Shown here: piece after piece, positions 1-64,000 of the stretch
Position numbering within the stretch: position 1 is the first letter of the stretch
Layout: each line of letters starts with the position of its first letter
From: Polystyrenella longa
Lineage (GTDB): Bacteria > Planctomycetota > Planctomycetia > Planctomycetales > Planctomycetaceae
Length of the DNA: 64,000 bases
NCBI RefSeq assembly: GCF_007750395.1
Contig: NZ_CP036281.1
Coordinates: forward strand, 3,309,001-3,373,000
Reading direction: 5' to 3'
Notes under the pieces: generated by a model
The model's input: the letters and a program-made list of their open reading frames with translations, nothing else
What the model was told of the DNA's origin: nothing
Databases searched by the model: none
Translations under genes and position numbers: made by a program

Positions 1-1
1 T

Positions 2-898
2 GCCGCCAGACAGTTGCACCCGCAGTTCGCTCGCTGGCGGTGGATTGCAACTGGAGCAACCATCGCAGTCGCTTTTCTGTTACTCTTCCTCCCTCAATTA
101 ACAAAGCCGTTGACCATCACTGTTCTCAATGTGGGCCACGGATCAGCCATTCTCGTGGAGTATCCGAACGGGAATCGATTGCTATACGATGTTGGTTCCA
201 TTGACGGAGGGAAACGAGCAGCTCGGGCAGTTCAGAATCTCCTTTGGAATCAAGGAGAGATGGGGATCAACTGTCTGTTGGTCTCCCATGCAGACGTCGA
301 CCATTTCAATGGTACCCATACACTCATAGCTACGATGCCAATCGCTACCGTCTGCTGTTCACCTCAGTTTCTGGACTTCGATCAACCTGCCGTCGACGAA
401 CTCATTGAAAAACTGGACAGAGCTGATATTCCTGTCCAGCTCATTCAAGCAGGCGACCAACTCAGAATTGATGAGAAGGTGGCAACCAAGGTCTTGTTTC
501 CACAAGCAAGGACACGACTCCATCAAGACAATGACCATAGCGTGGTGCTGTTGATCGAATATGCGGGCAGGCGAATTCTGCTTACAGGCGATCTGGAACC
601 GGAGGGACAGCAGGAATTACAACATCTGCTGGATGGGAGGCTCCCGGTTGATCTTTTGACTGCTCCTCACCATGGGGCACACGAAGCCAATGGGCGTTCC
701 TTATTCGAGCAGTTCTCTCCTGGTATCGTCACAGTGAGCAGCAATAGTTATTTACCAGAGACAGCACGCGAGCTACAACGGCAGATACCCGATGGCGAGG
801 CAGTCTATTTCACCCGAAACCAGGGAGCCATTCGTATCGAAATCGACTCGAAAGGCGAGCTTCGTGTTCAAACATTCCTACAGGAATCGAAGAATTAA
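2..898 (+). CDS. ComEC/Rec2 C-terminal metallo-beta-lactamase part (5' end outside window)
   Basis: This is the C-terminal end of a ComEC/Rec2-type DNA uptake protein. The reading frame is open back to the window edge, so the TTG at 14 is probably not the true start and the competence membrane domain should lie upstream. Visible are one hydrophobic segment (about residues 10-27 from the TTG) and then a metallo-beta-lactamase fold. It has the metal-binding motif SHADVDHFNGT, the later LLTGDLEPEGQ strand with its Asp, and the APHHGAHEAN motif. In ComEC this domain faces the periplasm and is thought to degrade one DNA strand during uptake. The alternative is a free-standing MBL hydrolase with a short anchor, which the open upstream frame makes less likely. 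Confidence 0.8.
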   Translation, partial: AARQLHPQFARWRWIATGATIAVAFLLLFLPQLTKPLTITVLNVGHGSAILVEYPNGNRLLYDVGSIDGGKRAARAVQNLLWNQGEMGINCLLVSHADVDHFNGTHTLIATMPIATVCCSPQFLDFDQPAVDELIEKLDRADIPVQLIQAGDQLRIDEKVATKVLFPQARTRLHQDNDHSVVLLIEYAGRRILLTGDLEPEGQQELQHLLDGRLPVDLLTAPHHGAHEANGRSLFEQFSPGIVTVSSNSYLPETARELQRQIPDGEAVYFTRNQGAIRIEIDSKGELRVQTFLQESKN

Positions 899-938
899 AC
901 GGAAGACGTTCGTGAGTTTCAGGCGGTGCACTTTAACT

Positions 939-1889
939 TTAAACTTGGGGACTTTTCAGTTCCGATTCGTGCTGACGCAGCTCGTCTGATTTCGTTTTCA
1001 GCTTCTCCTGGGTTTCTCTGAAGCGTTTCATCGCCTCTTTGTACTTAAGGTGAGCGGAATAAAGTTCCGTCGGAGCGTCCCCTTCTTGCAGAACCGCTTT
1101 ATGCAGATGAGTCACTTTCTCCTCCAACTGGTCCTGCATCATTCGGATCAGTTCCGTAGTCAGACCTTCCAGCTCCCGTCCTAGATCATAAACTTTCTGA
1201 CGATCGACGACCCGCTCAGGCTCATCCAGATCGCGTGTTGATTCTTCCTGTTGGTTTACCGCCAACTGATCATCAGTAACGAGTCTTCCAAAAGGACTGA
1301 ACGCATTTCGGGAACTGTCAACAGCCGCCTTTGCAGCATCAATCCCCCGTAGCGCCCGAGGATAATCCGGTTTGAGTTCCACAGCTTTATTGAACTGCAC
1401 CAGAGCTTGCTGGAAATTACCCATTTCAATATAGACTTCACCTAGATTCACATACGCGTCAACGAATTCCGGATCGAGATTAATCGCGTCCCGATAGGAA
1501 GAGACAGCCAAGGCAAACTGTTTCAAATGTCGGTTGGCGTATCCGATATTGAAATGACCTTCAACAGACTTTCTCTCGCGTAATAATCCTTTGCGAAGGA
1601 TCCCGGCGGCGTCCTGGTACCGTTCCAGTTTGTTGTAAATTGCCCCGAGATTGATCAGCAATTTGCCATTGGATGGATTTAACTGAATGGCTCGCTCAAA
1701 ATGAGTCGCGGCCAATTCATAATCTTTATTAGAGAATGCAGCAGACGCCAATCCAATGTGAGCGGAAGACCGGGACTCTTCCTCCTGCAGGACCTGCTGA
1801 TACAGAGTGATCGCGTCAGCATATTCCTTATGCTTATATTTACTGCGGGCCTGCTTTTCCAGCAGATCGATTTGCGTTGCTTCTGTCAT
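939..1889 (-). CDS. Tetratricopeptide repeat protein with C-terminal coiled coil
   Basis: A 316-residue soluble protein with no signal peptide. Residues about 12-200 hold five or more 34-residue TPR units, recognisable by repeats such as ERAIQLNPSN, RDAINLDPEF and NKAVELKPDY. The last 80 residues are charged and helical, rich in E, K, Q and R, and probably a coiled coil. TPR arrays bind partner proteins; the partner cannot be read from the sequence. It converges on comEC and leaves 40 bp between the two stops. A GGAG lies about 12 nt before the ATG. No enzymatic domain is visible. Confidence 0.8.
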   Translation of the reverse strand: MTEATQIDLLEKQARSKYKHKEYADAITLYQQVLQEEESRSSAHIGLASAAFSNKDYELAATHFERAIQLNPSNGKLLINLGAIYNKLERYQDAAGILRKGLLRERKSVEGHFNIGYANRHLKQFALAVSSYRDAINLDPEFVDAYVNLGEVYIEMGNFQQALVQFNKAVELKPDYPRALRGIDAAKAAVDSSRNAFSPFGRLVTDDQLAVNQQEESTRDLDEPERVVDRQKVYDLGRELEGLTTELIRMMQDQLEEKVTHLHKAVLQEGDAPTELYSAHLKYKEAMKRFRETQEKLKTKSDELRQHESELKSPQV

Positions 1890-1957
1890 TGATCAAGCGA
1901 CTCCACACAGAGAAATTGAAACAGCGGTTGCAATCGCAGATCCTTAATGATGGACCT

Positions 1958-2179
1958 TTAATCTGTCTTTAGCGAAACAAGTTTACTACGAGGACCAGGA
2001 TGAAATTCTATTTTGGACTCGCGAGCCAACCAACCTACTCCTTGCATGACTAAATCGCGAGGAGCGTCTATTTCTCGAGAGAGTTTGCTTAAGGTGACTG
2101 GTCCTTTTTCGGTCAGATAATTCCATACTAAACCAGCAGCAATGCCGATTTCATCCACCTCACTACCCTGTAATTCCAT
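1958..2179 (-). CDS. Small winged-helix domain protein
   Basis: About 73 residues when started at the ATG at 2179, which is preceded by AGGA at good spacing. A longer frame opens at 2215 but has no such site. The whole protein is one winged helix-turn-helix: an IGIAAGLVWNYL helix, a TLSKLSREI recognition-type helix and a KIEFHPGPRSKLVSL wing. It resembles the small winged-helix family annotated DUF2582, common in Bacteroidetes and Planctomycetes. It lies just upstream (69 bp) of the TPR gene on the same strand and may be cotranscribed. Its DNA target, if any, is unknown. Confidence 0.7.
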   Translation of the reverse strand: MELQGSEVDEIGIAAGLVWNYLTEKGPVTLSKLSREIDAPRDLVMQGVGWLARESKIEFHPGPRSKLVSLKTD

Positions 2180-2715
2180 GGTCACTTCCTGGCTCCTTAA
2201 ACTAGGCTGAATCACGATTTAAGAGGTTTCTGGTTCAATATAAACCAGCCTTCTAAACGAGGAAAACGGTTTCCCTCAACAATTGAAGTGTTATTCACAG
2301 ATTACCAGCTTCACTGACAGAACTAATCCTGTCGCAGAACAAAAGCTAAAGGTAATCTGCCACCACTGAAGTATGATTCACAAACGCCGATTTAAGTCGG
2401 TCTGGATTGCTTCCAGCCTATTTCCAAAACTTACGAAGTGGAAAATTAGACATTGAAAACAACAAGAGAGGCAACTCGACCTCCGCTGAGCATTACAGGT
2501 TTAAGCGGAAGAATGGCGATCTTAAAATCAACAGATGCTTCTAAGTTTCCAGCCGACGAGCATCGCCGTTAATCATGACACACTTTTGACTTAGGAAGAC
2601 AAGCATCTGTCCACTTCCAGTATAACACCCTAGCTGGGGATGCAATACCGAATCCCGAACTTTCTCCTATTTTCACTAACCGTCACTAACCAAATGTACC
2701 AATTGTTTACCCGTT
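2180..2715. other. Gene-free stretch between the winged-helix gene and the next minus-strand gene
   Basis: About 535 bp. I see no convincing protein gene; the few short frames lack start signals and protein-like composition. A small GCCGA...TCGGT hairpin near 2385-2402 is too weak to call. It probably carries the promoter of the 2179 gene and the trailer of the 3183 gene. Confidence 0.4.
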
Positions 2716-3183
2716 TCAAGTTTGCTCGAAGCCGAAAAAGTCTTCGGCGCATTGAATCGACTGGGTCATCAGTTGCTGCAGTTGCGAAATCTGTTCACTC
2801 TCTTCAGCGGAATACTGCGACAGAATGAGGACCGTAAAACGGTCGGTAGCAAAAGTGCGGATCGATGCGGTGTTCATGAGGTCAAGACAGCTGAATTCAA
2901 TCTCCACAGCAGAACCAACGTGTGCTCCAACCTGCTGTTCTGAAGGAAAGCTATCTATCGCCTGATACTCATCACGGTAGGTCTCGATGGCCGACTGAAT
3001 CAAATCGTCCATCGCCGGGCGTTCAAAGTAGAGCGTCAGTATCCAAAAACCGGTTCCCGGGCTTTGCACCATCACCTGGATCTCTTCTTCAGAGGCCTGC
3101 TCAGTCAGAGTCCAGCCCGAAGGATAGGAAAAACTCACTCCATGCTGCTGATACGATTCTGTTAATAAATCCTGAATATCCAA
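2716..3183 (-). CDS. Hypothetical protein, DcrB/PsbP-like fold suspected
   Basis: A small protein of unknown function. The frame is open to 3249 (TTG) but has no ribosome site there. A TTG at 3183 sits 8 nt after AGGA and is preferred, giving about 155 residues. The N-terminal GVSFSYPSGWTL pattern, followed by alternating strands and a C-terminal helix, resembles the DcrB / PsbP-like group, in which this motif begins the domain. No signal peptide or catalytic motif is visible. It lies about 100 bp downstream of the uvrA-like gene on the same strand and could be cotranscribed. The fold suggestion is inference only. Confidence 0.6.
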   Translation of the reverse strand: MDIQDLLTESYQQHGVSFSYPSGWTLTEQASEEEIQVMVQSPGTGFWILTLYFERPAMDDLIQSAIETYRDEYQAIDSFPSEQQVGAHVGSAVEIEFSCLDLMNTASIRTFATDRFTVLILSQYSAEESEQISQLQQLMTQSIQCAEDFFGFEQT

Positions 3184-3281
3184 AAAACTGATTCCTGTGC
3201 GATGAATGAAGTTCGTTTGTGTCGATTCTCTAAGTGGAAAATCGAACAATTGTGGATTCTAGCAAATGCAATCACCTGATC

Positions 3282-5897
3282 CTACTGACCGAACCAGTCG
3301 GACAGCAACTCGCCTGTCGCTGTACCTCCCTCTCGGCTTAGTTCGACAGGACTACCTGCTGCGACCACTTTCCCTCCGCCCTCCCCGGCACCGGGTCCCA
3401 TTTCGATTAACCAGTCGGCAGCCGCGATGATTTGCGGTTGATGTTCTATCACCCAAACAGAATGCCCCTGCTCGACCAGTTTACGCAACAATACGATAAG
3501 TTGTTCGAGATCCGCCGGGTGCAGTCCAGAACTGGGTTCATCAAGAACAAACAAAGTGCGTGGAATTTGCTGTTTACTGAGTTCGGTTGCCAGCTTCACG
3601 CGTTGCGATTCTCCGCCCGAAAGGGTTAACGCCGATTGACCGAGGGTCAAATATCCTAAACCGACATCCTGCAACGTCTGCAGAATCATTCTCATGTCGG
3701 ACAATTTATCGAAATGCTGGGCCGCTTCGCTGATCTTCATCTGTAGAATGTCTGCGACTGATTTGCCGTAAAAACGAACGGAAAGTGTCTGCGCGTTAAA
3801 TCGCTTACCGCCGCAAGTGGGACAAGTCACCCATAAGTCGGTTAGCGATTGCATCTCGATCTTCTCGACACCTCTTCCCCGACAAGTTTCACAGCGTCCT
3901 TCCGCTGACAGGTAACTGAACCGCTTCGACTTAAATCCACGTAGGCGCGCCTCACGCGTCCGGGTGAACAACTTTCGAACGATGTCCCACAACCCGGTGT
4001 AAGTTGCGGGTGTCGAAAGTGGACTCTGGCCCAGGGGACGTTGATCGACCTGAACCACTCGTTCGATTTGTTCGGCACCTTGCAACTTTAATTCCACGGG
4101 CTCGTTCCGCAGAAATCGTTTTATCGCCGGCACAATTGAGTCTATCAACAGACTACTTTTTCCGCTTCCACTCACCCCGGTGAAACAAACAAATTGACCG
4201 AGAGGGATCTCGACATCAAGTTGATGAATATTATGGCATGCAATGCCCTTAACGAAGAGTTGACCAGCAGAAGAGGGTTTGTCTTTTGAATCAGATGTTG
4301 GAGCTGTTTCTAAATGAGTGCGTTGCAGGTACTTTCCAGTCAAGGTGTCCCTCGTCACGAATGTTTCCCGACTTCCCGCTGCCACCAGTTGGCCTCCCTG
4401 TGTTCCAGCTCCGGGGCCGATCTCCACAAGGTAATCAGCCTCCCGCATTGTCTGCAGATCATGTTCGATCACAATCAGGCTATTGCCTCGATTCTGTAAT
4501 TGTCGAAGCACATTCAATAATCTACCGGTGTCTCGCGCGTGCAGACCGCTCGTCGGCTCATCTAACACGAAACAGGCCCCAGTCACGCCGGTTCCCAACG
4601 TGCTAGCCAATCGAGCACGCTGGTATTCTCCACCAGATAAGGTGGTTGCTTGACGGCTCAAACTCAGATAACCCAAGCCGACTTCTCGCAGAAAGTGCAA
4701 TCGCGATTTCACTTCAGGAATCACTTTTTCCGCCGCCAGCGACCCCACCGAATCTGGAACGAAACAAGACGTCGATTCCGCAGTAGTCTTAATATCCGCA
4801 GTAGCAGTATTATCAATAAGCGAGTGCTCAAAGAAATCGAGTAGTGTATCCAGGCTGAACCGCTGTAGTTCGGAAAATCTCTTTCCCTCGAAGATGACCT
4901 TTCGAGCCAGTGGATTCAGACGTTCTCCTTTGCACTTGGGACAGGGATTGGAATCAACTATTCGATTTGCCGAACTCTCAGGCGAACCCGTTTTCGGTGA
5001 TAGAACGATACTTCCCAACCCACCGCATTCCTGACAGGCCCCCTGCGGACTGTTGAAATTGAATGTCGCCGGATGAACCGTAGGAAAACTGATCCCGCAT
5101 TCAGCACAGGCGAATCGTTCATTGAAGAAATGATCGACCCACTCTTCGCCACTTTGTTGGGTCGTGACGATGCATTCTCCGTCCCCCTGTCTCAATGTGG
5201 TGTTGATCGATTCCTGCAATCGCGATTGAATCCCCTCTTTCATGATGAGACGATCAACCACAATCTCGACGGTATGTTCATCGGCGGGGGAGATATCGAC
5301 TGCGTCGTTCAGATCGTACAGTTCACCATTCACGCGTGCGCGGACAAATCCATCGGCCACCAGTTTGTCGAACAGTTCTTCCAGATTGGCGCCACTGACT
5401 CGATCCCAAACGGGGGCTAATAACATCAGGCGAGTCCGCTCGGGAAATTGCAGAACCCTGTTCACAATTTGCTCGGACGTCTGGCTGCTGACCACTTTAC
5501 CACAATGCGGACAGTGAACGACTCCCGCACGAGCATAAAGTTGTCTCAGAAAGTCATCGATTTCCGTCGTGGTTCCCAGCGTATTCCTCAGACTCAAGTG
5601 GCCCCGATGTTGAGAAAGGCTGAGAGTGGGCGGCAAACCGGAGATGGAATCGACATCAGGGCGGGGCAGAATAGGAAATCGCTTTCGCGATCCGAGGGAC
5701 AAGGTCGCAAAATACTTGCGTTGACCTTCGGCAAAGAGCGTGTCAAAAGCGAGCGAGCTTTTTCCGCTACCACTCACGCCGGTCACCACGACGAGCTGGC
5801 CCCGGGGTAAATCGACATCTATCCCCTGAAGGTTATGTTGCCGCGCTCCCCGTACTCGAATAACAGGGATTGAATGATCATCCTGAGAGGTCGACAT
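3282..5897 (-). CDS. UvrA-like excinuclease ATPase, divergent short paralog
   Basis: An 871-residue tandem ABC ATPase of the UvrA family, shorter than canonical UvrA (about 940). Both halves have Walker A loops of the form GVSGSGKSS, LSGGE signatures (LSGGEYQRARL and LSGGESQRVKL) and DEP Walker B motifs (LDEPTSGLH and LDEPSSGLH). Zinc-finger pairs are kept: CPHC, CAEC/CQEC, CPKC, CETC/CPTC. The region after the first Walker A (LSLGSRKRFPILPRPDVDSI) differs strongly from housekeeping UvrA, which has an LSAYARQF-type motif there. UvrA loads UvrB at DNA lesions. Class II paralogs (UvrA2, DrrC-like) are linked to tolerance of DNA-binding compounds. No uvrB is nearby. I call it a paralog, not the housekeeping uvrA. 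Confidence 0.85.
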   Translation of the reverse strand: MSTSQDDHSIPVIRVRGARQHNLQGIDVDLPRGQLVVVTGVSGSGKSSLAFDTLFAEGQRKYFATLSLGSRKRFPILPRPDVDSISGLPPTLSLSQHRGHLSLRNTLGTTTEIDDFLRQLYARAGVVHCPHCGKVVSSQTSEQIVNRVLQFPERTRLMLLAPVWDRVSGANLEELFDKLVADGFVRARVNGELYDLNDAVDISPADEHTVEIVVDRLIMKEGIQSRLQESINTTLRQGDGECIVTTQQSGEEWVDHFFNERFACAECGISFPTVHPATFNFNSPQGACQECGGLGSIVLSPKTGSPESSANRIVDSNPCPKCKGERLNPLARKVIFEGKRFSELQRFSLDTLLDFFEHSLIDNTATADIKTTAESTSCFVPDSVGSLAAEKVIPEVKSRLHFLREVGLGYLSLSRQATTLSGGEYQRARLASTLGTGVTGACFVLDEPTSGLHARDTGRLLNVLRQLQNRGNSLIVIEHDLQTMREADYLVEIGPGAGTQGGQLVAAGSRETFVTRDTLTGKYLQRTHLETAPTSDSKDKPSSAGQLFVKGIACHNIHQLDVEIPLGQFVCFTGVSGSGKSSLLIDSIVPAIKRFLRNEPVELKLQGAEQIERVVQVDQRPLGQSPLSTPATYTGLWDIVRKLFTRTREARLRGFKSKRFSYLSAEGRCETCRGRGVEKIEMQSLTDLWVTCPTCGGKRFNAQTLSVRFYGKSVADILQMKISEAAQHFDKLSDMRMILQTLQDVGLGYLTLGQSALTLSGGESQRVKLATELSKQQIPRTLFVLDEPSSGLHPADLEQLIVLLRKLVEQGHSVWVIEHQPQIIAAADWLIEMGPGAGEGGGKVVAAGSPVELSREGGTATGELLSDWFGQ

Positions 5898-6123
5898 AAA
5901 ATCGCATTCTGGCAGTCTGGTAAGTTCCGAAATGTTCCAGGTCGCTGAAAGTACCTTTCACCCGCATAATCAACATAACCGGAATAAAATCCGCACCTCG
6001 CCTGAATCCACAGCGGCATTCGAAATATCAATCCAGTTTAAACATGAAATGACCCGAAGGGAAACTCAAGATACCCGAGGTTCTCTTATAGCAATCTCCT
6101 GAATCCCAACCAAGAGAGTCACC

Positions 6124-6411
6124 ATGTTTCGCGCTACTGGAATCGCCCTCGGTCTGTTTCTCTCCACTTGGGGTGCGTTTCTGTTTTGCACTGAAGACAT
6201 CGTGCTTCGATACAACCCCAGTTGGATACCGCAAAGCGGCTTCATATCTCAATTCTTTGAATACCAATCTGAGGGAAATCGCCAACATCTCATCGTTGAA
6301 CAATGGGTCGCTATTCTGCTCGCATCAGTCGGCGGATCTCTCATGATTTTCTCTCTGGGTGGAAAATCGAAACTACGAACACCAAAGGATGAAAAACCAC
6401 GGCATTCCTGA
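6124..6411 (+). CDS. Small two-helix membrane protein, unknown
   Basis: A 95-residue protein with a hydrophobic N-terminal helix (residues 4-22) and a second at about 59-79, followed by a basic, polar tail. The roughly 35 residues between them would lie outside the membrane. A GAGAG run lies 6 nt before the ATG. No family is recognised. It stands alone between the divergent uvrA-like gene and the marR operon. Confidence 0.6.
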   Translation: MFRATGIALGLFLSTWGAFLFCTEDIVLRYNPSWIPQSGFISQFFEYQSEGNRQHLIVEQWVAILLASVGGSLMIFSLGGKSKLRTPKDEKPRHS

Positions 6412-6644
6412 ATTAAGTAGAAAACAGACCTCTGGTTGGGTCTATATCCACAGAAACAGGTCTCGATCCCTTTGAAATAGCGGTTTGCGTCAAATCGGGG
6501 CTTGAAATGGGGATCTGCGAACTTCTATGATTTATGTAACCAGCTTAATTTCACACACATGCGATTGACACTCCGACACCCAAGCACCCCACGTACACTA
6601 TCCCGTCGGCTGGACCATGGATGGTGCAGTTTCTCCGCTCAACT

Positions 6645-6657
6645 GATATTTGATATC
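6645..6657 (+). promoter_or_regulatory. Palindrome ahead of marR, candidate operator
   Basis: GATAT-TTG-ATATC is a perfect inverted repeat with a 3-nt spacer, ending 19 bp before the marR-type start codon. MarR regulators bind short AT-rich palindromes over their own promoters, so autoregulation is plausible. The site is short and could occur by chance. Confidence 0.35.
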
Positions 6658-6676
6658 GCTGGTTATTGGAATACTC

Positions 6677-7192
6677 ATGCTGGAATATGATTTTGAACAG
6701 AGTCTTGGCTACTGGACAGCATTAACATCCCATGCCTACCGTCGCACTCTGGATGCAGAACTGAATCGCCAAAACATTACGATCCGACAATGGGAAGTAC
6801 TCGCCTTGCTCTCCCTGAACGGTGAGCAGAATCAAGTTCAACTGGCGGATCAACTTTGCATAGAACCTCCGACTCTAGCGGGGGTCATCAAACGGATGGA
6901 ACGCGATGGTTGGCTTGAACGTACTTGCTGTCAGGAAGATCGACGTAAAAACAACATCCGCCCCACTCCTAAAGCGGAAGCCCTGTGGCAACAGATGGTC
7001 GACTGCTGTCGAAAGATACGTGCCCAGGCAACTGCCGGGATGACCGAGGAAGAAATCAACCAGTACATCAGTTTGTGCCAACGCGTCATCAAGAATATGA
7101 ATGCGAATGTTGGCTTTTCTCTGAGGAACTGCTCTTCAAGTCAGTCCGTCCCAAAAGCATCCGATCCTAAGATGCAGGAACTCGAGTCCTGA
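6677..7192 (+). CDS. MarR-family transcriptional regulator of the RND pump operon
   Basis: About 171 residues from the ATG at 6677, which has GGA 8 nt upstream; the frame extends to 6650 without a site. The winged helix is clear: a VQLADQLCIEPPTLAGVIKR helix-turn-helix and a CQEDRRKNNI wing with the Asp-Arg typical of MarR. The N-terminal WTALTSHAYRR helix and the C-terminal GMTEEEINQY helices form the dimerisation part. It is followed at 125 bp by the adaptor and pump genes on the same strand, so it most likely represses them and responds to a pump substrate. Several Cys residues (CC in the wing, CC near 117) are notable, but redox sensing is only a guess. Confidence 0.85.
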   Translation: MLEYDFEQSLGYWTALTSHAYRRTLDAELNRQNITIRQWEVLALLSLNGEQNQVQLADQLCIEPPTLAGVIKRMERDGWLERTCCQEDRRKNNIRPTPKAEALWQQMVDCCRKIRAQATAGMTEEEINQYISLCQRVIKNMNANVGFSLRNCSSSQSVPKASDPKMQELES

Positions 7193-7316
7193 AGTCGACT
7201 GCGACGCTTAAAAATATTCAGACAATTGAATCCACGATATTGAAGAAGATGTTTTCATCAATAGTCGTTCGGTTCCCTCCCTCCTTATCCGTTTCTATTT
7301 GAAGTACGTAAGCTCT

Positions 7317-8789
7317 ATGATAAAAGATAGCATGCAACCTATCTGGATCAGCATTCCACTGATGATCGGCATCCTGATGACCTCGGGTTGTGGCAATGAT
7401 GAAACCGCTGCGCAAACACCGGGTGCAGCCCCTCCACCGACTTACGTCCGGGTTGGTCCGATCGTTCAAAAGATGATACGCCCCGAACTCAAAGTGGTTG
7501 CCACTCTTCATCCTCGACGAACTTCCATCGTTGCGTCCGGCGCGAACGGTGTCGTGGAAGAATATATTCCAGATGCGGGTATGTACGTCGAAGAAGGAAC
7601 TATCCTTTCAACCTTGCGTATGCGTTCGACAGATTTGGGAATTGCCCAGGAACGAGCCATTCTCAAAGAACGTGAAGAACAATTAAAAAGTCTCGAAGCA
7701 GGTTCTCGACCTCAAGAGATTGAAGAAGCTCAAGCCAAATTAATGGCGTTCCAGATCGCACGCAGAGTGGCCGATCAAAAATTCACTCGCGTGGAAGAGC
7801 TCTTCAAAAAGAACGCCATCAATAAAGATGAAAGAGATGATGCACAGGAAAGGTCTGAAGCTGCCGAGCACCTTTATGCCGCTTCCAAAGCTGCTTTCGA
7901 TTTAGTGAAGCAGGGTCCCCGACAGGAAGATATCGAACAGGCCCGGGCACGTGTCCTGGCTCAAAAAGAAAACATCGATTATCTCCTGTCCGAGCGCGAC
8001 AAACGAATCACTAAAGCTCCTTTTGATGGTGTGATAGTAGAAACGCATTCATTCGTTGGTCAGTGGCTTGGTCAAGGCGATCCCATCATCACACTGGCGC
8101 GAATGGACCTGATGGTAGTTATCGCGAACGTCGACCAGTCGATGCTGCAATACATTACCTTAGGCGACAAAGTGAATATACAAGTTCCCGGAACCGAGCA
8201 GAAGCAATGGGAAGGCCAGATTGCCTCGATCGTTTCCCAGAGTAATTGGGAAAGCGGATCTCGATTATTCCCGATCCGAATTCTGGTTGAGAATAAGTTC
8301 CAGGAAGTGGAAGGTCGAAAGATTCCCATCCTCAAAGAAGGGATGCATGCGGAAGTCGTCTTCCGCGGGCCTGAGGTAGAAGCCGTTCTTGTTCACAAAG
8401 ACGCGCTCGTCAGAACCTCTGGTGGAAAAGCGATCTTCGTCTACGAACCCACACCAGATGACCCCAAGAACGGAACAGTCAAGCAGTATCAAATTGAGAC
8501 GGATATCGGTGAAAAGGAAATGATTCGCATTTACACCCCCGGTGAAGATCTCACCGGCGGACAGGTCGTGCTGGAAGGGGCGGAACGATTGAGACCTTTC
8601 CAAAACGTCGCCATCCTGCCCGAAAACCCGACAGCAGAATCGCCCGCATCGGAAGCAGGACCCACTGGTCAGGACTCGGCGACAGATATTAATCCTGCTA
8701 ATTCTCCTGAAGAAGCGACATCGAAAGAAACGACTGATGTCACTAAGGAAGCCTCCCCCGAACTTGAGGCTTCGACCAGCGCGAAATAG
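7317..8789 (+). CDS. RND efflux periplasmic adaptor (membrane fusion protein), lipoprotein
   Basis: An HlyD/AcrA-type adaptor of about 490 residues from the ATG at 7317 (a TTG at 7299 is possible). The signal peptide ends in TSGCG, a lipobox, so the protein should be lipid-anchored. A lipoyl half follows (SGANGVVEEYIPDAGMYVEEG), then a long alpha hairpin (LKEREEQLKSLEAGSRPQEI onward), the second lipoyl half (ITKAPFDGVIVETHSFVGQW), a beta-barrel and a membrane-proximal domain. An acidic, Ser/Thr/Ala-rich tail of about 60 residues at the C-terminus is unusual. It lies 86 bp before the RND pump and links it to an outer membrane channel not encoded here. Confidence 0.9.
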   Translation: MIKDSMQPIWISIPLMIGILMTSGCGNDETAAQTPGAAPPPTYVRVGPIVQKMIRPELKVVATLHPRRTSIVASGANGVVEEYIPDAGMYVEEGTILSTLRMRSTDLGIAQERAILKEREEQLKSLEAGSRPQEIEEAQAKLMAFQIARRVADQKFTRVEELFKKNAINKDERDDAQERSEAAEHLYAASKAAFDLVKQGPRQEDIEQARARVLAQKENIDYLLSERDKRITKAPFDGVIVETHSFVGQWLGQGDPIITLARMDLMVVIANVDQSMLQYITLGDKVNIQVPGTEQKQWEGQIASIVSQSNWESGSRLFPIRILVENKFQEVEGRKIPILKEGMHAEVVFRGPEVEAVLVHKDALVRTSGGKAIFVYEPTPDDPKNGTVKQYQIETDIGEKEMIRIYTPGEDLTGGQVVLEGAERLRPFQNVAILPENPTAESPASEAGPTGQDSATDINPANSPEEATSKETTDVTKEASPELEASTSAK

Positions 8790-8875
8790 AGGCTATCCTC
8801 GGCCGATGCTTTTACTCGTTGGCGAACGGCCACTGAATACATCTTTACACTACTCCAAGCAGAAGAAGTTTCACG

Positions 8876-11800
8876 ATGGACTTTATTGGATTCGCCGTCC
8901 GAAACCCGGTCAAGGTGACGGTCGCCGTCATCATGGCAGTGCTGTTCGGCATGATTTCGCTACTTGCGACTCCGGTCCAGCTGACCCCTGATGTGGTCGA
9001 GCCAAAAATCACAGTAAGCACAACCTGGCCAGGGGCAAGTGCGCAAGAAGTCGAACGCGAGATTATCGAAGAGCAGGAAGAACAACTCAAAAGCGTCGAA
9101 GGACTAAGTGAGTTCGAAAGTACCAGCTCGGACTCGCGTGGAGAGATCATCCTGAAGTTCGAAGTCGGTACCGACCTCGGCGAAGCCCGTGCCCGTGTCT
9201 CGGACAAATTGAATCAGGTTCCTGAATACCCGGAAGACGCCAACGAACCAACGATCACAACCGTGAACCCTAATGAAAACGCGATCGCCTGGTTCATTCT
9301 GCAACCCATTCCTCCCTCTATCGAGGACATGGAAGCGTTCGCCCGGACTCACCCAGATGTGAAAGACGAACTACAGCCTTTCATTGATGAGGGAGTCACG
9401 CCCGAATTCACCGTCCTGGCAAAGCTGGCCGAGAAGCATCCCGCGCTGAAAATTCTGATCAAAGGGAAGAACGATCCGGCTTTAATGAAAAAGTTTGCCG
9501 AGGACTTCATCGAATCTAGATTCGAACGAGTACCGGGTGTCGCAAACAGTAACGTCTTCGGTGGACAGGAAGAAGAGGTCCGCGTCGTCGTCGATCCGGC
9601 CAAACTGGCATCGGTGCAATTGACCATTACTGATCTTCGCGCCGCCTTGCAGGCTCAGAACAAAAACACCTCCGCTGGAGATATGTGGGAAGGTAAAACC
9701 AGAAACGTTATCCGAACACTGGGTCAATTCCGTAGTATTGAACAAGTCGAACAGACCGTCATTGCTGTTCGGGATAACACCCCCATTCGTATAACGGACG
9801 TAGCCCATGTCGAACTGAATTATAAAAAGCCCGAGGGTCTGGTTCGTCAAAAAGGGGTCAGCGCACTGGCTGTGAACACTCAGCAAGCTCCCGAAACGAA
9901 CGTGCTGGAAATTATGGGGCCGCCTCGTGAGAAACTCGACCTCAATGGTGACGGCACTATCACGTCCTTCGAATTATCCGATGCTAAAAGTCTCTATGGA
10001 GACTCATTACGCATCGCTGTCGAAGAGATGAACAACGGAGCCTTGAAACCTCGTGGAGTCCAGCTGATTCAGGTCTACGACCAAACTGAGTATGTCACCT
10101 CTGCGACCGACCTGGTGCAAACGAATATTTACCTGGGTGGCTTTCTCGCGATTGTGATCTTGCTGATTTTTCTTCGCAGCCCTCGGTCCGTACTCATCAT
10201 CGGCATCTCGATTCCGATTAGTATTATCGCCACGTTCGTCTTTGTTCGTGGTTTTGGGCGAAGCATTAATGTCATCAGTCTGGCCGGAATGGCTTTCGCA
10301 GTGGGTATGGTGGTCGATAACGCGATCGTCGTCCTGGAGAATATCTTTCGACACTACGAACAGTCTGGTAACCCGCGAGAAGCGGCAATCAAAGGGACCC
10401 AGGAAGTCTGGGGCGCTGTTCTAGCTTCAACCCTTACTACTTTAGCCGTATTCGTTCCCGTGATTTTCGTGGAAGGCCAGGCGGGCCAGCTTTTCCGTGA
10501 CATTTCAATCGCCATTAGTTGTGCAGTGGGATTGTCGTTGATCGTCTCGATCACCGTCATTCCAACGGCCGCGAAACATATTCTCAAAGACAAAACCGGA
10601 GAGAACCAGTCCGGCGATTCCGCTGCCACCCAGAACAAAAAGAAACCCGGTCTGCTGTCTCGCTTCTTCGGTGGTCTCGTTGATGGTTTCATCGGTATGC
10701 TGCGTTGGATGCAGGAAACGACTGGCAGCTTTATGATTCGAGTCACAGTTCTGACGCTTTTCATCGTGACGTCTCTGGTGGGAGCATGGATCATCATGCC
10801 CGAAACAGAATATTTGCCAGAGGGAAATCGTAACCTGATCTTTGCGATTCTGATTCCTCCCCCTGGTTACAACATTAACCAGATGATCCAAATCGGAGAA
10901 TCGATTGAGCCCCAACTCTCTCCCTATTGGGAAGCGAAACCGGGAAGTGCTGAAGCCAAAGCGTTAGACGGCCCTCTGATCGACAACTTCTTCTTTGTGG
11001 CTCGTGGTCCCATGTTGTTCATGGGAGCCCGCAGCCTCGACCCCTTGCGTGCCGCCGAATTGATTCCCGTGATGCGCCGCGCCACGGCAAATATTCCCGG
11101 AACTTTCGCCGTTATTCAACAAAGTAGTCTGTTTGAAAGCGCTCTATCTGGAGGTCGCTCCATTGAAATCCGTTTGACCGGTCCCGACCTGGAAGTTCTT
11201 GTAAAACAGGCCCAGATGGCATTCGGAATGTGTATGCAGAAGTTTCCGATGAGCGAAGGGAACCAGCTACGTCCTGTTCCGAGTCTCGATCTTTCCAGCC
11301 CGGAGATGCACGTCAAACCAAATCTGGAACAAGCGGCTGAACTCGGCATGAACACTGTCGATATCGGTTACGCCGTCAACGCGCTGGTAGACGGTGCCTA
11401 CGCAGGAGACTTCTGGAACGAAGGAACGAAAATCGACCTCGTGATTTACGGAGCAGATGACTACGTTCGGTATTCTCAAAATATCGGGCAGTTGCCGCTC
11501 AGTACACCCACTGGCCGCGTCGTTTCGCTTTCAACTGTCGCGGATATCGAATTAACCAGTGGTCCCGAGCAAGTCGTTCACAATGAACGCCAGCGTTCGA
11601 TTACGATTCAACTCACCCCTGCTCCTCAAGTTCCGCTGGAACAGGCGATGCGAATCGTAAACGATGAAATTCGCCCCGCTCTAATGGAACAACCCGCCTT
11701 TCAAAATGGCAACTACCAGATCAGTCTCGCAGGTGCGGCAGATAAACTCGTCTCCACTCGCCGGGAATTGCAATGGAACCTGATGTTAGCCGTGGTGATC

Positions 11801-12400
11801 ACTTACCTGCTGATGGCCGCCTTGTTTGAATCTTTCATCTATCCGGTCGTCATTATGACCAGTATATCACTCGCCCTCGTCGGTGGACTCATTGGTCTCG
11901 CATTCCTGAATCTGTATATCTATCAGGCACTCGACATGCTGACCATGCTCGGGTTCGTCATCCTCATTGGGACGGTGGTGAACAACGCCATTCTTATTAT
12001 TCACCAATCGCTCAATTACATTCGTGAAGAACACATGGATGACAAAGAAGCGATCCTGCTGAGTGTCCGCACGCGTATGCGACCGATCTTTATGAGTACA
12101 TTAACGACAGTGCTCGGAATGCTTCCCCTGGTCGTGCCCCTTCCGATTCTCCAGAATGGCGAAATCATCTGGATGTCGGGGGCTGGTTCCGAGTTATACC
12201 GTGGTTTAGGTTCAGTCGTTCTGGGAGGCCTGATCGTGTCGACCTTCTTCACCCTCATCGTCGTCCCCATCGGGTTCAGTCTTGTCCGCGACATGCGGAG
12301 AAAAACGGTCGAACTTGTTTCAACAGCGACAGGTTCTGACGAGCCAATTCCAGAACCTCAACCAACCAGCACCAGCGTCGCCCATAAACTGGGGTCGTGA
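8876..12400 (+). CDS. RND-family efflux pump permease (HAE1/AcrB type) with EF-hand loop insertion
   Basis: A 1174-residue inner-membrane proton-driven exporter, about 120 residues longer than AcrB. TM1 is at residues 10-31, TM2-6 follow residue about 415, and the second half repeats the plan (TM7 near 625, last helices near 1110-1145). TM4 carries the proton-relay Asp (D481, motif GMVVDNAIVVLENI). Two insertions stand out. One is a helical segment of about 65 residues (about 150-215) in the first porter domain. The other contains DLNGDGTITSFE at 355-366, a textbook EF-hand loop (D355, N357, D359, I362, E366). It should form a trimer with the adaptor at 7317. The 3' end overlaps the convergent gene at 12358 by 43 bp. 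Confidence 0.93.
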   Translation: MDFIGFAVRNPVKVTVAVIMAVLFGMISLLATPVQLTPDVVEPKITVSTTWPGASAQEVEREIIEEQEEQLKSVEGLSEFESTSSDSRGEIILKFEVGTDLGEARARVSDKLNQVPEYPEDANEPTITTVNPNENAIAWFILQPIPPSIEDMEAFARTHPDVKDELQPFIDEGVTPEFTVLAKLAEKHPALKILIKGKNDPALMKKFAEDFIESRFERVPGVANSNVFGGQEEEVRVVVDPAKLASVQLTITDLRAALQAQNKNTSAGDMWEGKTRNVIRTLGQFRSIEQVEQTVIAVRDNTPIRITDVAHVELNYKKPEGLVRQKGVSALAVNTQQAPETNVLEIMGPPREKLDLNGDGTITSFELSDAKSLYGDSLRIAVEEMNNGALKPRGVQLIQVYDQTEYVTSATDLVQTNIYLGGFLAIVILLIFLRSPRSVLIIGISIPISIIATFVFVRGFGRSINVISLAGMAFAVGMVVDNAIVVLENIFRHYEQSGNPREAAIKGTQEVWGAVLASTLTTLAVFVPVIFVEGQAGQLFRDISIAISCAVGLSLIVSITVIPTAAKHILKDKTGENQSGDSAATQNKKKPGLLSRFFGGLVDGFIGMLRWMQETTGSFMIRVTVLTLFIVTSLVGAWIIMPETEYLPEGNRNLIFAILIPPPGYNINQMIQIGESIEPQLSPYWEAKPGSAEAKALDGPLIDNFFFVARGPMLFMGARSLDPLRAAELIPVMRRATANIPGTFAVIQQSSLFESALSGGRSIEIRLTGPDLEVLVKQAQMAFGMCMQKFPMSEGNQLRPVPSLDLSSPEMHVKPNLEQAAELGMNTVDIGYAVNALVDGAYAGDFWNEGTKIDLVIYGADDYVRYSQNIGQLPLSTPTGRVVSLSTVADIELTSGPEQVVHNERQRSITIQLTPAPQVPLEQAMRIVNDEIRPALMEQPAFQNGNYQISLAGAADKLVSTRRELQWNLMLAVVITYLLMAALFESFIYPVVIMTSISLALVGGLIGLAFLNLYIYQALDMLTMLGFVILIGTVVNNAILIIHQSLNYIREEHMDDKEAILLSVRTRMRPIFMSTLTTVLGMLPLVVPLPILQNGEIIWMSGAGSELYRGLGSVVLGGLIVSTFFTLIVVPIGFSLVRDMRRKTVELVSTATGSDEPIPEPQPTSTSVAHKLGS

Positions 12401-13005
12401 GCAATGGGAAACTCTCGTCCCACCGAAAGCGTTTGCTCTCCCCGTTGAAAATCCTGAACGCAGTAGTAGAAGCCCAGTTCCGAGAAGTTCTCCGGGTCGT
12501 AATCGGTTAACGACTCTGCGGGAATCCAGAACTGAAGATGGTATCCCTGATCTGTGTGCTCTACCTGAACTTGCTGCGCGCTCGGCTCGGGCAATACCGC
12601 CTCTTCACGAGCCCGGGCGATCATCACTGGAAGATTCCCCGGCGTTTGTTTGGGTTGATTTGGATAACAGAAGAACGACTGACAGAAGCGGCTAGCCCGG
12701 TGGATATTCTGGGTATTGCGAGTATCGATCCAGAACCAGATCCCATCGCTCACTTCGGGCTCATCTGAATTGAATTTGACGACCGGCGATTCTTTATCGA
12801 CCTGGACCTCGAACAGAAGTCCTTTCGGGTGCCAACCGACGGCTAACTTGGCATAATCTTCTTCCCGTTCCAATTCCGCGAAACTTGGAAACTGATATTT
12901 ATCCGTCAGCGGGAACAACCCCGATTTCAGATCGGGGACGCTCTTCAGTTTCTGAACGGGAATGGAATAACGAAACAGAAATCGTTCGGGAATTAAATTC
13001 GCCAT
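12358..13005 (-). CDS. Hypothetical protein, DOMON/CBM9-like
   Basis: A 215-residue protein without signal peptide or membrane helix. The pattern of WHPKGLLFEVQVDK, then SDGIWFWIDTRNTQN, then YHLQFWIPAESL and a C-terminal ELGFYYCVQD strand matches the DOMON/CBM9-like beta-sandwich found in many planctomycete proteins. No catalytic residues are evident. It is convergent with the RND gene and their coding ends overlap by 43 bp. Ligand and role are unknown; the fold call is by strand pattern only. Confidence 0.65.
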   Translation of the reverse strand: MANLIPERFLFRYSIPVQKLKSVPDLKSGLFPLTDKYQFPSFAELEREEDYAKLAVGWHPKGLLFEVQVDKESPVVKFNSDEPEVSDGIWFWIDTRNTQNIHRASRFCQSFFCYPNQPKQTPGNLPVMIARAREEAVLPEPSAQQVQVEHTDQGYHLQFWIPAESLTDYDPENFSELGFYYCVQDFQRGEQTLSVGREFPIAHDPSLWATLVLVG

Positions 13006-13156
13006 CAGCCAATACTCTTCCTCGTTAAACTGTTGTTGAATTTCATCGGAGCTACCATAGGCTATTTTCTGAGCTTAATGAGCGAATCCGCTTTCTGCAA
13101 TCTGCCCATCCTGAACTCCCCATACTAATCCGTCCACGGTAATCAGGCACTTGAGA

Positions 13157-14116
13157 TCAGGAACGTGCGATCAACCGATCTGCAATTTCTTTTGCCGACT
13201 CATCTTCAGTGAAAGTGACTTCCTGGCATTCGACAATATTACGATACCACGTATGCTGCCGTTTGGCGAATTGACGGGTACGGATTTTGATCTGTTCCAC
13301 CGCCTCTTCCAGGGGACGTCCCTCTTCGAGTGCGTCGATGATTTCTTTGTACCCTAATGCCTGTCGCGCTGTTCTTCCGAGAGCCGGCTCCAGTTCCATC
13401 AATCCTTGGACTTCTTCGACGAGCCCTTCAACCATCATCTGCTCAACCCGCCGATTAATGCGATCATGCAACCATGGTCTTGATGGAGACAGCCAGTAAA
13501 TATGCTTGGGTCGGACCGATTCCTCCAGAGGACGTTCGTCATGCTGTGCCGAGAGGGTTTGTCCCGTAACATGATTCACTTCCAAAGCCCGGATCACTCT
13601 GCGAACGTCATTAGGATGAATTCGGCCTGCCGCTTCGGCATCGACATTCTGTAACATCTCATGTAGCTTGATTGGGCCTTCTTCCTCCACGACCACATCC
13701 ATTTTTCGCCGAAAATCCCAGTCGGCGTCCGGCCCGGCGAAGACTCCTCTCAGCAGCGAACGCAGGTAAAGCCCCGTACCACCCACAAACAGGGGTGTTC
13801 GACCTCGATCAAGAATATCATTCACCGATCGAATCGCTGCTTCCATGTATTCGGCGACACTGAATTCTTCGTGAGGGTCGACGATATCAAATAGATGGTG
13901 AGGCACTGTCTCCTGTTCAGCCGGACTCGGTTTCGCCGTCCCGATATTCATTTTCCGGTACAAGGTCATCGAATCGAGCGCCACAATCTCCGCATGGAGA
14001 TACCGTGCGAGCAACATCGCAACCGTACTTTTTCCACTTGCCGTGGGGCCAGCCAGAAACCAGCATTGCTGTAGTTCTTCCAGAGGGATTTTTAACATTA
14101 ACTCGCCGAGAATCAT
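13157..14116 (-). CDS. miaA: tRNA dimethylallyltransferase MiaA
   Basis: MiaA transfers a dimethylallyl group to N6 of A37 in tRNAs reading UNN codons. The 319 residues match the family length. The P-loop is GPTASGKST (residues 23-31). It is followed by the ALDSMTLYRKMNIGTAKPSP motif, in which the Asp is catalytic, then FVGGTGLYLRSLLRG and the C-terminal RQFAKRQHTWYRN tRNA-binding helix. The ATG at 14098 is an alternative start; neither start has a strong ribosome site. It stands alone between convergent and divergent genes. Confidence 0.95.
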   Translation of the reverse strand: MILGELMLKIPLEELQQCWFLAGPTASGKSTVAMLLARYLHAEIVALDSMTLYRKMNIGTAKPSPAEQETVPHHLFDIVDPHEEFSVAEYMEAAIRSVNDILDRGRTPLFVGGTGLYLRSLLRGVFAGPDADWDFRRKMDVVVEEEGPIKLHEMLQNVDAEAAGRIHPNDVRRVIRALEVNHVTGQTLSAQHDERPLEESVRPKHIYWLSPSRPWLHDRINRRVEQMMVEGLVEEVQGLMELEPALGRTARQALGYKEIIDALEEGRPLEEAVEQIKIRTRQFAKRQHTWYRNIVECQEVTFTEDESAKEIADRLIARS

Positions 14117-14279
14117 TTATGCCGGTAAATCAGTGAAATACCGGTACGCGGTAAACAGGAGCGGAACAGACCCGCTAAGATCATTTACGAAAGGACCTAA
14201 TTTAGATAAGGTGTAGCACAGAGGCAATCATCGCTGCCGATTCGTTTGCTTATTCCGATTCACTCTACAGGAAGCTTCC

Positions 14280-14735
14280 ATGCCCGTCTTCGAAAAGTCA
14301 GTCACGGTGAACACCTCCATTGAGAATCTGTTCAATTTTATGATCCGGCCCGCCAATGTGATGGAAATCAATCCGCCCGAGATGAAAATGAATCTGATCG
14401 AGGTACCAGAGGTGCTGGATGCAAACAGCATAATGAAAGTCGATCTGCTCGGATTCGGAATTCCTCAGCGAGTGATTTACGAGATCACCGAATTCTCCAC
14501 TCCGACCTCTTTCACGATGACCCAGAAAGAAGGACCAGTTCAAAAGTGGATTCAATACCATCAGTTCGAACTGATCAATCCAGAAACGACTATTCTAACC
14601 GAACGAATCGATTTTGAACCGCCCGGCGGAATGTTGGGATTCATGATTACTGCGGATAGGATCAAGAAATCTCTGGATGAAGGCATTGGCCACCGACAAT
14701 CCAAACTACAGCAGTTATTCGAAACGGGCAACTAA
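14280..14735 (+). CDS. SRPBCC (START-like) family protein
   Basis: A 151-residue protein that fits the SRPBCC / polyketide cyclase fold. It starts with the strand FEKSVTVNTSIENLFNFMIRPANVMEINPPEM and later has TILTERIDFEPPGG and the long C-terminal helix DRIKKSLDEGIGHRQSKLQQL. These proteins bind hydrophobic ligands in a deep pocket. AGGAAG precedes the ATG. The ligand is unknown. It lies 90 bp ahead of the radical SAM gene on the same strand. Confidence 0.75.
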   Translation: MPVFEKSVTVNTSIENLFNFMIRPANVMEINPPEMKMNLIEVPEVLDANSIMKVDLLGFGIPQRVIYEITEFSTPTSFTMTQKEGPVQKWIQYHQFELINPETTILTERIDFEPPGGMLGFMITADRIKKSLDEGIGHRQSKLQQLFETGN

Positions 14736-14824
14736 ACTATACATTCTGCCACCTCCAGTTTATAATCGGAACTCTTCATTCCGATCCTGTATTCCGGATT
14801 AGCCGCCGCGCGGCCTTTGGTGCA

Positions 14825-15964
14825 ATGTCTAATGTAATGTCATCCTCGCCCGAGAATTCTAGATCCCCGACTCCTCCAAATCCGGGACCACATTTTGTTG
14901 GTCGCGGGTCGAGCCTCGAACCAGAATCGCGATTTTCAAAACAGGTCCGAGAACTGGATCTGGACGAGGTAGATCGTAGCTTGCAGGAAGAGCCGGAAGA
15001 ATTCTCTTCCGGCAAGATCAAAACAATCTTTTACGAGGACCTCTCCCGGTCGATCGTCTCTGATAATGACAGCCCGGATCTTTCCTTCCGCTACTCGCTG
15101 AACCCCTACCGCGGCTGCGAACATGGCTGTGCGTACTGCTACGCTCGCCCAACGCATGAGTACCTCGATCTGAACGCCGGGATTGATTTTGAAACGCGTC
15201 TGTTCGTGAAACCGAATGCTGCTGCTTTATTCAAAGAATGGATTCGCAAACAGAAGACGACCCCCGACTTCATCGCCTTTTCCGGGGTGACCGATTGCTA
15301 TCAACCGATCGAACGCAATTTGCAACTTACGAGGGCCTGCCTTGAAGTCGCTCTCGCAGCTCGTTTGCCAATCAGGATCGTTACCAAGAATCATCTGGTC
15401 ACTCGGGATCTCGATCTCTTTCGTAAGATGAACGAGCATGGATTGATTCAGGTTGGCATCAGTCTGACATCACTGGATCAGGAACTGACCCGTACGCTCG
15501 AGCCCCGTACAGGTTCGCCCAAGGCCCGCCTACAGGCCATTCGGGAGTTATCCGATAACGAGATCCCCGTCTTTACGATGCTCGCTCCAATCATCCCCGG
15601 AATCAACGACAGTTCTATTCCCGAACTGCTTGAGGCAGCGAAGGAAGCGGGGGCAGAGGGTGCCACCTACACGGTTCTACGTCTCCCTTGGTCGGTCGAG
15701 CCCGTCTTTGTGAACTGGCTTGAGGAAAACCAACCCAGCCGCAAAGAAGCCATTATCTCCGGCATTCGCAAATTACGCGGCGGCAAGCTATACAACAGCA
15801 AGTTCGGCGAGCGCATGCGTGGCACCGGAATTATGGCCGAGCAAATCCATCAGACCTTCCAGATTTTCGCTCGCAAACATGGTTTAAATAAACCGTTCCC
15901 CAAACTGAATAACAGTCAGTTCGATCCAACCTGCGGAGCCAAGAAACAAAGGCGATTGTTTTAG
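14825..15964 (+). CDS. PA0069-family radical SAM protein
   Basis: A 379-residue radical SAM enzyme. The cluster-binding motif is in NPYRGCEHGCAYCYARP (CxxxCxYC, about residues 98-105). The order of RPTHEYL, FSGVTDCYQPIE, IVTKNHLVTRDLDL, SLTSLDQELTRTLEPR and KFGERMRGTG segments is characteristic of the PA0069 / Rv2578c group, which is distantly related to spore photoproduct lyase. The substrate of the family is not established. About 75 N-terminal residues form a polar, probably disordered extension. The frame is followed by the shared stem-loop at 16042. Confidence 0.88.
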   Translation: MSNVMSSSPENSRSPTPPNPGPHFVGRGSSLEPESRFSKQVRELDLDEVDRSLQEEPEEFSSGKIKTIFYEDLSRSIVSDNDSPDLSFRYSLNPYRGCEHGCAYCYARPTHEYLDLNAGIDFETRLFVKPNAAALFKEWIRKQKTTPDFIAFSGVTDCYQPIERNLQLTRACLEVALAARLPIRIVTKNHLVTRDLDLFRKMNEHGLIQVGISLTSLDQELTRTLEPRTGSPKARLQAIRELSDNEIPVFTMLAPIIPGINDSSIPELLEAAKEAGAEGATYTVLRLPWSVEPVFVNWLEENQPSRKEAIISGIRKLRGGKLYNSKFGERMRGTGIMAEQIHQTFQIFARKHGLNKPFPKLNNSQFDPTCGAKKQRRLF

Positions 15965-16034
15965 AAGGCGGAACGTATCTTGAGACTCAATACGGCATCT
16001 AATTGATTCACTCCCACCAGTCGGCTCATACAAT

Positions 16035-16077
16035 AAAAAAACCCGGTCGCAACAATCGGCTGCGACTGGGCTTTTTT
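16035..16077. terminator. Bidirectional rho-independent terminator
   Basis: CCCGGTCGCA and TGCGACTGGG form a 10-bp stem (one G-T pair) around a 9-nt loop, flanked by seven A on the left and six T on the right. It can therefore end both the plus-strand radical SAM gene and the minus-strand tRNA-Met, which finishes 3 bp away. Confidence 0.85.
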
Positions 16078-16080
16078 AAG

Positions 16081-16154
16081 TAGCGGAAGAGGGACTCGAA
16101 CCCCCGACACGCGGATTATGATTCCGCTGCTCTAACCAACTGAGCTATTCCGCC
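16081..16154 (-). tRNA. tRNA-Met (CAT), elongator type
   Basis: A 74-nt cloverleaf on the minus strand. The acceptor stem is GGCGGAA/TTCCGCT with a G1-U72 wobble, the D-arm is GCTC/GAGC and the anticodon stem GCGGA/TCCGC encloses ATCATAA with anticodon CAT. The T-arm is GGGGG/CCCTC around TTCGAGT. CCA is not encoded. The pair at position 1-72 and the lack of three G-C pairs in the anticodon stem argue against initiator tRNA. A lysidine-modified tRNA-Ile with the same CAT cannot be excluded by eye. Confidence 0.92.
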
Positions 16155-16469
16155 ATCGTGTTGTCTTCAGAATGGCTGTTTGACTCGCCATTTTCACATT
16201 CTAAACAACCGGAAGCCTGTTGTCAGCCGATGTCCTGTAATACAGGCGGTAAATGGTGACAGTAGAACTGGTTCCGATCATCTGAGCGAGACAGGTTATC
16301 TAACCTCAGCACAAGTTGCAAGTCAATTTGAATCTGTTTTTTCAGTGTCTTATTCGAAGCAATCTCTCGACAGGAAACGGGAATTTAAGCGATATCCTTC
16401 GACATTCTCGAAATGCTGGACCCGACAATCTGACACCTGCTGTTCTTTGAGGTTCGGCATCAAAGAAAA

Positions 16470-18131
16470 CTATACATACGCATCGTCACTATTAACATTC
16501 GCATTCAGTATCCCACCCTCGGGAGAGTATTCTCTGCAGATTCTTAGGATATCCTCGCGGACGTTGAAATAGGTTTCCACGACCTTTGAATCCCACTGTT
16601 TACCAGCTCCGCTCGAAAGTATTGATTCGATTTTGTCGACGGGCATTCCGGAACGGTATGGCCGATCGCTCCCCATAGCGTCATAGCTGTCGGCTACGGC
16701 CAGGATTCGAGCCATGATGGGAATATCGTCCCCCTTCAGTCCATCGGGATAACCTCTTCCGTCGAAGCTTTCGTGATGACTTCGGATGCCGGGTAAAACC
16801 TGTTGTAGATTCTTCAGGCGTTTCAGAATGCTGAATCCGATCATCGGATGCTGCTGAATCTGGGCAAACTCTTCTTTATCAAGCGGCCCTTCTTTTCGCA
16901 ATACTCGGTCGTCGACTCCGATTTTTCCAAGGTCGTGCAGCAGACCTGACAGATAAATGTTTTCCAGCTCATCATTTGACCATCCCAGTTCCTCAGCGAT
17001 GCGCCGGGCGATCAGGGCAACTCGTTCACTGTGACCGCGAGTGTAAGGGTCTTTGGCATCGAGGGTCGAGACCAGCGACTGAACGAAGCTGAGGATCAGT
17101 TTTTGGATCTCTTCGTATAATTGAATGTTTCGCAGGTGCGTTCCCAGGATGGTCGCAATCGACTTTAACAGGTTCGCTTCGATCGTTCCAAATTCTTCAT
17201 CATGCTGCATGTTGCAACTGAGAATCCAGCCAGAACGATGAGAGGCTTCAGTGATTGGCACCAGGATAAAGTTATCCAGTCCCGGAAATTCCTTACCGAG
17301 CGAAGTCTCCTGGAAATAGTTTTTCACCAGGGGTTGCGACCAATTATGAGTCTCAAACTGAGCAACTAAGCGGGCCAGGCCGAACTCGTCAAATGGAAGC
17401 TCGCCATGCACGATGAAACTTTCATCGGAGACTTTATCGTTAAACCAGATGAGATGCGCCGCAGCCGGAACGAGTCCACTGACTCCATCCAGACAAAGCC
17501 CTCCCAGATCAGCGGGGCTACGCGAAATGTGCAGATTGCTGGTTAAGCGATGCAGCAAGGAAATTTCTTCGTAGGTATGTTCGAGTTGTTGATCTAACTG
17601 GAGAATACTCTGGTTCAAATCTGTTTCCATCTGCTCGAACAGGGAGTGTTCATTGAGCATCTTCACCATAGCGTCGAGCATCGACTCGCTACAGGCCGGG
17701 ATCTGTTCCAACCATTCGTTAAATTCGTTCTCCGGCCAGTTTTGAATTGCAGCCGCGATCACGAGATCCGCCGGTCGCGTTGATTCGTGAGCACAGACAT
17801 ATCCCACAGCCACTCCGGCGAAAAAACCATCAACAACCAGCGGCACCAAAATCGCCCATATATCTATATTCAACTGAACTTTGCGGGCCTCTTGTGTTTC
17901 CTTCAATTCGGAAAGTAAACATTCCGGTATGAGTGCCCGAGACGAACTACCCGCTCTACTTATGGACTTTCCATGGCGGATATCCCATGCGAAAAACGGA
18001 ATCCCGGTGCACGATTTGAGTTCTTTCAGCCGCTGACCACATTGTTCAATGATTGCCTGCTGTAGAGAACCTGTGTGTCCGGAGAGTTTCTGCTGTCTGA
18101 TTGTATTATCGGAAACTGATTGGGAGATCAT
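16470..18131 (-). CDS. HD-GYP domain protein with GAF-like sensor
   Basis: A 553-residue soluble signalling protein. Residues 30-165 form a sensor-like alpha/beta region I cannot name, perhaps PocR-like. Residues about 165-195 are coiled coil and about 195-345 a GAF-like domain. Residues 350-545 form an HD-GYP phosphodiesterase with TRGHSERVALIARR, LLHDLGKIG (H399, D400), HHESFDGRGYP (GYP at 460-462) and ARILAVADSYDAM. HD-GYP proteins hydrolyse cyclic di-GMP; all motif residues look intact. No GGDEF partner is nearby. The downstream 315 bp to the tRNA holds no gene. Confidence 0.9.
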   Translation of the reverse strand: MISQSVSDNTIRQQKLSGHTGSLQQAIIEQCGQRLKELKSCTGIPFFAWDIRHGKSISRAGSSSRALIPECLLSELKETQEARKVQLNIDIWAILVPLVVDGFFAGVAVGYVCAHESTRPADLVIAAAIQNWPENEFNEWLEQIPACSESMLDAMVKMLNEHSLFEQMETDLNQSILQLDQQLEHTYEEISLLHRLTSNLHISRSPADLGGLCLDGVSGLVPAAAHLIWFNDKVSDESFIVHGELPFDEFGLARLVAQFETHNWSQPLVKNYFQETSLGKEFPGLDNFILVPITEASHRSGWILSCNMQHDEEFGTIEANLLKSIATILGTHLRNIQLYEEIQKLILSFVQSLVSTLDAKDPYTRGHSERVALIARRIAEELGWSNDELENIYLSGLLHDLGKIGVDDRVLRKEGPLDKEEFAQIQQHPMIGFSILKRLKNLQQVLPGIRSHHESFDGRGYPDGLKGDDIPIMARILAVADSYDAMGSDRPYRSGMPVDKIESILSSGAGKQWDSKVVETYFNVREDILRICREYSPEGGILNANVNSDDAYV

Positions 18132-18347
18132 ATGTTCGCTCTTTCGTTTTACGACTATCCTCCAAAAGTTAGATTACGTTAGTTAGCGAATCAAATAACC
18201 ATTGCATTGCTATTCGCAACGACAGGAAAAATAGTCGCGTTAATCGACTAGAGCCGATTATGCCGATTATGCGGACGGGACGATGAGGCCTAAGTGCGTC
18301 GAATTAACCGATAAGTCCCCACTCCAGAATAGCCGAAGTTCCTCAAA

Positions 18348-19712
18348 CTAAATCAGAAAGAGTTCAGTCAACTGGGAGGAATATCTCATCAACGCTCCAG
18401 CGAGAAGCACAAGTAGCAGAGCAACAGTGTCACGCCTCTGAAAATGATCCGCGCGACCATGGGAACGGACATAATTCAAGAGTAGCCCGGTTGGACAACC
18501 ATATTTGCAGTATCCCATCGGGACGAAAATGGAAAACAGCAGGCCCACAATCGCGACGAAGATTGTCGCCAGTCCAGCGGCAGTCAGCAGATAAGCATCA
18601 AAGGGTTCAATCCCAGCCAGCTCGAAAGGGATATCGAGAAACACGACAATCAGCACGAAAACGAGTAGTGATGGGGGTAACCACATCAGGCCGCTTTTCA
18701 CCTCGGACCGAAGTTTGATCTGCCACGGACTGTAGGCCGCGAGCATCTGCTGTACAGCACCGTGAGGACAAATATGAGAACAGTAAACAGGCCGTCGCGT
18801 TCCCCAGGGGAAGATAAATGCGGTTGCCATGACTAGCGCGAGACCTGGCGCCAGTTTTAAGGGAACTCCATTTAGTGCCCACCCCGCAATTAACGACTGC
18901 GCGATTAAGTCCCCACTCCAGAAACCGAGCAAGCCGATCATCGAAATCTGCGTAAGCAATCTTAAACTACGATAACGACGGAGCCGGGTGAAACTAAAAA
19001 GCACCGCCCAGCAAACCAGCAGAATGACCGTAATTTCAGAAGCAGACCAGTTCCAGCGAGTGCCAGTCGCTTGCTGATCCTCAGGTAGAATTGCCTTCAT
19101 CCGGTCTTGCATGCTGTAGGCGATGTTCATACTAGTCATCGTCGCACCGGAGACTCCTTCGATTTGCTCTTCCTTGAAATCGAGTGTCGCCATTTCCAGC
19201 CAACTGAGCTTATTGAATTGCGACATGAACCAGGAATCAGCCCGCACATCCGCGACATGCGTTTTCGTGTCTTCGCTATAGCGAATTCGAAACCCGACGA
19301 TTCGCTCCTCATCGAACTCCCAGTCGATGGGTTTTTCGGGAATTAATTCATCGATACGAGACGGCTCGGATGTTTCTTTGTTTTGGAATACGACTAGAAC
19401 TTCCGTCGGACCACAGTAACCAATCAATTCCCGGCATTCCGGAAACGTCGATAGTGCATAGCCGATAGATTCCCCAGCTTTATCCAGAACATAGAATCCG
19501 TTTCGAGGGGATCGATCAATTTCCAATCGCTCGGCAGCCGGCAGGAACTGTGATACCTCCGTCACATCCAGTGGCCGCTTCAGCTCGCGACTCACCTGGA
19601 AGTGATGCTCATGCATCATCCAGAGGACAAGTCCCAGCATGACCGCGCGATAGAGGCGCAAACCGCCTCCTTTCCAGAGCGTTATCCAGAATGACGAGCC
19701 CCGTTCCGACAT
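18348..19712 (-). CDS. NosR/NapH-like FMN-binding and 4Fe-4S membrane protein
   Basis: About 454 residues from the ATG at 19712; the frame continues to 19766 but would overlap the upstream gene. Order: one N-terminal membrane helix, a periplasmic FMN-binding domain with the EGVSGATMTS motif whose Thr is the usual covalent FMN site, then about five membrane helices. Between these lie two cysteine clusters, YCSHICPHG and GYCKYGCPTG, typical of NapH/NosR-type ferredoxin domains. Each has three Cys rather than the classic four. Such proteins pass electrons across the membrane. It starts 13 bp after the FAD oxidoreductase gene, so the two are probably cotranscribed. Confidence 0.85.
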   Translation of the reverse strand: MSERGSSFWITLWKGGGLRLYRAVMLGLVLWMMHEHHFQVSRELKRPLDVTEVSQFLPAAERLEIDRSPRNGFYVLDKAGESIGYALSTFPECRELIGYCGPTEVLVVFQNKETSEPSRIDELIPEKPIDWEFDEERIVGFRIRYSEDTKTHVADVRADSWFMSQFNKLSWLEMATLDFKEEQIEGVSGATMTSMNIAYSMQDRMKAILPEDQQATGTRWNWSASEITVILLVCWAVLFSFTRLRRYRSLRLLTQISMIGLLGFWSGDLIAQSLIAGWALNGVPLKLAPGLALVMATAFIFPWGTRRPVYCSHICPHGAVQQMLAAYSPWQIKLRSEVKSGLMWLPPSLLVFVLIVVFLDIPFELAGIEPFDAYLLTAAGLATIFVAIVGLLFSIFVPMGYCKYGCPTGLLLNYVRSHGRADHFQRRDTVALLLVLLAGALMRYSSQLTELFLI

Positions 19713-19725
19713 GATACTCAACAGA

Positions 19726-21981
19726 TTATTCAACAGGTAATATCTGTACCGCATCGGCAGCAACATAACCAGTTACCCCAGCGGCTGAAATGAACACGGA
19801 GGAAGTAGCATCAGGCGTAAACCCAAACTTACCCAGCGGGACAAACAGCTGATCTTTCTTTCGCACTTTAGTCTGGTCGATCTTTACCTGGCTTGTTTTG
19901 CCCTCGTGTTCAATATGAACAGTGAGATCTTTCGTTCTGTTTTCATGCGGCGTAAATGAGAGTCCGACTTCGTATTCACCCGCTGTGGGGACAGTGAACG
20001 TATAACGAATCGTCGTCTCATCCGATTTGCCAGCATACAGGTATTCGTCGCCGACAAATCCGTTCACACCGTGGCCACTATGCCAGTTGCCAGTGGTAAA
20101 TGCATCCGTGTTATCGAGAACGATTCCCTTCAACGTTTCGCGGGAAACTCCCCGAACGGGATAGGGTAACGCCGAGCCTGTTACCTGAAGCTCGCTATCG
20201 ACAGTTTCTCGCCGGGCTCGACCGGGTAAGTTCATGAGTTCGTCCAACTCCGGCCAGTATTCAGTATAAACATCACGGGGCGAGCATCCATGAATTTTGC
20301 AGATCGAGGCCGCCTTACCGACAACTTCCCCCATCATACCGCATGTCTTCATCACTCGTACGGTACCGAGGGCACCGTGAGTTACGCTTATGCAACGACC
20401 GGCCATGAATAGATTGTTTATGTTCCGCGAGTAGAAACAGCGATAGGGAACGGGATACCCGTAGTTCTTGTCGACAGATCGATCAAACTCTGCATAAGAG
20501 ATAAACGGATCTTCAGGGTACTTTTGCATGTATCGTTTTTTGGGATAGTGGAGATCGATGTCCCACGTCGTTGGTACACAGCCATCCGGGAATTCCTTCT
20601 TGCCTGTGATATCCTCCCGGGTAAGTAAGACATCTCCCAGTAGACGACGGGATTCGCGTGGCCCACCAATATAGGCAATCCAGGTCAGAGCGGCATTCTG
20701 ATGTTTTTCGGCACCGTCGCCATTTTTCATCGCATTGAAGGCACCGTACACAGCCCGCAAGTTCCAGTCGCGAACGTACTCAAGGTCTTCAATCGGGTGG
20801 CGATCAAATCCTCCTTCCCAGAACCATTCACCATGCCCACGACGTGGGTAGGGGAAATCGTCCATTTTGAGTTGCAGCGCCCAAGGGACTTCCGGGAATT
20901 GAGCGGCCTTTTCGGTCTCTTCCCAGCGCCACATGTTACTCATCCCCATGTGGCCTTCTTCAAGCATGTCAAAATCAGCATTCACCAATGCACCAAGGAC
21001 ACCGTGGCCGGTTGCGTCAACAAAGAGAGGAGCGTGAAATTCAACTTGAGCTCCCGATCGTGTGTCGAAGGCGGTCACTGATTGAACTTCTTCATTCTCT
21101 GACTGCGCGGCGTAAACGTGATGATTCAAGAATAAGGTAATGTTGGCTTCAGCTCGAACGATGGCTTCTTTCTTCTCATCTTCGAACTCGGCTTTGGTTC
21201 CGGGAGACTGTGTTGCGGAATCGGCAAATTCCTGGACGATTTCGCCGATGTGGGGATACTTGCCGCGACGAAGAAGCCCTTGTGCCCAGACGCGAATTTC
21301 TGAACTTCCATTCCCTCCCAATACAGGACGGTTTTGAATGAGAGCGACTTTGCACCCCATGCGAGCAGCGGAAATCGCGGCCCCCATACCGGAGTAACCT
21401 CCTCCGGCGACGACCAGATCGTAATCTTGAATCGTCGGTTTTACAGAGTTCCCCAGCATTTCCTGCCGCCAACTGGCAAACGCTTCGGAGCTGTTATCAG
21501 GCTGGAAATCTTTGTCCGTCGTGAACAGAATCGCATCACAACGTCCGTCGAAGCCGGTCAGGTCGTGCAGACTCAGTTCCACTTCCGTCTGATTGATATC
21601 GACCGTTCCTCCCGATTGCCAAAACCAGTTAGCACTTTTTGTACCGAAAGTCTCTTCCAGCGGGGTTCCATTCACATTGAGTTGAAAACGACCCGGCGTA
21701 CCGGGTTGTTTCCAACGGGCAACCCAGTCTTTCGTTCGTACGAAGACATGATAGGTCCCCGTTTTCGGAAACGTCACTGTCGTCTCAGCATCCGCCACTG
21801 CCTTACCCAGCCCATGAGCGAGCAAATACGGAGAGCCCATGTTTTGAATGAACTGAGTATCCAGTTTCCAGCCGCCGTGGGATTCAAAGCTTTCTGCTTC
21901 CACCAAAACCGTTTCCGCTATTGCGAAGCGGGGAACGAAGGAAACCGTAATCAGCAGACAAGCAATAATAAGCGTGCGCAT
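19726..21981 (-). CDS. Secreted FAD-dependent oxidoreductase with N-terminal carbohydrate-binding-like domain
   Basis: A 751-residue protein with a signal peptide (residues 1-22, cut near AIA-ET). Residues 24-157 form a beta-sandwich like CBM35-type or xanthan-lyase-associated modules (VLVEAESFESHGGW...LHDLTGFDGRCDAILF). A Rossmann domain follows with AGGGYSGMG at 192-200 and a distal VDATGHG FAD motif. This is the FAD_oxidored group that is expanded in Planctomycetes and thought to act on sugars or polysaccharide fragments. Residues about 640-750 form a second beta-sandwich. It is followed 13 bp later by the NosR-like gene, a possible electron acceptor. Confidence 0.85.
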   Translation of the reverse strand: MRTLIIACLLITVSFVPRFAIAETVLVEAESFESHGGWKLDTQFIQNMGSPYLLAHGLGKAVADAETTVTFPKTGTYHVFVRTKDWVARWKQPGTPGRFQLNVNGTPLEETFGTKSANWFWQSGGTVDINQTEVELSLHDLTGFDGRCDAILFTTDKDFQPDNSSEAFASWRQEMLGNSVKPTIQDYDLVVAGGGYSGMGAAISAARMGCKVALIQNRPVLGGNGSSEIRVWAQGLLRRGKYPHIGEIVQEFADSATQSPGTKAEFEDEKKEAIVRAEANITLFLNHHVYAAQSENEEVQSVTAFDTRSGAQVEFHAPLFVDATGHGVLGALVNADFDMLEEGHMGMSNMWRWEETEKAAQFPEVPWALQLKMDDFPYPRRGHGEWFWEGGFDRHPIEDLEYVRDWNLRAVYGAFNAMKNGDGAEKHQNAALTWIAYIGGPRESRRLLGDVLLTREDITGKKEFPDGCVPTTWDIDLHYPKKRYMQKYPEDPFISYAEFDRSVDKNYGYPVPYRCFYSRNINNLFMAGRCISVTHGALGTVRVMKTCGMMGEVVGKAASICKIHGCSPRDVYTEYWPELDELMNLPGRARRETVDSELQVTGSALPYPVRGVSRETLKGIVLDNTDAFTTGNWHSGHGVNGFVGDEYLYAGKSDETTIRYTFTVPTAGEYEVGLSFTPHENRTKDLTVHIEHEGKTSQVKIDQTKVRKKDQLFVPLGKFGFTPDATSSVFISAAGVTGYVAADAVQILPVE

Positions 21982-22039
21982 GATGACAAACCTGTTAGAC
22001 GTAAAAGTAAAGTATTGGGAGTTTAATCGATCAGACGGG

Positions 22040-24259
22040 TTACTTCGCGATCAACCATTCTACGGCAGCCTGAATCAACTCTTCGCTATCGCCGGAACTC
22101 GTCACCATGTCCGCAGCTCCTGCTGCAGAATAAGATTTCTCAACCACAGTTGGGACACCAGCCTCTTCACCACCAATCCAAAGAGGATAGGGGGCGGACA
22201 GAGAGAGTAAACCGGGAACGTCTCCATACTTCACGACACCCGGCAGAAATTGGGGGTCTCGGAAGGAAGGTAACTGCGTAAACCGGAAGTTGTTCGAGAC
22301 GACCGCCGCTTTGTTGACCTTGTCGCCAGCAATCGCACGGGCAGCAGCGACTAATGGCCCTGCTCCATTAGTGCCCAATAAAGACAGGGACTCCGGAGCA
22401 TGCTCGTCTCCACGGATGAACGCAATAACAGTCAAGATATCATGGACGCGACTGGCGAAGACCGAATGGTTGAACCCGAATGTGTAGCCAGCGAAAGCCC
22501 GAGGACTTTCAACTTTGGGGGTTTCATTGAACTCGGTGCCAGGAACGAGAAATTCACCCTGGTATAACAAATCGACTCCCATGACTGCATTTCCCGATTC
22601 AATCAACTGGCGAACTTCTGCAGTCGGTTCCTGTTGATCATTCACGAGCGCCGACTTGCCGGCACCATCTACCCACAAAACGACGTGACCATTCCACTCG
22701 GTATTTTTGGGAAAGAAGGAGATCATCGGGACCTCTTCTCCCCGACTAGTCAAAGTTAGTTTGTCTTTAAACAACAGATAGCCATCGCGTTCCTGTTTGT
22801 CGACTTTCGTCCGTTGAATCTCGTCTGATGCGGGAAGTTTTCTTCCGATGATAGTTTCTATCGCTCCTCCTACCACACGCTGATATTCGGCAAGCGTTTT
22901 CTCATCAGTGGGTTCCAGTGAAGCAATTAAAGCGTCATCGCGATCCGACATCTGACGTGTCAAAGAAACTTCATATTCGTCACCGCCAGCGGGCGCAGGA
23001 TGCTCTTCGTTCCAAACGGCGTGCTCTTCTTTGGTCAGAACTTCATAGTCATCCTCAACAATCGGTTCTTCCAGGCCGAGATTCAAATACTTATTGAACC
23101 ACGAATACATAACCGCACGCGTGACGTAATTGTAGTTATGCGGATAGTTAGGGTAGAAGTTGCAGAAGACATCTTCTTTCTTACCAATCATGGAATACAA
23201 CTTCTGCAATTCTGGATAGCCATCTTCCATCATCGCCTTCGTCCAGTCGTTGGCGGCAGTCATCGCTTGAGGTTTGGGCGCAAATAATGCAGCCAGTTCA
23301 ACATTCCCAGTTCCGACTCGCAGCAGGCTGCAATTTTCACAAGTACATCCCCCCTGCATAGAGGTGGATACCATGCCTTGCGGAAATGCAGCGATGGGCC
23401 GGTCGTCTGTCGCACATAGGAGAATCGTCTGTGTTCCTCCGCCGCTTCCGCCAGTGACCGCTAAGCGAGTCGGGTCTACGTCGGGTAACGATTCAAGAAA
23501 ATCGAGAGCACGAATAGAGTTCCAACTCTGAATTCCCATCACGCTTTGCAGTCGCGATTCAGCCTGAGCCGTAAAGAGCCCCCATCGTTCCGCGTTCTCC
23601 ATTTCCGGTCGTGGTTCGGAATAACCGTGAGCAAGTTTTCTCGAAATCTGAACACTGTCGGCGTAGCCCAGCATGTCGTAGATGAAGACGACGCATCCCA
23701 TTCTCGCAAGCTGAACGCAGCGGGCAATTTTCGGAAAACGGCCAGAGCCTTCAAAACGTTCCTGGCCACGTGTGATCATTTGTAGAACTTGTTTCTCCGA
23801 GTATTCATGAAGTCGACCACCGTGACCGTGCGGCGAGAGAATACCGGGGCGTTTGCCTTCCGCGTTTTCAGGACGAAAGAGCAATCCACTCACAAAATGC
23901 CCCGGCATACTTTCAAAGTACACTTTTTCAATCGTGATCCCTTCGCGAGTAAATTTCCCATGGATCACTGGATTGAGCGGAGTCCGTTCCGGCATGGGCC
24001 ACATGCCAGTCGCGACAAGAATTCGCCGTTTCAAGTCCGCGGCCCGTTCTTCCCATGCCTTTTTCGATTCAGGAACGGTAAACGGAAAATGCCCGTTCAG
24101 ATCTTTGAGTGGATTTAATCGACTGTCAGCAGGGAGTTCTCCCTCTTTATAGATCTTTGTATCGATTGGTTCAGCCTGCAGGGGCATGGCAAGAAATAAC
24201 AAGCAGACGGGGACAGTCAACAGCAGCGTGACACAACTTGAACGAGACCAGAAACGCAT
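22040..24259 (-). CDS. Secreted large alpha/beta hydrolase (acetyl xylan esterase-like)
   Basis: A 739-residue protein with a signal peptide (residues 1-29). The alpha/beta hydrolase core has an oxyanion segment near SPHGHGG (143-149) and the nucleophile elbow GGSGGG at 270-275 (S272 likely nucleophile). This is followed by a CTCENCS cluster, and by YPHNYN, which may supply the catalytic His. The remaining 330 residues form a second domain that includes DLLYQGEF. The family resembles acetyl xylan esterase / dienelactone hydrolase-like proteins frequent in Planctomycetes. It precedes the FAD oxidoreductase by 58 bp on the same strand, suggesting joint use on a polysaccharide. Confidence 0.8.
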   Translation of the reverse strand: MRFWSRSSCVTLLLTVPVCLLFLAMPLQAEPIDTKIYKEGELPADSRLNPLKDLNGHFPFTVPESKKAWEERAADLKRRILVATGMWPMPERTPLNPVIHGKFTREGITIEKVYFESMPGHFVSGLLFRPENAEGKRPGILSPHGHGGRLHEYSEKQVLQMITRGQERFEGSGRFPKIARCVQLARMGCVVFIYDMLGYADSVQISRKLAHGYSEPRPEMENAERWGLFTAQAESRLQSVMGIQSWNSIRALDFLESLPDVDPTRLAVTGGSGGGTQTILLCATDDRPIAAFPQGMVSTSMQGGCTCENCSLLRVGTGNVELAALFAPKPQAMTAANDWTKAMMEDGYPELQKLYSMIGKKEDVFCNFYPNYPHNYNYVTRAVMYSWFNKYLNLGLEEPIVEDDYEVLTKEEHAVWNEEHPAPAGGDEYEVSLTRQMSDRDDALIASLEPTDEKTLAEYQRVVGGAIETIIGRKLPASDEIQRTKVDKQERDGYLLFKDKLTLTSRGEEVPMISFFPKNTEWNGHVVLWVDGAGKSALVNDQQEPTAEVRQLIESGNAVMGVDLLYQGEFLVPGTEFNETPKVESPRAFAGYTFGFNHSVFASRVHDILTVIAFIRGDEHAPESLSLLGTNGAGPLVAAARAIAGDKVNKAAVVSNNFRFTQLPSFRDPQFLPGVVKYGDVPGLLSLSAPYPLWIGGEEAGVPTVVEKSYSAAGAADMVTSSGDSEELIQAAVEWLIAK

Positions 24260-24711
24260 TCAGAACTCCCTGGATGTTAAGCAAAAAGTAGTTTCAATAT
24301 TGGGGGGACAATCAGAGATTGAACGATATCCGTTGTTGGCGACCTTCTCATATTGAAATCGCCAACCTGACATGTCCATCCGAGACCGCTTTTAACGCCT
24401 GCTCACAGGATTGCAGCAGGTCGGTGGGAAAGAGTTCTATCTTAGACGGTGCCGAGAGGGATGTCGAATCATCTCACTTTGTATTCTGCCGTGATTCAAT
24501 ATCCGGATTTAGAGCAGATTTTCGTATTGAATGTGTGCTTGCGATTGAAACGAAAAAACCTGCCTATTCTCGCACAAGGCGGAATAGGCAGGTTCTACAT
24601 TAACTGATCTAACCTTCACACGGCTGCAGATGAATTCCACCTCTTCTGAATCAGCCGATTAGTTCAGCTTTCTGATTGTTTGATCAAATATTAATTGATC
24701 AGAAAGATGCT
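24260..24711. other. Gene-free stretch with hairpins
   Basis: A 94-codon plus-strand frame (24319-24603) runs through the terminator at 24553 and has no ribosome site, so I do not call it. The stretch holds a CCTGCT/AGCAGG hairpin near 24399-24422, a strong terminator, and a CTTTCTGAT/ATCAGAAAG repeat with a nested TGATCAA/TTGATCA pair near 24668-24705. Confidence 0.5.
24553..24594 (-). terminator. Rho-independent terminator of the EF-hand gene
   Basis: A perfect 13-bp stem (AACCTGCCTATTC with GAATAGGCAGGTT) around a 12-nt loop. On the minus strand it is followed by a run of six T. It lies about 120 bp after the stop of the EF-hand gene. Confidence 0.8.
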
Positions 24712-26394
24712 CTAAAAATCAGCCTTCGGTTTTTCATCTTCTTTAGACTTTTTCTCTTTAGAACCTTTTCCTTTTTTACCTTTAGGACCTTTTTCTCCTT
24801 TAGGTCCACGAGGAGATTTGAACTCTTCTTTGGAAATAGTGCCGTCACTGTCTTTGTCCAGTTTGGCAAGTCGTTCCTTCATGCGTTCCGGAAGTTCGGC
24901 TTCGCTGAGTTTTCCGTCCTCGTCTTTATCCAGTCGTTTGAAGAAACCTTCCGCCCGGTCTTTCCCACTCATGCGGGGTCCGCGGCCTTCTGGTTTTTCC
25001 ATTTCTTTTCCTTGCTTACGACCATGCATTCCTTTACCGCCACGCATGCCTCTATGGTGCATTCCCATACGTCCTTCTCCGCGGTGATGTCCATCTCTCT
25101 TGCCCATTCGGCCTTGGCGACGTCCATGCTCGGATTTGTCGTGATCAATTTTGGGTTTGCCGATCAGCTCAGGAATACTGACCTGACCATCTTCATCTTT
25201 GTCGAGTTCAGCAAACATCTCAGCAGCTTTGGAAAGCTCTTCCTTGCTCAGTTTTTTATCTTCGTTGGTATCAAGCGTGTTTAAGAGTCCCCCTTCAAAT
25301 GTCGGAGGATGATGAGAGAAACGTCCAAAGTGCCCAGGTCCACGGCCCATTCCCGCGTAATGACCGCCACGATGTCCTCGACCGCTGAAGTGTCCGTATC
25401 CACGGCCCTGAGAATCTCGGTGTCCTCTGGCATATCGAGAACCATGTCCGCGATCTCCACGGCCCCAGTGTCCGCGACCACGATCACCCCGTTCTCCGTA
25501 TCCTCGATCACCATGGCCGCGTTCACCATGACCACGACGAGAATAGCGGTGATGCCCACGTTCGGAGCGATGATCTCCACGACCACGCATCCCATGCTTG
25601 CGATCGCCTTTACCTTCTCCTTTTTCCATACGTGCTTTCATATGGGCCTGCATCCGTTCTTTCATTTGTTCGAATGCCGCTTTGAGATCGTCAGCAGTAA
25701 CTTCCGTCTGCCCTTCTTTGAGCATCCGTTGCATACGCTCGGGAATCTCTTCACCCGTCAGTTTGCCATCTTCATCCTTGTCGTGATGTTTGATGATCTC
25801 TTCAGGTGCAGGAGGTTTCATACGACCGAATCCAGGACGACCTTTGCCCTCCGGTTTCATCGCTTTAACTCCCTCTTGTTTTCCTTTGCCTTTATTACCT
25901 TTTTTCCCTTCAGGCTTTCCCTGTCGGGCTTTCTTCCTGCCTTCTTCTTTAGCCTTTTTCTTTTCAGCTTTTTTATCGGTATTTTCTGCTTCCGCTTTGT
26001 TTGTGTCCGTTTTTTCAGCGGCTGGTTTGGCTTCTACAGGCTTGGCTTCTTCCGCCTTTGTTTCTTCTGGTTTTGCCTCTTCCGTTTTGGCTTCCTCAGG
26101 TTTGGCTTCCTCTGCGGCAGCTTCATCCTGATTTAATGCCAATACGAATTCGTCCTGGCTGAGCGAACCATTCTTGTCCGTATCACCACGCAACATGAGT
26201 TGAGTCAGGAAGCGTTCCTTCTCGGGGGCAACTTCATCCGAAGTCAGTTGACCATCCGCATTCCCGTCGAGGGATGCAAACAGTTCCGCGTCCTGTGCCG
26301 CTTTTGAATCGGCATCAGCGAATACGGACTGACCTCCCATTGTCAGCACCAGCAATCCCAAACCGAGCGTACCGGCCGTTTTTGTGAATTTCAT
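24712..26394 (-). CDS. Secreted multi-EF-hand protein, highly basic and His/Arg/Gly-rich
   Basis: About 560 residues from the ATG at 26394, which has AAGGAG 8 nt upstream. A signal peptide (MKFTKTAGTLGLGLLVLT, cut near VFA-DA) sends it out of the cytoplasm. EF-hand loops include DGNADGQLTSDE, DTDKNGSLSQDE, DKDEDGKLTGEE, DTNEDKKLSKEE, DKDEDGQVSIPE, DKDEDGKLSEAE and DKDSDGTISKEE, so about seven sites. Between them lie an E/A/K/P-rich linker, a K-rich block, and a long tract of Arg, Gly, His, Asp and Tyr (RGHGERGHGDRG type). The C-terminus is a GPKG/Lys tail. Calcium binding is well supported; the basic tract could bind nucleic acid, phosphate or anionic glycans. Function is not known. Confidence 0.85.
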   Translation of the reverse strand: MKFTKTAGTLGLGLLVLTMGGQSVFADADSKAAQDAELFASLDGNADGQLTSDEVAPEKERFLTQLMLRGDTDKNGSLSQDEFVLALNQDEAAAEEAKPEEAKTEEAKPEETKAEEAKPVEAKPAAEKTDTNKAEAENTDKKAEKKKAKEEGRKKARQGKPEGKKGNKGKGKQEGVKAMKPEGKGRPGFGRMKPPAPEEIIKHHDKDEDGKLTGEEIPERMQRMLKEGQTEVTADDLKAAFEQMKERMQAHMKARMEKGEGKGDRKHGMRGRGDHRSERGHHRYSRRGHGERGHGDRGYGERGDRGRGHWGRGDRGHGSRYARGHRDSQGRGYGHFSGRGHRGGHYAGMGRGPGHFGRFSHHPPTFEGGLLNTLDTNEDKKLSKEELSKAAEMFAELDKDEDGQVSIPELIGKPKIDHDKSEHGRRQGRMGKRDGHHRGEGRMGMHHRGMRGGKGMHGRKQGKEMEKPEGRGPRMSGKDRAEGFFKRLDKDEDGKLSEAELPERMKERLAKLDKDSDGTISKEEFKSPRGPKGEKGPKGKKGKGSKEKKSKEDEKPKADF

Positions 26395-26749
26395 CTTTGT
26401 ATCTCCTTTTGACCTTTCTGTTGATCGCAACAGAAAGCACACGGGGGTTATTCAATAGAAGTTGATCATTCCCTGGTCCTGACCGTTTCCATACTTGGAT
26501 CGATACCAATATCGAAAGGACCTTCCTCAGCCCAAACAAGCATTATTCAGCAGTTTCGAGATTGCTCGTTTGCGTGGGTGAACTAACTACTAAACCCAGC
26601 CGAGTAACGAAAGTAGCGGCCTGATTTTCAAAATATTATTTTGCCTGGCTCATAATTTTTTGGATCTAAAGGAGACAATTTCCTCCTCCCTCGTTTTTTG
26701 AACCGACACGCCAGACCAGAACATTTGACCACGCACTGTCTTAAGCGCA

Positions 26750-27040
26750 TAAAAAAAGGGCAGCCCCGAGGTTGTGAAAGGAGACGAAAGTGCAGGGGCC
26801 GCCCCGAAAGTAAATTATAAAAGGGTTTCGTCAATTAGCGAATTGACTGGAATTGTTTGTGGTTCTTCAAAGCGAGCTGAAGAACTCAACCACCAAGAGT
26901 CTATGCAAACAATTTCTCCTTTTAAGTGAGATGCTTCAAGCCCGCCCGAGAGGGTCCCTTCGCGTATAGCGAGACCGGAAAAACTGCCCGACTACTCCCT
27001 CAGCCGGTATCCCCGTTACTTCTACTATCGCCGATTTATA
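26750..27040 (-). ncRNA. Candidate structured RNA ending in a terminator
   Basis: Read on the minus strand. First comes an ACCGG...CCGGT stem enclosing a GGGAGTAGTCGGG box near 26970-27010. Then a three-part hairpin at 26851-26914 (AATTGTTTG/CAAACAATT, GTGGTT/AACCAC, and TTCTTCA/TGAAGAA as apex), then a perfect 7-bp hairpin GTCAATT-AGCG-AATTGAC at 26830-26847. Last is a 10-bp GC-rich stem (26758-26767 with 26795-26804) followed by seven T. The mismatch in that last stem becomes a G-U pair only in the minus-strand RNA, which favours this strand. It could be an independent small RNA, a leader of the EF-hand gene, or the trailer of the metal operon. No known family is recognised and both ends are estimates. 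Confidence 0.35.
26751..26805 (-). terminator. Rho-independent terminator, minus strand
   Basis: GGGCGGCCCC and GGGGCTGCCC pair over 10 bp (one G-U) with a loop of about 27 nt and a following run of seven T. It could end the candidate RNA, or the transcript of the metal ABC operon about 300 bp upstream. Confidence 0.65.
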
Positions 27041-27117
27041 TTCACATTCAAGAAGAATTTACGGAAAATTTATCAAATTGGATTTCCGTTCCATTTTCCT
27101 ATAGACAGTGTCGAATT

Positions 27118-28503
27118 TTATCGTTCCTCTGGGATCGACGAACCATGGGGATCATCCTCGGGCTGGTCTAGTTCGCTCGCCAGCTTGCTTCTTGCCGCAG
27201 CATCCATGAAGTGCTCTGCTCGGTGGGCCGATTCGTGGTATTGATCTTCTGCAACGGCAAAGTGTCTCGCGACATAACTCTCCCACAGGCGATGTGACCG
27301 GACGAGCCTTCGCCCTACCACCCTGCCAGATTCAGTAAGCGCGTATTCGGTCTCAGCGGCGTTCAACCGAAGTTGCCCTTTCTTGAGCAAAGCTCTCAGG
27401 GAAAACCAGTTCACAATTCGATCTTCGTTAACGGCCAGTTGAAAGAGCCGGCTAACTTCTGCCGACGAGACATCAGTTTCCTCAAGTCGATATAGAATTC
27501 CCAATAAGTCTTCAGCATGAATTCGAATCGCCAGCCGCCATTGAGCAAGCCACTTTGAAATTAATCCATAACGCGGTGCCACGATCGTTACCAGACTGAA
27601 CAACAACAGACTCATTACGGCCATCATACCGGAGGTGCTTACCCCCTTCACTTCGGTATAACCAAGTGACTGGAACATCATGGGGACAACCGTGATGGCG
27701 GAGTAATGCCCCAACAACGCCGTCAGAAACGCAACGCCCAGACTAATAAAAATCATACGATGCAGTTGCGTTGTCATCAGATAGGCCGACGCGGACGGGG
27801 CGATCAACATCGCAACCACTAAAATACTTCCGACCGACTCGAACGCGACGATTAATGTCATCGCGGTGCTGCACATTAATCCGTAGTGAATCAACCGGGA
27901 TCGAAAACCAAGGACATCGGCCAGAGCCGGATCAAAGGTACTGATGGTCAGTTCTTTATAAAACAAAAACAATAGAATCAGGTTGAGACCCAACACCAAT
28001 CCGTTTTGTACGGCCGCCACAGGAATCGACGTATCACCCCACTGATCCCAGTAGGCCAATTCAACCACGCCATAAAGAACGCAACGAGTATCGATATGTA
28101 CGTTATCAGCGACACCACGCAGCAGTACCAATCCGAGGGCAAACAAAGAGGTATAGACCACACCCAGCGAGGTAGAGCTTTCCACGCGCCCCAATTTCTG
28201 GATCCACTCCGTCAGCAGAGAACAGAGTAAGCCGACGACCAGGGCGCCGACAAAATATAGCATGCGAGCCCCGCTGAGCAGAGTTTCGTTTGAAATTAAC
28301 CCTAGATGCTGAAACAGTTGAGCTGTCAGAAAAGCGCCGACCACTCCCAACAGAACGGCGTGACTTAACGCATCGCCCATCATGCTCTGTCGCCGCAGCA
28401 GGAGATAGTTCCCAGGCAGTGCGCACGACATTGAAGCCAGGGCGGCGATAATCACCGTCCAGGTATCGAGCATCTGCCAATCGGGAACAAGCTGTCCAAA
28501 CAT
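27118..28503 (-). CDS. Metal ABC transporter permease fused to DtxR-like domain (ytgD position)
   Basis: About 461 residues from the ATG at 28503 (GGAA 8 nt upstream; a GTG at 28521 is possible). Residues 10-300 form an ABC-3 family permease for Mn, Fe or Zn, with about eight or nine helices and the SMMGDALSHAVLLG motif that contacts the ATPase. Residues about 315-395 look like a winged helix. Residues 395-461 match the DtxR metal-binding domain: H404, E408, H423, H427, E430 and H431 fall at exactly the spacing of DtxR H79, E83, H98, C102, E105 and H106, with Cys replaced by His. A PHGSSIPEER tail recalls DtxR PHG-PIP. It may sense the imported metal or be cut to release a repressor, as reported for chlamydial YtgCR. 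Confidence 0.88.
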   Translation of the reverse strand: MFGQLVPDWQMLDTWTVIIAALASMSCALPGNYLLLRRQSMMGDALSHAVLLGVVGAFLTAQLFQHLGLISNETLLSGARMLYFVGALVVGLLCSLLTEWIQKLGRVESSTSLGVVYTSLFALGLVLLRGVADNVHIDTRCVLYGVVELAYWDQWGDTSIPVAAVQNGLVLGLNLILLFLFYKELTISTFDPALADVLGFRSRLIHYGLMCSTAMTLIVAFESVGSILVVAMLIAPSASAYLMTTQLHRMIFISLGVAFLTALLGHYSAITVVPMMFQSLGYTEVKGVSTSGMMAVMSLLLFSLVTIVAPRYGLISKWLAQWRLAIRIHAEDLLGILYRLEETDVSSAEVSRLFQLAVNEDRIVNWFSLRALLKKGQLRLNAAETEYALTESGRVVGRRLVRSHRLWESYVARHFAVAEDQYHESAHRAEHFMDAAARSKLASELDQPEDDPHGSSIPEER

Positions 28504-28580
28504 GTTCGGGGTTCCGTTCACTCCCAGTAAAGATATCTTTAATTGTTAAACGAACAAAAGCGGTGACGTCTTTGCACTCG

Positions 28581-30155
28581 TCATGTCGCTGACGCTTCTG
28601 GTCCTGCAGGAATCTGATGCGGACTCGGCATCGGAGGAAATTGTTCTGCTTGAGATTTCATGATCGCTTCCAGTTCTTCAATCATCTCCGGGCCGAGAGC
28701 ATGTTCAATCCGGTCCGCCGATCGATCTACCCGGCTTGTCGCAATGTCGGCATGTTTCATTAGATAGATTTCCCACAACCGATGGTTTCTGACCACTCGC
28801 GTCGCAAAATCGACCCCGCTACTTGTCAGTCGAAACTGATCTGTCCCATGAGCTTCTAACAGGTCTTCAGACCGAGCACTTTTCATCAGGCGATGCAATC
28901 GATGCTGCGACCATGACCTTTTTGCCAGCAGGTCCTCCAGCGAAACCAACTCGCTCAGATACGTATCTCGCTGTAGCCGGGCCTCGCCCTGTAACCTCTG
29001 TTCGATGATTTCATAAAAAGCGCGAATCAAGTCCTGCAATCCGATTTGAGTTTGAACCTTCCGTTCGACCAGAAGACGGCGCAGGACACCGCTCTCTTTC
29101 CCAAACATCAGGCTGAATAAAAAGACGAGCGTTCCGCAAAGGACAATAACGGCTCCAGCGGACAGGCGTGGAAACATCGAACTCAGCAGAATTCCCAGCA
29201 TCGAACTGAGCCCTCCCATGACTGCCGCCACGATCAGCATTTTGTTGATTTGATTCGTCCAGAACCGGGCCGCCGCGGGAGGGATAATCAACAGCGCGAC
29301 GACCAACAACATGCCGACACTCTGCATCCCGATCACACAAACGGAGACGACAAGCCCCATCAGTGCGAGGTCCAGTAAACCCACTGGCCATCCCCGGGCC
29401 GAAGTATATTCTTCGTCGAAACAAAGAATCGTCAGTTCCTTGCGTAAGAAAGTCGCTGTCACCAACAAGACGAGAGAAACGGCGCCAATCAGCCAGACAT
29501 CGGAAGCGAGCATCGATGCCGCTTTACCAAAAATAAACTGATCCAAACCGGCCGCATTTCCCTGAGGTATTTTCTGAATTGCCGTAAACAGAACGATCCC
29601 CAGCCCGAATAACCCACTGAGAATGATGGCCTGAGCAGCGTCTTCTTTGATACGGGGGATTCGACGAAACAACAAAGTCCCGACCACGCCTAGTGTTCCT
29701 GAAACAAATGCCCCTGCCAACAAACCGGGAACAGACTTCCCCGTCCCAGGGGAAATCGCTTCCATTATCAAAAAAGCGCACGCAATACCGGGAAGTGCGG
29801 AGTGTCCAATGACATCGCCTACGAGTGCGCGTTGACGTAACACCATGAATGTCCCGATGACTCCTGCGCAGATTCCCAACAGGACTGTTCCCAGCAAGAC
29901 GACGCGAGTGTTGTAATCTCGTAATGTAATAGTTCGTACTAACCTGTCCCCAAAACTCTGAGGTTTCCTGTCTAGAAACGACGGCACGAGGCTTTTCTGT
30001 GCAACGACTTGCTTTTCAAACGAGCTATCTGAAAGGCCATTTTTTTCCTGAGCCCCTGCCGAAGTCGTACCACTAATGATCGCCACTATGAGAAACAGAA
30101 TAGCGAGAAACCCGGTCTTATTTTCGAGCTGAGTGAATCGACGTCTGAAAGTCAT
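28581..30155 (-). CDS. Metal ABC transporter permease fused to DtxR-like domain (ytgC position)
   Basis: A 524-residue protein. It has an extra N-terminal signal-like helix (residues 16-35) and a spacer of about 50 residues before the ABC-3 permease core (about 70-355, motif ALVGDVIGHSALPG). Residues about 370-450 look like a winged helix. Residues 450-515 match the DtxR metal domain: H458, E462, D477, D481, E484 and H485 align by spacing with DtxR H79, E83, H98, C102, E105 and H106. Asp at the C102 position is closer to MntR (Glu there) than to DtxR. The start overlaps the ATPase gene by 4 bp (ATGA), so translation is coupled. The C-terminal tail is Pro-rich. Confidence 0.88.
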   Translation of the reverse strand: MTFRRRFTQLENKTGFLAILFLIVAIISGTTSAGAQEKNGLSDSSFEKQVVAQKSLVPSFLDRKPQSFGDRLVRTITLRDYNTRVVLLGTVLLGICAGVIGTFMVLRQRALVGDVIGHSALPGIACAFLIMEAISPGTGKSVPGLLAGAFVSGTLGVVGTLLFRRIPRIKEDAAQAIILSGLFGLGIVLFTAIQKIPQGNAAGLDQFIFGKAASMLASDVWLIGAVSLVLLVTATFLRKELTILCFDEEYTSARGWPVGLLDLALMGLVVSVCVIGMQSVGMLLVVALLIIPPAAARFWTNQINKMLIVAAVMGGLSSMLGILLSSMFPRLSAGAVIVLCGTLVFLFSLMFGKESGVLRRLLVERKVQTQIGLQDLIRAFYEIIEQRLQGEARLQRDTYLSELVSLEDLLAKRSWSQHRLHRLMKSARSEDLLEAHGTDQFRLTSSGVDFATRVVRNHRLWEIYLMKHADIATSRVDRSADRIEHALGPEMIEELEAIMKSQAEQFPPMPSPHQIPAGPEASAT

Positions 30156-30943
30156 TTCGGACGGTCTCCCGACAGATGCATTGTCTGTCCGAGTTGATCC
30201 AAGAGCGACAATTTGCCTCCAAAAGTCTTGCGAAGATTCTCTTCCGTGAAAACCTCCTGTACTGGTCCCGTAGCGACCAACCTCATGTTCAACAGAATGA
30301 TTTCGTCAAAATATTCGGGGATCGTCTGCAGGTCATGATGGACGACAATGGCTGTCTTCCCCTGGGAGCGGATTTCACGCAATAGATTTATGATGGCCCG
30401 CTCCGTCGCCGCATCGACACCCGCAAAGGGTTCGTCCATCAAGTAGAGATCCGCCTTCTGAGCCAGTGCCCGCGCTAGAAAGACACGCTGTTGCTGACCA
30501 CCAGAGAGCTGATTGATCTGTCGATCAGCATAGTCGGCCATACCGACGCGTTCCAGACTTTCGCGAGCCTGTTTCCGGAACTTACGAGTAACGGGACGGA
30601 ACCAACCAATTTTGTGATAAAGCCCCATTGCAGCGACCTGGAGCGCATTGATCGGAAAATCCCAGTCAACAGAATTCCTTTGCGGTACATAACTGACCCG
30701 CTCGCGCTGCTCGCGATACTCCTTGCCGAAGAATTGAACTTCTCCCGAAGCCCTGGGGATCAGTCCGAGCGCTGCTTTCAGCATGGTCGTTTTGCCGGAA
30801 CCATTCGGTCCCACGATTGCAATCAACTTACCAGGAGGAGCATCGTAGTCGATGTCCCACAAGACTGGCCGGCGATGGTACGCCACGGTCATATCGTGAA
30901 TGGAAAGAGGAGCCTGAGGCGAATGTCCTGTGCTGGTATTCAT
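30152..30943 (-). CDS. Metal ABC transporter ATP-binding protein (ytgB/mntB/znuC-like)
   Basis: About 263 residues from the ATG at 30943 (a TTG at 30964 is in frame). All ABC motifs are present: Walker A GPNGSGKTT, signature LSGGQQQRV, Walker B LYLMDEP, and the switch His in VHHDLQ. The Q-loop region VPQRNSVDWDFP is typical of Mn/Zn importers. It energises import through the two downstream permeases, the first of which it overlaps by 4 bp. The metal cannot be fixed from the ATPase alone. Confidence 0.93.
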   Translation of the reverse strand: MNTSTGHSPQAPLSIHDMTVAYHRRPVLWDIDYDAPPGKLIAIVGPNGSGKTTMLKAALGLIPRASGEVQFFGKEYREQRERVSYVPQRNSVDWDFPINALQVAAMGLYHKIGWFRPVTRKFRKQARESLERVGMADYADRQINQLSGGQQQRVFLARALAQKADLYLMDEPFAGVDAATERAIINLLREIRSQGKTAIVVHHDLQTIPEYFDEIILLNMRLVATGPVQEVFTEENLRKTFGGKLSLLDQLGQTMHLSGDRPK

Positions 30944-31145
30944 ACAGAATAATTCAACAATCAAAATGAGAATTCAAAACTCTAAATCTAACCAAAACAT
31001 GGTGAGTGACTTCCGCGGTGAGCTCGTGGCATCACTGCTGCCCTCCTCTAATGTACGACAGCAAACGCTCGTTTTTCAAGTTGCAGTATAGAGCATCCGA
31101 AGGGTCTCCATAAATCCACGGCGTTAGATCCTCCGGTATGAATCG

Positions 31146-32132
31146 CTAGTCCTGCTTGAGCTTTCCGTTCAATCCGCCTGCGGGAACTTTTCCTCCTAAT
31201 GCCTGAGAAATGATCGTCACATTGTGATCAATCATACCGATGTACGTGCCCTCATAGGTTCCCGTTTCTCCCATGGCGTCTGAATATAAACTGCCACCGA
31301 TCTCAACTGTCCATCCTCTGTTAGCTGCCCCTTCAATTAATGCGCGGATATTGTTCTGAGCAACGCTCGACTCGACGAAGATCGCCTTGATTTTACGTTC
31401 GACAATAAAATCGACCAGTTTATTAATGTCATCGACGCCGGCGGCGGACTCCGTCGTAATTCCCTGTACTCCCAGTACCGTCATACCATAAGCATCTCCA
31501 AAGTAGCCAAACGCATCGTGCGCGGTAACCAATACGCGTTGTTCTGCCGGAATCGATTCGATCGACGTCACTGCGTATTCCGCCAATGCATCCAGCTGCA
31601 GGGAGTAGGCGTCCCAATTATGCTGATAGACCTCGGCATGTTCCGGGTCGAGTTCTGTCATCTTCTCAACCACATATTGACCGGCTTCTTTCCACAGGCT
31701 TATGTTCATCCACACGTGTGGGTCGGGGTGACCCGCAAACTCGGGGGGCTCGCGTAATTTTTCGTGATCCACCTCCGCAGTAACGGCAAAGATGGGTTTC
31801 CCCTGACGATTGACTTGTTCGAAAATCTCCGCCATCCGTCCCTCCAGCATCAATCCAGAGTAAAAGACGATGTCTGCCTGGCTCAATTGAACGGCGTCTT
31901 CCCGCAAAGGTTGATGCAGATGCGGATCGACAGCCGGACCCATCAGTCCTACGACTTCAGCCCTATCCCCCACGATCTCTCGGACGATATCAGTCACCAT
32001 TCCGGTAGTGGTGACAATTTTGAGTTTGCCACTCGCTGAAAGGTTGTCCACATTTGAGGAACCATCGCAACCGGAGAACATCACAAAACACAACAACAAG
32101 TAAGTTAGAGCGAGAAACGTTGAGGATTTCAT
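31146..32132 (-). CDS. Metal ABC transporter substrate-binding lipoprotein (TroA/ZnuA/YtgA family)
   Basis: A 328-residue cluster A-I binding protein. The signal peptide ends in FSGCDG, a lipobox. Metal ligands expected in the family are visible: His in VDPHLHQP, His in DPHVWMN, His in TAHDAFGYF where Mn-specific PsaA has Glu, and Asp in LYSDAMG. This His-His-His-Asp set matches TroA/ZnuA and cyanobacterial MntC-like proteins more than PsaA. The loop after DPHVW has no His-rich stretch, which is against a purely zinc-type ZnuA. It heads the operon, with 202 bp before the ATPase gene. Confidence 0.9.
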   Translation of the reverse strand: MKSSTFLALTYLLLCFVMFSGCDGSSNVDNLSASGKLKIVTTTGMVTDIVREIVGDRAEVVGLMGPAVDPHLHQPLREDAVQLSQADIVFYSGLMLEGRMAEIFEQVNRQGKPIFAVTAEVDHEKLREPPEFAGHPDPHVWMNISLWKEAGQYVVEKMTELDPEHAEVYQHNWDAYSLQLDALAEYAVTSIESIPAEQRVLVTAHDAFGYFGDAYGMTVLGVQGITTESAAGVDDINKLVDFIVERKIKAIFVESSVAQNNIRALIEGAANRGWTVEIGGSLYSDAMGETGTYEGTYIGMIDHNVTIISQALGGKVPAGGLNGKLKQD

Positions 32133-32220
32133 AGAAATTCCATTATTCGATGAGGAAGCTACGCGAATTCAACAAAGTCACGACCGACAAAAAGCCGAAA
32201 CATTAGCTATTCAAAATTAT

Positions 32221-32256
32221 TTATTTTTGACTACCTAAAACAATAGTAAGTATAAC
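32221..32256 (+). promoter_or_regulatory. Sigma-70-like promoter overlapping a possible DtxR-type box
   Basis: TTGACT (32227-32232) and TATAAC (32251-32256) are separated by 18 bp, 58 bp before the plus-strand start at 32315. The minus strand of 32221-32238 reads TTAGGTAGTCAAAAATAA. It resembles the DtxR/IdeR consensus TTAGGTTAGCCTAACCTAA over its left half but is one base shorter and degenerate on the right. The site lies between the divergent metal operon and the beta-barrel gene, so one metal-sensing repressor could control both. The promoter is better supported than the operator. Confidence 0.4.
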
Positions 32257-32314
32257 AAAACAGCTTAAATCTGCAAGCCTCTTAGATTGTCTCCCAACAA
32301 GAATTGTTCAATCC

Positions 32315-33250
32315 ATGCTTATTACACGATCATTTGTACATATTTATTCCTTGCTGGCATTCTGTGGAATGCTTGCCTTCGACAATCTCCAACTGAAGGC
32401 TGACGAACGGTTTTATTACGGTGAAGCACTTGAGGGCGTCTCACGCTTATCCTTCGATAATTCTTCTTCTGGTAAGACGCTCTGGAACTGGGGCAACCCC
32501 ATCGAGCAGTACAATGGACTAGCGGAGCCACTGGTAACCGACCGCCCCGACTTTACAGAAGCCTCCTCGACCGTTGGTAAGGGGGTCACTCAACTCGAGT
32601 TCGGATACACCTACGGTTACAATAGCGATGGTGGAGAAAGTGGAAAGAGTCACACATTTGGTGAGCCACTTTTACGCCATGGATTGTATGCCGACTGGTT
32701 AGAATTAAGAGTCGGTCTTGCACCGATACAGGAATCAACCAGAAGCCAGGGAAACAAAACGACAACGTCGGGATTGGAAGACCTCTACCTTGGCTTCAAA
32801 GTCGCCCTCACCTCACAGGATCAATTCCTGCCGGAGATGGCTCTGATTCCGCAAATGACTGTCCCCACGGGTAGCGAAGCCTTTTCCGACGACCGGGTAT
32901 TGCCGGGTGCGAACTGGATCTATAGCTGGGAACTCACAGATACAATCAGTACTGCCGGAAGTACTCAGTTCAACATCGCGGTCGACGAAGAGACTGCATC
33001 AAGCTACACGGAATGGGCGCAATCCTGGACGGTCGCCACCAGCCTGAGCGATAAGACTGGTATGTATACGGAATGGTTTGCCTTCTTCCCGGACGATGCC
33101 GATACCGCACAGGTAGAGCACTACCTGAACGGCGGTTTCACCTATTTAGTCAATGACGACATCCAATTGGATGTCCGCGCGGGCACCGGCTTAAACGGAG
33201 CAGCGGAAGACTTCTTCACAGGTGTCGGTATGTCGATTCGATTTCCGTAA
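32315..33250 (+). CDS. Outer-membrane beta-barrel protein, MetA-pathway phenol degradation-like (PF13557)
   Basis: A 311-residue protein with a signal peptide (cut near residue 28). It has the DRPDFTEASSTVGKGVTQLEFGYTY motif of the Phenol_MetA_deg family, alternating amphipathic strands and an aromatic C-terminal strand ending in IRFP, as in outer-membrane barrels. Despite the family name, members are mostly uncharacterised barrels, and a link to phenols is not implied. It is divergent from the metal ABC operon with 182 bp between starts, so it could be a co-regulated porin. That link is inference. Confidence 0.75.
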   Translation: MLITRSFVHIYSLLAFCGMLAFDNLQLKADERFYYGEALEGVSRLSFDNSSSGKTLWNWGNPIEQYNGLAEPLVTDRPDFTEASSTVGKGVTQLEFGYTYGYNSDGGESGKSHTFGEPLLRHGLYADWLELRVGLAPIQESTRSQGNKTTTSGLEDLYLGFKVALTSQDQFLPEMALIPQMTVPTGSEAFSDDRVLPGANWIYSWELTDTISTAGSTQFNIAVDEETASSYTEWAQSWTVATSLSDKTGMYTEWFAFFPDDADTAQVEHYLNGGFTYLVNDDIQLDVRAGTGLNGAAEDFFTGVGMSIRFP

Positions 33251-33269
33251 AGAAGCTTCTTGAAAGTCA

Positions 33270-33343
33270 TCCTGAAACCTTTTGATGGGTAAAAATGACT
33301 CTTGTTTAGCAAGCTTTAAGAGAGCCACAATCAGGTTTCAGGA
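33270..33343. repeat. 11-bp perfect inverted repeat enclosing nested hairpins
   Basis: TCCTGAAACCT at 33270-33280 and AGGTTTCAGGA at 33333-33343 pair perfectly across 52 nt. Inside, CTCTT/AAGAG and CTTG/CAAG pairs nest. It begins 20 bp after the beta-barrel stop. No T-run follows, so a simple terminator is not shown. No target-site duplication flanks it. Confidence 0.5.
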
Positions 33344-33575
33344 AGGGTTCTAACACAACGCAGCCAATGCGCGGGGGCTGTCGAATTCGGTAAGCCCAGT
33401 AAAAGAAGAGGCGGTCTGCTATGAAAAATGTAATTTCATCGCCAGTCCCTCTCTTGTGCAGAGAGAAGTGACAAAAGAGCAGAACGGCACTACAGGCATT
33501 TCGAATCGTCCAATCAAACGTCCGAGATGCGTTTCGATAGAAACTATATTGCCCGTATAATCGGGAAGAGCCTCT

Positions 33576-33899
33576 CTACCAACCCAGCGACATATTTGTT
33601 TCAATCGCCCGTTGGGCTTCCTGCATGTCTGATCCCGTATCCAGCATGTATAGCCGAATCGCATGAATCTTGTCGCCGCTGGCCCGGCTGAGACAGTCAC
33701 GAGCGGTGTCGCAAGGTTCGGCTTGGGACTCAATCCCCAGTAGACTTTTAGAGATAACCCAGATGTCACGAGGTCGTTTGGTAACTCGAACGACTTCTTC
33801 ATCCGGGTAATGCTCGCCGGCAATATCACGTGCCTCGTCGGTCGAATCTGCCCAACCAATCATGATGTGTTGATTGGTTTCGATTTCATACAGTGGCAT
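33576..33899 (-). CDS. Small conserved hypothetical protein
   Basis: A 107-residue acidic protein without signal or membrane segment. It begins with MPLYEIETNQHIMIGWADS and has an EEARD/EEVVRVTKRPRDIW pattern suggesting a small alpha/beta domain, then a Cys pair (CDTARDC) and a C-terminal helix. No family is recognised with certainty. The overlapping minus-strand frame at 33419-33859 is a shadow. It stands alone with about 300 bp of gene-free DNA on each side. Confidence 0.6.
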   Translation of the reverse strand: MPLYEIETNQHIMIGWADSTDEARDIAGEHYPDEEVVRVTKRPRDIWVISKSLLGIESQAEPCDTARDCLSRASGDKIHAIRLYMLDTGSDMQEAQRAIETNMSLGW

Positions 33900-34198
33900 A
33901 GCAGCATCCTTTCGAAATGTTCGGAAAACTATTTTAGAGGTGATGTTTCACACATTGATGCTGAAGTGAATTAAATGGTGGTTCATTCGTTTATCGATTC
34001 AGGATCCTCTGATTCGCTCCCTCATTCAATTCCAAGTTTAGTCTCTGAAATATCGGTGAAGCAAGGAATCTCTCGGCGAAATTAATGACTCCCACAAATG
34101 TTTGAAAACAAGAGACACGATGTTGACAGCTTGACCCAAGCCTCCCAAGCTGAAACAGAAATTCACTTAGGAAAACAACTTTCTACACTCCCCTGTCC
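33900..34198. other. Gene-free stretch between two minus-strand genes
   Basis: About 300 bp. No protein frame, hairpin or clear promoter stands out. It probably contains the promoter of the 33899 gene. Confidence 0.4.
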
Positions 34199-35245
34199 TC
34201 AGGCCGTTCCAAACTGCCACAGTTTGTAGGCATTCTCACCCAGGATTTTCCGTTTGTCATCATCGTTCAGAAACGAAAGATGTTTACGAACCAGATCCAA
34301 CTCTTCTTCAACTTTGGGCCTCTGGTAGTGGGCTCTCGAACTTCCGGGAAAACCCGTCCCCCACATTAAACGTTCGGCACCAAAGGCATCAAATACCTGT
34401 TTCACCACAGGAACGCTATCAGTATACGGATACTCTTTGGTCAGAGAGATCGAGCTCATTTCAGATAATTTGCAATACACCTGAGGATATTGAGCGAGCC
34501 GAAGCAATTTCTCCAGTTCCTCGGCTGTGTTCTCTTTTCCAAGCTCCAAGTAAGCAAAGTGGTCGATGGCCACCTTCACTTCGGGATACTCCTTGATCAT
34601 TTCTTCGAGTTTCGGCAACTGGTGCGTTTTAATAAAGAAATTAAAGACGGCCCCCAAGTCTGCCGCGCACTGCCACATTTGATGATGAGCAGGCGAAGTG
34701 ATCCAATCTTCTTTATCCTCATAGTAAATCGCACTCATGCGCATTCCATGCAGACCCCGTTGTTCAATCCAATAGGAAAACTTCTCGGCCACATTGGGGT
34801 CTTCCGGATCGATCAGTCCCTGCGTACGAAAACGATCCGGGTACTTTGCCTGGACATCGGCGACATACGAATTGTCCCAACCATGATAGATGACTTGAAC
34901 AAGCACGCAGTAATCGATTCCATGCTGATCCATCTCTTCGATCAGCATTTCCGCCGAGCCTTCGACATCTGGCTCTTTGGTCCCTTCTTTAACCGGATAC
35001 TTTGCAAAATCGTTGGCCCAGATATGCATGTGGGTATCAACGATTGGCGAAGGGGAAGGAGTCGCGTCTGAATCGATCTCACTAATTCCAGTGATTGTTT
35101 CGTCGGAAGATTTTCCACAACCAGCCAAACCAAACATCGTGGTCGCTGCTAAACTGTTGAGCAAGAATTCACGGCGTGAACTAGCAGAGGTGTACAGGTC
35201 AGGAATAGGCTGGTTAGAAAAAGAGTTGGGAGGGAGAGGCATAGC
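34199..35245 (-). CDS. Amidohydrolase-2 family protein with Tat-type signal and altered Asp site
   Basis: About 348 residues from the ATG at 35245 (GAAGG about 11 nt upstream; the frame starts with a TTG at 35287). The N-terminus has SSRREFLLNSLAATTMFGLAGCG, a twin-arginine signal ending in a lipobox-like Cys, so it is probably exported folded. The TIM barrel shows VDTHMHIW (HxH metal motif), KTHQLPKL and AIDHFAY. The late motif usually reading GSDxP is WGTGFPG, so the metal-binding Asp is replaced by Gly. Family members include lactonases and decarboxylases (COG3618-like). The Gly may mean a different mechanism or loss of activity. It follows hpnH by 130 bp. Confidence 0.8.
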   Translation of the reverse strand, partial: AMPLPPNSFSNQPIPDLYTSASSRREFLLNSLAATTMFGLAGCGKSSDETITGISEIDSDATPSPSPIVDTHMHIWANDFAKYPVKEGTKEPDVEGSAEMLIEEMDQHGIDYCVLVQVIYHGWDNSYVADVQAKYPDRFRTQGLIDPEDPNVAEKFSYWIEQRGLHGMRMSAIYYEDKEDWITSPAHHQMWQCAADLGAVFNFFIKTHQLPKLEEMIKEYPEVKVAIDHFAYLELGKENTAEELEKLLRLAQYPQVYCKLSEMSSISLTKEYPYTDSVPVVKQVFDAFGAERLMWGTGFPGSSRAHYQRPKVEEELDLVRKHLSFLNDDDKRKILGENAYKLWQFGTA

Positions 35246-35375
35246 GATATCGACCTTCGCATAAAGGAAATGCAGGGATCGATTCAACCAGATAAGAAAG
35301 CGCGCAGAAAATGTAACTGGACAATCGATTCATGATCGGAGGAGCTGGCCAGTATACCGGATCTATCAACTAGTT

Positions 35376-36557
35376 TCACACCTTCGGATGCGAATCCACA
35401 TCCAACTGCACCAGCATTTCCGCTTGGGGTTCTACCGACGATTGTCGTGGTCTTGGCCCCTGACCAGAGCCACAAGGTTTACCATCGGCAACCGGCAGAG
35501 CCACATGCGAACTGGTCGCGAGCGCTGCTTGAGGCTTCGTTTTCCATGGCCCGAACATCGTCAACCGAGCCGTTGCCATAAAACCCTGGAGCGAATTGAA
35601 AGTGGCATCGACAGCAGAAGGTTCGTAACCACAGTGGACCATACAGTTCTGGCATTTTTCGTTCCCGCTCGCACGACCATAAGCAGACCACTCCGTTGTT
35701 TCAAGTAGTTCTTGAAATGAGTCCACGTATCCTTCGTCGAGCAGATAGCAAGGTTTCTGCCAACCAAACAGGTTGAACGTCGGGTTGCCCCACGGTGTAC
35801 ACTCCAGTTTCCAGTTCCCTTTCAGGAATTCCAGAAACAGAGGCGACTGATTGAATACCCAACTTTTTTTCTGATTATGGAAAATGCGTTGGAAGAGCGA
35901 ATGCGTTTGTTCGCGTATCAGAAAGTGCTCCTGATCGGGTGCCTTTTCATATGGATAACCGGGAGAGACCATCATCCCTTCAATCCCCATCTCCGTCAGC
36001 GTATCGAACATTCCACGGATACTGTCAGGATCGACGGTATTATAAAGGGTGGTGTTGGTAGTCACTCGAAAACCGGCGGCGATGGCTTCTCGGATCGCCT
36101 CGATAGCAACATCGTAAATGCCATCTCGACAGACAGCGGCATCATGCTCTTCGCGCGGACCATCCAAGTGAACGGAAAAACTGAGGTACTTCGACGGTTT
36201 GAATCGGTGCAGATTCTTTTTAAGTAGGATGGCGTTAGTACAAAGATAAATGTACTTCTTTCGCTCAACCAGTCCTTCGACAATTTTGTCGATCTCCGGA
36301 TGTAACAGAGGCTCGCCTCCCGGTATCGACACCATCGGAGCGCCGCATTCGTCGACTGCTTGTAAACACTGTTCCGGGGAAAGATGCTGTTTCAGAATTT
36401 CTTTCGGATGCTGAATTTTTCCGCAACCGGCGCAGGCCAAGTTACAGCGGAACAAAGGTTCCAGCATCAGCACCAGAGGATATCGTTTGTTGCCACGTAG
36501 TCGCTGCCCCAGCACATAGCTGGCAACACGCCACATCTGAGATAAGGGAACTCCCAT
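35376..36557 (-). CDS. hpnH: Adenosyl-hopene transferase HpnH (radical SAM)
   Basis: HpnH joins a 5'-deoxyadenosyl group from SAM to diploptene, the first step towards C35 bacteriohopanepolyols. The cluster motif is CNLACAGC (C38, C42, C45). It is followed by [55 protein letters not shown] and PCYLLDEGY segments, all characteristic of HpnH, and a C-terminal [11 protein letters not shown] cluster. It is longer than usual by a Pro/Ser-rich tail of about 45 residues. A strong GGGAGG lies 7 nt before the ATG. No other hopanoid gene is in the window. Confidence 0.93.
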
Positions 36558-36928
36558 GAATCGCCTCCCTGCGAAATGTTTAAATCGACGGTTCTCTCTG
36601 GTCTAATCACAAACAGGTAGAATTTGATCCAACATTTCGCGTTATCTGTCCCGTAAACCAGTTATGATACATGCGTTATGCTCCTGTTGCGCACGAAAGT
36701 CAGGTTTTGTTGTAGCATTTCAGATTGTCGGTGTCTGCGCTGGTCTTGATATGCATTCGACAAATCTGTGAATGAATTTGGCCGAGAACAACAGTCTCTG
36801 CTTTTAATCCCTCCTGATAATCCAGTATCATGGCGTTTCTGTCTATCTCTCTGTCATTTCAGGACATAGCGCATATTCTTCATCATATCCCAGATCCATC
36901 ATATCCTAGACTGTGATTCTGCTTTCTT
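36558..36928. other. Divergent intergenic region with a 16-bp tandem repeat
   Basis: About 370 bp between divergent starts, expected to hold both promoters. CATCATATCC occurs at 36881-36890 and 36897-36906, each followed by CAGA or TAGA, giving a near-perfect tandem repeat that ends 20 bp before the plus-strand start. A TATGAT element lies near 36663. No protein gene seen. Confidence 0.45.
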
Positions 36929-39142
36929 ATGAATACTTTTGCCGCTCTCATGCCCTACTCCCGGTACGTCGACATGCTCAGTCGCGATTTACCGGGTGTT
37001 TTCTGGAAACTTGGACTACTCCTGATTCTCGGCCTGCTGTTTGTAGCATCGGGTGTTTACTTGCCGATGTTCTTAAGTAGAAAAAAAACAACTGACACGC
37101 CAAAAAGTGAATCCGATCAGTCTGGCTTCTCGCTCACCACGTTCGTCTCGCTCAGTCTTCTTGGCGGGATTGCCAACTGTCTGCTCTGGTGGCTTGTTTC
37201 TTACCACATCACGAAATCAATGTGGCCGGGAATGATTGCCACGTTACCTTTGACCGGGTGGGGAATCTATCAGGCGATCCGACACTGCCCCTGCGATTTA
37301 AAACGAACACAACAAACTCCACTGATCGTTGTGACCCTCATCGCACTCATATTGGGAATTTGGCATTTCGGTCCAGTCGCAAATGAGTTGCCCCCCAACG
37401 TTGGAAGCGAGAATGGCCCCAAGCGGTTAATCCCCTTCAACGATCTCTATGGAGACGTTGGCTCTCACGTTCTGGCCTCATCGCTCATTCAAGAATACGG
37501 CCTACCTCTAGTGGATGTTTATGGCTCGCCAGAGAACAAATTCTCCGCTTTCGGCTATGTCGGTCACTCTACACTCATCTCCGGATGCGCTTCCCTGACT
37601 CAGCAGGACCCCTACATCGTTTCCTGCACTCTCTGGATCCTAGCCTACCTGATGACCGGGTGGCTCGCATTGTGTTGCGTCGAGCGTTACCAATTCTCCA
37701 GCGACATTGTGATTGCAGCGGGAATCGTTCCGCTTTTCTGGGGACAAATCGATATCCCCAACTTCCGTATGTTATTTACCCCATCGACGATCACGAATTT
37801 CCAGGGCCTTCAAAGTTCAGTTTCTGGAATGCAATACCACAATTTCTCTCAGGCACTCTCTGTCGTTTTCGGCCTCGGATTTCTGTTCTGCTACCAAGGA
37901 TATCAAGAATCCTCACGATCAACTCGTTGGTGGTTAGCAGGTTTATTATGCCTGATTGTATCAGCCTGGATTAACCCCACCCTGTTTGTTCTGCTGACTC
38001 CTGCGTTACTGATTTGCATGATTCTCAACCGGAGTAAATTGAGTGAATGGATTACATTCGTTGGCTTTCTCGCATTCGGATTGTTTATCTACAGCCTATC
38101 CAAGTTATTCGACGATGTCCCTTCGGGTCATGTATGGTTCCTCACGGTGACTCATGAGCAGTTCGCTAGCGAGATCATTCCATTACAGTGGATTCCCTTC
38201 CTTAAATACTGGGGATTCGCATTGGGTGTTGGGCTGATTCTCATCGTCTTTCGCGCCAAAACATTATTGACTGACCTGAAATCGAAACAGTTTTTTAACT
38301 GGGCCGATTTGATCCTGTTAGCAACTCTGGGAAGCTTGTTGTTTGCTCTCCTGTTTCGAGAAACGGCAGACGATGCCGGTTATTCTCTGAGACAACCCTA
38401 CTTGGGCTGGGGGATCACCGGCTCAATTACGACGCTTTCCTGTTTTCTAGTTGTCTGGCTCGCCAGAGATACTGAATGGCGAGAGAAATTGGGAATTCCC
38501 AGCTGGCTTAGAACCGTGGGAATCGTGCTGGTAACAATTCAGTTGCTTAACGGCATTATTTACTCGGTGGTCTATCCCCTTTCGTACCCGCGTATCGCCA
38601 CAATAGAAAATAAAGAGCTATTAATATCCGCCTACAAGAACTCGAGCGCAGGAGATCGGTTTATGATTGATCCTGATCTACTGGAGGAGTTCGTTTTCAA
38701 AACTATCCCGACAGCAGAAAATGTCCCGCAGATTAGTGTAGAACCTCAAGTCCTGTACGATCTGGTCCCTTATCTGCAACGTCCCGTGGCGATGAACTTG
38801 TCAACAGTTTCTGCTGAAGAGCGAAGAAATATGGAAGCTTGGTTCCAATTCTGCCGGCGATCCGAACCAGAAGAACTTCTAACACTCGTCGAACACGTGA
38901 ACCAACGAAACGCACTCATTATCAAATCGAACCGTATTTCCGCCCAGGAGATACTGCAGGTCAACGGTTGGTCGAAGAAAACCGATTTAAGCGACAAGTA
39001 CCAACTTTGGTTGAGAAAAGAGAACCCAAATTCTCCCGCTGAAGTGGAATCGGCTAGCGTTCCCACTGCTGGTACGGAAGAAAATGAAACTGAGGAAGAA
39101 CCCGTTGACTTGCAGAATCCCGATCAGAATGCCACGCAATAA
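36929..39142 (+). CDS. Large polytopic membrane protein, possible GT-C type
   Basis: A 737-residue protein with about twelve hydrophobic segments between residues 20 and 560 and a soluble C-terminal part of about 170 residues ending in an acidic tail. The first long loop (DLYGDVGSHVLASSLIQEYG) and the overall plan of helices then a periplasmic domain recall GT-C glycosyltransferases and oligosaccharide-polymerising proteins, but I see no decisive motif. It lies 46 bp upstream of an LpxD-like gene and ahead of a KAS III gene, which hints at lipid or glycan synthesis. Function not known. Confidence 0.7.
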   Translation: MNTFAALMPYSRYVDMLSRDLPGVFWKLGLLLILGLLFVASGVYLPMFLSRKKTTDTPKSESDQSGFSLTTFVSLSLLGGIANCLLWWLVSYHITKSMWPGMIATLPLTGWGIYQAIRHCPCDLKRTQQTPLIVVTLIALILGIWHFGPVANELPPNVGSENGPKRLIPFNDLYGDVGSHVLASSLIQEYGLPLVDVYGSPENKFSAFGYVGHSTLISGCASLTQQDPYIVSCTLWILAYLMTGWLALCCVERYQFSSDIVIAAGIVPLFWGQIDIPNFRMLFTPSTITNFQGLQSSVSGMQYHNFSQALSVVFGLGFLFCYQGYQESSRSTRWWLAGLLCLIVSAWINPTLFVLLTPALLICMILNRSKLSEWITFVGFLAFGLFIYSLSKLFDDVPSGHVWFLTVTHEQFASEIIPLQWIPFLKYWGFALGVGLILIVFRAKTLLTDLKSKQFFNWADLILLATLGSLLFALLFRETADDAGYSLRQPYLGWGITGSITTLSCFLVVWLARDTEWREKLGIPSWLRTVGIVLVTIQLLNGIIYSVVYPLSYPRIATIENKELLISAYKNSSAGDRFMIDPDLLEEFVFKTIPTAENVPQISVEPQVLYDLVPYLQRPVAMNLSTVSAEERRNMEAWFQFCRRSEPEELLTLVEHVNQRNALIIKSNRISAQEILQVNGWSKKTDLSDKYQLWLRKENPNSPAEVESASVPTAGTEENETEEEPVDLQNPDQNATQ

Positions 39143-39188
39143 CGCGATCTAATATTCTCTCACTCCATCCACTATTTGACAGAGCTTT

Positions 39189-40116
39189 ATGAAACCGCAC
39201 CGGTTACTAACTCTTAACAATGTCATCGCCCGCATAGAGCCGGTGGCGAGTGCGCTGGAGTTGCATGGGGAATCTTATCAGACAGGCGTAGCACAAACGA
39301 GTTTTTGTGACACTGACCATCAGAATTCGGTTGCACTTGCCACAAACCATGGCTGGCTAAAACTAGCTGTGGATAATGACGCCGTTTCACTTATACTGAC
39401 CACACCACGGATTGCTCGCCTGAAATCTAATAATTTCCCCAAACCTCTGTTACTCTGTGATAATCTGGAAGAAGTTTTTTACTACTTGCACAATCAGGCT
39501 CTGCATGAAACAACTTTCGTATCTCCCGCAGTCGAAAGACATCAAGAGATCGCTCCCAGCGTCAATGTTCATCCGTCAGCTGTTCTGGAAGGCGAGATCG
39601 TGATTGCCGAAAATGTCCAAGTCGGACCTTTCTGCTTCTTGCAAGGCCCGTTATTCATTGGGGGAAGGTACTCTAGTACAAGATTTCTGTTCCATTGGAA
39701 ACGATGGGTTGTTAATAAAAAAAGTCAGAGAAGTCACCAACAAGTCAAACACTTTGGCGGTGTCCGTATCGGAGCGAACTGCCAGATATTCTCGGGCACT
39801 CGGATCGCTAAATCTGCTATCTTCCAATCAGATACTGTTCTTGAAGATGAAGTTTCCTGTGGAGAAGAAGTCGTCATCGGACACGATGCCCGAATTCAGT
39901 CAGAATCAATAGTTGCCGCCGCAGCAGCCATTTCAGGTAAAGCCTGTATCGGACCCAGCTGTTGGATTGGAGCGGGGAGTTTGATTGCTGACTCGGTGCA
40001 GGTTGGTCATCATTCCTCAGTAAAAGAGGGGGGTGGTTGTCATTCAGTCCATGGAACCTCATTACACCGTCTCAGGAAATATCGCACGTGAACACCATCG
40101 AACACTAAGCGATTAG
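39189..40116 (+). pseudogene. LpxD-like left-handed beta-helix acyltransferase, broken by three homopolymer frameshifts
   Basis: Frame 1 runs 39189-40091 (300 codons), but its middle and end do not read like the family. Dropping one G from the five-G run at 39660-39664 gives IGEGTLVQDFCSIGNDGLL. Adding one T at 39753-39755 restores frame 1 (NTFGGVRIGANCQ). Dropping one G from the six-G run at 40028-40033 gives EGVVVIQSMEPHYTVSGN and a stop at 40116. The repaired protein (about 308 residues) has an N-terminal domain of about 115 residues and then hexapeptide repeats (HPSAVLEGEIVIAENVQVG, VVIGHDARI, ACIGPSCWIGAG). LpxD N-acylates UDP-3-O-acylglucosamine in lipid A synthesis; related sugar acyltransferases are possible. 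This may be true decay, sequencing error or programmed slippage. Confidence 0.7.
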
Positions 40117-40249
40117 CTGCAATAGAACTCTCATTTAACAACACTGGAGCTTCAGGAGGATTCAACTGCTCCACAAAAATAAATTAGATTAGCATGTCAT
40201 TCAGCATCTGAGGATCACTCGCCGAATCGACACAGAACTGGTTGAAGAT

Positions 40250-41200
40250 ATGAGCAAATCTGGAATTGAGGCGATTGGCAAGTACATTCCACCGTCTCGA
40301 ATTGACGTCGCCGAACTCGGATATAAGTTCGATGCGAAACCGGATTTCATTCGCAGAAAAATTGGTTTCGAAAAACTAGCACGAAAGGCATCAGACGAAG
40401 AATGTTCCGATCTTTGCGTCAAAGCATTCGAAGACGTTGCCAATCGGATCTCCTTTCCAATCTCGGAATTGGACTGCATCGTCGTCGTGACTCAAAACCC
40501 GGATTCCGGAGCGATTCCTCACGCCGCAGCTCTCGTTCACCGAAAAATTGACGCGCCACCGCAAGTGGCCTGCTTTGATATATCACTCGGTTGCACCGGA
40601 TTTGTGCATGGATTGTCGGTCGTGCTTGGCTTCATGCGCGAGAATAACTTACAACGGGGACTCTTTTTTACTTCCGATCCTTATTCCGCGATTATGGATC
40701 CCGAGGACCGCGACACCGCAATGTTATTCGGAGATGCAGCAACCTGCACTGTAATCTCTCCTTCGGCAGTCTATACCGTAGGTAAATCCAGCTTCGCGAC
40801 AGACAGCCAGTATTCAGAGGCCATTCGAACAGATAAGTGGGGCGGCAAACTGAGTATGGATGGGAATCTCGTTTTTCGATCTGTGAGTATGACAGTCCCT
40901 GGATTGATCCAACGAAACCTCAAGCTGAATGGCTTGAGTCTAGAAGAAGTCGATCTTTGTCTGCTACATCAGGGAAGCAAATTCATCGTTGACACCGTTC
41001 GTAGTTTGCTTCATTTGGACGAACAGAAAGTCCCATTTCAAGCGGGCTCCATCGGTAACACAGTCAGTTCATCCATCCCGTTGATGTTGTACGATGTCCT
41101 CGCGACGAATGATCAACCTGACCGAATTCTCCTTGCCGGATTCGGCGTTGGTTTATCCGCAGTCGCCACCGTGATAACTCATTCCAGCATCGATTTATGA
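40250..41200 (+). CDS. 3-oxoacyl-ACP synthase III-like protein (KAS III/FabH family)
   Basis: A 316-residue thiolase-fold condensing enzyme. The catalytic triad is complete: C115 (SLGCTGF), H240 (LLHQGSK) and N270 (GSIGNTVSSSIP), with the usual FabH spacing. It has the GDAATC motif and a C-terminal GFGVGLS. KAS III enzymes condense acyl-CoA with malonyl-ACP to start fatty acid chains; paralogs make alkenes, ladderane-like or specialised lipids. Its position after a membrane protein and an LpxD-like gene suggests a dedicated acyl chain for an envelope glycolipid, but that is inference. A GAAG lies just before the ATG. Confidence 0.88.
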   Translation: MSKSGIEAIGKYIPPSRIDVAELGYKFDAKPDFIRRKIGFEKLARKASDEECSDLCVKAFEDVANRISFPISELDCIVVVTQNPDSGAIPHAAALVHRKIDAPPQVACFDISLGCTGFVHGLSVVLGFMRENNLQRGLFFTSDPYSAIMDPEDRDTAMLFGDAATCTVISPSAVYTVGKSSFATDSQYSEAIRTDKWGGKLSMDGNLVFRSVSMTVPGLIQRNLKLNGLSLEEVDLCLLHQGSKFIVDTVRSLLHLDEQKVPFQAGSIGNTVSSSIPLMLYDVLATNDQPDRILLAGFGVGLSAVATVITHSSIDL

Positions 41201-41341
41201 TGAGTACACATAAGGCTCACCTTCTCCTCCCTATATCGTTCGAACAGATACCGGTCTTGCAAACCAACGATCCGATTAGTTCAACATCACTATCTTAGAT
41301 TCTCCCACTTACATTTTCCTATTGAAACTCAGGACATGTTC

Positions 41342-42247
41342 ATGCGACATCTTTTGCTTTCTTTCTCACTCTTTGCTTTCACTCTCCCGGCCTTGTCTGC
41401 CGCCGAGCCGATCAATACCTATAACGGAGTGACCAAGCCACTCTGGGAAGGTGCCGCTCCCCATGCGAAAGGGACTACGCCTGCTGATATTCCCGAACTG
41501 ACGCTCCATGTTCCTCCTGCAGACAAAAAAACAGACAGTGCCGTCATCGTCTTTCCTGGCGGTGGCTACGGTCACACTGCAATCACCTATGAAGGACACG
41601 ACGTCGCAGACTGGTTTAACCAGCGAGGTGTCACCGCCTACGTGTTGCGTTACCGGCATTCTCCCAACTACCAACACCCCGTTCCCATGCTTGATGCACA
41701 GCATGCGATTCGCATCGCCCGTAGCCGAGCCGAGGAACTGGGGTACAATCCGCGTAAGATTGGCGTACTCGGGTTTTCCGCTGGTGGTCATCTCGCTTCC
41801 ACAGTCGCGACGCATTTTGACGAAGGCGATGCATCCAGCACAGATGTTATCGAACAGCAAAGTAGCCGTCCCGATTTCGCTGTTCTGGTTTATCCAGTCG
41901 TCACGATGCAAGATGATTTCACTCACCAGGGAAGCCGTAAGAATTTACTAGGTACTAACCCCGATCCGGAGCTGATCGAAAATCTGTCCAACGAACGACA
42001 GATCACTCCCGAGACTCCCCCCACATTTCTCGTTCACACCAACGGGGATACGGGCGTCGCCGCAGAGAACAGCGTGCAGTTCTACCTGGCGCTTCGAAAA
42101 GTGAATGTCCCCGCCGAACTACACATCTATGAAGAAGGACGACATGGTCTCGGTTTTGGACGTCGCCCCAATACACCGGAAGCCTTCACCCAATGGCCGA
42201 TCGCTCTGGAAAACTGGCTGAAGGTACACGAGCTCGTTGAGAAGTAG
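41342..42247 (+). CDS. Secreted alpha/beta hydrolase, acetylesterase-like
   Basis: About 301 residues from the ATG at 41342, which has AGGA 7 nt upstream; an ATG two codons earlier is too close to it. A signal peptide ends near ALSAAEP. The oxyanion motif is FPGGGYGHTA, the nucleophile elbow GFSAGGHLAS, and the acid/His set follows (HTNGDTGV, EEGRHGLG). It belongs to the BD-FAE / acetylxylan esterase-like group (COG0657) often found in polysaccharide-degrading bacteria. It may deacetylate plant or algal glycans. It converges with the M28 peptidase gene. Confidence 0.85.
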   Translation: MRHLLLSFSLFAFTLPALSAAEPINTYNGVTKPLWEGAAPHAKGTTPADIPELTLHVPPADKKTDSAVIVFPGGGYGHTAITYEGHDVADWFNQRGVTAYVLRYRHSPNYQHPVPMLDAQHAIRIARSRAEELGYNPRKIGVLGFSAGGHLASTVATHFDEGDASSTDVIEQQSSRPDFAVLVYPVVTMQDDFTHQGSRKNLLGTNPDPELIENLSNERQITPETPPTFLVHTNGDTGVAAENSVQFYLALRKVNVPAELHIYEEGRHGLGFGRRPNTPEAFTQWPIALENWLKVHELVEK

Positions 42248-42266
42248 TCTCCCGCAATGGCGATGA

Positions 42267-42293
42267 CTCAGGCGGGATCAGTTTCCGCCTGAG
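42267..42293. terminator. Stem-loop between convergent genes
   Basis: CTCAGGCG and CGCCTGAG pair perfectly over 8 bp around an 11-nt loop. The right arm lies inside the last codons of the M28 peptidase gene. There is no T-run on either side, so termination is plausible but not shown. Confidence 0.4.
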
Positions 42294-44158
42294 GATCCCA
42301 AGGTGATCTGAAGCTGGACTTCTTCCTGTTCGTCTGAACCCGCCTTTTTACGTTCGACAATGACGGTAACGGTCTCCTTCGGTTTGTAACGGCGAAGTCC
42401 GTCAGTGAGGCCCTGAATATCGGCGACTTTAATCTCGCCAAACTTCACAATGATATCCCCTGCCTGAAGCCCACCCGTTTCAGCAGGGGATTTTTCTTTG
42501 ACTCCGTTGAGTAGCAGCCCCTCAACATCGGCCGTGTAGTTCGGTGAAATCCCCAAGTAGGCCATCCCTCCACCACCCCCATGTGGTGACGCCTGTTTCT
42601 CTGTTTTCACGTATTCTGGTGCCTGATCCAGATTGAGAATCTTGTCGAACAGAGTCATCGTATAGCTGACAATTTTCTCCATTCCCTCGATGTTCAACGT
42701 TTCGAAATCATCGCTAGGCGTGTGATATTCCTGCGTGAAACCACTGAAGAAATGGAAACAGGGAATTTCATTTCGGAAAAAGCTGTAATGGTCGCTCGCC
42801 CCCATGACCCCTTCGATCTTATTGAGTTTCAACTTCGTATCGAGATTCGCCGCTTCGACAAGCTCATCGAACTCTTTCGCGGTCCCCGTACCGTAGACGG
42901 TCAATTCGTTCTCTTTCAGATTGCCTACCATATCGAAGTTGAACATCGCGATGGTCTCCTCCAGGGGAATCAGTGGATTCTCAACATAATAGTCACTCCC
43001 CAGCAGTCCCCGTTCCTCAGCGGTAAAAGCTATAAAGACCACCCGCCTTGGTAATAAACTACGGCGCATCGCAATGCGACGAGCCATCTCCAAAAGAGCC
43101 GCCGTTCCCGAGGCATTGTCATCGGCACCATTGTGAATCGCGGTGACACCTTGCGCGAGAGAGCCCATGCCTCCGTACCCTAGATGGTCGTAATGAGCAC
43201 CGATCACGATCGTTTCCTCTGCGTGAGGACCATGGCCGGGTAAAACACCGGCGACATTATAAACCTTCGCATATTCCTTCTCGAATTCGACTTCAACGGT
43301 GGCTGTCAACGCGCCCAGTGGTTGAGAAATCGCTTTCAGGTTCTGATCCAATTCCTTTTCGACTTCATCCAGAGTCGTTAATCGAGCACCGGCAGACGAC
43401 TTCAACTCCGACTGTTTCAAAAGATTATTGAACACGTCTTGTGTAATTTGTACGAACGGAATGTCAAAAGAAGAGCGACCGAACTTATCTGCCGTGGCGA
43501 ATTCATCTTGTTTCTCGCGAGTGGTGAAAGGAGGGTTCACAAACAGTACGGCCAAGGCTCCCTGATCCTGTGCCAGTTTAAGCTTAGTACGAATATAAGC
43601 ATGTGAGGTCGTTTCTGTTCCTTCAAACACAGAGTCTTCGTTATTCTGCTGTGGCTCATACCGCAGCATTACGAGAATCTTGCCTTTGACATTCTGTTCG
43701 GCATAATCGTCGTACTGATAATCGGTCGCCTGGATCCCATATCCGACAAAAAACAAATCGCCTTTTACCAGTCCCGATCCACCAATCGTGTAAGGCTGAA
43801 AGTCAGTGCCAAGAGTCAGAGGAGTTGTCTCACCCGCCGCATCCAAAATCGTCAGTTCAGTTTTTTCTTTGTTTGCAAAGACGGAATCCGGAATTTGCAA
43901 ATTCTGAAAATAAGAACCATCCTCAACCGCACTTTGGATTCCCAGCTTCTTGAACTCATTACGGATATATTCGGCCGCTTTATCCAACCCCTGGGTCCCA
44001 ATCCCTCGACCTTCCAGTTCATCGGAAGAGAGATATTTGACATCGGCACCCATTCGCGAAATCATCGCTTCATTCGCGACCGCTTCCGTCAGTAGCAGCG
44101 ATGCCGTGATGAACAGGCAGACCAGAAACGAACGTGCAAAATGTCCGAGATTCAACAT
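42278..44158 (-). CDS. Secreted M28 family zinc aminopeptidase with C-terminal PDZ domain
   Basis: About 626 residues from the ATG at 44158, preceded by AAGGA 8 nt upstream; the frame is open to 44245. A signal peptide (LNLGHFARSFLVCLFITASLL) is followed by a PA-like domain and the M28 peptidase. Zinc ligands and catalytic residues are intact: GAHYDHLG (His), NGADDNASGTA (bridging Asp), TAEERGLLGS (catalytic Glu and ligand Glu), FDMVGNL (Asp) and EYHTPSDDF (His). Residues about 540-620 form a PDZ domain (MAYLGISP...GGLQAGDIIVKFG). It trims N-terminal residues from peptides outside the cytoplasm. Confidence 0.92.
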   Translation of the reverse strand: MLNLGHFARSFLVCLFITASLLLTEAVANEAMISRMGADVKYLSSDELEGRGIGTQGLDKAAEYIRNEFKKLGIQSAVEDGSYFQNLQIPDSVFANKEKTELTILDAAGETTPLTLGTDFQPYTIGGSGLVKGDLFFVGYGIQATDYQYDDYAEQNVKGKILVMLRYEPQQNNEDSVFEGTETTSHAYIRTKLKLAQDQGALAVLFVNPPFTTREKQDEFATADKFGRSSFDIPFVQITQDVFNNLLKQSELKSSAGARLTTLDEVEKELDQNLKAISQPLGALTATVEVEFEKEYAKVYNVAGVLPGHGPHAEETIVIGAHYDHLGYGGMGSLAQGVTAIHNGADDNASGTAALLEMARRIAMRRSLLPRRVVFIAFTAEERGLLGSDYYVENPLIPLEETIAMFNFDMVGNLKENELTVYGTGTAKEFDELVEAANLDTKLKLNKIEGVMGASDHYSFFRNEIPCFHFFSGFTQEYHTPSDDFETLNIEGMEKIVSYTMTLFDKILNLDQAPEYVKTEKQASPHGGGGGMAYLGISPNYTADVEGLLLNGVKEKSPAETGGLQAGDIIVKFGEIKVADIQGLTDGLRRYKPKETVTVIVERKKAGSDEQEEVQLQITLGSSGGN

Positions 44159-44648
44159 GAAGTTATCCTTGGGAGTAAACCTTGCAGGGCAAAGATATGA
44201 ATAAGTCGGCTTTGATCGACCAGTCGGGCAATCACAACCTGACATCGCATTGTTCCGCTTCCGGATGCACTCGTCAAGCCGCCCGTTGATCCCATCAATC
44301 CGGGCGATCCTCCCGATTGGGGTTCCTTACAGTGAACAAAGTCTATTTAATCCATTCATGCACGAAGGAGAGTGTGAATTCGCTACTGAACCCGCATATA
44401 TCTGTTCCCCCGCGTTCGATCCGTCGATAAAATCAGGTAACTTTGCAACAGGTTTCCCGGCTTGTACTCTTCTCACAACAGTTTGGGAGTTCTCCGCCTG
44501 ATTCGGTTAGGAGAATATTACCGGTTATTATCAAAGGTAGTGATAGTTCTATCCGGTCCTCGGGTGTCGGGTCGCACTCACTCCGCATTTCTCATCCCGA
44601 TTTCTGAGCCTAACGGGGCGACGTTTTATAACTTTGGAGAACTGGAAG
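44159..44648. other. Divergent intergenic region
   Basis: About 490 bp between divergent start codons. Frames of 80-100 codons on the plus strand here lack ribosome sites and good composition. TTCTCC and GGAGAA form an inverted repeat near 44490-44515 that might be an operator or attenuator. Otherwise nothing distinct. Confidence 0.4.
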
Positions 44649-45632
44649 ATGCAGCGAAAGCTTTATCTAGGATTGGCACTCATGCTCAGCCTAGCAATCG
44701 GTTCCCTAACCGGGTTTCCGACTGTGCACAGTCAGGAGCGGCAACCCGCGATCGAATTGCCTCCCAACTCTGAGATCACATCTCTGGAAAAAGAATATCT
44801 TTTCTCCAATCAAGATGACGAAATTGCAGACATCGCTCCTAACAGCCCCGGTTACATGATCGCGAAACGTTGCTGGGTAGAAAACTTGACTCAAAATCGA
44901 GCCATCCTGGCTTTCGAACGCCCAGGTGTCATCGATTACATCGAACCTCGGGAAGGTGATGAAATCGAAGCCGGGACCATCGTCGGTCATCTGAAAGACG
45001 ATCTCGCACAGGCCCAACATGCCATCAATGTGATGGAAGCGACAAACACCGTCGACAAACGATACGCTGAAAAAGCATTCCTTGTCGCCAGAGAAAAACA
45101 TAAAAGCGCGGTGGGAGTGAACGAACGTATTAAAGGAACAATCCCCGACACTGAAATCCGCGAACTCAAACTCGATTCCGAACGTTCCGAGCTTCAAATC
45201 GAACAGGCAGATCACAAGAAAACTGTTGCCGAACTCACCGCTGCAGAATCGGCTGTCCAATTAGAGACCTATGACCTTGAAGCCCCTTTCACCGGGACCG
45301 TCATCAAAGTCTACAAATCGCAGGGAGAGGCAGTCGGTCAGGGAGACCCAGTGATCGAGATTTTGAATATCGACACCGTCCGTGTAAACGGTTGGATTAC
45401 GCGCGACCGAGCACAGAAGATCAGACGAGGCAATAAAGTTCTCGTCAAATTGCTGCTGGACAACTCCGAAGAGAAATTCCCTGGCAGTGACAAAACGTTG
45501 GAAGGCAAAATTCAATTCGTCGACATGAAGACGGTTGGAGTTCGAGGCTATGTCCAAGTCTATGCCGATGTCTTTAACGAAGACCGCCTGCTGCTTCCCG
45601 GTTCCGCTGTGGCGATGAAAGTCCTCGAATAA
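44649..45632 (+). CDS. HlyD-family periplasmic adaptor protein
   Basis: About 327 residues from the ATG at 44649, with GGAG and GGAAG upstream. A signal peptide ends near TVHSQE. A lipoyl half (AFERPGVIDYIEPREGDEIEAGT) is followed by a coiled-coil hairpin (about 130-190), the second lipoyl half (YDLEAPFTGTVIKVYKSQGEAVGQGD) and a beta-barrel (VRVNGWITRDRAQKIRRG). It is followed at 78 bp by the PqqD-M50-HlyD gene. The pair is most likely one export or membrane-processing system. No pump or ABC ATPase is encoded next to it. Confidence 0.85.
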   Translation: MQRKLYLGLALMLSLAIGSLTGFPTVHSQERQPAIELPPNSEITSLEKEYLFSNQDDEIADIAPNSPGYMIAKRCWVENLTQNRAILAFERPGVIDYIEPREGDEIEAGTIVGHLKDDLAQAQHAINVMEATNTVDKRYAEKAFLVAREKHKSAVGVNERIKGTIPDTEIRELKLDSERSELQIEQADHKKTVAELTAAESAVQLETYDLEAPFTGTVIKVYKSQGEAVGQGDPVIEILNIDTVRVNGWITRDRAQKIRRGNKVLVKLLLDNSEEKFPGSDKTLEGKIQFVDMKTVGVRGYVQVYADVFNEDRLLLPGSAVAMKVLE

Positions 45633-45710
45633 CAGAACGCATTTTTCTCACTTTGTTTAAACACATGCTTTCTTCCGTGACCACCCCTCTCCATAGGCGA
45701 TATCGTTCCC

Positions 45711-47936
45711 ATGCTGAATTCAATTGATTCATCCATGGTCTCGTCCAGCCAGCGGCCAATTCCATTTAAGATTCGGCCCGACCTGATTGTGAAACGGGTT
45801 GAATATCGTGGAATTCCTTCTTGGGTTATTAAAGACCCCGTCGGACTGAAGTATCACCGGCTCGACCCGGAACAATATCGCTGCCTGCAGTTGCTGAACG
45901 GTGAACGGAACTTGGAACAGATTGAGAAAGCACTCTGCGAAGAGTTCCCGTCCCTGCACCTGCAATTGCAAGACGTGCAGGGTTTGGTAACAGAGCTACA
46001 CAAGAAAAACATCGTCTTTAGTGACCGCCCCGGTCAAGGTGCGGCGCTGCTTGAAATCCAACGCGAGCAAGACAAGAAGAAACGCTGGAACCTCGTCAAG
46101 AACCTACTTTATCTTCGATTACCTGGTTGGGACCCCGAGCCCACGTTGCGGTATCTGTACCCCTATATTCGATTTTGTTTTAACCAGAAATTTATCTTTT
46201 TCACTTCGTTGTTTATCGCTTCGTCGTGGATATTACTGCTAGTGAATTTCAGTACATTTCAGGCCAAGCTTCCCGAGTTCCAACAGTTCTTCGGATGGCC
46301 TAACCTGATCTACTTGTGGATCACGTTGGCGCTCACCAAGGTGCTACACGAATTCGGGCATGGAATGAGTTGCCTCCATTTCGGCGGCGAGTGCCACGAA
46401 ATGGGAGTCATGCTGCTCGTCTTTTCGCCGACGTTGTATTGCGACGTGACCGACAGCTGGATGATGCGGAACAAGTGGCATCGGATTATCATTGGAGCAG
46501 CAGGAATGATAGTCGAGATCTTTATCTCGGCGATTACGATATATATCTGGTGGTTCACCCAACCCGGATTATTGCATCACCTCGCTTTGAATATCTTCTT
46601 CGTCACCACCATTACGACCGTCGTCTTTAACGCCAACCCCCTGATGCGTTTTGACGGTTACTACATGTTGAGCGACCTGCTGGAGATTCCCAACCTGCGT
46701 CCCAAAGCCGATAAAACACTTCGGGAAAAGTTTGCCTGGTATTGTCTCGGAATCGAACCAAAACCAGACAGAACAATGCCCACCTCGGGCCGTCTCTGGT
46801 TTATACTGTTTGCAATCACTGCCTGGCTTTATCGCTGGGTTGTCGTCTTTGGTATTACCTTATTCCTCTATACTGTCCTCAAACCTTACGACCTGCAGAG
46901 CATCGGTATTGCGATGGCTTTCATGTCCGTAATCAGCATTTTCTGGGGAATGGGACAGGCTTGCTACCAGATTCTTATGGCACCTCGACAAGAACCAATC
47001 AGTTACGTCCGCCTCGGCTTCAGCCTGTCAGTGCTGACGGCTATCGTCGTCGCCGCACTCATGATCCCAATTCCTTGGCATCTTGAGTCCCCCGTCCTGC
47101 TGGAACCTGCCGATCTCAAACACGTTTACACCAAAACGGATGGTGTGATCGAGGAGATCCTCGTGCAGCCAGGCGACACGGTCGAAGTGGGTGACGTATT
47201 AATGCGGTTATCCAACATTCAGAAAAAGATGGAACTGCAGCAATATAAGACAGAGCTGAAAGAAATTGAAATTCGAATTCGTACCGCCGACCAGGCCGGC
47301 AACCTGGATCAGGAAAACTACCTGCTCGACAGTCGAAAAAACCTGATCACATTGATCAACCAGCTCGAACAACAATTCAAACAGTTGGAAATCACCGCTC
47401 CCATTTCGGGTCAAATCATCGCGCCACCAAGAGCTCCTGTTCCTAAAGTCGATCCAATGAGGAATCAACTCGCCCGCTGGACCGGAACTCCGCTCGATTC
47501 GGCCAACTTACAAGCTTACCTCGAACCAAAAACTCATTTGCTTAGTATTGCTCCCGGTTCCGACTATGTTGCGCAAATGGTCATCGATCAGGAACAACGA
47601 AACGACCTGCATCTGGATGAAGAAGTCGAAATCAAATTCGACCACCTTCCTCACGAAATCTATCTCGCCCACGTATCAGAAATTGCCGATCGCCCTCTGG
47701 AAGTGGCCCCCGAGGCACTGTCGAACAAAGCGGGAGGCCAGCTGGCCACCGTCACGGACGAACAAGGGAACGAGCGACTTCAAAACCCGTCCTATCTTGC
47801 CTTGGTGGACCTGAACGAGGATGTCGATCTGTTACGCACCGGATTACGCGGCCAGGCACGGTTTCTCGTGGACGAGCGAACGGCGGGCCAGTGGCTGTGG
47901 AAGTACATTCGAAGCACCTTCCATTTCCGTTTGTAA
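45711..47936 (+). CDS. PqqD - M50 metalloprotease - HlyD fusion membrane protein
   Basis: A 741-residue multidomain protein. Residues 20-105 resemble PqqD, a peptide-chaperone fold (KYHRLDPEQYRCLQLLNGE...LVTELHKKNIV). Residues 140-460 are membrane helices with the M50 site-2-protease zinc motif HEFGH (213-217) and a distal NPLMRFDGYYMLSDL motif carrying the third ligand, D315. Residues about 465-735 form an HlyD-like lipoyl and hairpin region (LEPADLKHVYTKTDGVIEEILVQPGDTVEVGD). Such fusions occur in Planctomycetes and some peptide-export clusters. They may cleave and secrete a peptide or lipopeptide. The substrate is unknown and no small precursor gene is evident nearby. Confidence 0.87.
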   Translation: MLNSIDSSMVSSSQRPIPFKIRPDLIVKRVEYRGIPSWVIKDPVGLKYHRLDPEQYRCLQLLNGERNLEQIEKALCEEFPSLHLQLQDVQGLVTELHKKNIVFSDRPGQGAALLEIQREQDKKKRWNLVKNLLYLRLPGWDPEPTLRYLYPYIRFCFNQKFIFFTSLFIASSWILLLVNFSTFQAKLPEFQQFFGWPNLIYLWITLALTKVLHEFGHGMSCLHFGGECHEMGVMLLVFSPTLYCDVTDSWMMRNKWHRIIIGAAGMIVEIFISAITIYIWWFTQPGLLHHLALNIFFVTTITTVVFNANPLMRFDGYYMLSDLLEIPNLRPKADKTLREKFAWYCLGIEPKPDRTMPTSGRLWFILFAITAWLYRWVVVFGITLFLYTVLKPYDLQSIGIAMAFMSVISIFWGMGQACYQILMAPRQEPISYVRLGFSLSVLTAIVVAALMIPIPWHLESPVLLEPADLKHVYTKTDGVIEEILVQPGDTVEVGDVLMRLSNIQKKMELQQYKTELKEIEIRIRTADQAGNLDQENYLLDSRKNLITLINQLEQQFKQLEITAPISGQIIAPPRAPVPKVDPMRNQLARWTGTPLDSANLQAYLEPKTHLLSIAPGSDYVAQMVIDQEQRNDLHLDEEVEIKFDHLPHEIYLAHVSEIADRPLEVAPEALSNKAGGQLATVTDEQGNERLQNPSYLALVDLNEDVDLLRTGLRGQARFLVDERTAGQWLWKYIRSTFHFRL

Positions 47937-48186
47937 ATCAACCATTTCTCAACTCGGCAAACACATCCAGATTTTCGTAACCCTACCGAGAAAGTTCCTT
48001 AACTGGTTGAACCGGCAGAAGGTAGCGTGTAAGGTGTACATTCGATAGCATTCGTGAATCACTAAAGCATCTTTAAGAATTCATCGCTTCACTATCCTTT
48101 GGCATTCGCGTATTTCCTATCTCACTGTTCAAAACTCTTACTGTTTTTTCTCAGACGTTATCAAACCTTGATCAGGACAATCCACG

Positions 48187-48537
48187 ATGAGTACAGCTGA
48201 CGATACACCTCAACCAGAAGCCGCCGCGACCCCCGAAGGTGAAGCTCGACAGGCTCCGACAATTACTGTTGATGATTCCGAAGTGAATGCGGGTTATGCC
48301 AACTTCTGCCGAGTCTCCAGCACCCCCGAAGAAATGATTCTGGATCTGGGATTAAACCCTAACCCATACGGTGCGGCTAACACGAACATCAAAGTCAATC
48401 AGCGCATCATCATGAATCATTATACTGCCAAACGCCTTCTGGGTGCATTAGGTGCCGCCGTCCAACGGCACGAAGGTGCCTTTGGTGTACTCGAAACAGA
48501 TGTACGCAAACGAGTCAAAGAAGCTGGTCAGAAATAA
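48187..48537 (+). CDS. DUF3467 protein
   Basis: A 116-residue protein. After a disordered N-terminus of about 30 residues it has the DUF3467 core: [29 protein letters not shown] and then [24 protein letters not shown]. The family is widespread and its function is not established. It is followed by three hairpins, including a terminator, and then by a protein with two diverged copies of the same domain. Confidence 0.85.
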
Positions 48538-48601
48538 AACCGTGGGAAACTCACGGTAAGAATATTTACGGGCTATTATTTACAGGCCCGATAACGAAGG
48601 G

Positions 48602-48631
48602 AGCAGTCCGCAGCTGTGGGCTGCTTTTTTT
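48602..48631 (+). terminator. Rho-independent terminator between the DUF3467 genes
   Basis: AGCAGTCC and GGGCTGCT pair over 8 bp (one G-U), with a GCAG/CTGT inner extension, followed by seven T. Two further hairpins lie just upstream: CCGTG/CACGG at 48540-48556, and a CGGGC/GCCCG stem near 48570-48594. Confidence 0.75.
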
Positions 48632-48689
48632 ATAGACAGACGCTAAGGTGGAACGAGGTCCATCCCCAACACGCAGGAACAGATTCAAT

Positions 48690-49469
48690 ATGACCAGTGA
48701 CCCTAATCCCTTTGAACCGGCCCCCGAGGATAAAGGGCCGAACCAGCCGATGTCCCACGAGATTCGACATAGCCAGGCATCCGCTCTGGTTCCCGAACAG
48801 ATCGCGACCGGCGTCTACAGTACCGGCGCCATGGTCTTTCAAGGGTCACACGAATTCGTTCTCGATTTCATGATGCGGCTCGGTAAACCTCACCAACTCG
48901 TGGCCCGAATTATCCTCGCCCCGTCGGTCATTCCGAGTATTCTGCGTGCATTGAAATCCAATCTGGATTCGTTCGACAAACAGTTCCATCCCGAGAAAAC
49001 TCAATCTTCTAAGTCGAACGTCCCTCAGGAAGGAAACCAGGAATCAGACACGACATCACCAGCAGTATCCGAACACCAAGTCGGCTCAGGAGTACCGGGA
49101 AGTTCGGAATCGATCGTGAATCCGAATCCGGGTGCAAAAGTCCAAAACCCAGGTCCAGAGGAACAGACTCAGCAAATCGAAGATTTATACTCTGAACTGA
49201 AAATTCCGTCCGAGGTCATGTCGGGACAGTATGCGAACGCTGTACTGATTGGTCATTCGGCAAATGAAATCTCGTTTGATTTCATTACGACATTTTTTCC
49301 TCGCTCCGCTGTTGCCAGTCGTATTCACATGGCGATTCCGACAGCCCGCCGACTGCTTGATTCCCTAGCGCAGGCACACCGGCAATATCTCCAGCGCCAG
49401 AAGCCCTCTTCTCCGCCACCATCTCCCGATCCGCCGGAACAAGAGCCTCCCTCTGGGCCGATTGTTTGA
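48690..49469 (+). CDS. Tandem DUF3467-like protein
   Basis: About 259 residues from the ATG at 48690 (AGGAAC upstream; the frame is open to 48648). Residues about 30-105 (TGVYSTGAMVFQGSHEFVLDFMMRLGKPHQ...VIPSILRALKSNL) and about 170-240 (GQYANAVLIGHSANEISFDFITTFFPRSA...TARRLLDSLAQAH) are two diverged DUF3467 copies. A linker of about 65 residues rich in Ser, Gln, Pro and Asn joins them, and a Pro-rich tail ends the protein. This looks like an internal duplication that makes a built-in dimer. Function unknown. Confidence 0.8.
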   Translation: MTSDPNPFEPAPEDKGPNQPMSHEIRHSQASALVPEQIATGVYSTGAMVFQGSHEFVLDFMMRLGKPHQLVARIILAPSVIPSILRALKSNLDSFDKQFHPEKTQSSKSNVPQEGNQESDTTSPAVSEHQVGSGVPGSSESIVNPNPGAKVQNPGPEEQTQQIEDLYSELKIPSEVMSGQYANAVLIGHSANEISFDFITTFFPRSAVASRIHMAIPTARRLLDSLAQAHRQYLQRQKPSSPPPSPDPPEQEPPSGPIV

Positions 49470-49510
49470 GTGGATTGGGAATATCGAGTGCGCTCCGTGA
49501 TTTTGTCTGA

Positions 49511-50584
49511 TTACAAAATCAGCATCGCATCGCCGTAACTGAAGAAGCGGTACTCTTTATTAATCGCAACTTTATATGCTTGGCTGATGAGCTTATTCCC
49601 CGCGAGCGCACTCACCAGCACCAGCAGTGTCGACTTGGGAAGGTGAAAGTTAGTCAGTAACTGATCGACAGTACGAAACTCGTAAGGTGGACGGATGAAA
49701 AGATCTGTTTCACCTATCCAGGGTTTCAGTTCCCCTTCCTGGGAAGCGGACTCCAGAGTTCGCACAGTCGTCGTTCCGACTGCCACAATTTTCCCGCCGG
49801 AAGCTTTCGTTCGCTGAATCACTTCGACCGTCTCGGCCGGTACTTCACACCACTCAGCGTGCATTTGATGGTCTTCCAATCGCTCCACTTTCATCGGTCG
49901 AAACGTTCCCAAACCGACATGCAAAGTTACTGACGTGACTTCAATCCCCCGTTGTCGGCATTGATCAAGCAGTTCCGGAGTGAAATGTAATCCCGCTGTT
50001 GGAGCCGCAACCGATCCAGGTTCCTCTGCGTAGGTCGTCTGGTATCGTTCCCGATCGAACGGTTTTTCGCCTTCCCGTTTGATATAGGGAGGTAACGGCA
50101 TTGCCCCATAAACGTCTAACAATTCCAGAAATGGAGTTTCGCTGCGAGGCCGCATCGTCCAGCTTCCTTCTTCCGAGTTGCGTTCGATCAACTCCAGCTC
50201 CAATAGTGGGATATCTGGATTCGCTTCTTCGCCTTCTTTGCCCGCAGGAGTAATGCTAATCGTCTCACCGGGCTGAATTTTGCCCCGTGTCTGACCAATC
50301 ACGCGCCAGGCTCCCCCTTCGGCTTGACCAAGATAGAGCCCTTCCCATTTGCCTTCGGTCGAGGTTCGATACCCTTGCAGCTTTGCCGGGATGACGCGGG
50401 TATTGTTGATGACCAGACAGTCACCCGGTTGCAGCAATCCTGGCAATTGCGTGATACCATGATGCTCGAAAAGTCCCGTATCTCGCCGAATCACCATCAG
50501 TTTCGCCGAAGTTCGCTCTTCCGGTGGGGCTGAAGCGATCAATCGCTGTGGCAATGTATATTCGTAGTCGCTGATTAATTCCAT
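49511..50584 (-). CDS. queA: S-adenosylmethionine:tRNA ribosyltransferase-isomerase QueA
   Basis: QueA moves the ribose of SAM onto 7-aminomethyl-7-deazaguanine at tRNA position 34 to give epoxyqueuosine. The 357 residues match the family. Key segments are YTLPQRLIASAPPEERTSAKLMV at the start, VINNTRVIPAKLQG, GAMPLPPYIKR, YQTTYAEEPGSVAAPTAGLHFT, VTLHVGLGTFRP and LLTNFHLPKSTLLVLVSA. It stands alone, convergent with the tandem DUF3467 gene. Confidence 0.95.
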   Translation of the reverse strand: MELISDYEYTLPQRLIASAPPEERTSAKLMVIRRDTGLFEHHGITQLPGLLQPGDCLVINNTRVIPAKLQGYRTSTEGKWEGLYLGQAEGGAWRVIGQTRGKIQPGETISITPAGKEGEEANPDIPLLELELIERNSEEGSWTMRPRSETPFLELLDVYGAMPLPPYIKREGEKPFDRERYQTTYAEEPGSVAAPTAGLHFTPELLDQCRQRGIEVTSVTLHVGLGTFRPMKVERLEDHQMHAEWCEVPAETVEVIQRTKASGGKIVAVGTTTVRTLESASQEGELKPWIGETDLFIRPPYEFRTVDQLLTNFHLPKSTLLVLVSALAGNKLISQAYKVAINKEYRFFSYGDAMLIL

Positions 50585-50751
50585 CGGCTATGATAAAGTC
50601 CTGTAAGTGTTGATGCCCTTAAAAGGTCAACGCTGTTAAGTAATATTAGTGGGAAAACATGTGATATCAGGCGATAACGATACACTACCCGCAGCCAAAG
50701 CCCAAGGCGCTGCCGCCTGCAAAACCAACATTAATTGACCGAAATAGTCCC

Positions 50752-51879
50752 GTGACCGACTCGATTGTGGAACAGACCGAACGACCACGCCCCGTCACCT
50801 TCCTGATCACCGATCTCGATCAGGGAGGCGCCGAGCAGGCACTCGTAGAACTTGTCACCCGACTTGACCGCACCCAATGGGCCCCTTCCGTCCTCTGCCT
50901 CAGCAAAAAGGGAGTCTTAGTGGAGCGGTTGCGACAAGCGGATATCCCTTTCAAAGCTCTCGGCGCTAAATCTCTCCGTGACCTGCCCCGAGTATTCCTG
51001 CAATTGCGTCGGAAACTTAAGGAACTGAACCCGGAGATACTTTGCACCTACCTGTACCACGCCAATATTCTGGGCCGTATCGCCGCTTGGACGCTTCGTT
51101 CCCGGCCGCGCGTCTTCTGCGGAATCCGGGTCGCAGAAAAGCGGTCCAAGTGGAGACTTCGAATTGATCGGGTTACGGACTGGATGGTGACAGGCCACCT
51201 TTGCGTCAGCCAGGACGTCGCCCGCTTCTCTGAGGAAGTCGGGAAACTTCCCGCGAAAAAACTCCATGTCGTTCCCAATGGAGTCGACATCACGCGATTT
51301 GAGAATGCCGACCTCTTGAATTGGCAGGAGATAGGACTTGCTCCATCAGCCAAAGTCTTACTCTACGCAGGGCGTCTTAATCCTCAGAAAGGATTGGATG
51401 ATCTGTTAACGGCGATCATTCCTCTTTTAAAACGAGATTCCGATCTGCATCTGGTCCTCGCCGGAGAAGGATCCCTTCGTCAACGAATTGAACAGCGAAT
51501 TGCCATGGAACAGCTGGAGCAGAAAATCCTTCTGCTCGGTCATCGTAATGACATCCCAAAGCTCATGAGAGGGGCGACAGTGCTGGTCCATGCTTCCCAT
51601 TGGGAAGGAGCACCAAACGTCGTTCTGGAAGCCATGGCTGCCCGCCTTCCCGTCGTCTGTACGGCAACCGAGGGTACGGGAGAACTCGTTCCCCAAATAG
51701 ACCTCGGGAGGGTCGTTCCAATTGGAGCAACTTCTGAATTTCGAGCAGCCGTTAAGGAATTATTGAACGACGAAGAACTCCGCCGGAAAACCGCAAATTC
51801 AGCGTATCTTCATGTGAAACAAGAATTTACGTGGACTAAATCTGTTTCAAATTGGGAAGAGGTCGTTCTGTCCTCATAG
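50752..51879 (+). CDS. GT4-family glycosyltransferase
   Basis: A 375-residue GT-B glycosyltransferase with a GTG start. The N-terminal Rossmann domain has LITDLDQGGAEQALVEL, a GGxE-type motif. The C-terminal domain has LLYAGRLNPQKGLDDLL and the donor-binding EGAPNVVLEAMAARLPVVCTATEGTGELV (EX7E). Donor and acceptor are unknown; an exopolysaccharide, lipopolysaccharide or glycoprotein is possible. It ends about 200 bp before mraZ. Confidence 0.88.
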   Translation: MTDSIVEQTERPRPVTFLITDLDQGGAEQALVELVTRLDRTQWAPSVLCLSKKGVLVERLRQADIPFKALGAKSLRDLPRVFLQLRRKLKELNPEILCTYLYHANILGRIAAWTLRSRPRVFCGIRVAEKRSKWRLRIDRVTDWMVTGHLCVSQDVARFSEEVGKLPAKKLHVVPNGVDITRFENADLLNWQEIGLAPSAKVLLYAGRLNPQKGLDDLLTAIIPLLKRDSDLHLVLAGEGSLRQRIEQRIAMEQLEQKILLLGHRNDIPKLMRGATVLVHASHWEGAPNVVLEAMAARLPVVCTATEGTGELVPQIDLGRVVPIGATSEFRAAVKELLNDEELRRKTANSAYLHVKQEFTWTKSVSNWEEVVLSS

Positions 51880-52044
51880 TAAAATCAGTCTTGCTCATCG
51901 AGTCCTCGGATACAATTCCAAAAATCCCGAAAATCGCAATCCGTTCCCAGCTAGTGACCTACGTCCATATCGGAAATTGCCCACGCCATTTAGATGGCTC
52001 GAACTATTGACGGAGGGAACCAAATAGTTACATTGATTCCTGTT

Positions 52045-52073
52045 GTGGGGATTAATGGTGAATAGTGGGGATT
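52045..52073 (+). promoter_or_regulatory. MraZ box: three direct repeats at 10-bp steps
   Basis: GTGGGGATT occurs at 52045-52053 and 52065-52073, with the weaker copy ATGGTGAAT exactly midway at 52055-52063. The cores TGGGG, TGGTG and TGGGG are therefore phased by one helical turn. E. coli MraZ binds three TGGGN repeats with 5-nt spacers, which is the same architecture. The last copy ends 10 bp before the mraZ ATG and covers its likely ribosome site, so MraZ could repress its own gene. Confidence 0.75.
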
Positions 52074-52083
52074 CTTGATAACT

Positions 52084-52524
52084 ATGGCACTCACTGGAAG
52101 TTACGGCAGGTCTTTCGATGAAAAACATCGTTTCGCCTTGCCCAAAAAGTTCCGGGAGATTTTATGCCCCACTGAATCCGAAATCGTCATTGCACCAGGC
52201 ACGGAAACATCGCTTTCAATCTATTCTCTGACCGAATTTGAACGCATTGGTCAAAAGTTGACCGAGAAATCGACCAATCGCCGCGAAACGCTGACTTATC
52301 TACGCATATTTTACTCTCAAGCCGAACACTTGACCCTCGACTCACAAGGACGCGTCCGCCTGCCGGAACGGCTGGTTAAGTTTGCACAAATGAAGCCCAA
52401 AGGAGAGCTAATGCTGCTGGGAGTGCATGATCACTGCGAAATCTGGGATCGCGAACTGTGGGATCAATTTCTGCAACGTCACGCGGCCGATTTCGACGAC
52501 ATGGCCACTCAGGCATTCGAGTAG
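52084..52524 (+). CDS. mraZ: Transcriptional regulator MraZ
   Basis: About 146 residues from the ATG at 52084; a TTG at 52075 is also in frame. It has two SpoVT-AbrB-like half-domains: LTGSYGRSFDEKHRFALPKKFRE and EHLTLDSQGRVRLPERLVKFA, each with the D-x-K/Q-x-R-x-x-[IL]-P pattern. MraZ is the conserved first gene of the division and cell wall cluster and acts as its DNA-binding regulator. It is preceded by a three-repeat box and followed by a strong terminator before rsmH. Confidence 0.93.
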   Translation: MALTGSYGRSFDEKHRFALPKKFREILCPTESEIVIAPGTETSLSIYSLTEFERIGQKLTEKSTNRRETLTYLRIFYSQAEHLTLDSQGRVRLPERLVKFAQMKPKGELMLLGVHDHCEIWDRELWDQFLQRHAADFDDMATQAFE

Positions 52525-52685
52525 GTTTTGTCCAAAACACATTCGATTTTCAAACGATTCCGTCAACACAACGACACACTGCCTTAAACTCACTTTAAAT
52601 CATCGCAATTGCTTACCGGGCTTTGCGAATACGGAGATTTCAGGGACGAGATTTCCGGTAGCTTGATCTGGTCACAGATCAATAC

Positions 52686-52742
52686 AAACTCTTCATCTCG
52701 TTGAAGTCAGGAATGGATTCTTGACGAGATGAAGAGTTTTTC
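52686..52742 (+). terminator. Strong terminator between mraZ and rsmH
   Basis: A perfect 16-bp stem (AAACTCTTCATCTCGT at 52686-52701 with its complement at 52724-52739), a 22-nt loop and a T-rich tail. It would separate mraZ from the rest of the dcw cluster, which is unusual because these genes are normally cotranscribed. As the left arm begins with AAA, it may also work in reverse. Confidence 0.8.
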
Positions 52743-52858
52743 TCTTTTATGGGCGCAGTCAAGGCGTTACAAAGAGTTCAATGGCTGCTTTGCTTTGCAG
52801 CCGACGCTGTACCGCCCCAATTTCTAATTGCCCTGCTTCTCCCGTTGATCGCCCTTTC

Positions 52859-53806
52859 ATGCCTCCTGTTCGTCGCTCGAAATCAGCTGCTTCCACCGCC
52901 GTTCATCAGCCTGTCATGTTGCGGGAAGTTTTGAGAGCTCTGGAACTTCGAGACGGGCTGCGTGTCGTCGATGGCACCGTCGGCGCCGCAGGGCACAGTG
53001 TGCAAATCAGGCCACTAATCGCTCCCAACGGCATACTGATCGGCACCGACCGAGACCCTATGATGTTGGAGTACGCCCGGATCAACCTCGAGAAGGCCGC
53101 TGCCGAAAAAGAAATCGCGGGCACCCCGTACCATCTTTGTCAGGGTAGTTACGCATTGTTGCCTGAATATCTGAAGAAGTTGGGGCTCCCTCAAGTGGAC
53201 CGAGTCCTGCTGGACCTGGGCCTGTCGTCAGATCAATTAGCAGACGGGGATCGGGGTTTCAGCTTCCATGCCGAAGGTCCACTTGATCTTCGGTTCGACA
53301 CGACCTCCGGAAAACCGGCCAGCGAATGGCTGCAGGAATGGAGTGAAGAGGAACTGGTGGAGATCCTCGAAAATTGGGGAGAGGAGAAATTCAGTCGGCA
53401 AATCGCCGCGGCTCTTGTAGCCGGAAAGCCACGACGGTCGATCAATACCGCCAGCGATCTTGTTAACGTCGTCATGCAGGCGATCCCAGTCAAAGTGACT
53501 CGCGATTCCCGGAAACATCCCGCAACACGCGTTTTTCAAGCCTTAAGAATTGCAGTGAATGAAGAACTTCGTCAGCTCGAAGTGATGTTAGACGAGATCT
53601 TGCCGCAATGCCTTGCCACCGATGGCCTGGCTGTAATCATCACTTTCCATTCTCTGGAAGACCGGATGGTGAAAAATGCGTTTAAAAAGAACGCCATCTG
53701 GACGAATCTGACCCCCAAACCGATTGAACCGACCCGAGTGGAGCAGAAGGTCAATCCACGCAGTCGCTCCGCCAAAGTCCGCGTTGCCCGCCGGATTCCT
53801 TCCTGA
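52859..53806 (+). CDS. rsmH: 16S rRNA (cytosine-1402-N4)-methyltransferase RsmH
   Basis: About 315 residues from the ATG at 52859; the frame is open to 52781, but the family begins shortly before the HQPVMLREVL motif. SAM-binding and catalytic segments are VVDGTVGAAGHS, IGTDRDPMML, VDRVLLDLGLSSDQL, GFSFHAEGPLDLRFD and the C-terminal HPATRVFQALRIAVNEEL and ITFHSLEDRMVKN. It methylates C1402 of 16S rRNA in the decoding centre. It is the second conserved gene of the dcw cluster. Confidence 0.94.
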   Translation: MPPVRRSKSAASTAVHQPVMLREVLRALELRDGLRVVDGTVGAAGHSVQIRPLIAPNGILIGTDRDPMMLEYARINLEKAAAEKEIAGTPYHLCQGSYALLPEYLKKLGLPQVDRVLLDLGLSSDQLADGDRGFSFHAEGPLDLRFDTTSGKPASEWLQEWSEEELVEILENWGEEKFSRQIAAALVAGKPRRSINTASDLVNVVMQAIPVKVTRDSRKHPATRVFQALRIAVNEELRQLEVMLDEILPQCLATDGLAVIITFHSLEDRMVKNAFKKNAIWTNLTPKPIEPTRVEQKVNPRSRSAKVRVARRIPS

Positions 53807-53837
53807 ATCTGACGGTTCAAGCACTGATCAGTTGTGA

Positions 53838-53888
53838 ATTGAAAGAGGTATTTCGTCAAAACGCGAAATCGACTAAAACTCTTTCAGA
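53838..53888 (+). promoter_or_regulatory. Two-level hairpin between rsmH and the LysM gene
   Basis: TGAAAGAG (53840-53847) pairs with CTCTTTCA (53879-53886), and inside them ATTTCG pairs with CGAAAT. There is no T-run directly after it. It could be an mRNA processing or stability element, or a weak terminator. Confidence 0.35.
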
Positions 53889-54019
53889 TTATCGAGTCGT
53901 TCCGCGCTGATTTTGCGGGATAAGATTCGCTGAAATCACTTAATCAACACAACTTACGTCGGATGCGTACCGGCGAACAGAGAACTTCTGGCAGGGAATG
54001 CCATCCGGAGTGAGGGATC

Positions 54020-55825
54020 ATGAAAACGGAAACCAAGTTTGGTTTGTTGACCATCGTGATTTTATTGGGCGTCTTCGGGTACGTCGTCTTTGACAAATGG
54101 GAAACTCGTAAAGCGATTATCGCCGCCGGGGGAGACCCCGATGCGGTCGAAGGCGAAGTTGCAGAAGGAGAAAACCCGGGTGACCCGTTCCTCGATGAGG
54201 GACAAACTCCCGTTGTAAACGTCAACAATGAAGTTGAGTCAACTGAAACTTCCTCCGATCTATTCTCGGAAGCGAACAGCAACTCTTCACCTGCAGACAA
54301 TAAACTTCCCGCCAACACGTTTGCCGCCAACGAAGAACCATTCAGTCCAGATGCAGAACCCGCCTTTTCCGAGGCAAATTCGAATGAATCGGACTTCGGA
54401 AACGAATTCGGCGATCAGTTCTCAGACGCTGACCCATTCCCGGAAGCACAAGAAGGTTCTCCCCAGGAATCGGCCCAGCCAAATGCCTTTGCAGAGGACA
54501 ACACTTTCTCGGAACCGAACTCTTTTTCCGAACCCAACGCCTTTGCTGAAGACAATTCTTTTGGTGAAGACAATACATTTTCGGAACCAGACGCCTTCGC
54601 CCAAGAAAATTCGGTCCCAAAAGAGGACGCTTTTGCCGATCAAGATAGCTTTGGAACTGGTCTGAGCGAAGAGCCTCCTGTGAATGTAGGACAGAGTTCT
54701 AACTTTGAACCTTTCTCAGAAACAACGGATCAGGGCAGCATCGACTCGAATGTTGCCAGCAACAACGCATCTCCAGTAAAAGACCCCTTCCCTTCTGATC
54801 AGCAACCATCAGAGGAACCTTTTGCCGAACCAGCTGAAGATCTGAACGCCTTCAACGATACACCGTCTGATTTTTCAGACCCCGCCCCAGAAGCGAACGT
54901 CGTTGACGCCTTCGCCCCGGAAGAATCACCTTTTGGTGGTGCTGAGCAAGAACCGGCAGTGAAAGATGCGTTTGCGAATACTTCAAACGACATTCCCGTA
55001 CAGGAAACACCTGAGTTCAATCTGGAAGAGAACGAATTATTCGAAGAGACTTCGACTCCCTCCGAATTCTCCCAGAATCAGACTGAACCTGGCGTGATGA
55101 ACGAGGCCCCTTTTGACGAAGAGGCTGAATTTGCCGATCCGCCATTTGAACAAGAAGCCGGATCAGACTTTGCAGACAACAATGCTCCCGTCCAGGATGC
55201 CTTTGGTCTGGAAGAACCTAAGGAATTGAACCTTTCTACAGAGATCAATACCGCTCCCTTTCAAGATCCACAACCAAGTACACTGGCAAGCGAACCTCGG
55301 GCAAAAAGACCCGATCCTTTCGCTCAGAGCGCAGAGGAATACAAGGTTCAGGCGGGGGACAATCTCTGGCGTATCGCCAACAACATTTACGGTTCTGGAA
55401 CCTACGCCACTGCCCTTGCTCAGTACAATCATCAAACCTTGCCGGATGCGTCCAAATTGAAACCGGGAATGATTTTGAAGACTCCCGCAGTTAAAGAACT
55501 TGAGCGATATCAACCCGGTTCCCAGCAGAACATCTCTTTAATGGAAGGGGGAGGAACTGCTAAGGATCCTTTCGCTCAGAAAAGTGGCTTCTTTGTTAAT
55601 GAAGAAACGGGGGAACCGTTTTACAAAGTTCAGTCCAACGACACCTTAACAGCGATTTCGTATCGCCATTTGGGGCGAGCTTCACGATGGATTCAGATCG
55701 TGGCTTTGAACAAAAACGAGATTAAAGACCCGAAATCCCTCAAACCTGGCACCGTTCTTCGATTGCCAGCCGACGCTCGCACAGTTGTGCTTACCTCGGA
55801 CAGCTTCGAGTCCGATAGAAACTAA
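54020..55825 (+). CDS. Membrane-anchored LysM protein with long acidic repeat region
   Basis: A 601-residue protein. Residues 7-26 form one membrane helix with no cleavage site, so it is probably anchored. Residues about 40-430 are acidic and low in complexity, with many short units such as FSEPNAFAEDNSFGEDN (about 155-215) and repeated DPF and FAE motifs. Two LysM domains follow at about 438-488 (YKVQAGDNLWRIANNIYG) and 534-583 (YKVQSNDTLTAISYRHLG), which bind peptidoglycan glycan. It sits between rsmH and an FtsL-like gene, where it may be a planctomycete-specific division or cell wall factor. A good GAGGGATC precedes the ATG. Confidence 0.88.
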   Translation: MKTETKFGLLTIVILLGVFGYVVFDKWETRKAIIAAGGDPDAVEGEVAEGENPGDPFLDEGQTPVVNVNNEVESTETSSDLFSEANSNSSPADNKLPANTFAANEEPFSPDAEPAFSEANSNESDFGNEFGDQFSDADPFPEAQEGSPQESAQPNAFAEDNTFSEPNSFSEPNAFAEDNSFGEDNTFSEPDAFAQENSVPKEDAFADQDSFGTGLSEEPPVNVGQSSNFEPFSETTDQGSIDSNVASNNASPVKDPFPSDQQPSEEPFAEPAEDLNAFNDTPSDFSDPAPEANVVDAFAPEESPFGGAEQEPAVKDAFANTSNDIPVQETPEFNLEENELFEETSTPSEFSQNQTEPGVMNEAPFDEEAEFADPPFEQEAGSDFADNNAPVQDAFGLEEPKELNLSTEINTAPFQDPQPSTLASEPRAKRPDPFAQSAEEYKVQAGDNLWRIANNIYGSGTYATALAQYNHQTLPDASKLKPGMILKTPAVKELERYQPGSQQNISLMEGGGTAKDPFAQKSGFFVNEETGEPFYKVQSNDTLTAISYRHLGRASRWIQIVALNKNEIKDPKSLKPGTVLRLPADARTVVLTSDSFESDRN

Positions 55826-55930
55826 AGGGCGCGGTCAGGAACGAACGCGCCGAGATCAATCGAGTGCGTTCGTGTGCAGGGAAGCAATCACGGCTCGCAG
55901 ATAGTTCTGTATTCGCCGGGTTCGCTAACT

Positions 55931-56272
55931 ATGTTTTTCCGTTTTGGTGCCGCCATCGGCTTGATCGTTATTGTCTGCCTGATTGGTATCGCCATTGAAA
56001 AGCGAAACCTTGATTTGCGTCGTGAACTGAGCCAGCAGCACGCCCGGTCCGAAGAGTTTCGCGAAGCCCACGCACGGCTTCGTCTCAAAACGCAGCAGCT
56101 GGGGTCGACTTCTCGATTGATGCAGGATATTCCCAAACCCGAGCCAGAAATCGCGGGCACGGAACATATCCATCTCGAGCATGGTGCATCGATCCCCCTA
56201 CTACGGTGGCGTTCTCACTCTTCCCGTACCGTTAATCAGCGTAATCGTTCGACGTTAAACGTGACTCGTTGA
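55931..56272 (+). CDS. FtsL/DivIC-like short membrane protein
   Basis: About 113 residues from the ATG at 55931; a GTG at 55874 is in frame. One membrane helix (residues 3-22) is followed by a coiled coil (about 23-65, EKRNLDLRRELSQQHARSEE) and a polar tail. Size, topology and position just before ftsI fit FtsL, which bridges divisome proteins but is poorly conserved in sequence. The coiled coil is shorter than in E. coli FtsL. I infer the identity mainly from position and architecture, so no symbol is given. Confidence 0.65.
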   Translation: MFFRFGAAIGLIVIVCLIGIAIEKRNLDLRRELSQQHARSEEFREAHARLRLKTQQLGSTSRLMQDIPKPEPEIAGTEHIHLEHGASIPLLRWRSHSSRTVNQRNRSTLNVTR

Positions 56273-56320
56273 CCGACTAAAGAACAAGCCCAATTCCCCT
56301 TTATCTTTAACGGATCTCCT

Positions 56321-58102
56321 ATGACCACGGCAGCCGAACCAGCACGCTCGACTAATTATCGCGCGCTATTTCTGGTTCTGCTTTTTCTCATCGGGTTTGC
56401 ATCGCTGTCCATGCGTCTGGTCCAAATTCAACATGTGGACCAGTCAACTCTTTCGATCCATGCTAACCGACAGCATTCTTTTAAGGAGACGATCTCCGCC
56501 CGACCGGGTGAGATTCTCGATCGCAACGGGAAAGTGCTCGCCACGACGATCACAACCTACAGCCTGTATGTCGACCCTTCCCGAGTAGAATCTCCACAAG
56601 AGTTCGCCGATGCCATTTGTACTGTCGTTCTTCTTGATCCAGTTGAACTCGCAGCGAGAATAAGTTCGCATCAGCAAAAACAGTTTTTATGGATCAAACG
56701 GCGACTTTCCGACGTGGAAGCCAACGCCATTATTGCCCTCGGTCTTCCCGAAGGCTGTTGGGGATTTCGCAACGAATATTTCAGGAGTTATCCCCAAGGC
56801 GAGCTAGCCGCCCATCTGCTTGGCCTCCGCGATATCGATGGTCACGGTCGTGGTGGGATCGAAGAAGCATTCGACGAAGTGATACAAGGCCAGCCTGGTT
56901 CGCAGACCTTTTTCCGAGACGCCCGCGGACGTATCTTCTTACCGGAGGACTCCGAATTCATTGCGCCGCAACCGGGACGATCAATCGTGCTGACTCTCGA
57001 CATGGTGATTCAATTCCATGTCGAACAGGAACTCAACAAACTGGTTGAGGAATGGCAACCAAAGTCGTGCTGCGCGATCGTGATGGATCCGCACTCGGGA
57101 GAGATCCTGGGCATGGCCTCGCGTCCGAGTTTCAATCCCAACTACCCCGAAAACGTTGCCCCTGCGGCCTGGAAGAATTGCGCGATCTCGGCCATCTACG
57201 AACCCGGATCCACATTCAAACCATTGATCGTCGCCAGTGCTCTCGACCGAGGATTGATCTCTCCCACTGACACGTTTGATTGCGAAATGGGAAGTTACCA
57301 GATGGGTCGCCGAACCTTGCACGACCATCATCGCTACGGCCAATTGAGTGTGACAGACATTTTAGTCAAATCGAGTAACATCGGAATGGCGAAGATTGGA
57401 GAGAGATTACAGAATGCCGGCTTGTATCAGTCCGCGACAGATTATGGTTTTGGACGCACGACAGAGTTCCCGGTTCCGGGCGAACTTCCGGGGAAGCTGC
57501 GTCCCTTTTCTGACTGGGACGGATACTCGACCGGTTCCATTCCTATGGGGCAGGAAATCACCGCGACACCACTGCAAATGATTCGCGCCCATGCTGCCCT
57601 GGCCAATGGTGGTTTTCTGGTACAACCCAAACTGTTAAGAAACGAGCTGGAAGAGCCCTGGAGTCTGTTTTTGAATGGGGCGACCGTAGAAGATGATGCC
57701 ACAGGCGATGATTCGGCAAAGGATCCCCATGCAAATCCGGTGCATTCTCGCCGCATCTTATCCAGCGATGTAGCCGACTGGATCGTTCAGCATCCGCTGG
57801 CCGAGGTCATTGATCGGGGAACGGGGAAGAAGGCGAAGCTCAAGGAATACCGCCTGTTTGGAAAAACCGGGACTGCTCAGAAAGTGGATCCCGTGACGGG
57901 AAAATACTCCAGGTTAAAAAACATTAGTTCATTTATCTGCGGCGGGCCCGTTGAGAATCCTCGACTGTTGGTCTACGTCGTGGCGGATGAACCGGGAGCA
58001 GAAAAAAATGCCTACGGCGGCCAGGCAGCGGCTCCCGTTGCTGCTCGCATCATCAAAGCGGCTCTGGATCATCTGCAGGTTCCTCCCCAGACCAGTCCAT
58101 AG
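56321..58102 (+). CDS. ftsI: Penicillin-binding protein, class B transpeptidase (FtsI/PbpB-like)
   Basis: A 593-residue peptidoglycan D,D-transpeptidase. One membrane helix (residues 13-30) leads into the PBP dimer domain (SARPGEILDRNGKVLATT). The transpeptidase has all three motifs: S297-T-F-K, S351-S-N and K515-T-G. It crosslinks septal peptidoglycan. No C-terminal PASTA domain is present. It follows the FtsL-like gene by about 50 bp. murE, mraY and later dcw genes do not follow, so the cluster ends here. Confidence 0.92.
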   Translation: MTTAAEPARSTNYRALFLVLLFLIGFASLSMRLVQIQHVDQSTLSIHANRQHSFKETISARPGEILDRNGKVLATTITTYSLYVDPSRVESPQEFADAICTVVLLDPVELAARISSHQQKQFLWIKRRLSDVEANAIIALGLPEGCWGFRNEYFRSYPQGELAAHLLGLRDIDGHGRGGIEEAFDEVIQGQPGSQTFFRDARGRIFLPEDSEFIAPQPGRSIVLTLDMVIQFHVEQELNKLVEEWQPKSCCAIVMDPHSGEILGMASRPSFNPNYPENVAPAAWKNCAISAIYEPGSTFKPLIVASALDRGLISPTDTFDCEMGSYQMGRRTLHDHHRYGQLSVTDILVKSSNIGMAKIGERLQNAGLYQSATDYGFGRTTEFPVPGELPGKLRPFSDWDGYSTGSIPMGQEITATPLQMIRAHAALANGGFLVQPKLLRNELEEPWSLFLNGATVEDDATGDDSAKDPHANPVHSRRILSSDVADWIVQHPLAEVIDRGTGKKAKLKEYRLFGKTGTAQKVDPVTGKYSRLKNISSFICGGPVENPRLLVYVVADEPGAEKNAYGGQAAAPVAARIIKAALDHLQVPPQTSP

Positions 58103-58230
58103 TAACGTTTCGGGTGGACCGTTTCGCTTGGCTCCGGATTCTTCTATAATCACCATCCCCTCACCACCCTCGTTTTATAAGCGAAGGTGGATTGGTTCAC
58201 TGCTCCTACAGATGATGAAACATTGAATCC

Positions 58231-58749
58231 ATGAACGAATCAGCAACCTCCGGCGAAGCAGGCCGCGAAACGTTGGCCAAAGTGCTTGGCAAAACCCCTA
58301 GCGGACTTCATATCCTGATCGCTGGCGATGGAACTGGAAACACGACAGGTATGCTCGCCAGTTGGGTCCAACAGGCTTCGTTCGAGCCGCCTGCCGTGAC
58401 GGTCGCCGTCAATAAAAAACGATACATCAACGACTGGCTTTCCAAACATCCCCACGTCGTATTGAACTTAGTCGGCGAAAGTCAGAATGAGTTTTTGAAA
58501 CAGTTTGGAAAAGGATTCGAACCGGACGAACCCGCTTTCGAAGGCATCGTAACGGGCACTGCCGACAATGGACTGCCAACGCTCACGGAAGCACTCGGTT
58601 ACCTGGAAGGCACAATTAAAGGCCAACTGGAATCAGGGGATCACCTGATTTACTTGATCGAACTCAGTGGAGCCGGCACAGAAGATGAAGAATCTCTCGC
58701 CAAAGCCTCGCCTTGGACTCACATTCGCAAAACAGGTTTCAGTTATTAG
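58231..58749 (+). CDS. Flavin reductase-like domain protein
   Basis: A 172-residue protein of the flavin reductase-like (FMN-binding split barrel) fold: LGKTPSGLHILIAGDG, TGMLASWVQQASFEPPAVTVAVNK, HPHVVLNLVGESQNEFLKQFGKGFEPDEP. The SWVQQASFEPP segment is the family motif that contacts FMN. Members reduce flavins or serve as domains in diflavin proteins. It lies directly ahead of the glcDEF operon, 47 bp before glcD, and could be cotranscribed. Confidence 0.85.
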   Translation: MNESATSGEAGRETLAKVLGKTPSGLHILIAGDGTGNTTGMLASWVQQASFEPPAVTVAVNKKRYINDWLSKHPHVVLNLVGESQNEFLKQFGKGFEPDEPAFEGIVTGTADNGLPTLTEALGYLEGTIKGQLESGDHLIYLIELSGAGTEDEESLAKASPWTHIRKTGFSY

Positions 58750-58796
58750 TCCTTACGACTCACTCCTGTCCGCAATCCTCATGAACAACGCCGCCC

Positions 58797-60242
58797 ATGA
58801 CCACCACCTCCACTCAACTTATCGACAGCCTGACTAAAATCGTCGGAACAGACCATTTGCTGTTCGACGCGGAAGAACTTCTCGTCTATGAATGCGATGG
58901 TTACATCGTCGAGAAAAAATGTCCGGACGTGGTCGTCTTTCCCGCGACCACAGCCGAAGTCGTAGAGGTAGTCAAATCCTGTAACCAGCACGAAGTTCCT
59001 TTCGTCCCCCGCGGGGCAGGAACCAGTCTGGCGGGAGGATGTCTCCCAGTCGGCGGAGGAGTCATGATTGCTCTCACGCGGATGCGGGAGATTCACGAAG
59101 TCAATGTTCGGGATGGTTACGCGATCGTCGATCCGGGGCTGGTCAATGTTCACCTCACACGCGAAGTCACACCGGACGGTTTTCATTATGCCCCGGACCC
59201 ATCCAGCCAGGGTGCCTGTACAATTGGGGGCAATGTCGCCACGAATTCGGGGGGACCACACACGCTCAAATATGGCGTGACCGTCAACCACGTCATTGGA
59301 ATTGAAGTCGTCCTTCCCGATGGCACTATTGCTAATTGGGGAGGAGCGGCTGGAATGCCGGCAGGATTTGATTTAACCGGCCTGTTTGTAGGCAGCGAAG
59401 GAACATTCGGGGTCTGTACCCGGGCAACAGTGAGACTTACTCGGAATCCGGCCGCCTATCGGACGATGCTCGCGATCTTCGACGACATTCAAACGGCAAC
59501 ACGAGCAATCAGTGAAATAATTGGTGCCGGTATCATTCCCGCCGCACTGGAACTGATGGACCAGGGAATTATTCACGCTGTTGAAGCGGCCTTCAAGTTT
59601 GGATTCCCACTCGATGCAGGGGCAGTCGTACTGATTGAAGTCGATGGTCTGGAAGTCTCCGTCGATGATGAGGCCAGCCAGATCATGGCCTTGTGTCAGC
59701 AGGTGGGCGTTCGAGAAATGCGAACGGCCAATTCCCCTGCTGAACGTCAACTGCTGTGGAAATGTCGTAAACAGGCCTTCGGTGCGATCGGACGACTTAG
59801 CCCCAGTTTCTGCACCCAAGATGGTGTAGTGCCACGGACACGTCTTCCCGAAATTCTGGAATTCATCGAAGAGACCAGCCGCAAGTTCGATATTCGAATT
59901 GTGAATGTCTTTCATGCGGGCGACGGGAACATTCACCCGATCCTCTTGTTCGACGAACGGGACAAGGAACAGATGCAGCGAGTGATTGAGGCGGGTGACG
60001 ACATTTTGAACAAGTGCATCGAACTCGGTGGCAGTGTCACAGGCGAACATGGAATTGGCGTGGAGAAAATCAACTTCATGCCCAAACTGTTCACGAAAGA
60101 TGACCTCCAGGTGATGCAGGAAATTCGCGAGGTGTTCAATCCCGATGGCAATTGCAGCCCCTGTAAAATGCTTCCCACCGCCGGAGCCTGCGGCATGGAG
60201 CATATTGAACGGTCCCACCCCGGTCGACAGGCGGCAATGTAA
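58797..60242 (+). CDS. glcD: Glycolate oxidase subunit GlcD (FAD-linked)
   Basis: A 481-residue PCMH-type FAD oxidase. The FAD-binding segment is VPRGAGTSLAGGCLPVGGGV, followed by GACTIGGNVATNSGG, and the C-terminal domain has NVFHAGDGNIHPILLFD and VTGEHGIGVEKINFM. GlcD oxidises glycolate to glyoxylate together with GlcE and GlcF. It is the first of three consecutive genes (spacings 66 and 44 bp). D-lactate dehydrogenase activity is an alternative for this family, but the trio supports glycolate. Confidence 0.92.
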   Translation: MTTTSTQLIDSLTKIVGTDHLLFDAEELLVYECDGYIVEKKCPDVVVFPATTAEVVEVVKSCNQHEVPFVPRGAGTSLAGGCLPVGGGVMIALTRMREIHEVNVRDGYAIVDPGLVNVHLTREVTPDGFHYAPDPSSQGACTIGGNVATNSGGPHTLKYGVTVNHVIGIEVVLPDGTIANWGGAAGMPAGFDLTGLFVGSEGTFGVCTRATVRLTRNPAAYRTMLAIFDDIQTATRAISEIIGAGIIPAALELMDQGIIHAVEAAFKFGFPLDAGAVVLIEVDGLEVSVDDEASQIMALCQQVGVREMRTANSPAERQLLWKCRKQAFGAIGRLSPSFCTQDGVVPRTRLPEILEFIEETSRKFDIRIVNVFHAGDGNIHPILLFDERDKEQMQRVIEAGDDILNKCIELGGSVTGEHGIGVEKINFMPKLFTKDDLQVMQEIREVFNPDGNCSPCKMLPTAGACGMEHIERSHPGRQAAM

Positions 60243-60308
60243 GCCACGCATTTATGTAAGCCACGCTTCTCATCATTCTTCTTTTCTCTTTTATTTGATA
60301 CACCGTCC

Positions 60309-61556
60309 ATGTCGGAAATATCCTCAGACAATATTATTTCGAGTCCGACCAGTGAAAACGAAGTCGTTACGCTGATTAAAGAGCATTCCGCTCAAGCACG
60401 ACCACTGGTCGCGCGGGGTGGTGGCCATTTTCAAGTATACGGTTATCAGCTCGACTCGGATGTATTGCCCGTCTCGATGACTCAATTGAACCGAGTCATC
60501 GATTACCCTTCACGAGACATGACGATCACTGTCGAAGCAGGACTTACATTCGGAGCTTTACAGAAGCAACTGGCAGAAGAAGGGCAACGACTTCCGATTG
60601 ATGTCCCTTTCCCGGAAAGAGCAACGATTGGTGGCGCTATCGCAGCCAATGTTTTTGGATCGCGCGGTTATCAGGTTGGCACCTGGCGGGATTATCTCCT
60701 CGGTTTCTCTGCCGTTGATGGTTCAGGCCGATTGTTTAAAGCAGGTGGAAGAGTTGTCAAGAATGTCGCCGGCTACGATCTCGGTAAGCTGCTGATTGGT
60801 TCCCACGGAACATTAGGACTGCTGACTCAGGCAACTTTCAAAGTAAAACCGATTCCAGAAACGAGTCGTTTTCTTCTGGTTACTTTTTCCGATTTTGCCA
60901 AAGTCGACTTGGCATTAACCTCTCTCATTCAGACTGCAACTATACCGGTTGCCACCGATCTGCTCAGTCCCGCTGCTGTCAGCATGCTCAACGCAGAGTT
61001 ACCTAATTCTCTTCCCGCTGACTCACCGGTACTACTAATTGCCTTTGAAGGTTCCATTCGAGAAGTCGACTGGCAACTCGCCAAAATCCAGGAGGAACTT
61101 AGTGCAGTCTGTTCTCCGCTGTCCATGAGCGAGATTGACGAAGCCGATACGGAGGCGCTGTGGAAGGGACTGACGGAAACCTTTCAACATCAAAAACAGA
61201 CAGAGGCATCACCCACATTTTCTCCCGTATTGTTCCAGGCCAATGTGAAACCTTCGGCAATTGTTTCCTTCTGTGAACGAGCGGCGGAACTCGGTTGTGC
61301 CTTGCAATGCCATACCCGTTTTGGAATTGTACGAGGGCTGTTACCAGCCGCGATATCCATACGAGAAACAGTCTCTGTTTTGAGGCAACAGGCGGAATCA
61401 AGTACGGGTTCGCTGATCGTGATTGCCGATGGACTCAAACGAGGCGACGAACCTGATCCATTCGCGTTCGACCCGTTGCTACTTGAATACATGCGAAAAA
61501 TCAAGAAAAAGCTCGATCCTCAACAAATTCTCTCTCCCGGCAAGCTATTCGCGTAG
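60309..61556 (+). CDS. glcE: Glycolate oxidase FAD-binding subunit GlcE
   Basis: A 415-residue protein with a PCMH-type FAD domain: PLVARGGGHFQVYG, ERATIGGAIAANVFGSRGYQ and KAGGRVVKNVAGYDLGKLLIGSHGTLG, the last typical of GlcE. It ends in LDPQQILSPGKLFA, the usual family terminus. It is the second flavoprotein of the membrane-linked glycolate oxidase complex, placed between glcD and glcF. Confidence 0.92.
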   Translation: MSEISSDNIISSPTSENEVVTLIKEHSAQARPLVARGGGHFQVYGYQLDSDVLPVSMTQLNRVIDYPSRDMTITVEAGLTFGALQKQLAEEGQRLPIDVPFPERATIGGAIAANVFGSRGYQVGTWRDYLLGFSAVDGSGRLFKAGGRVVKNVAGYDLGKLLIGSHGTLGLLTQATFKVKPIPETSRFLLVTFSDFAKVDLALTSLIQTATIPVATDLLSPAAVSMLNAELPNSLPADSPVLLIAFEGSIREVDWQLAKIQEELSAVCSPLSMSEIDEADTEALWKGLTETFQHQKQTEASPTFSPVLFQANVKPSAIVSFCERAAELGCALQCHTRFGIVRGLLPAAISIRETVSVLRQQAESSTGSLIVIADGLKRGDEPDPFAFDPLLLEYMRKIKKKLDPQQILSPGKLFA

Positions 61557-61600
61557 AATAGCCATACGTCATTTTATAACACTCTCCAGACAGATTGTTC

Positions 61601-62980
61601 ATGAGTAGCACCACCGAACAGAATTCCGCTCACGATAAAGCCATTGATCCGTTGGACCCGGTCCTGCTGACCTCTGATCAGCAGGTCGCGGCGAAGATCC
61701 CGTTTGAGCGATTCCTGGATTGCATTCATTGCGGACTTTGTACGTCTGCCTGTCCGACTTATCTGGAAACGGGCGACGAGAACAATAGCCCCCGCGGTCG
61801 AATCTATCTGATGCGCGCCGTCACGGAAGGCAAGATTGCCTTAACGGACAAAGTGGCGGGACACCTTGATCTCTGCCTCGATTGTCGCAGCTGCGAAACA
61901 GCCTGTCCTTCGGGCGTGCAGTACGGTCGGTTAATCGAACCATTCCGGATTGGTATGCAGCAACAGGCCGTGAAGGGTGGCAAACCGAAAAGCTGGTTCG
62001 AGAAGTTCATTCTATTTGGACTCTTTCCATATCCGTCTCGTTTGAAATGGACGCTGCTCCCCATGCGCGTCCTGCAGAAAACAAAACTCGACCGGGTAAT
62101 CGACGGATTGGGTCTCACGCGCCTGTTACCAACGCCCATTCGGCGGATGCACAATCTGTTACCCCAGCTTCCCCCGGCGGCAGATCCCCTGCCCCCATTT
62201 CTTCCTGCCATTGGAGCGAGGCGGGCACGGGTAGGATTATTTACAGGCTGCGTTTCGGAAGCGATGTTCAGCCCGACCAACCGGGCTACGGCGCGAGTAC
62301 TACAACAGAACGGATGCGATGTTTTTATTCCTCGCACACAACAATGTTGCGGAGCGATTCACTATCACGGTGGGGAATCGAAACCGGCAGTGGAAATGGC
62401 GTTATCGAATGTTAACGCGTTTGCAGAACAGGAACTCGATGCCGTCATCGTCAACGTCGCGGGTTGCGGCGCGATGCTCAAGGATTATCATCATCTTGCA
62501 GAAGAGAGTGAGTTTCTGAATGATATCGACCGTGAAAAACTGACTAACTTCGCCCATGAAACTAAAGATGTCAGCGAGTTTCTTTATGAATTGGGGCTGG
62601 TTCCTCCCACAGGTGAGATTCCTCTTCGAGTGACGTATCACGACGCTTGCCACTTGGTTCATGCTCAGCAGATTCGCCAGCAACCTCGGGATTTACTGCA
62701 GCAGATCCCCGGTCTCGAATTAATTCCTCTTCCCGAGTCCGACATTTGCTGTGGTGCAGCGGGAAGTTACAACCTGACGCAGCCCGACATGGCCGACCGA
62801 CTTGGCGAACGAAAGTTGAAGAACATCCAGAAGATCGACCCGCAGGCCGTCCTGGCGGGCAACGCAGGATGTTCGCTGCAACTTCAAGCGACCTTGAAAG
62901 CAGCCGGATACAAAATTCCTGTTTACCATCCGATCGATCTCCTCGACGCCAGTTACAGACAAGTTTCACTCGGTCAGTAA
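61601..62980 (+). CDS. glcF: Glycolate oxidase iron-sulfur subunit GlcF
   Basis: About 459 residues from the ATG at 61601 (a TTG two codons earlier is in frame). It has two 4Fe-4S motifs, CIHCGLCTSACP and CLDCRSCETACP, and two CCG domains (TQQCCGAIHYHGG and ESDICCGAAGSYN with YHDACHLVHAQ). It passes electrons from GlcDE to the respiratory chain. It ends the operon; the next gene starts 100 bp on. Confidence 0.93.
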   Translation: MSSTTEQNSAHDKAIDPLDPVLLTSDQQVAAKIPFERFLDCIHCGLCTSACPTYLETGDENNSPRGRIYLMRAVTEGKIALTDKVAGHLDLCLDCRSCETACPSGVQYGRLIEPFRIGMQQQAVKGGKPKSWFEKFILFGLFPYPSRLKWTLLPMRVLQKTKLDRVIDGLGLTRLLPTPIRRMHNLLPQLPPAADPLPPFLPAIGARRARVGLFTGCVSEAMFSPTNRATARVLQQNGCDVFIPRTQQCCGAIHYHGGESKPAVEMALSNVNAFAEQELDAVIVNVAGCGAMLKDYHHLAEESEFLNDIDREKLTNFAHETKDVSEFLYELGLVPPTGEIPLRVTYHDACHLVHAQQIRQQPRDLLQQIPGLELIPLPESDICCGAAGSYNLTQPDMADRLGERKLKNIQKIDPQAVLAGNAGCSLQLQATLKAAGYKIPVYHPIDLLDASYRQVSLGQ

Positions 62981-63080
62981 TAATCAGGACGAAAAGCTCT
63001 CAAATATCTTATAGCCTTCAATTACCTCACACAGGCTCTCGACTAATCATTAAACCGGACAGGATGCAGGCATACCGCTG

Positions 63081-63743
63081 ATGACTCAGAATTCTAAAAC
63101 TATTAAAGCAGTTGTTTTTGATCTTGATGGATTGATGTTTAATACGGAGGACATCTTCGAAGTCGCCGCACGTGACCTGCTGGGTCGTCGGGGACACGAA
63201 CTGACTGACGAAATTCGGCGTATGATGATGGGCCGCCGGGCGTTTGAAGCGTTCGACATGCTTCGCGAAGTTCTTTCGCTGGAAGAGACCGTCGAGGAAC
63301 TGCTGGAAGAATCAGACGAGCTTTACCAGACCGTCCTCGATGCGCAACTCGCGCCGATGCCAGGTTTGTACGAGTTGCTCGAACATATCGAAGCAAATAA
63401 TCTCCCAAAGGCAGTAGCGACTTCATCGCATCGGACTTACCTGCACAATATTCTAGGACGCTTCGAAATGGTCGATCGGTTCCAGCATCTTTTCACCGCA
63501 GAAGATGTGTCGCTCGGAAAACCTCACCCGGAAATCTATCTGAAATCTGCGGAGGCATTGCAGATTGATCCGTCCGAAATGATTGTCCTCGAAGACAGTC
63601 AAGCGGGTACAGAAGCAGCGCACGCGGCGGGCGCCTGTATTATTTCCGTCCCAAACAGACACACCCGAACTCACGATTTTACCGCAGCAACTCTGGTCGT
63701 TGATCGCTTAAATCATCCCTCAGTAATGGACTTGATCGGATAA
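63081..63743 (+). CDS. HAD-superfamily phosphatase, beta-phosphoglucomutase-like
   Basis: A 220-residue HAD hydrolase. Motif I is FDLDGLMFNTED (nucleophile and acid Asp), motif II VATSSHR, motif III GKPHPEIY and motif IV VLEDSQAG. The alpha-helical cap between residues 18 and 85 is of the C1 type found in beta-phosphoglucomutases and sugar phosphatases. After glcDEF a 2-phosphoglycolate phosphatase would be a sensible role, since it makes glycolate, but the cap does not settle the substrate. Confidence 0.88.
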   Translation: MTQNSKTIKAVVFDLDGLMFNTEDIFEVAARDLLGRRGHELTDEIRRMMMGRRAFEAFDMLREVLSLEETVEELLEESDELYQTVLDAQLAPMPGLYELLEHIEANNLPKAVATSSHRTYLHNILGRFEMVDRFQHLFTAEDVSLGKPHPEIYLKSAEALQIDPSEMIVLEDSQAGTEAAHAAGACIISVPNRHTRTHDFTAATLVVDRLNHPSVMDLIG

Positions 63744-63759
63744 ATTAAACTGCTGGCAG

Positions 63760-63999
63760 TTACTCTTCTTCGGTTGGTTTTTCTTTTGCCAGCTTAGCTT
63801 TGCGTTTGCTGATCACTTCCCAGAGATCATCTGGGCGTTGCGTTTTGGGATCGACGTACTTCGCGAGATCGCGCATGGCGATCACGGTGTAACCTTCGTC
63901 CTTCAGGTACTGCATGTACTCCTGAAATCGCACGACAGGGGTGTGCACCCACGGATGCTCCACTTCCGGAACTCCATGAAACTGTAGAATGGCGATTTT
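63760..63999 (-). CDS. Polysaccharide deacetylase-like protein, C-terminal end (5' part outside window)
   Basis: The frame is open to the window edge on the minus strand. The first visible residues read KIAILQFHGVPEVEHPWVH, which matches the end of a NodB-type polysaccharide deacetylase domain, and a charged tail follows. The true start lies beyond 64000. It converges with the HAD phosphatase gene with 16 bp between stops. Confidence 0.65.
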   Translation of the reverse strand, partial: KIAILQFHGVPEVEHPWVHTPVVRFQEYMQYLKDEGYTVIAMRDLAKYVDPKTQRPDDLWEVISKRKAKLAKEKPTEEE

Positions 64000-64000
64000 T

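Follow-up and report, generated by a model that had tools for sequence, protein, structure and literature searches.

Among the closest described systems to the operon analyzed here is ytgABCD of Chlamydia trachomatis. According to the accessible text of PMC5599777, PMC6504234, and PMC7755916, YtgR, the DtxR-type end of the permease YtgCR, undergoes cleavage and acts as a repressor. Until now, permease-DtxR fusions have been interpreted through this chlamydial case, as repressor release. Such fusions are already known, from 11 phyla according to the part of a review that was available. Our literature search found no mention in print of a form with a DtxR-like domain on both permeases.

We analyzed a 64,000-nucleotide stretch of the Polystyrenella longa genome (the window; positions refer to it). 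Its minus strand encodes a complete ZnuA/TroA-type set at 27118-32132, with a PF01297 binding protein, an ABC ATPase, and two ABC-3 permeases:

31146..32132, minus strand: metal-binding protein (periplasmic, ZnuA/TroA family), PF01297 at 250.8 bits (Pfam)
30152..30964, minus strand: ABC ATPase of the importer, ABC_tran PF00005 at 106 bits (Pfam)
28581..30155, minus strand: permease 1 (P1), 524 amino acids, ABC-3 PF00950 at 208.2 bits plus a C-terminal PF02742
27118..28521, minus strand: permease 2 (P2), 467 amino acids from a GTG start, ABC-3 PF00950 at 136 bits plus a C-terminal PF02742

The gene coordinates and Pfam hits agree with the ytgABCD-like order (binding protein, ATPase, permease, permease) that the first-pass annotation described; the chlamydial order is that given in the accessible text of PMC5599777. 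Pfam found no added sensor domain on the ATPase. A divergent outer-membrane-barrel-like gene at 32315-33250 was considered as a partner and rejected: among the loci compared, just two, L104 and L075, have a homolog of it close to the operon. A homolog of this gene is also found in L011, a soluble-DtxR locus.

The operon probably encodes a manganese or iron ABC importer. The closest solved protein to the binding protein is TroA (250 bits). H71, H139, H205, and D285 align with the ligand positions of TroA, and by this comparison we take them to be the metal ligands. The alignment gives a TroA-type H-H-H-D set and thus rules out a PsaA-type H-H-E-D site; a TroA-type site leaves the imported metal unsettled. 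Among solved permeases, PsaC is nearest to both P1 and P2. The positions of Asp46 and His50 of PsaC, which coordinate manganese according to the available text of PMC11779740, are occupied by Asp114 and His118 in P1 (unchanged in 12/12 P1 sequences) and by Asp50 and His54 in P2 (GTG numbering; unchanged in 13/13 P2 sequences).

Both permeases end in a DtxR-like domain, as had been proposed from the sequence. Pfam places Fe_dep_repr_C (PF02742) at residues 444-500 of P1 (50.6 bits, E = 1.9e-13) and at residues 396-465 of P2 (66.9 bits, E = 1.6e-18); as sequence matches, these are far beyond chance. DtxR-like winged-helix folds are predicted for both domains. The P1 model (pLDDT 83) has a winged helix followed by dimer-type helices and matches ScaR, IdeR, and MntR in Foldseek, and the best match of the P2 model (pLDDT 91) is DR2539 (E = 8e-8). 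The P2 domain ends in a DPHG...IP tail. The domains and their putative ligands are:

28581..29039, minus strand: P1 sensor domain, residues 373-524, with D375, H458, E462, D477, D481, E484, and H485
27118..27576, minus strand: P2 sensor domain, residues 316-467, with D338, H410, E414, H429, (H433), E436, and H437

The six P1 ligands from H458 to H485 are exactly where the first-pass annotation put them. For P2, the set and spacing from H410 to H437 stand, but each residue had been numbered 6 too low, because the earlier count began at an internal ATG six codons after the GTG. That reading also missed a candidate ligand, the Asp of sensor helix 1 (P1 D375 and P2 D338), whose position presumably corresponds to Met10 of DtxR and Asp8 of MntR. 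Among 92 P2 domains, 94% have D at this position; in 82 P1 domains, it is H (49%), N (26%), or D (22%).

Across the P1, P2, and soluble sets, the ligand positions are near invariant, in an alignment that took in 88/95 P1-type, 100/100 P2-type, and 59/73 soluble-type frames and left out rows in which no anchor resembling H-[RE]-x-x-[EQ] was present. This filter accounts in part for how conserved the first His and the Glu four residues later look, but it has no bearing on the downstream E-H pair or the other ligand positions. The core ligands thus do not vary freely in homologs; neither this result nor the predicted folds refute the first-pass reading of two DtxR-like domains. The earlier contrast between an Asp-rich P1 and a His-rich P2 was half right: Asp is typical of the two variable positions in P1 (71% and 72%), but the P2 His433 position is variable (E 58%, H 21%, M 7%, S 5%). 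Since one of the ligands behind it, His433, is variable, the idea of two sensors for different metals is weak.

The membrane part and the sensor are joined at a constant distance:

29031..29090, minus strand: P1 junction, Gly356 to Asp375, 19 residues (spacing counts)
27508..27567, minus strand: P2 junction, Gly319 to Asp338, 19 residues (spacing counts and model)

From the membrane part to sensor helix 1, the junction spans 19 residues in 149/150 rows by alignment column and in 170/171 full-length proteins, and G356 of P1 is unchanged in 12/12 P1 sequences. The distance from helix 1 to the first His, across the HTH, is variable (58-93 residues). In the predicted structure of P2, the junction and sensor helix 1 form a single unbroken 30-residue helix (domain residues 4-33). 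MntBC, a plain manganese importer, has a C-terminal helix that is modelled as extending deep into the cytosol, and truncating it abolished activity while expression was kept (accessible text of PMC8487065).

These junctions bear on a YtgR-like explanation, in which one or both domains, cleaved off or tethered, would repress their own operon in a metal-dependent way, perhaps as a P1/P2 heterodimer on a divergent operator. The fusion and gene order shared with ytgABCD, and the reported cleavage and repression by YtgR, speak for this explanation. But the junction has a fixed length and is modelled as a helix in P2, unlike a loose linker open to cleavage, and the evidence on DNA binding and operators below leads us to consider it unlikely.

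The DNA-binding model PF01325 is absent from both permeases of this operon (Pfam), and it was found in 0/50 P2 and 0/46 P1 domains scanned. Among non-permease DtxR relatives, a set that still includes one ATPase fusion (L072), 42/45 have PF01325; those without it are L072, L071, and L029:1821-3008. In 12-row samples, the mean information at the recognition helix is 2.68 bits for soluble proteins, 2.12 for P1, and 1.75 for P2 of double fusions, and the ligand columns have 3.76 (soluble), 3.91 (P1), and 3.83 bits (P2). The soluble set behind the conservation, information, and charge figures has 48 members and includes three fused-gene fragments (L002, L120, and L082), which were left out of the soluble PF01325 scan and the tree. 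The recognition segment of P2 is poorly conserved and variable in length. Judging from the sequences, the metal-binding half is kept and the DNA-reading half is decayed in both domains, so a role in slowing the importer is more likely for these domains than one in gene switching.

Other features count against gating and fit repression better. The winged-helix fold is predicted to be retained in both domains. The HTH segment has a mean net charge of +3.6 in P1 and +3.3 in P2, as compared to +0.5 in the soluble set; in this operon's own two domains, the charges are 0 and +3. The basic segment could contact DNA, or it could contact lipid or another subunit. P1 also has its own conserved R-x-W motif at the place of the recognition helix, which could read some other DNA site.

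A candidate operator in relatives points to a separate regulator. TAGC-N4-GCTA, which we judge to be MntR-box-like from the letters of the E. coli MntR box, is found upstream of the operon in 20 of 85 loci (22 matches versus 0.23 expected; not all of the 85 segments are independent, as L059 and L092, on contigs of equal length, probably represent a single contig). With five flanking bases required, 19 segments bear the box. A strong match to soluble MntR, above a 170-bit line drawn after the gap was seen, occurs in 17 of these 19 genomes versus 10 of 39 without the box (p = 4e-6), where the 39 that complete the 58 genomes compared were hand-picked and not a random draw, and the MntR model was built partly from box-bearing L133, L135, and L139 and box-less L105. 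Two genomes counted as lacking the box (those of L033 and L034), both with MntR, carry a one-mismatch box. In 15/75 double-fusion loci and 7/10 P1-only loci, a soluble DtxR gene is no more than 600 bp away from the operon. Given that the operator tracks soluble MntR in relatives and that both domains have lost PF01325, the released, DNA-binding repressor of YtgCR is not supported as the natural model for this operon. Since the genome of this operon lacks both the MntR box and a short MntR, the operator argument applies to it by analogy only.

One upstream feature would suit a repressor of this operon:

32203..32238, no strand: imperfect inverted repeat upstream of the operon (arms of 17 nt, 82%); a weak and insecure operator candidate, as 18/300 shuffles gave an equally good palindrome by our scoring

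Two other candidates were rejected. Scanning the 85 upstream segments with what we take to be the DtxR-box consensus gave at best 14/19 matches; this operon has 12/19, no better than 24/50 shuffles. The palindrome TCAAAA/TTTTGA occurs once each in this stretch, L084, and L109, but its spacing differs.

The double fusion is widespread. Of 150 genomes sampled from the family, no fewer than 103 have both types by profile scores; this tally and those of 133 and 106 are lower bounds, with cut-offs of 118 and 110 bits that were chosen after the scores were seen and with divergent members, such as the P1 of L035, falling below them. Among named loci, 54/80 have the double fusion, in architecture classes that rest on score thresholds of our own. 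P1-only, P2-only, and single-permease forms also occur, so a transporter does not have to carry two different domains. In the P2-only set, Pfam finds no PF02742 on the P1 of L090, L112, or L127, though the P1 of L090 has 455 amino acids. The domain is retained on both permeases even in genomes whose P1 and P2 genes are widely separated, such as G024, G105, and G411. In L072, the same kind of domain is on the ABC ATPase, likewise without PF01325.

DtxR-family domains dimerize, and the P1 and P2 domains fall into mostly separate groups in a tree of 127/218 rows and 86 columns (midpoint root; 69/124 inner branches open). Together with their retention in unlinked genes, this would fit a module for assembly or stability that pairs P1 with P2 around a structural metal site. 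We think this improbable: the sensor-type ligands are fully conserved, and P1-only and P2-only operons exist.

Overall, the evidence leans to gating rather than DNA binding, two readings between which the first-pass annotation had not chosen. The double fusion, the conserved metal site, the fixed 19-residue junction, the PF01325 loss, and the MntR-tracked operator in relatives are all observed, and the DtxR-like fold is predicted. Gating is favored because the ligands are near invariant, PF01325 is lost, the junction is fixed, and the P2 helix is unbroken; because the C-terminal helix is essential in plain MntBC; because the operator tracks soluble MntR and soluble DtxR genes often adjoin the operon; and because both domains are kept in unlinked genes and the ATPase-borne domain of L072 also lacks PF01325. 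We therefore favor, by a modest degree, the view that built-in cytosolic sensors gate a Mn(II)/Fe(II)-type importer and have lost the kind of DNA reading seen in their soluble relatives.

Under gating, each permease's DtxR/MntR-type domain would sit in the cytosol, attached directly to the end of the C-terminal membrane helix, and the P1 and P2 domains would most likely pair within one transporter. Once the cytosol is replete, the paired domains would bind the imported metal, presumably manganese or iron. Binding would shift sensor helix 1, a continuation of the membrane helix, and this shift would slow or stop transport (trans-inhibition; both the gating and its direction are inferred). Conserved cytosolic ligands right behind the membrane part would also be expected if the domains were buffers or chaperone-like sinks for the translocated ion, without gating. 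A sink would have little use for the conserved helix-1 geometry, the DtxR dimer fold, and the fixed junction, and we consider this very improbable. A more specific form of gating, which we hold tentatively and with the balance tipped slightly against it, is a DtxR/MntR sensor turned valve: a pseudo-symmetric P1-P2 heterodimer without sequence-specific DNA reading, coupled to the membrane gate by a rigid continuous helix.

If the valve reading is true, then YtgR-type DNA binding is one special outcome in a large family of transporter valves, and manganese/iron ABC importers are widely subject to direct feedback from their substrate. It would also reveal how a transcription factor can become a transporter valve, through intermediates that are still living (P1-only, P2-only, single-permease, and ATPase-fused forms).

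Compared to YtgCR and ytgABCD of C. trachomatis, by published descriptions, the gene order is the same and permease 1 likewise has a C-terminal DtxR-type domain; here, permease 2 is fused too, and PF01325 is absent from the scanned domains. With the soluble regulators DtxR, MntR, IdeR, ScaR, SloR, and DR2539, the fused domains share the predicted fold, the metal-ligand positions, and, in P2, the DPHG...IP tail. Unlike these regulators, they are fused to permeases, have no FeoA/SH3 domain, and appear decayed in the DNA-reading half. The transport machinery resembles PsaBC and MntBC, with permeases nearest to PsaC, the same Asp and His in the path, and a binding protein nearest to TroA. But PsaC and MntC are homodimers without a sensor domain, whereas this operon encodes two different permeases with one sensor each. 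In MetNI and ModABC, going by the available text of PMC10710835, a fused dimerizing domain senses cytosolic substrate and blocks the cycle, as we propose for this operon. Their regulatory domain is on the ATPase and has other folds, while here the domains are on the permeases and the ATPase has none. By analogy, this importer may work like the trans-inhibited MetNI and ModABC, yet it is not a member of that group.

The metal importer of Polystyrenella longa is encoded by one operon, whose two permeases we call P1 and P2:

32132-27118, minus strand: importer operon encoding a ZnuA/TroA-family binding protein, an ABC ATPase and two ABC-3 permeases

The closest solved relative of the binding protein is TroA, and the positions that we take to be the metal ligands of TroA are occupied by H71, H139, H205 and D285. 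For P1 and P2 alike, the closest match of the profile is the manganese permease PsaC, and the match stops shortly before an extra C-terminal domain. The Asp and His that are reported to coordinate Mn in PsaC (PMC11779740) are invariant in the P1 alignment and in the P2 alignment. Both C-termini match PF02742, the metal-binding half of DtxR, so both permeases do carry a sensor domain, as the first-pass annotation had observed. In the whole genome, a single contig of 6.1 Mb, PF02742 matches three proteins: P1, P2 and a soluble DtxR that also has PF01325 (the DNA-binding half) and FeoA and is encoded about 2.6 Mb from the operon.

Two neighbors deserve mention. A divergent PF13557-family gene (32315-33250, plus strand) shares its upstream region with the importer; of the loci compared, L104 and L075 alone have a homolog next to the importer. 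On the 3' side of the operon lies a 576-aa low-complexity ORF (24712-26442, minus strand) in which, by eye, His, Gly, Lys and Asp are abundant and EF-hand-like D-x-D-x-D-G motifs recur.

Both C-terminal domains are predicted to be DtxR-like. The AlphaFold model of the P2 domain has a pLDDT of 91; that of the P1 domain has 83, and its last 50 residues are weaker. The top 50 Foldseek rows for each domain were DtxR-family repressors throughout. For P2, the best match was DR2539 (E = 8e-8) and 70 matches had E <= 0.001; for P1, ScaR, IdeR and MntR scored around 1e-3 and 2 matches had E <= 0.001.

To judge the metal site, we aligned 48 soluble DtxR/MntR-family proteins, 82 P1 domains and 92 P2 domains, reduced at 85% identity. 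The core ligand positions do not vary freely: H, E, E, H are 98-100% conserved in each of the three groups, with the first two positions having partly served to select the rows. Other positions distinguish the permeases. At the position of DtxR His98 (position names partly after the first-pass annotation), 98% of P2 domains have H and 71% of P1 domains have D; at that of Cys102, P2 varies and 72% of P1 domains have D. On helix 1, 94% of P2 domains have D at one position where P1 domains have H, N or D. The Trp of an HRLWE motif is a hallmark of the fused domains (98-100%, versus 17% in the soluble set).

The half that reads DNA in soluble relatives is another matter. Across the soluble set, the recognition helix follows a clear consensus; the same columns are almost unconstrained in P2, and P1 has a motif of its own there, a conserved R-x-W (for instance, within 28581-29039), which is possibly a docking surface. 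At E = 0.01, none of 46 P1 domains and none of 50 P2 domains matched PF01325, compared with 42 of 45 DtxR proteins that are not permeases. The three of these without it are an ATPase fusion and two proteins with FeoA, and in the tree all three are on the side of the fused domains. Since the P2-domain profile still aligns to DtxR proteins across the HTH region, the fused domains are true winged helices that have decayed. However, the HTH segment is more basic in the fused than in the soluble domains, which speaks against this reading.

In relatives, the region upstream of the binding-protein gene contains a palindrome whose best form is AAATGTAGCC-NN-GGCTACATTT. Of 85 upstream segments, 20 contain TAGC-N4-GCTA, with 22 occurrences in all where the remainder of these loci predicts 0.23; with a spacing of 3, 5 or 6, no occurrence was found in these 85 segments. 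The core of this palindrome corresponds to the E. coli MntR box. It was recorded at these loci of relatives:

MntR-box-like palindrome upstream of the importer operon: L036-L042, L060, L094, L106, L126, L127
MntR-box-like palindrome upstream of the importer operon: L130, L131, L133, L135, L137, L139, L142

Among 58 genomes searched, 17 of 19 with the box encode a strongly matching short soluble MntR, versus 10 of 39 without it (p = 4e-6; p = 1.5e-5 with one genus collapsed). The two exceptions with the box have a 56-aa fragment (genome G216) and a weaker relative (G057). Also, 15 of 75 double-fusion loci, in which both permeases end in a DtxR-type domain, have a gene for a soluble DtxR no more than 600 bp from the operon, and 9 of 9 scanned soluble neighbors contained PF01325 and PF02742. 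Because the box tracks soluble MntR and soluble DtxR genes adjoin the operon, a free regulator plausibly represses it in many relatives while the fused sensors persist. A search of the P. longa genome found neither the MntR box nor a short MntR, and upstream of its operon there is only a weak inverted repeat.

In a sample of 294 genomes of the phylum, 161 had PF02742 matches. In a sample of 150 genomes of the family, profiles of the sensor domains scored well clear of the level of soluble proteins in 133 genomes for P2, in 106 for P1 and in 103 for both; the two genomes in this sample from the genus of P. longa, both incomplete (78% and 65%), gave only low-scoring, soluble-level matches. We then classified the best 80 of at least 580 stretches with the fused-domain signature. 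The double fusion, which the first-pass annotation had suggested seeking across Planctomycetes, accounts for 54 of these 80, and 40 of the 54 are labeled Planctomycetota. Others are labeled Verrucomicrobiota, Kiritimatiellota or Lentisphaerota; labels of Thermodesulfobacteriota, Acidobacteriota, Bdellovibrionota and Pseudomonadota are from metagenome bins and should be treated with caution. The rest of the 80 have the domain on P1 only (4), on P2 only (5), on a single permease with a binding protein or ATPase (4) or on a permease without importer neighbors in the stretch examined (12), or have no recognized fused frame (1). In some one-contig genomes (such as G024, G105 and G411), P1 and P2 are megabases apart and both keep the domain.

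Other arrangements were seen as well. Sensor-fused P2 genes without importer partners in the stretch examined are at L080:6044-7453, L085, L086, L088, L091, L095 and L103; in L080, the gene immediately upstream resembles dapB by eye. Importer operons with one DtxR-fused permease of about 500 aa or more are at L044, L045, L060, L061, L063, L064, L065, L069, L142 and L151. Importers of this type are presumably homodimeric, with two identical sensors. L072:2559-5126 (plus strand) is a single 855-aa frame with an ABC ATPase (PF00005, 493-638) and PF02742 (759-825) and without PF01325, so its sensor is on the ATPase and not on a permease.

In a tree from a short alignment with few columns, 82 fused-permease rows and 4 of 45 non-permease rows group apart from the rest (SH-aLRT 98). 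Of the domains sampled from double fusions, 25 of 26 from P1 and 26 of 26 from P2 fall into a group each (support of 93 and 92, under the starred level), and eight single-permease fusions (without L045 and L069) form their own (98). Labels change 18 times, versus 72 in shuffles. The simplest reading of these sequences is one old fusion that later spread to the second permease.

The junction between membrane part and sensor is nearly constant in length. Counted from a conserved Gly that closes the membrane part, the helix-1 position is 19 residues further on in 149 of 150 rows when alignment columns are used, and in 170 of 171 when positions in full-length proteins are used, with 3 rows unplaced. 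This spacing is common to P1, P2 and every architecture. The distance from helix 1 to the first His, across the HTH, is 58 to 93 in fused domains versus 65 to 83 in soluble ones. In the P2 model, the junction and helix 1 are a single 30-residue helix; the P1 model lacks the junction. In the plain importer MntBC, a C-terminal helix is reportedly modeled far into the cytosol, and its truncation is reported to abolish activity with membrane expression intact (PMC8487065). The sensor is thus attached to the end of an element that transport depends on.

We keep the double fusion from the first-pass annotation and, with moderate confidence, move the interpretation of the fused sensors from a repressor to a valve. 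Most likely, cytosolic metal would bind the paired P1 and P2 sensors and shift helix 1, which would move the C-terminal membrane helix through the continuous helix and damp import. Our literature search, which covered few subscription papers, found no mention of a double fusion or a gating role. Trans-inhibition by a fused substrate-sensing domain is described as established for MetNI and ModABC (PMC10710835), but there the sensor is on the ATPase, while here the sensors are on the permeases. In YtgCR, a permease-fused domain of this kind is reported to be able to act as a repressor (PMC5599777, PMC6504234, PMC7755916). A review reports permease-DtxR fusions from 11 phyla, and the double fusion is a further variant of these.
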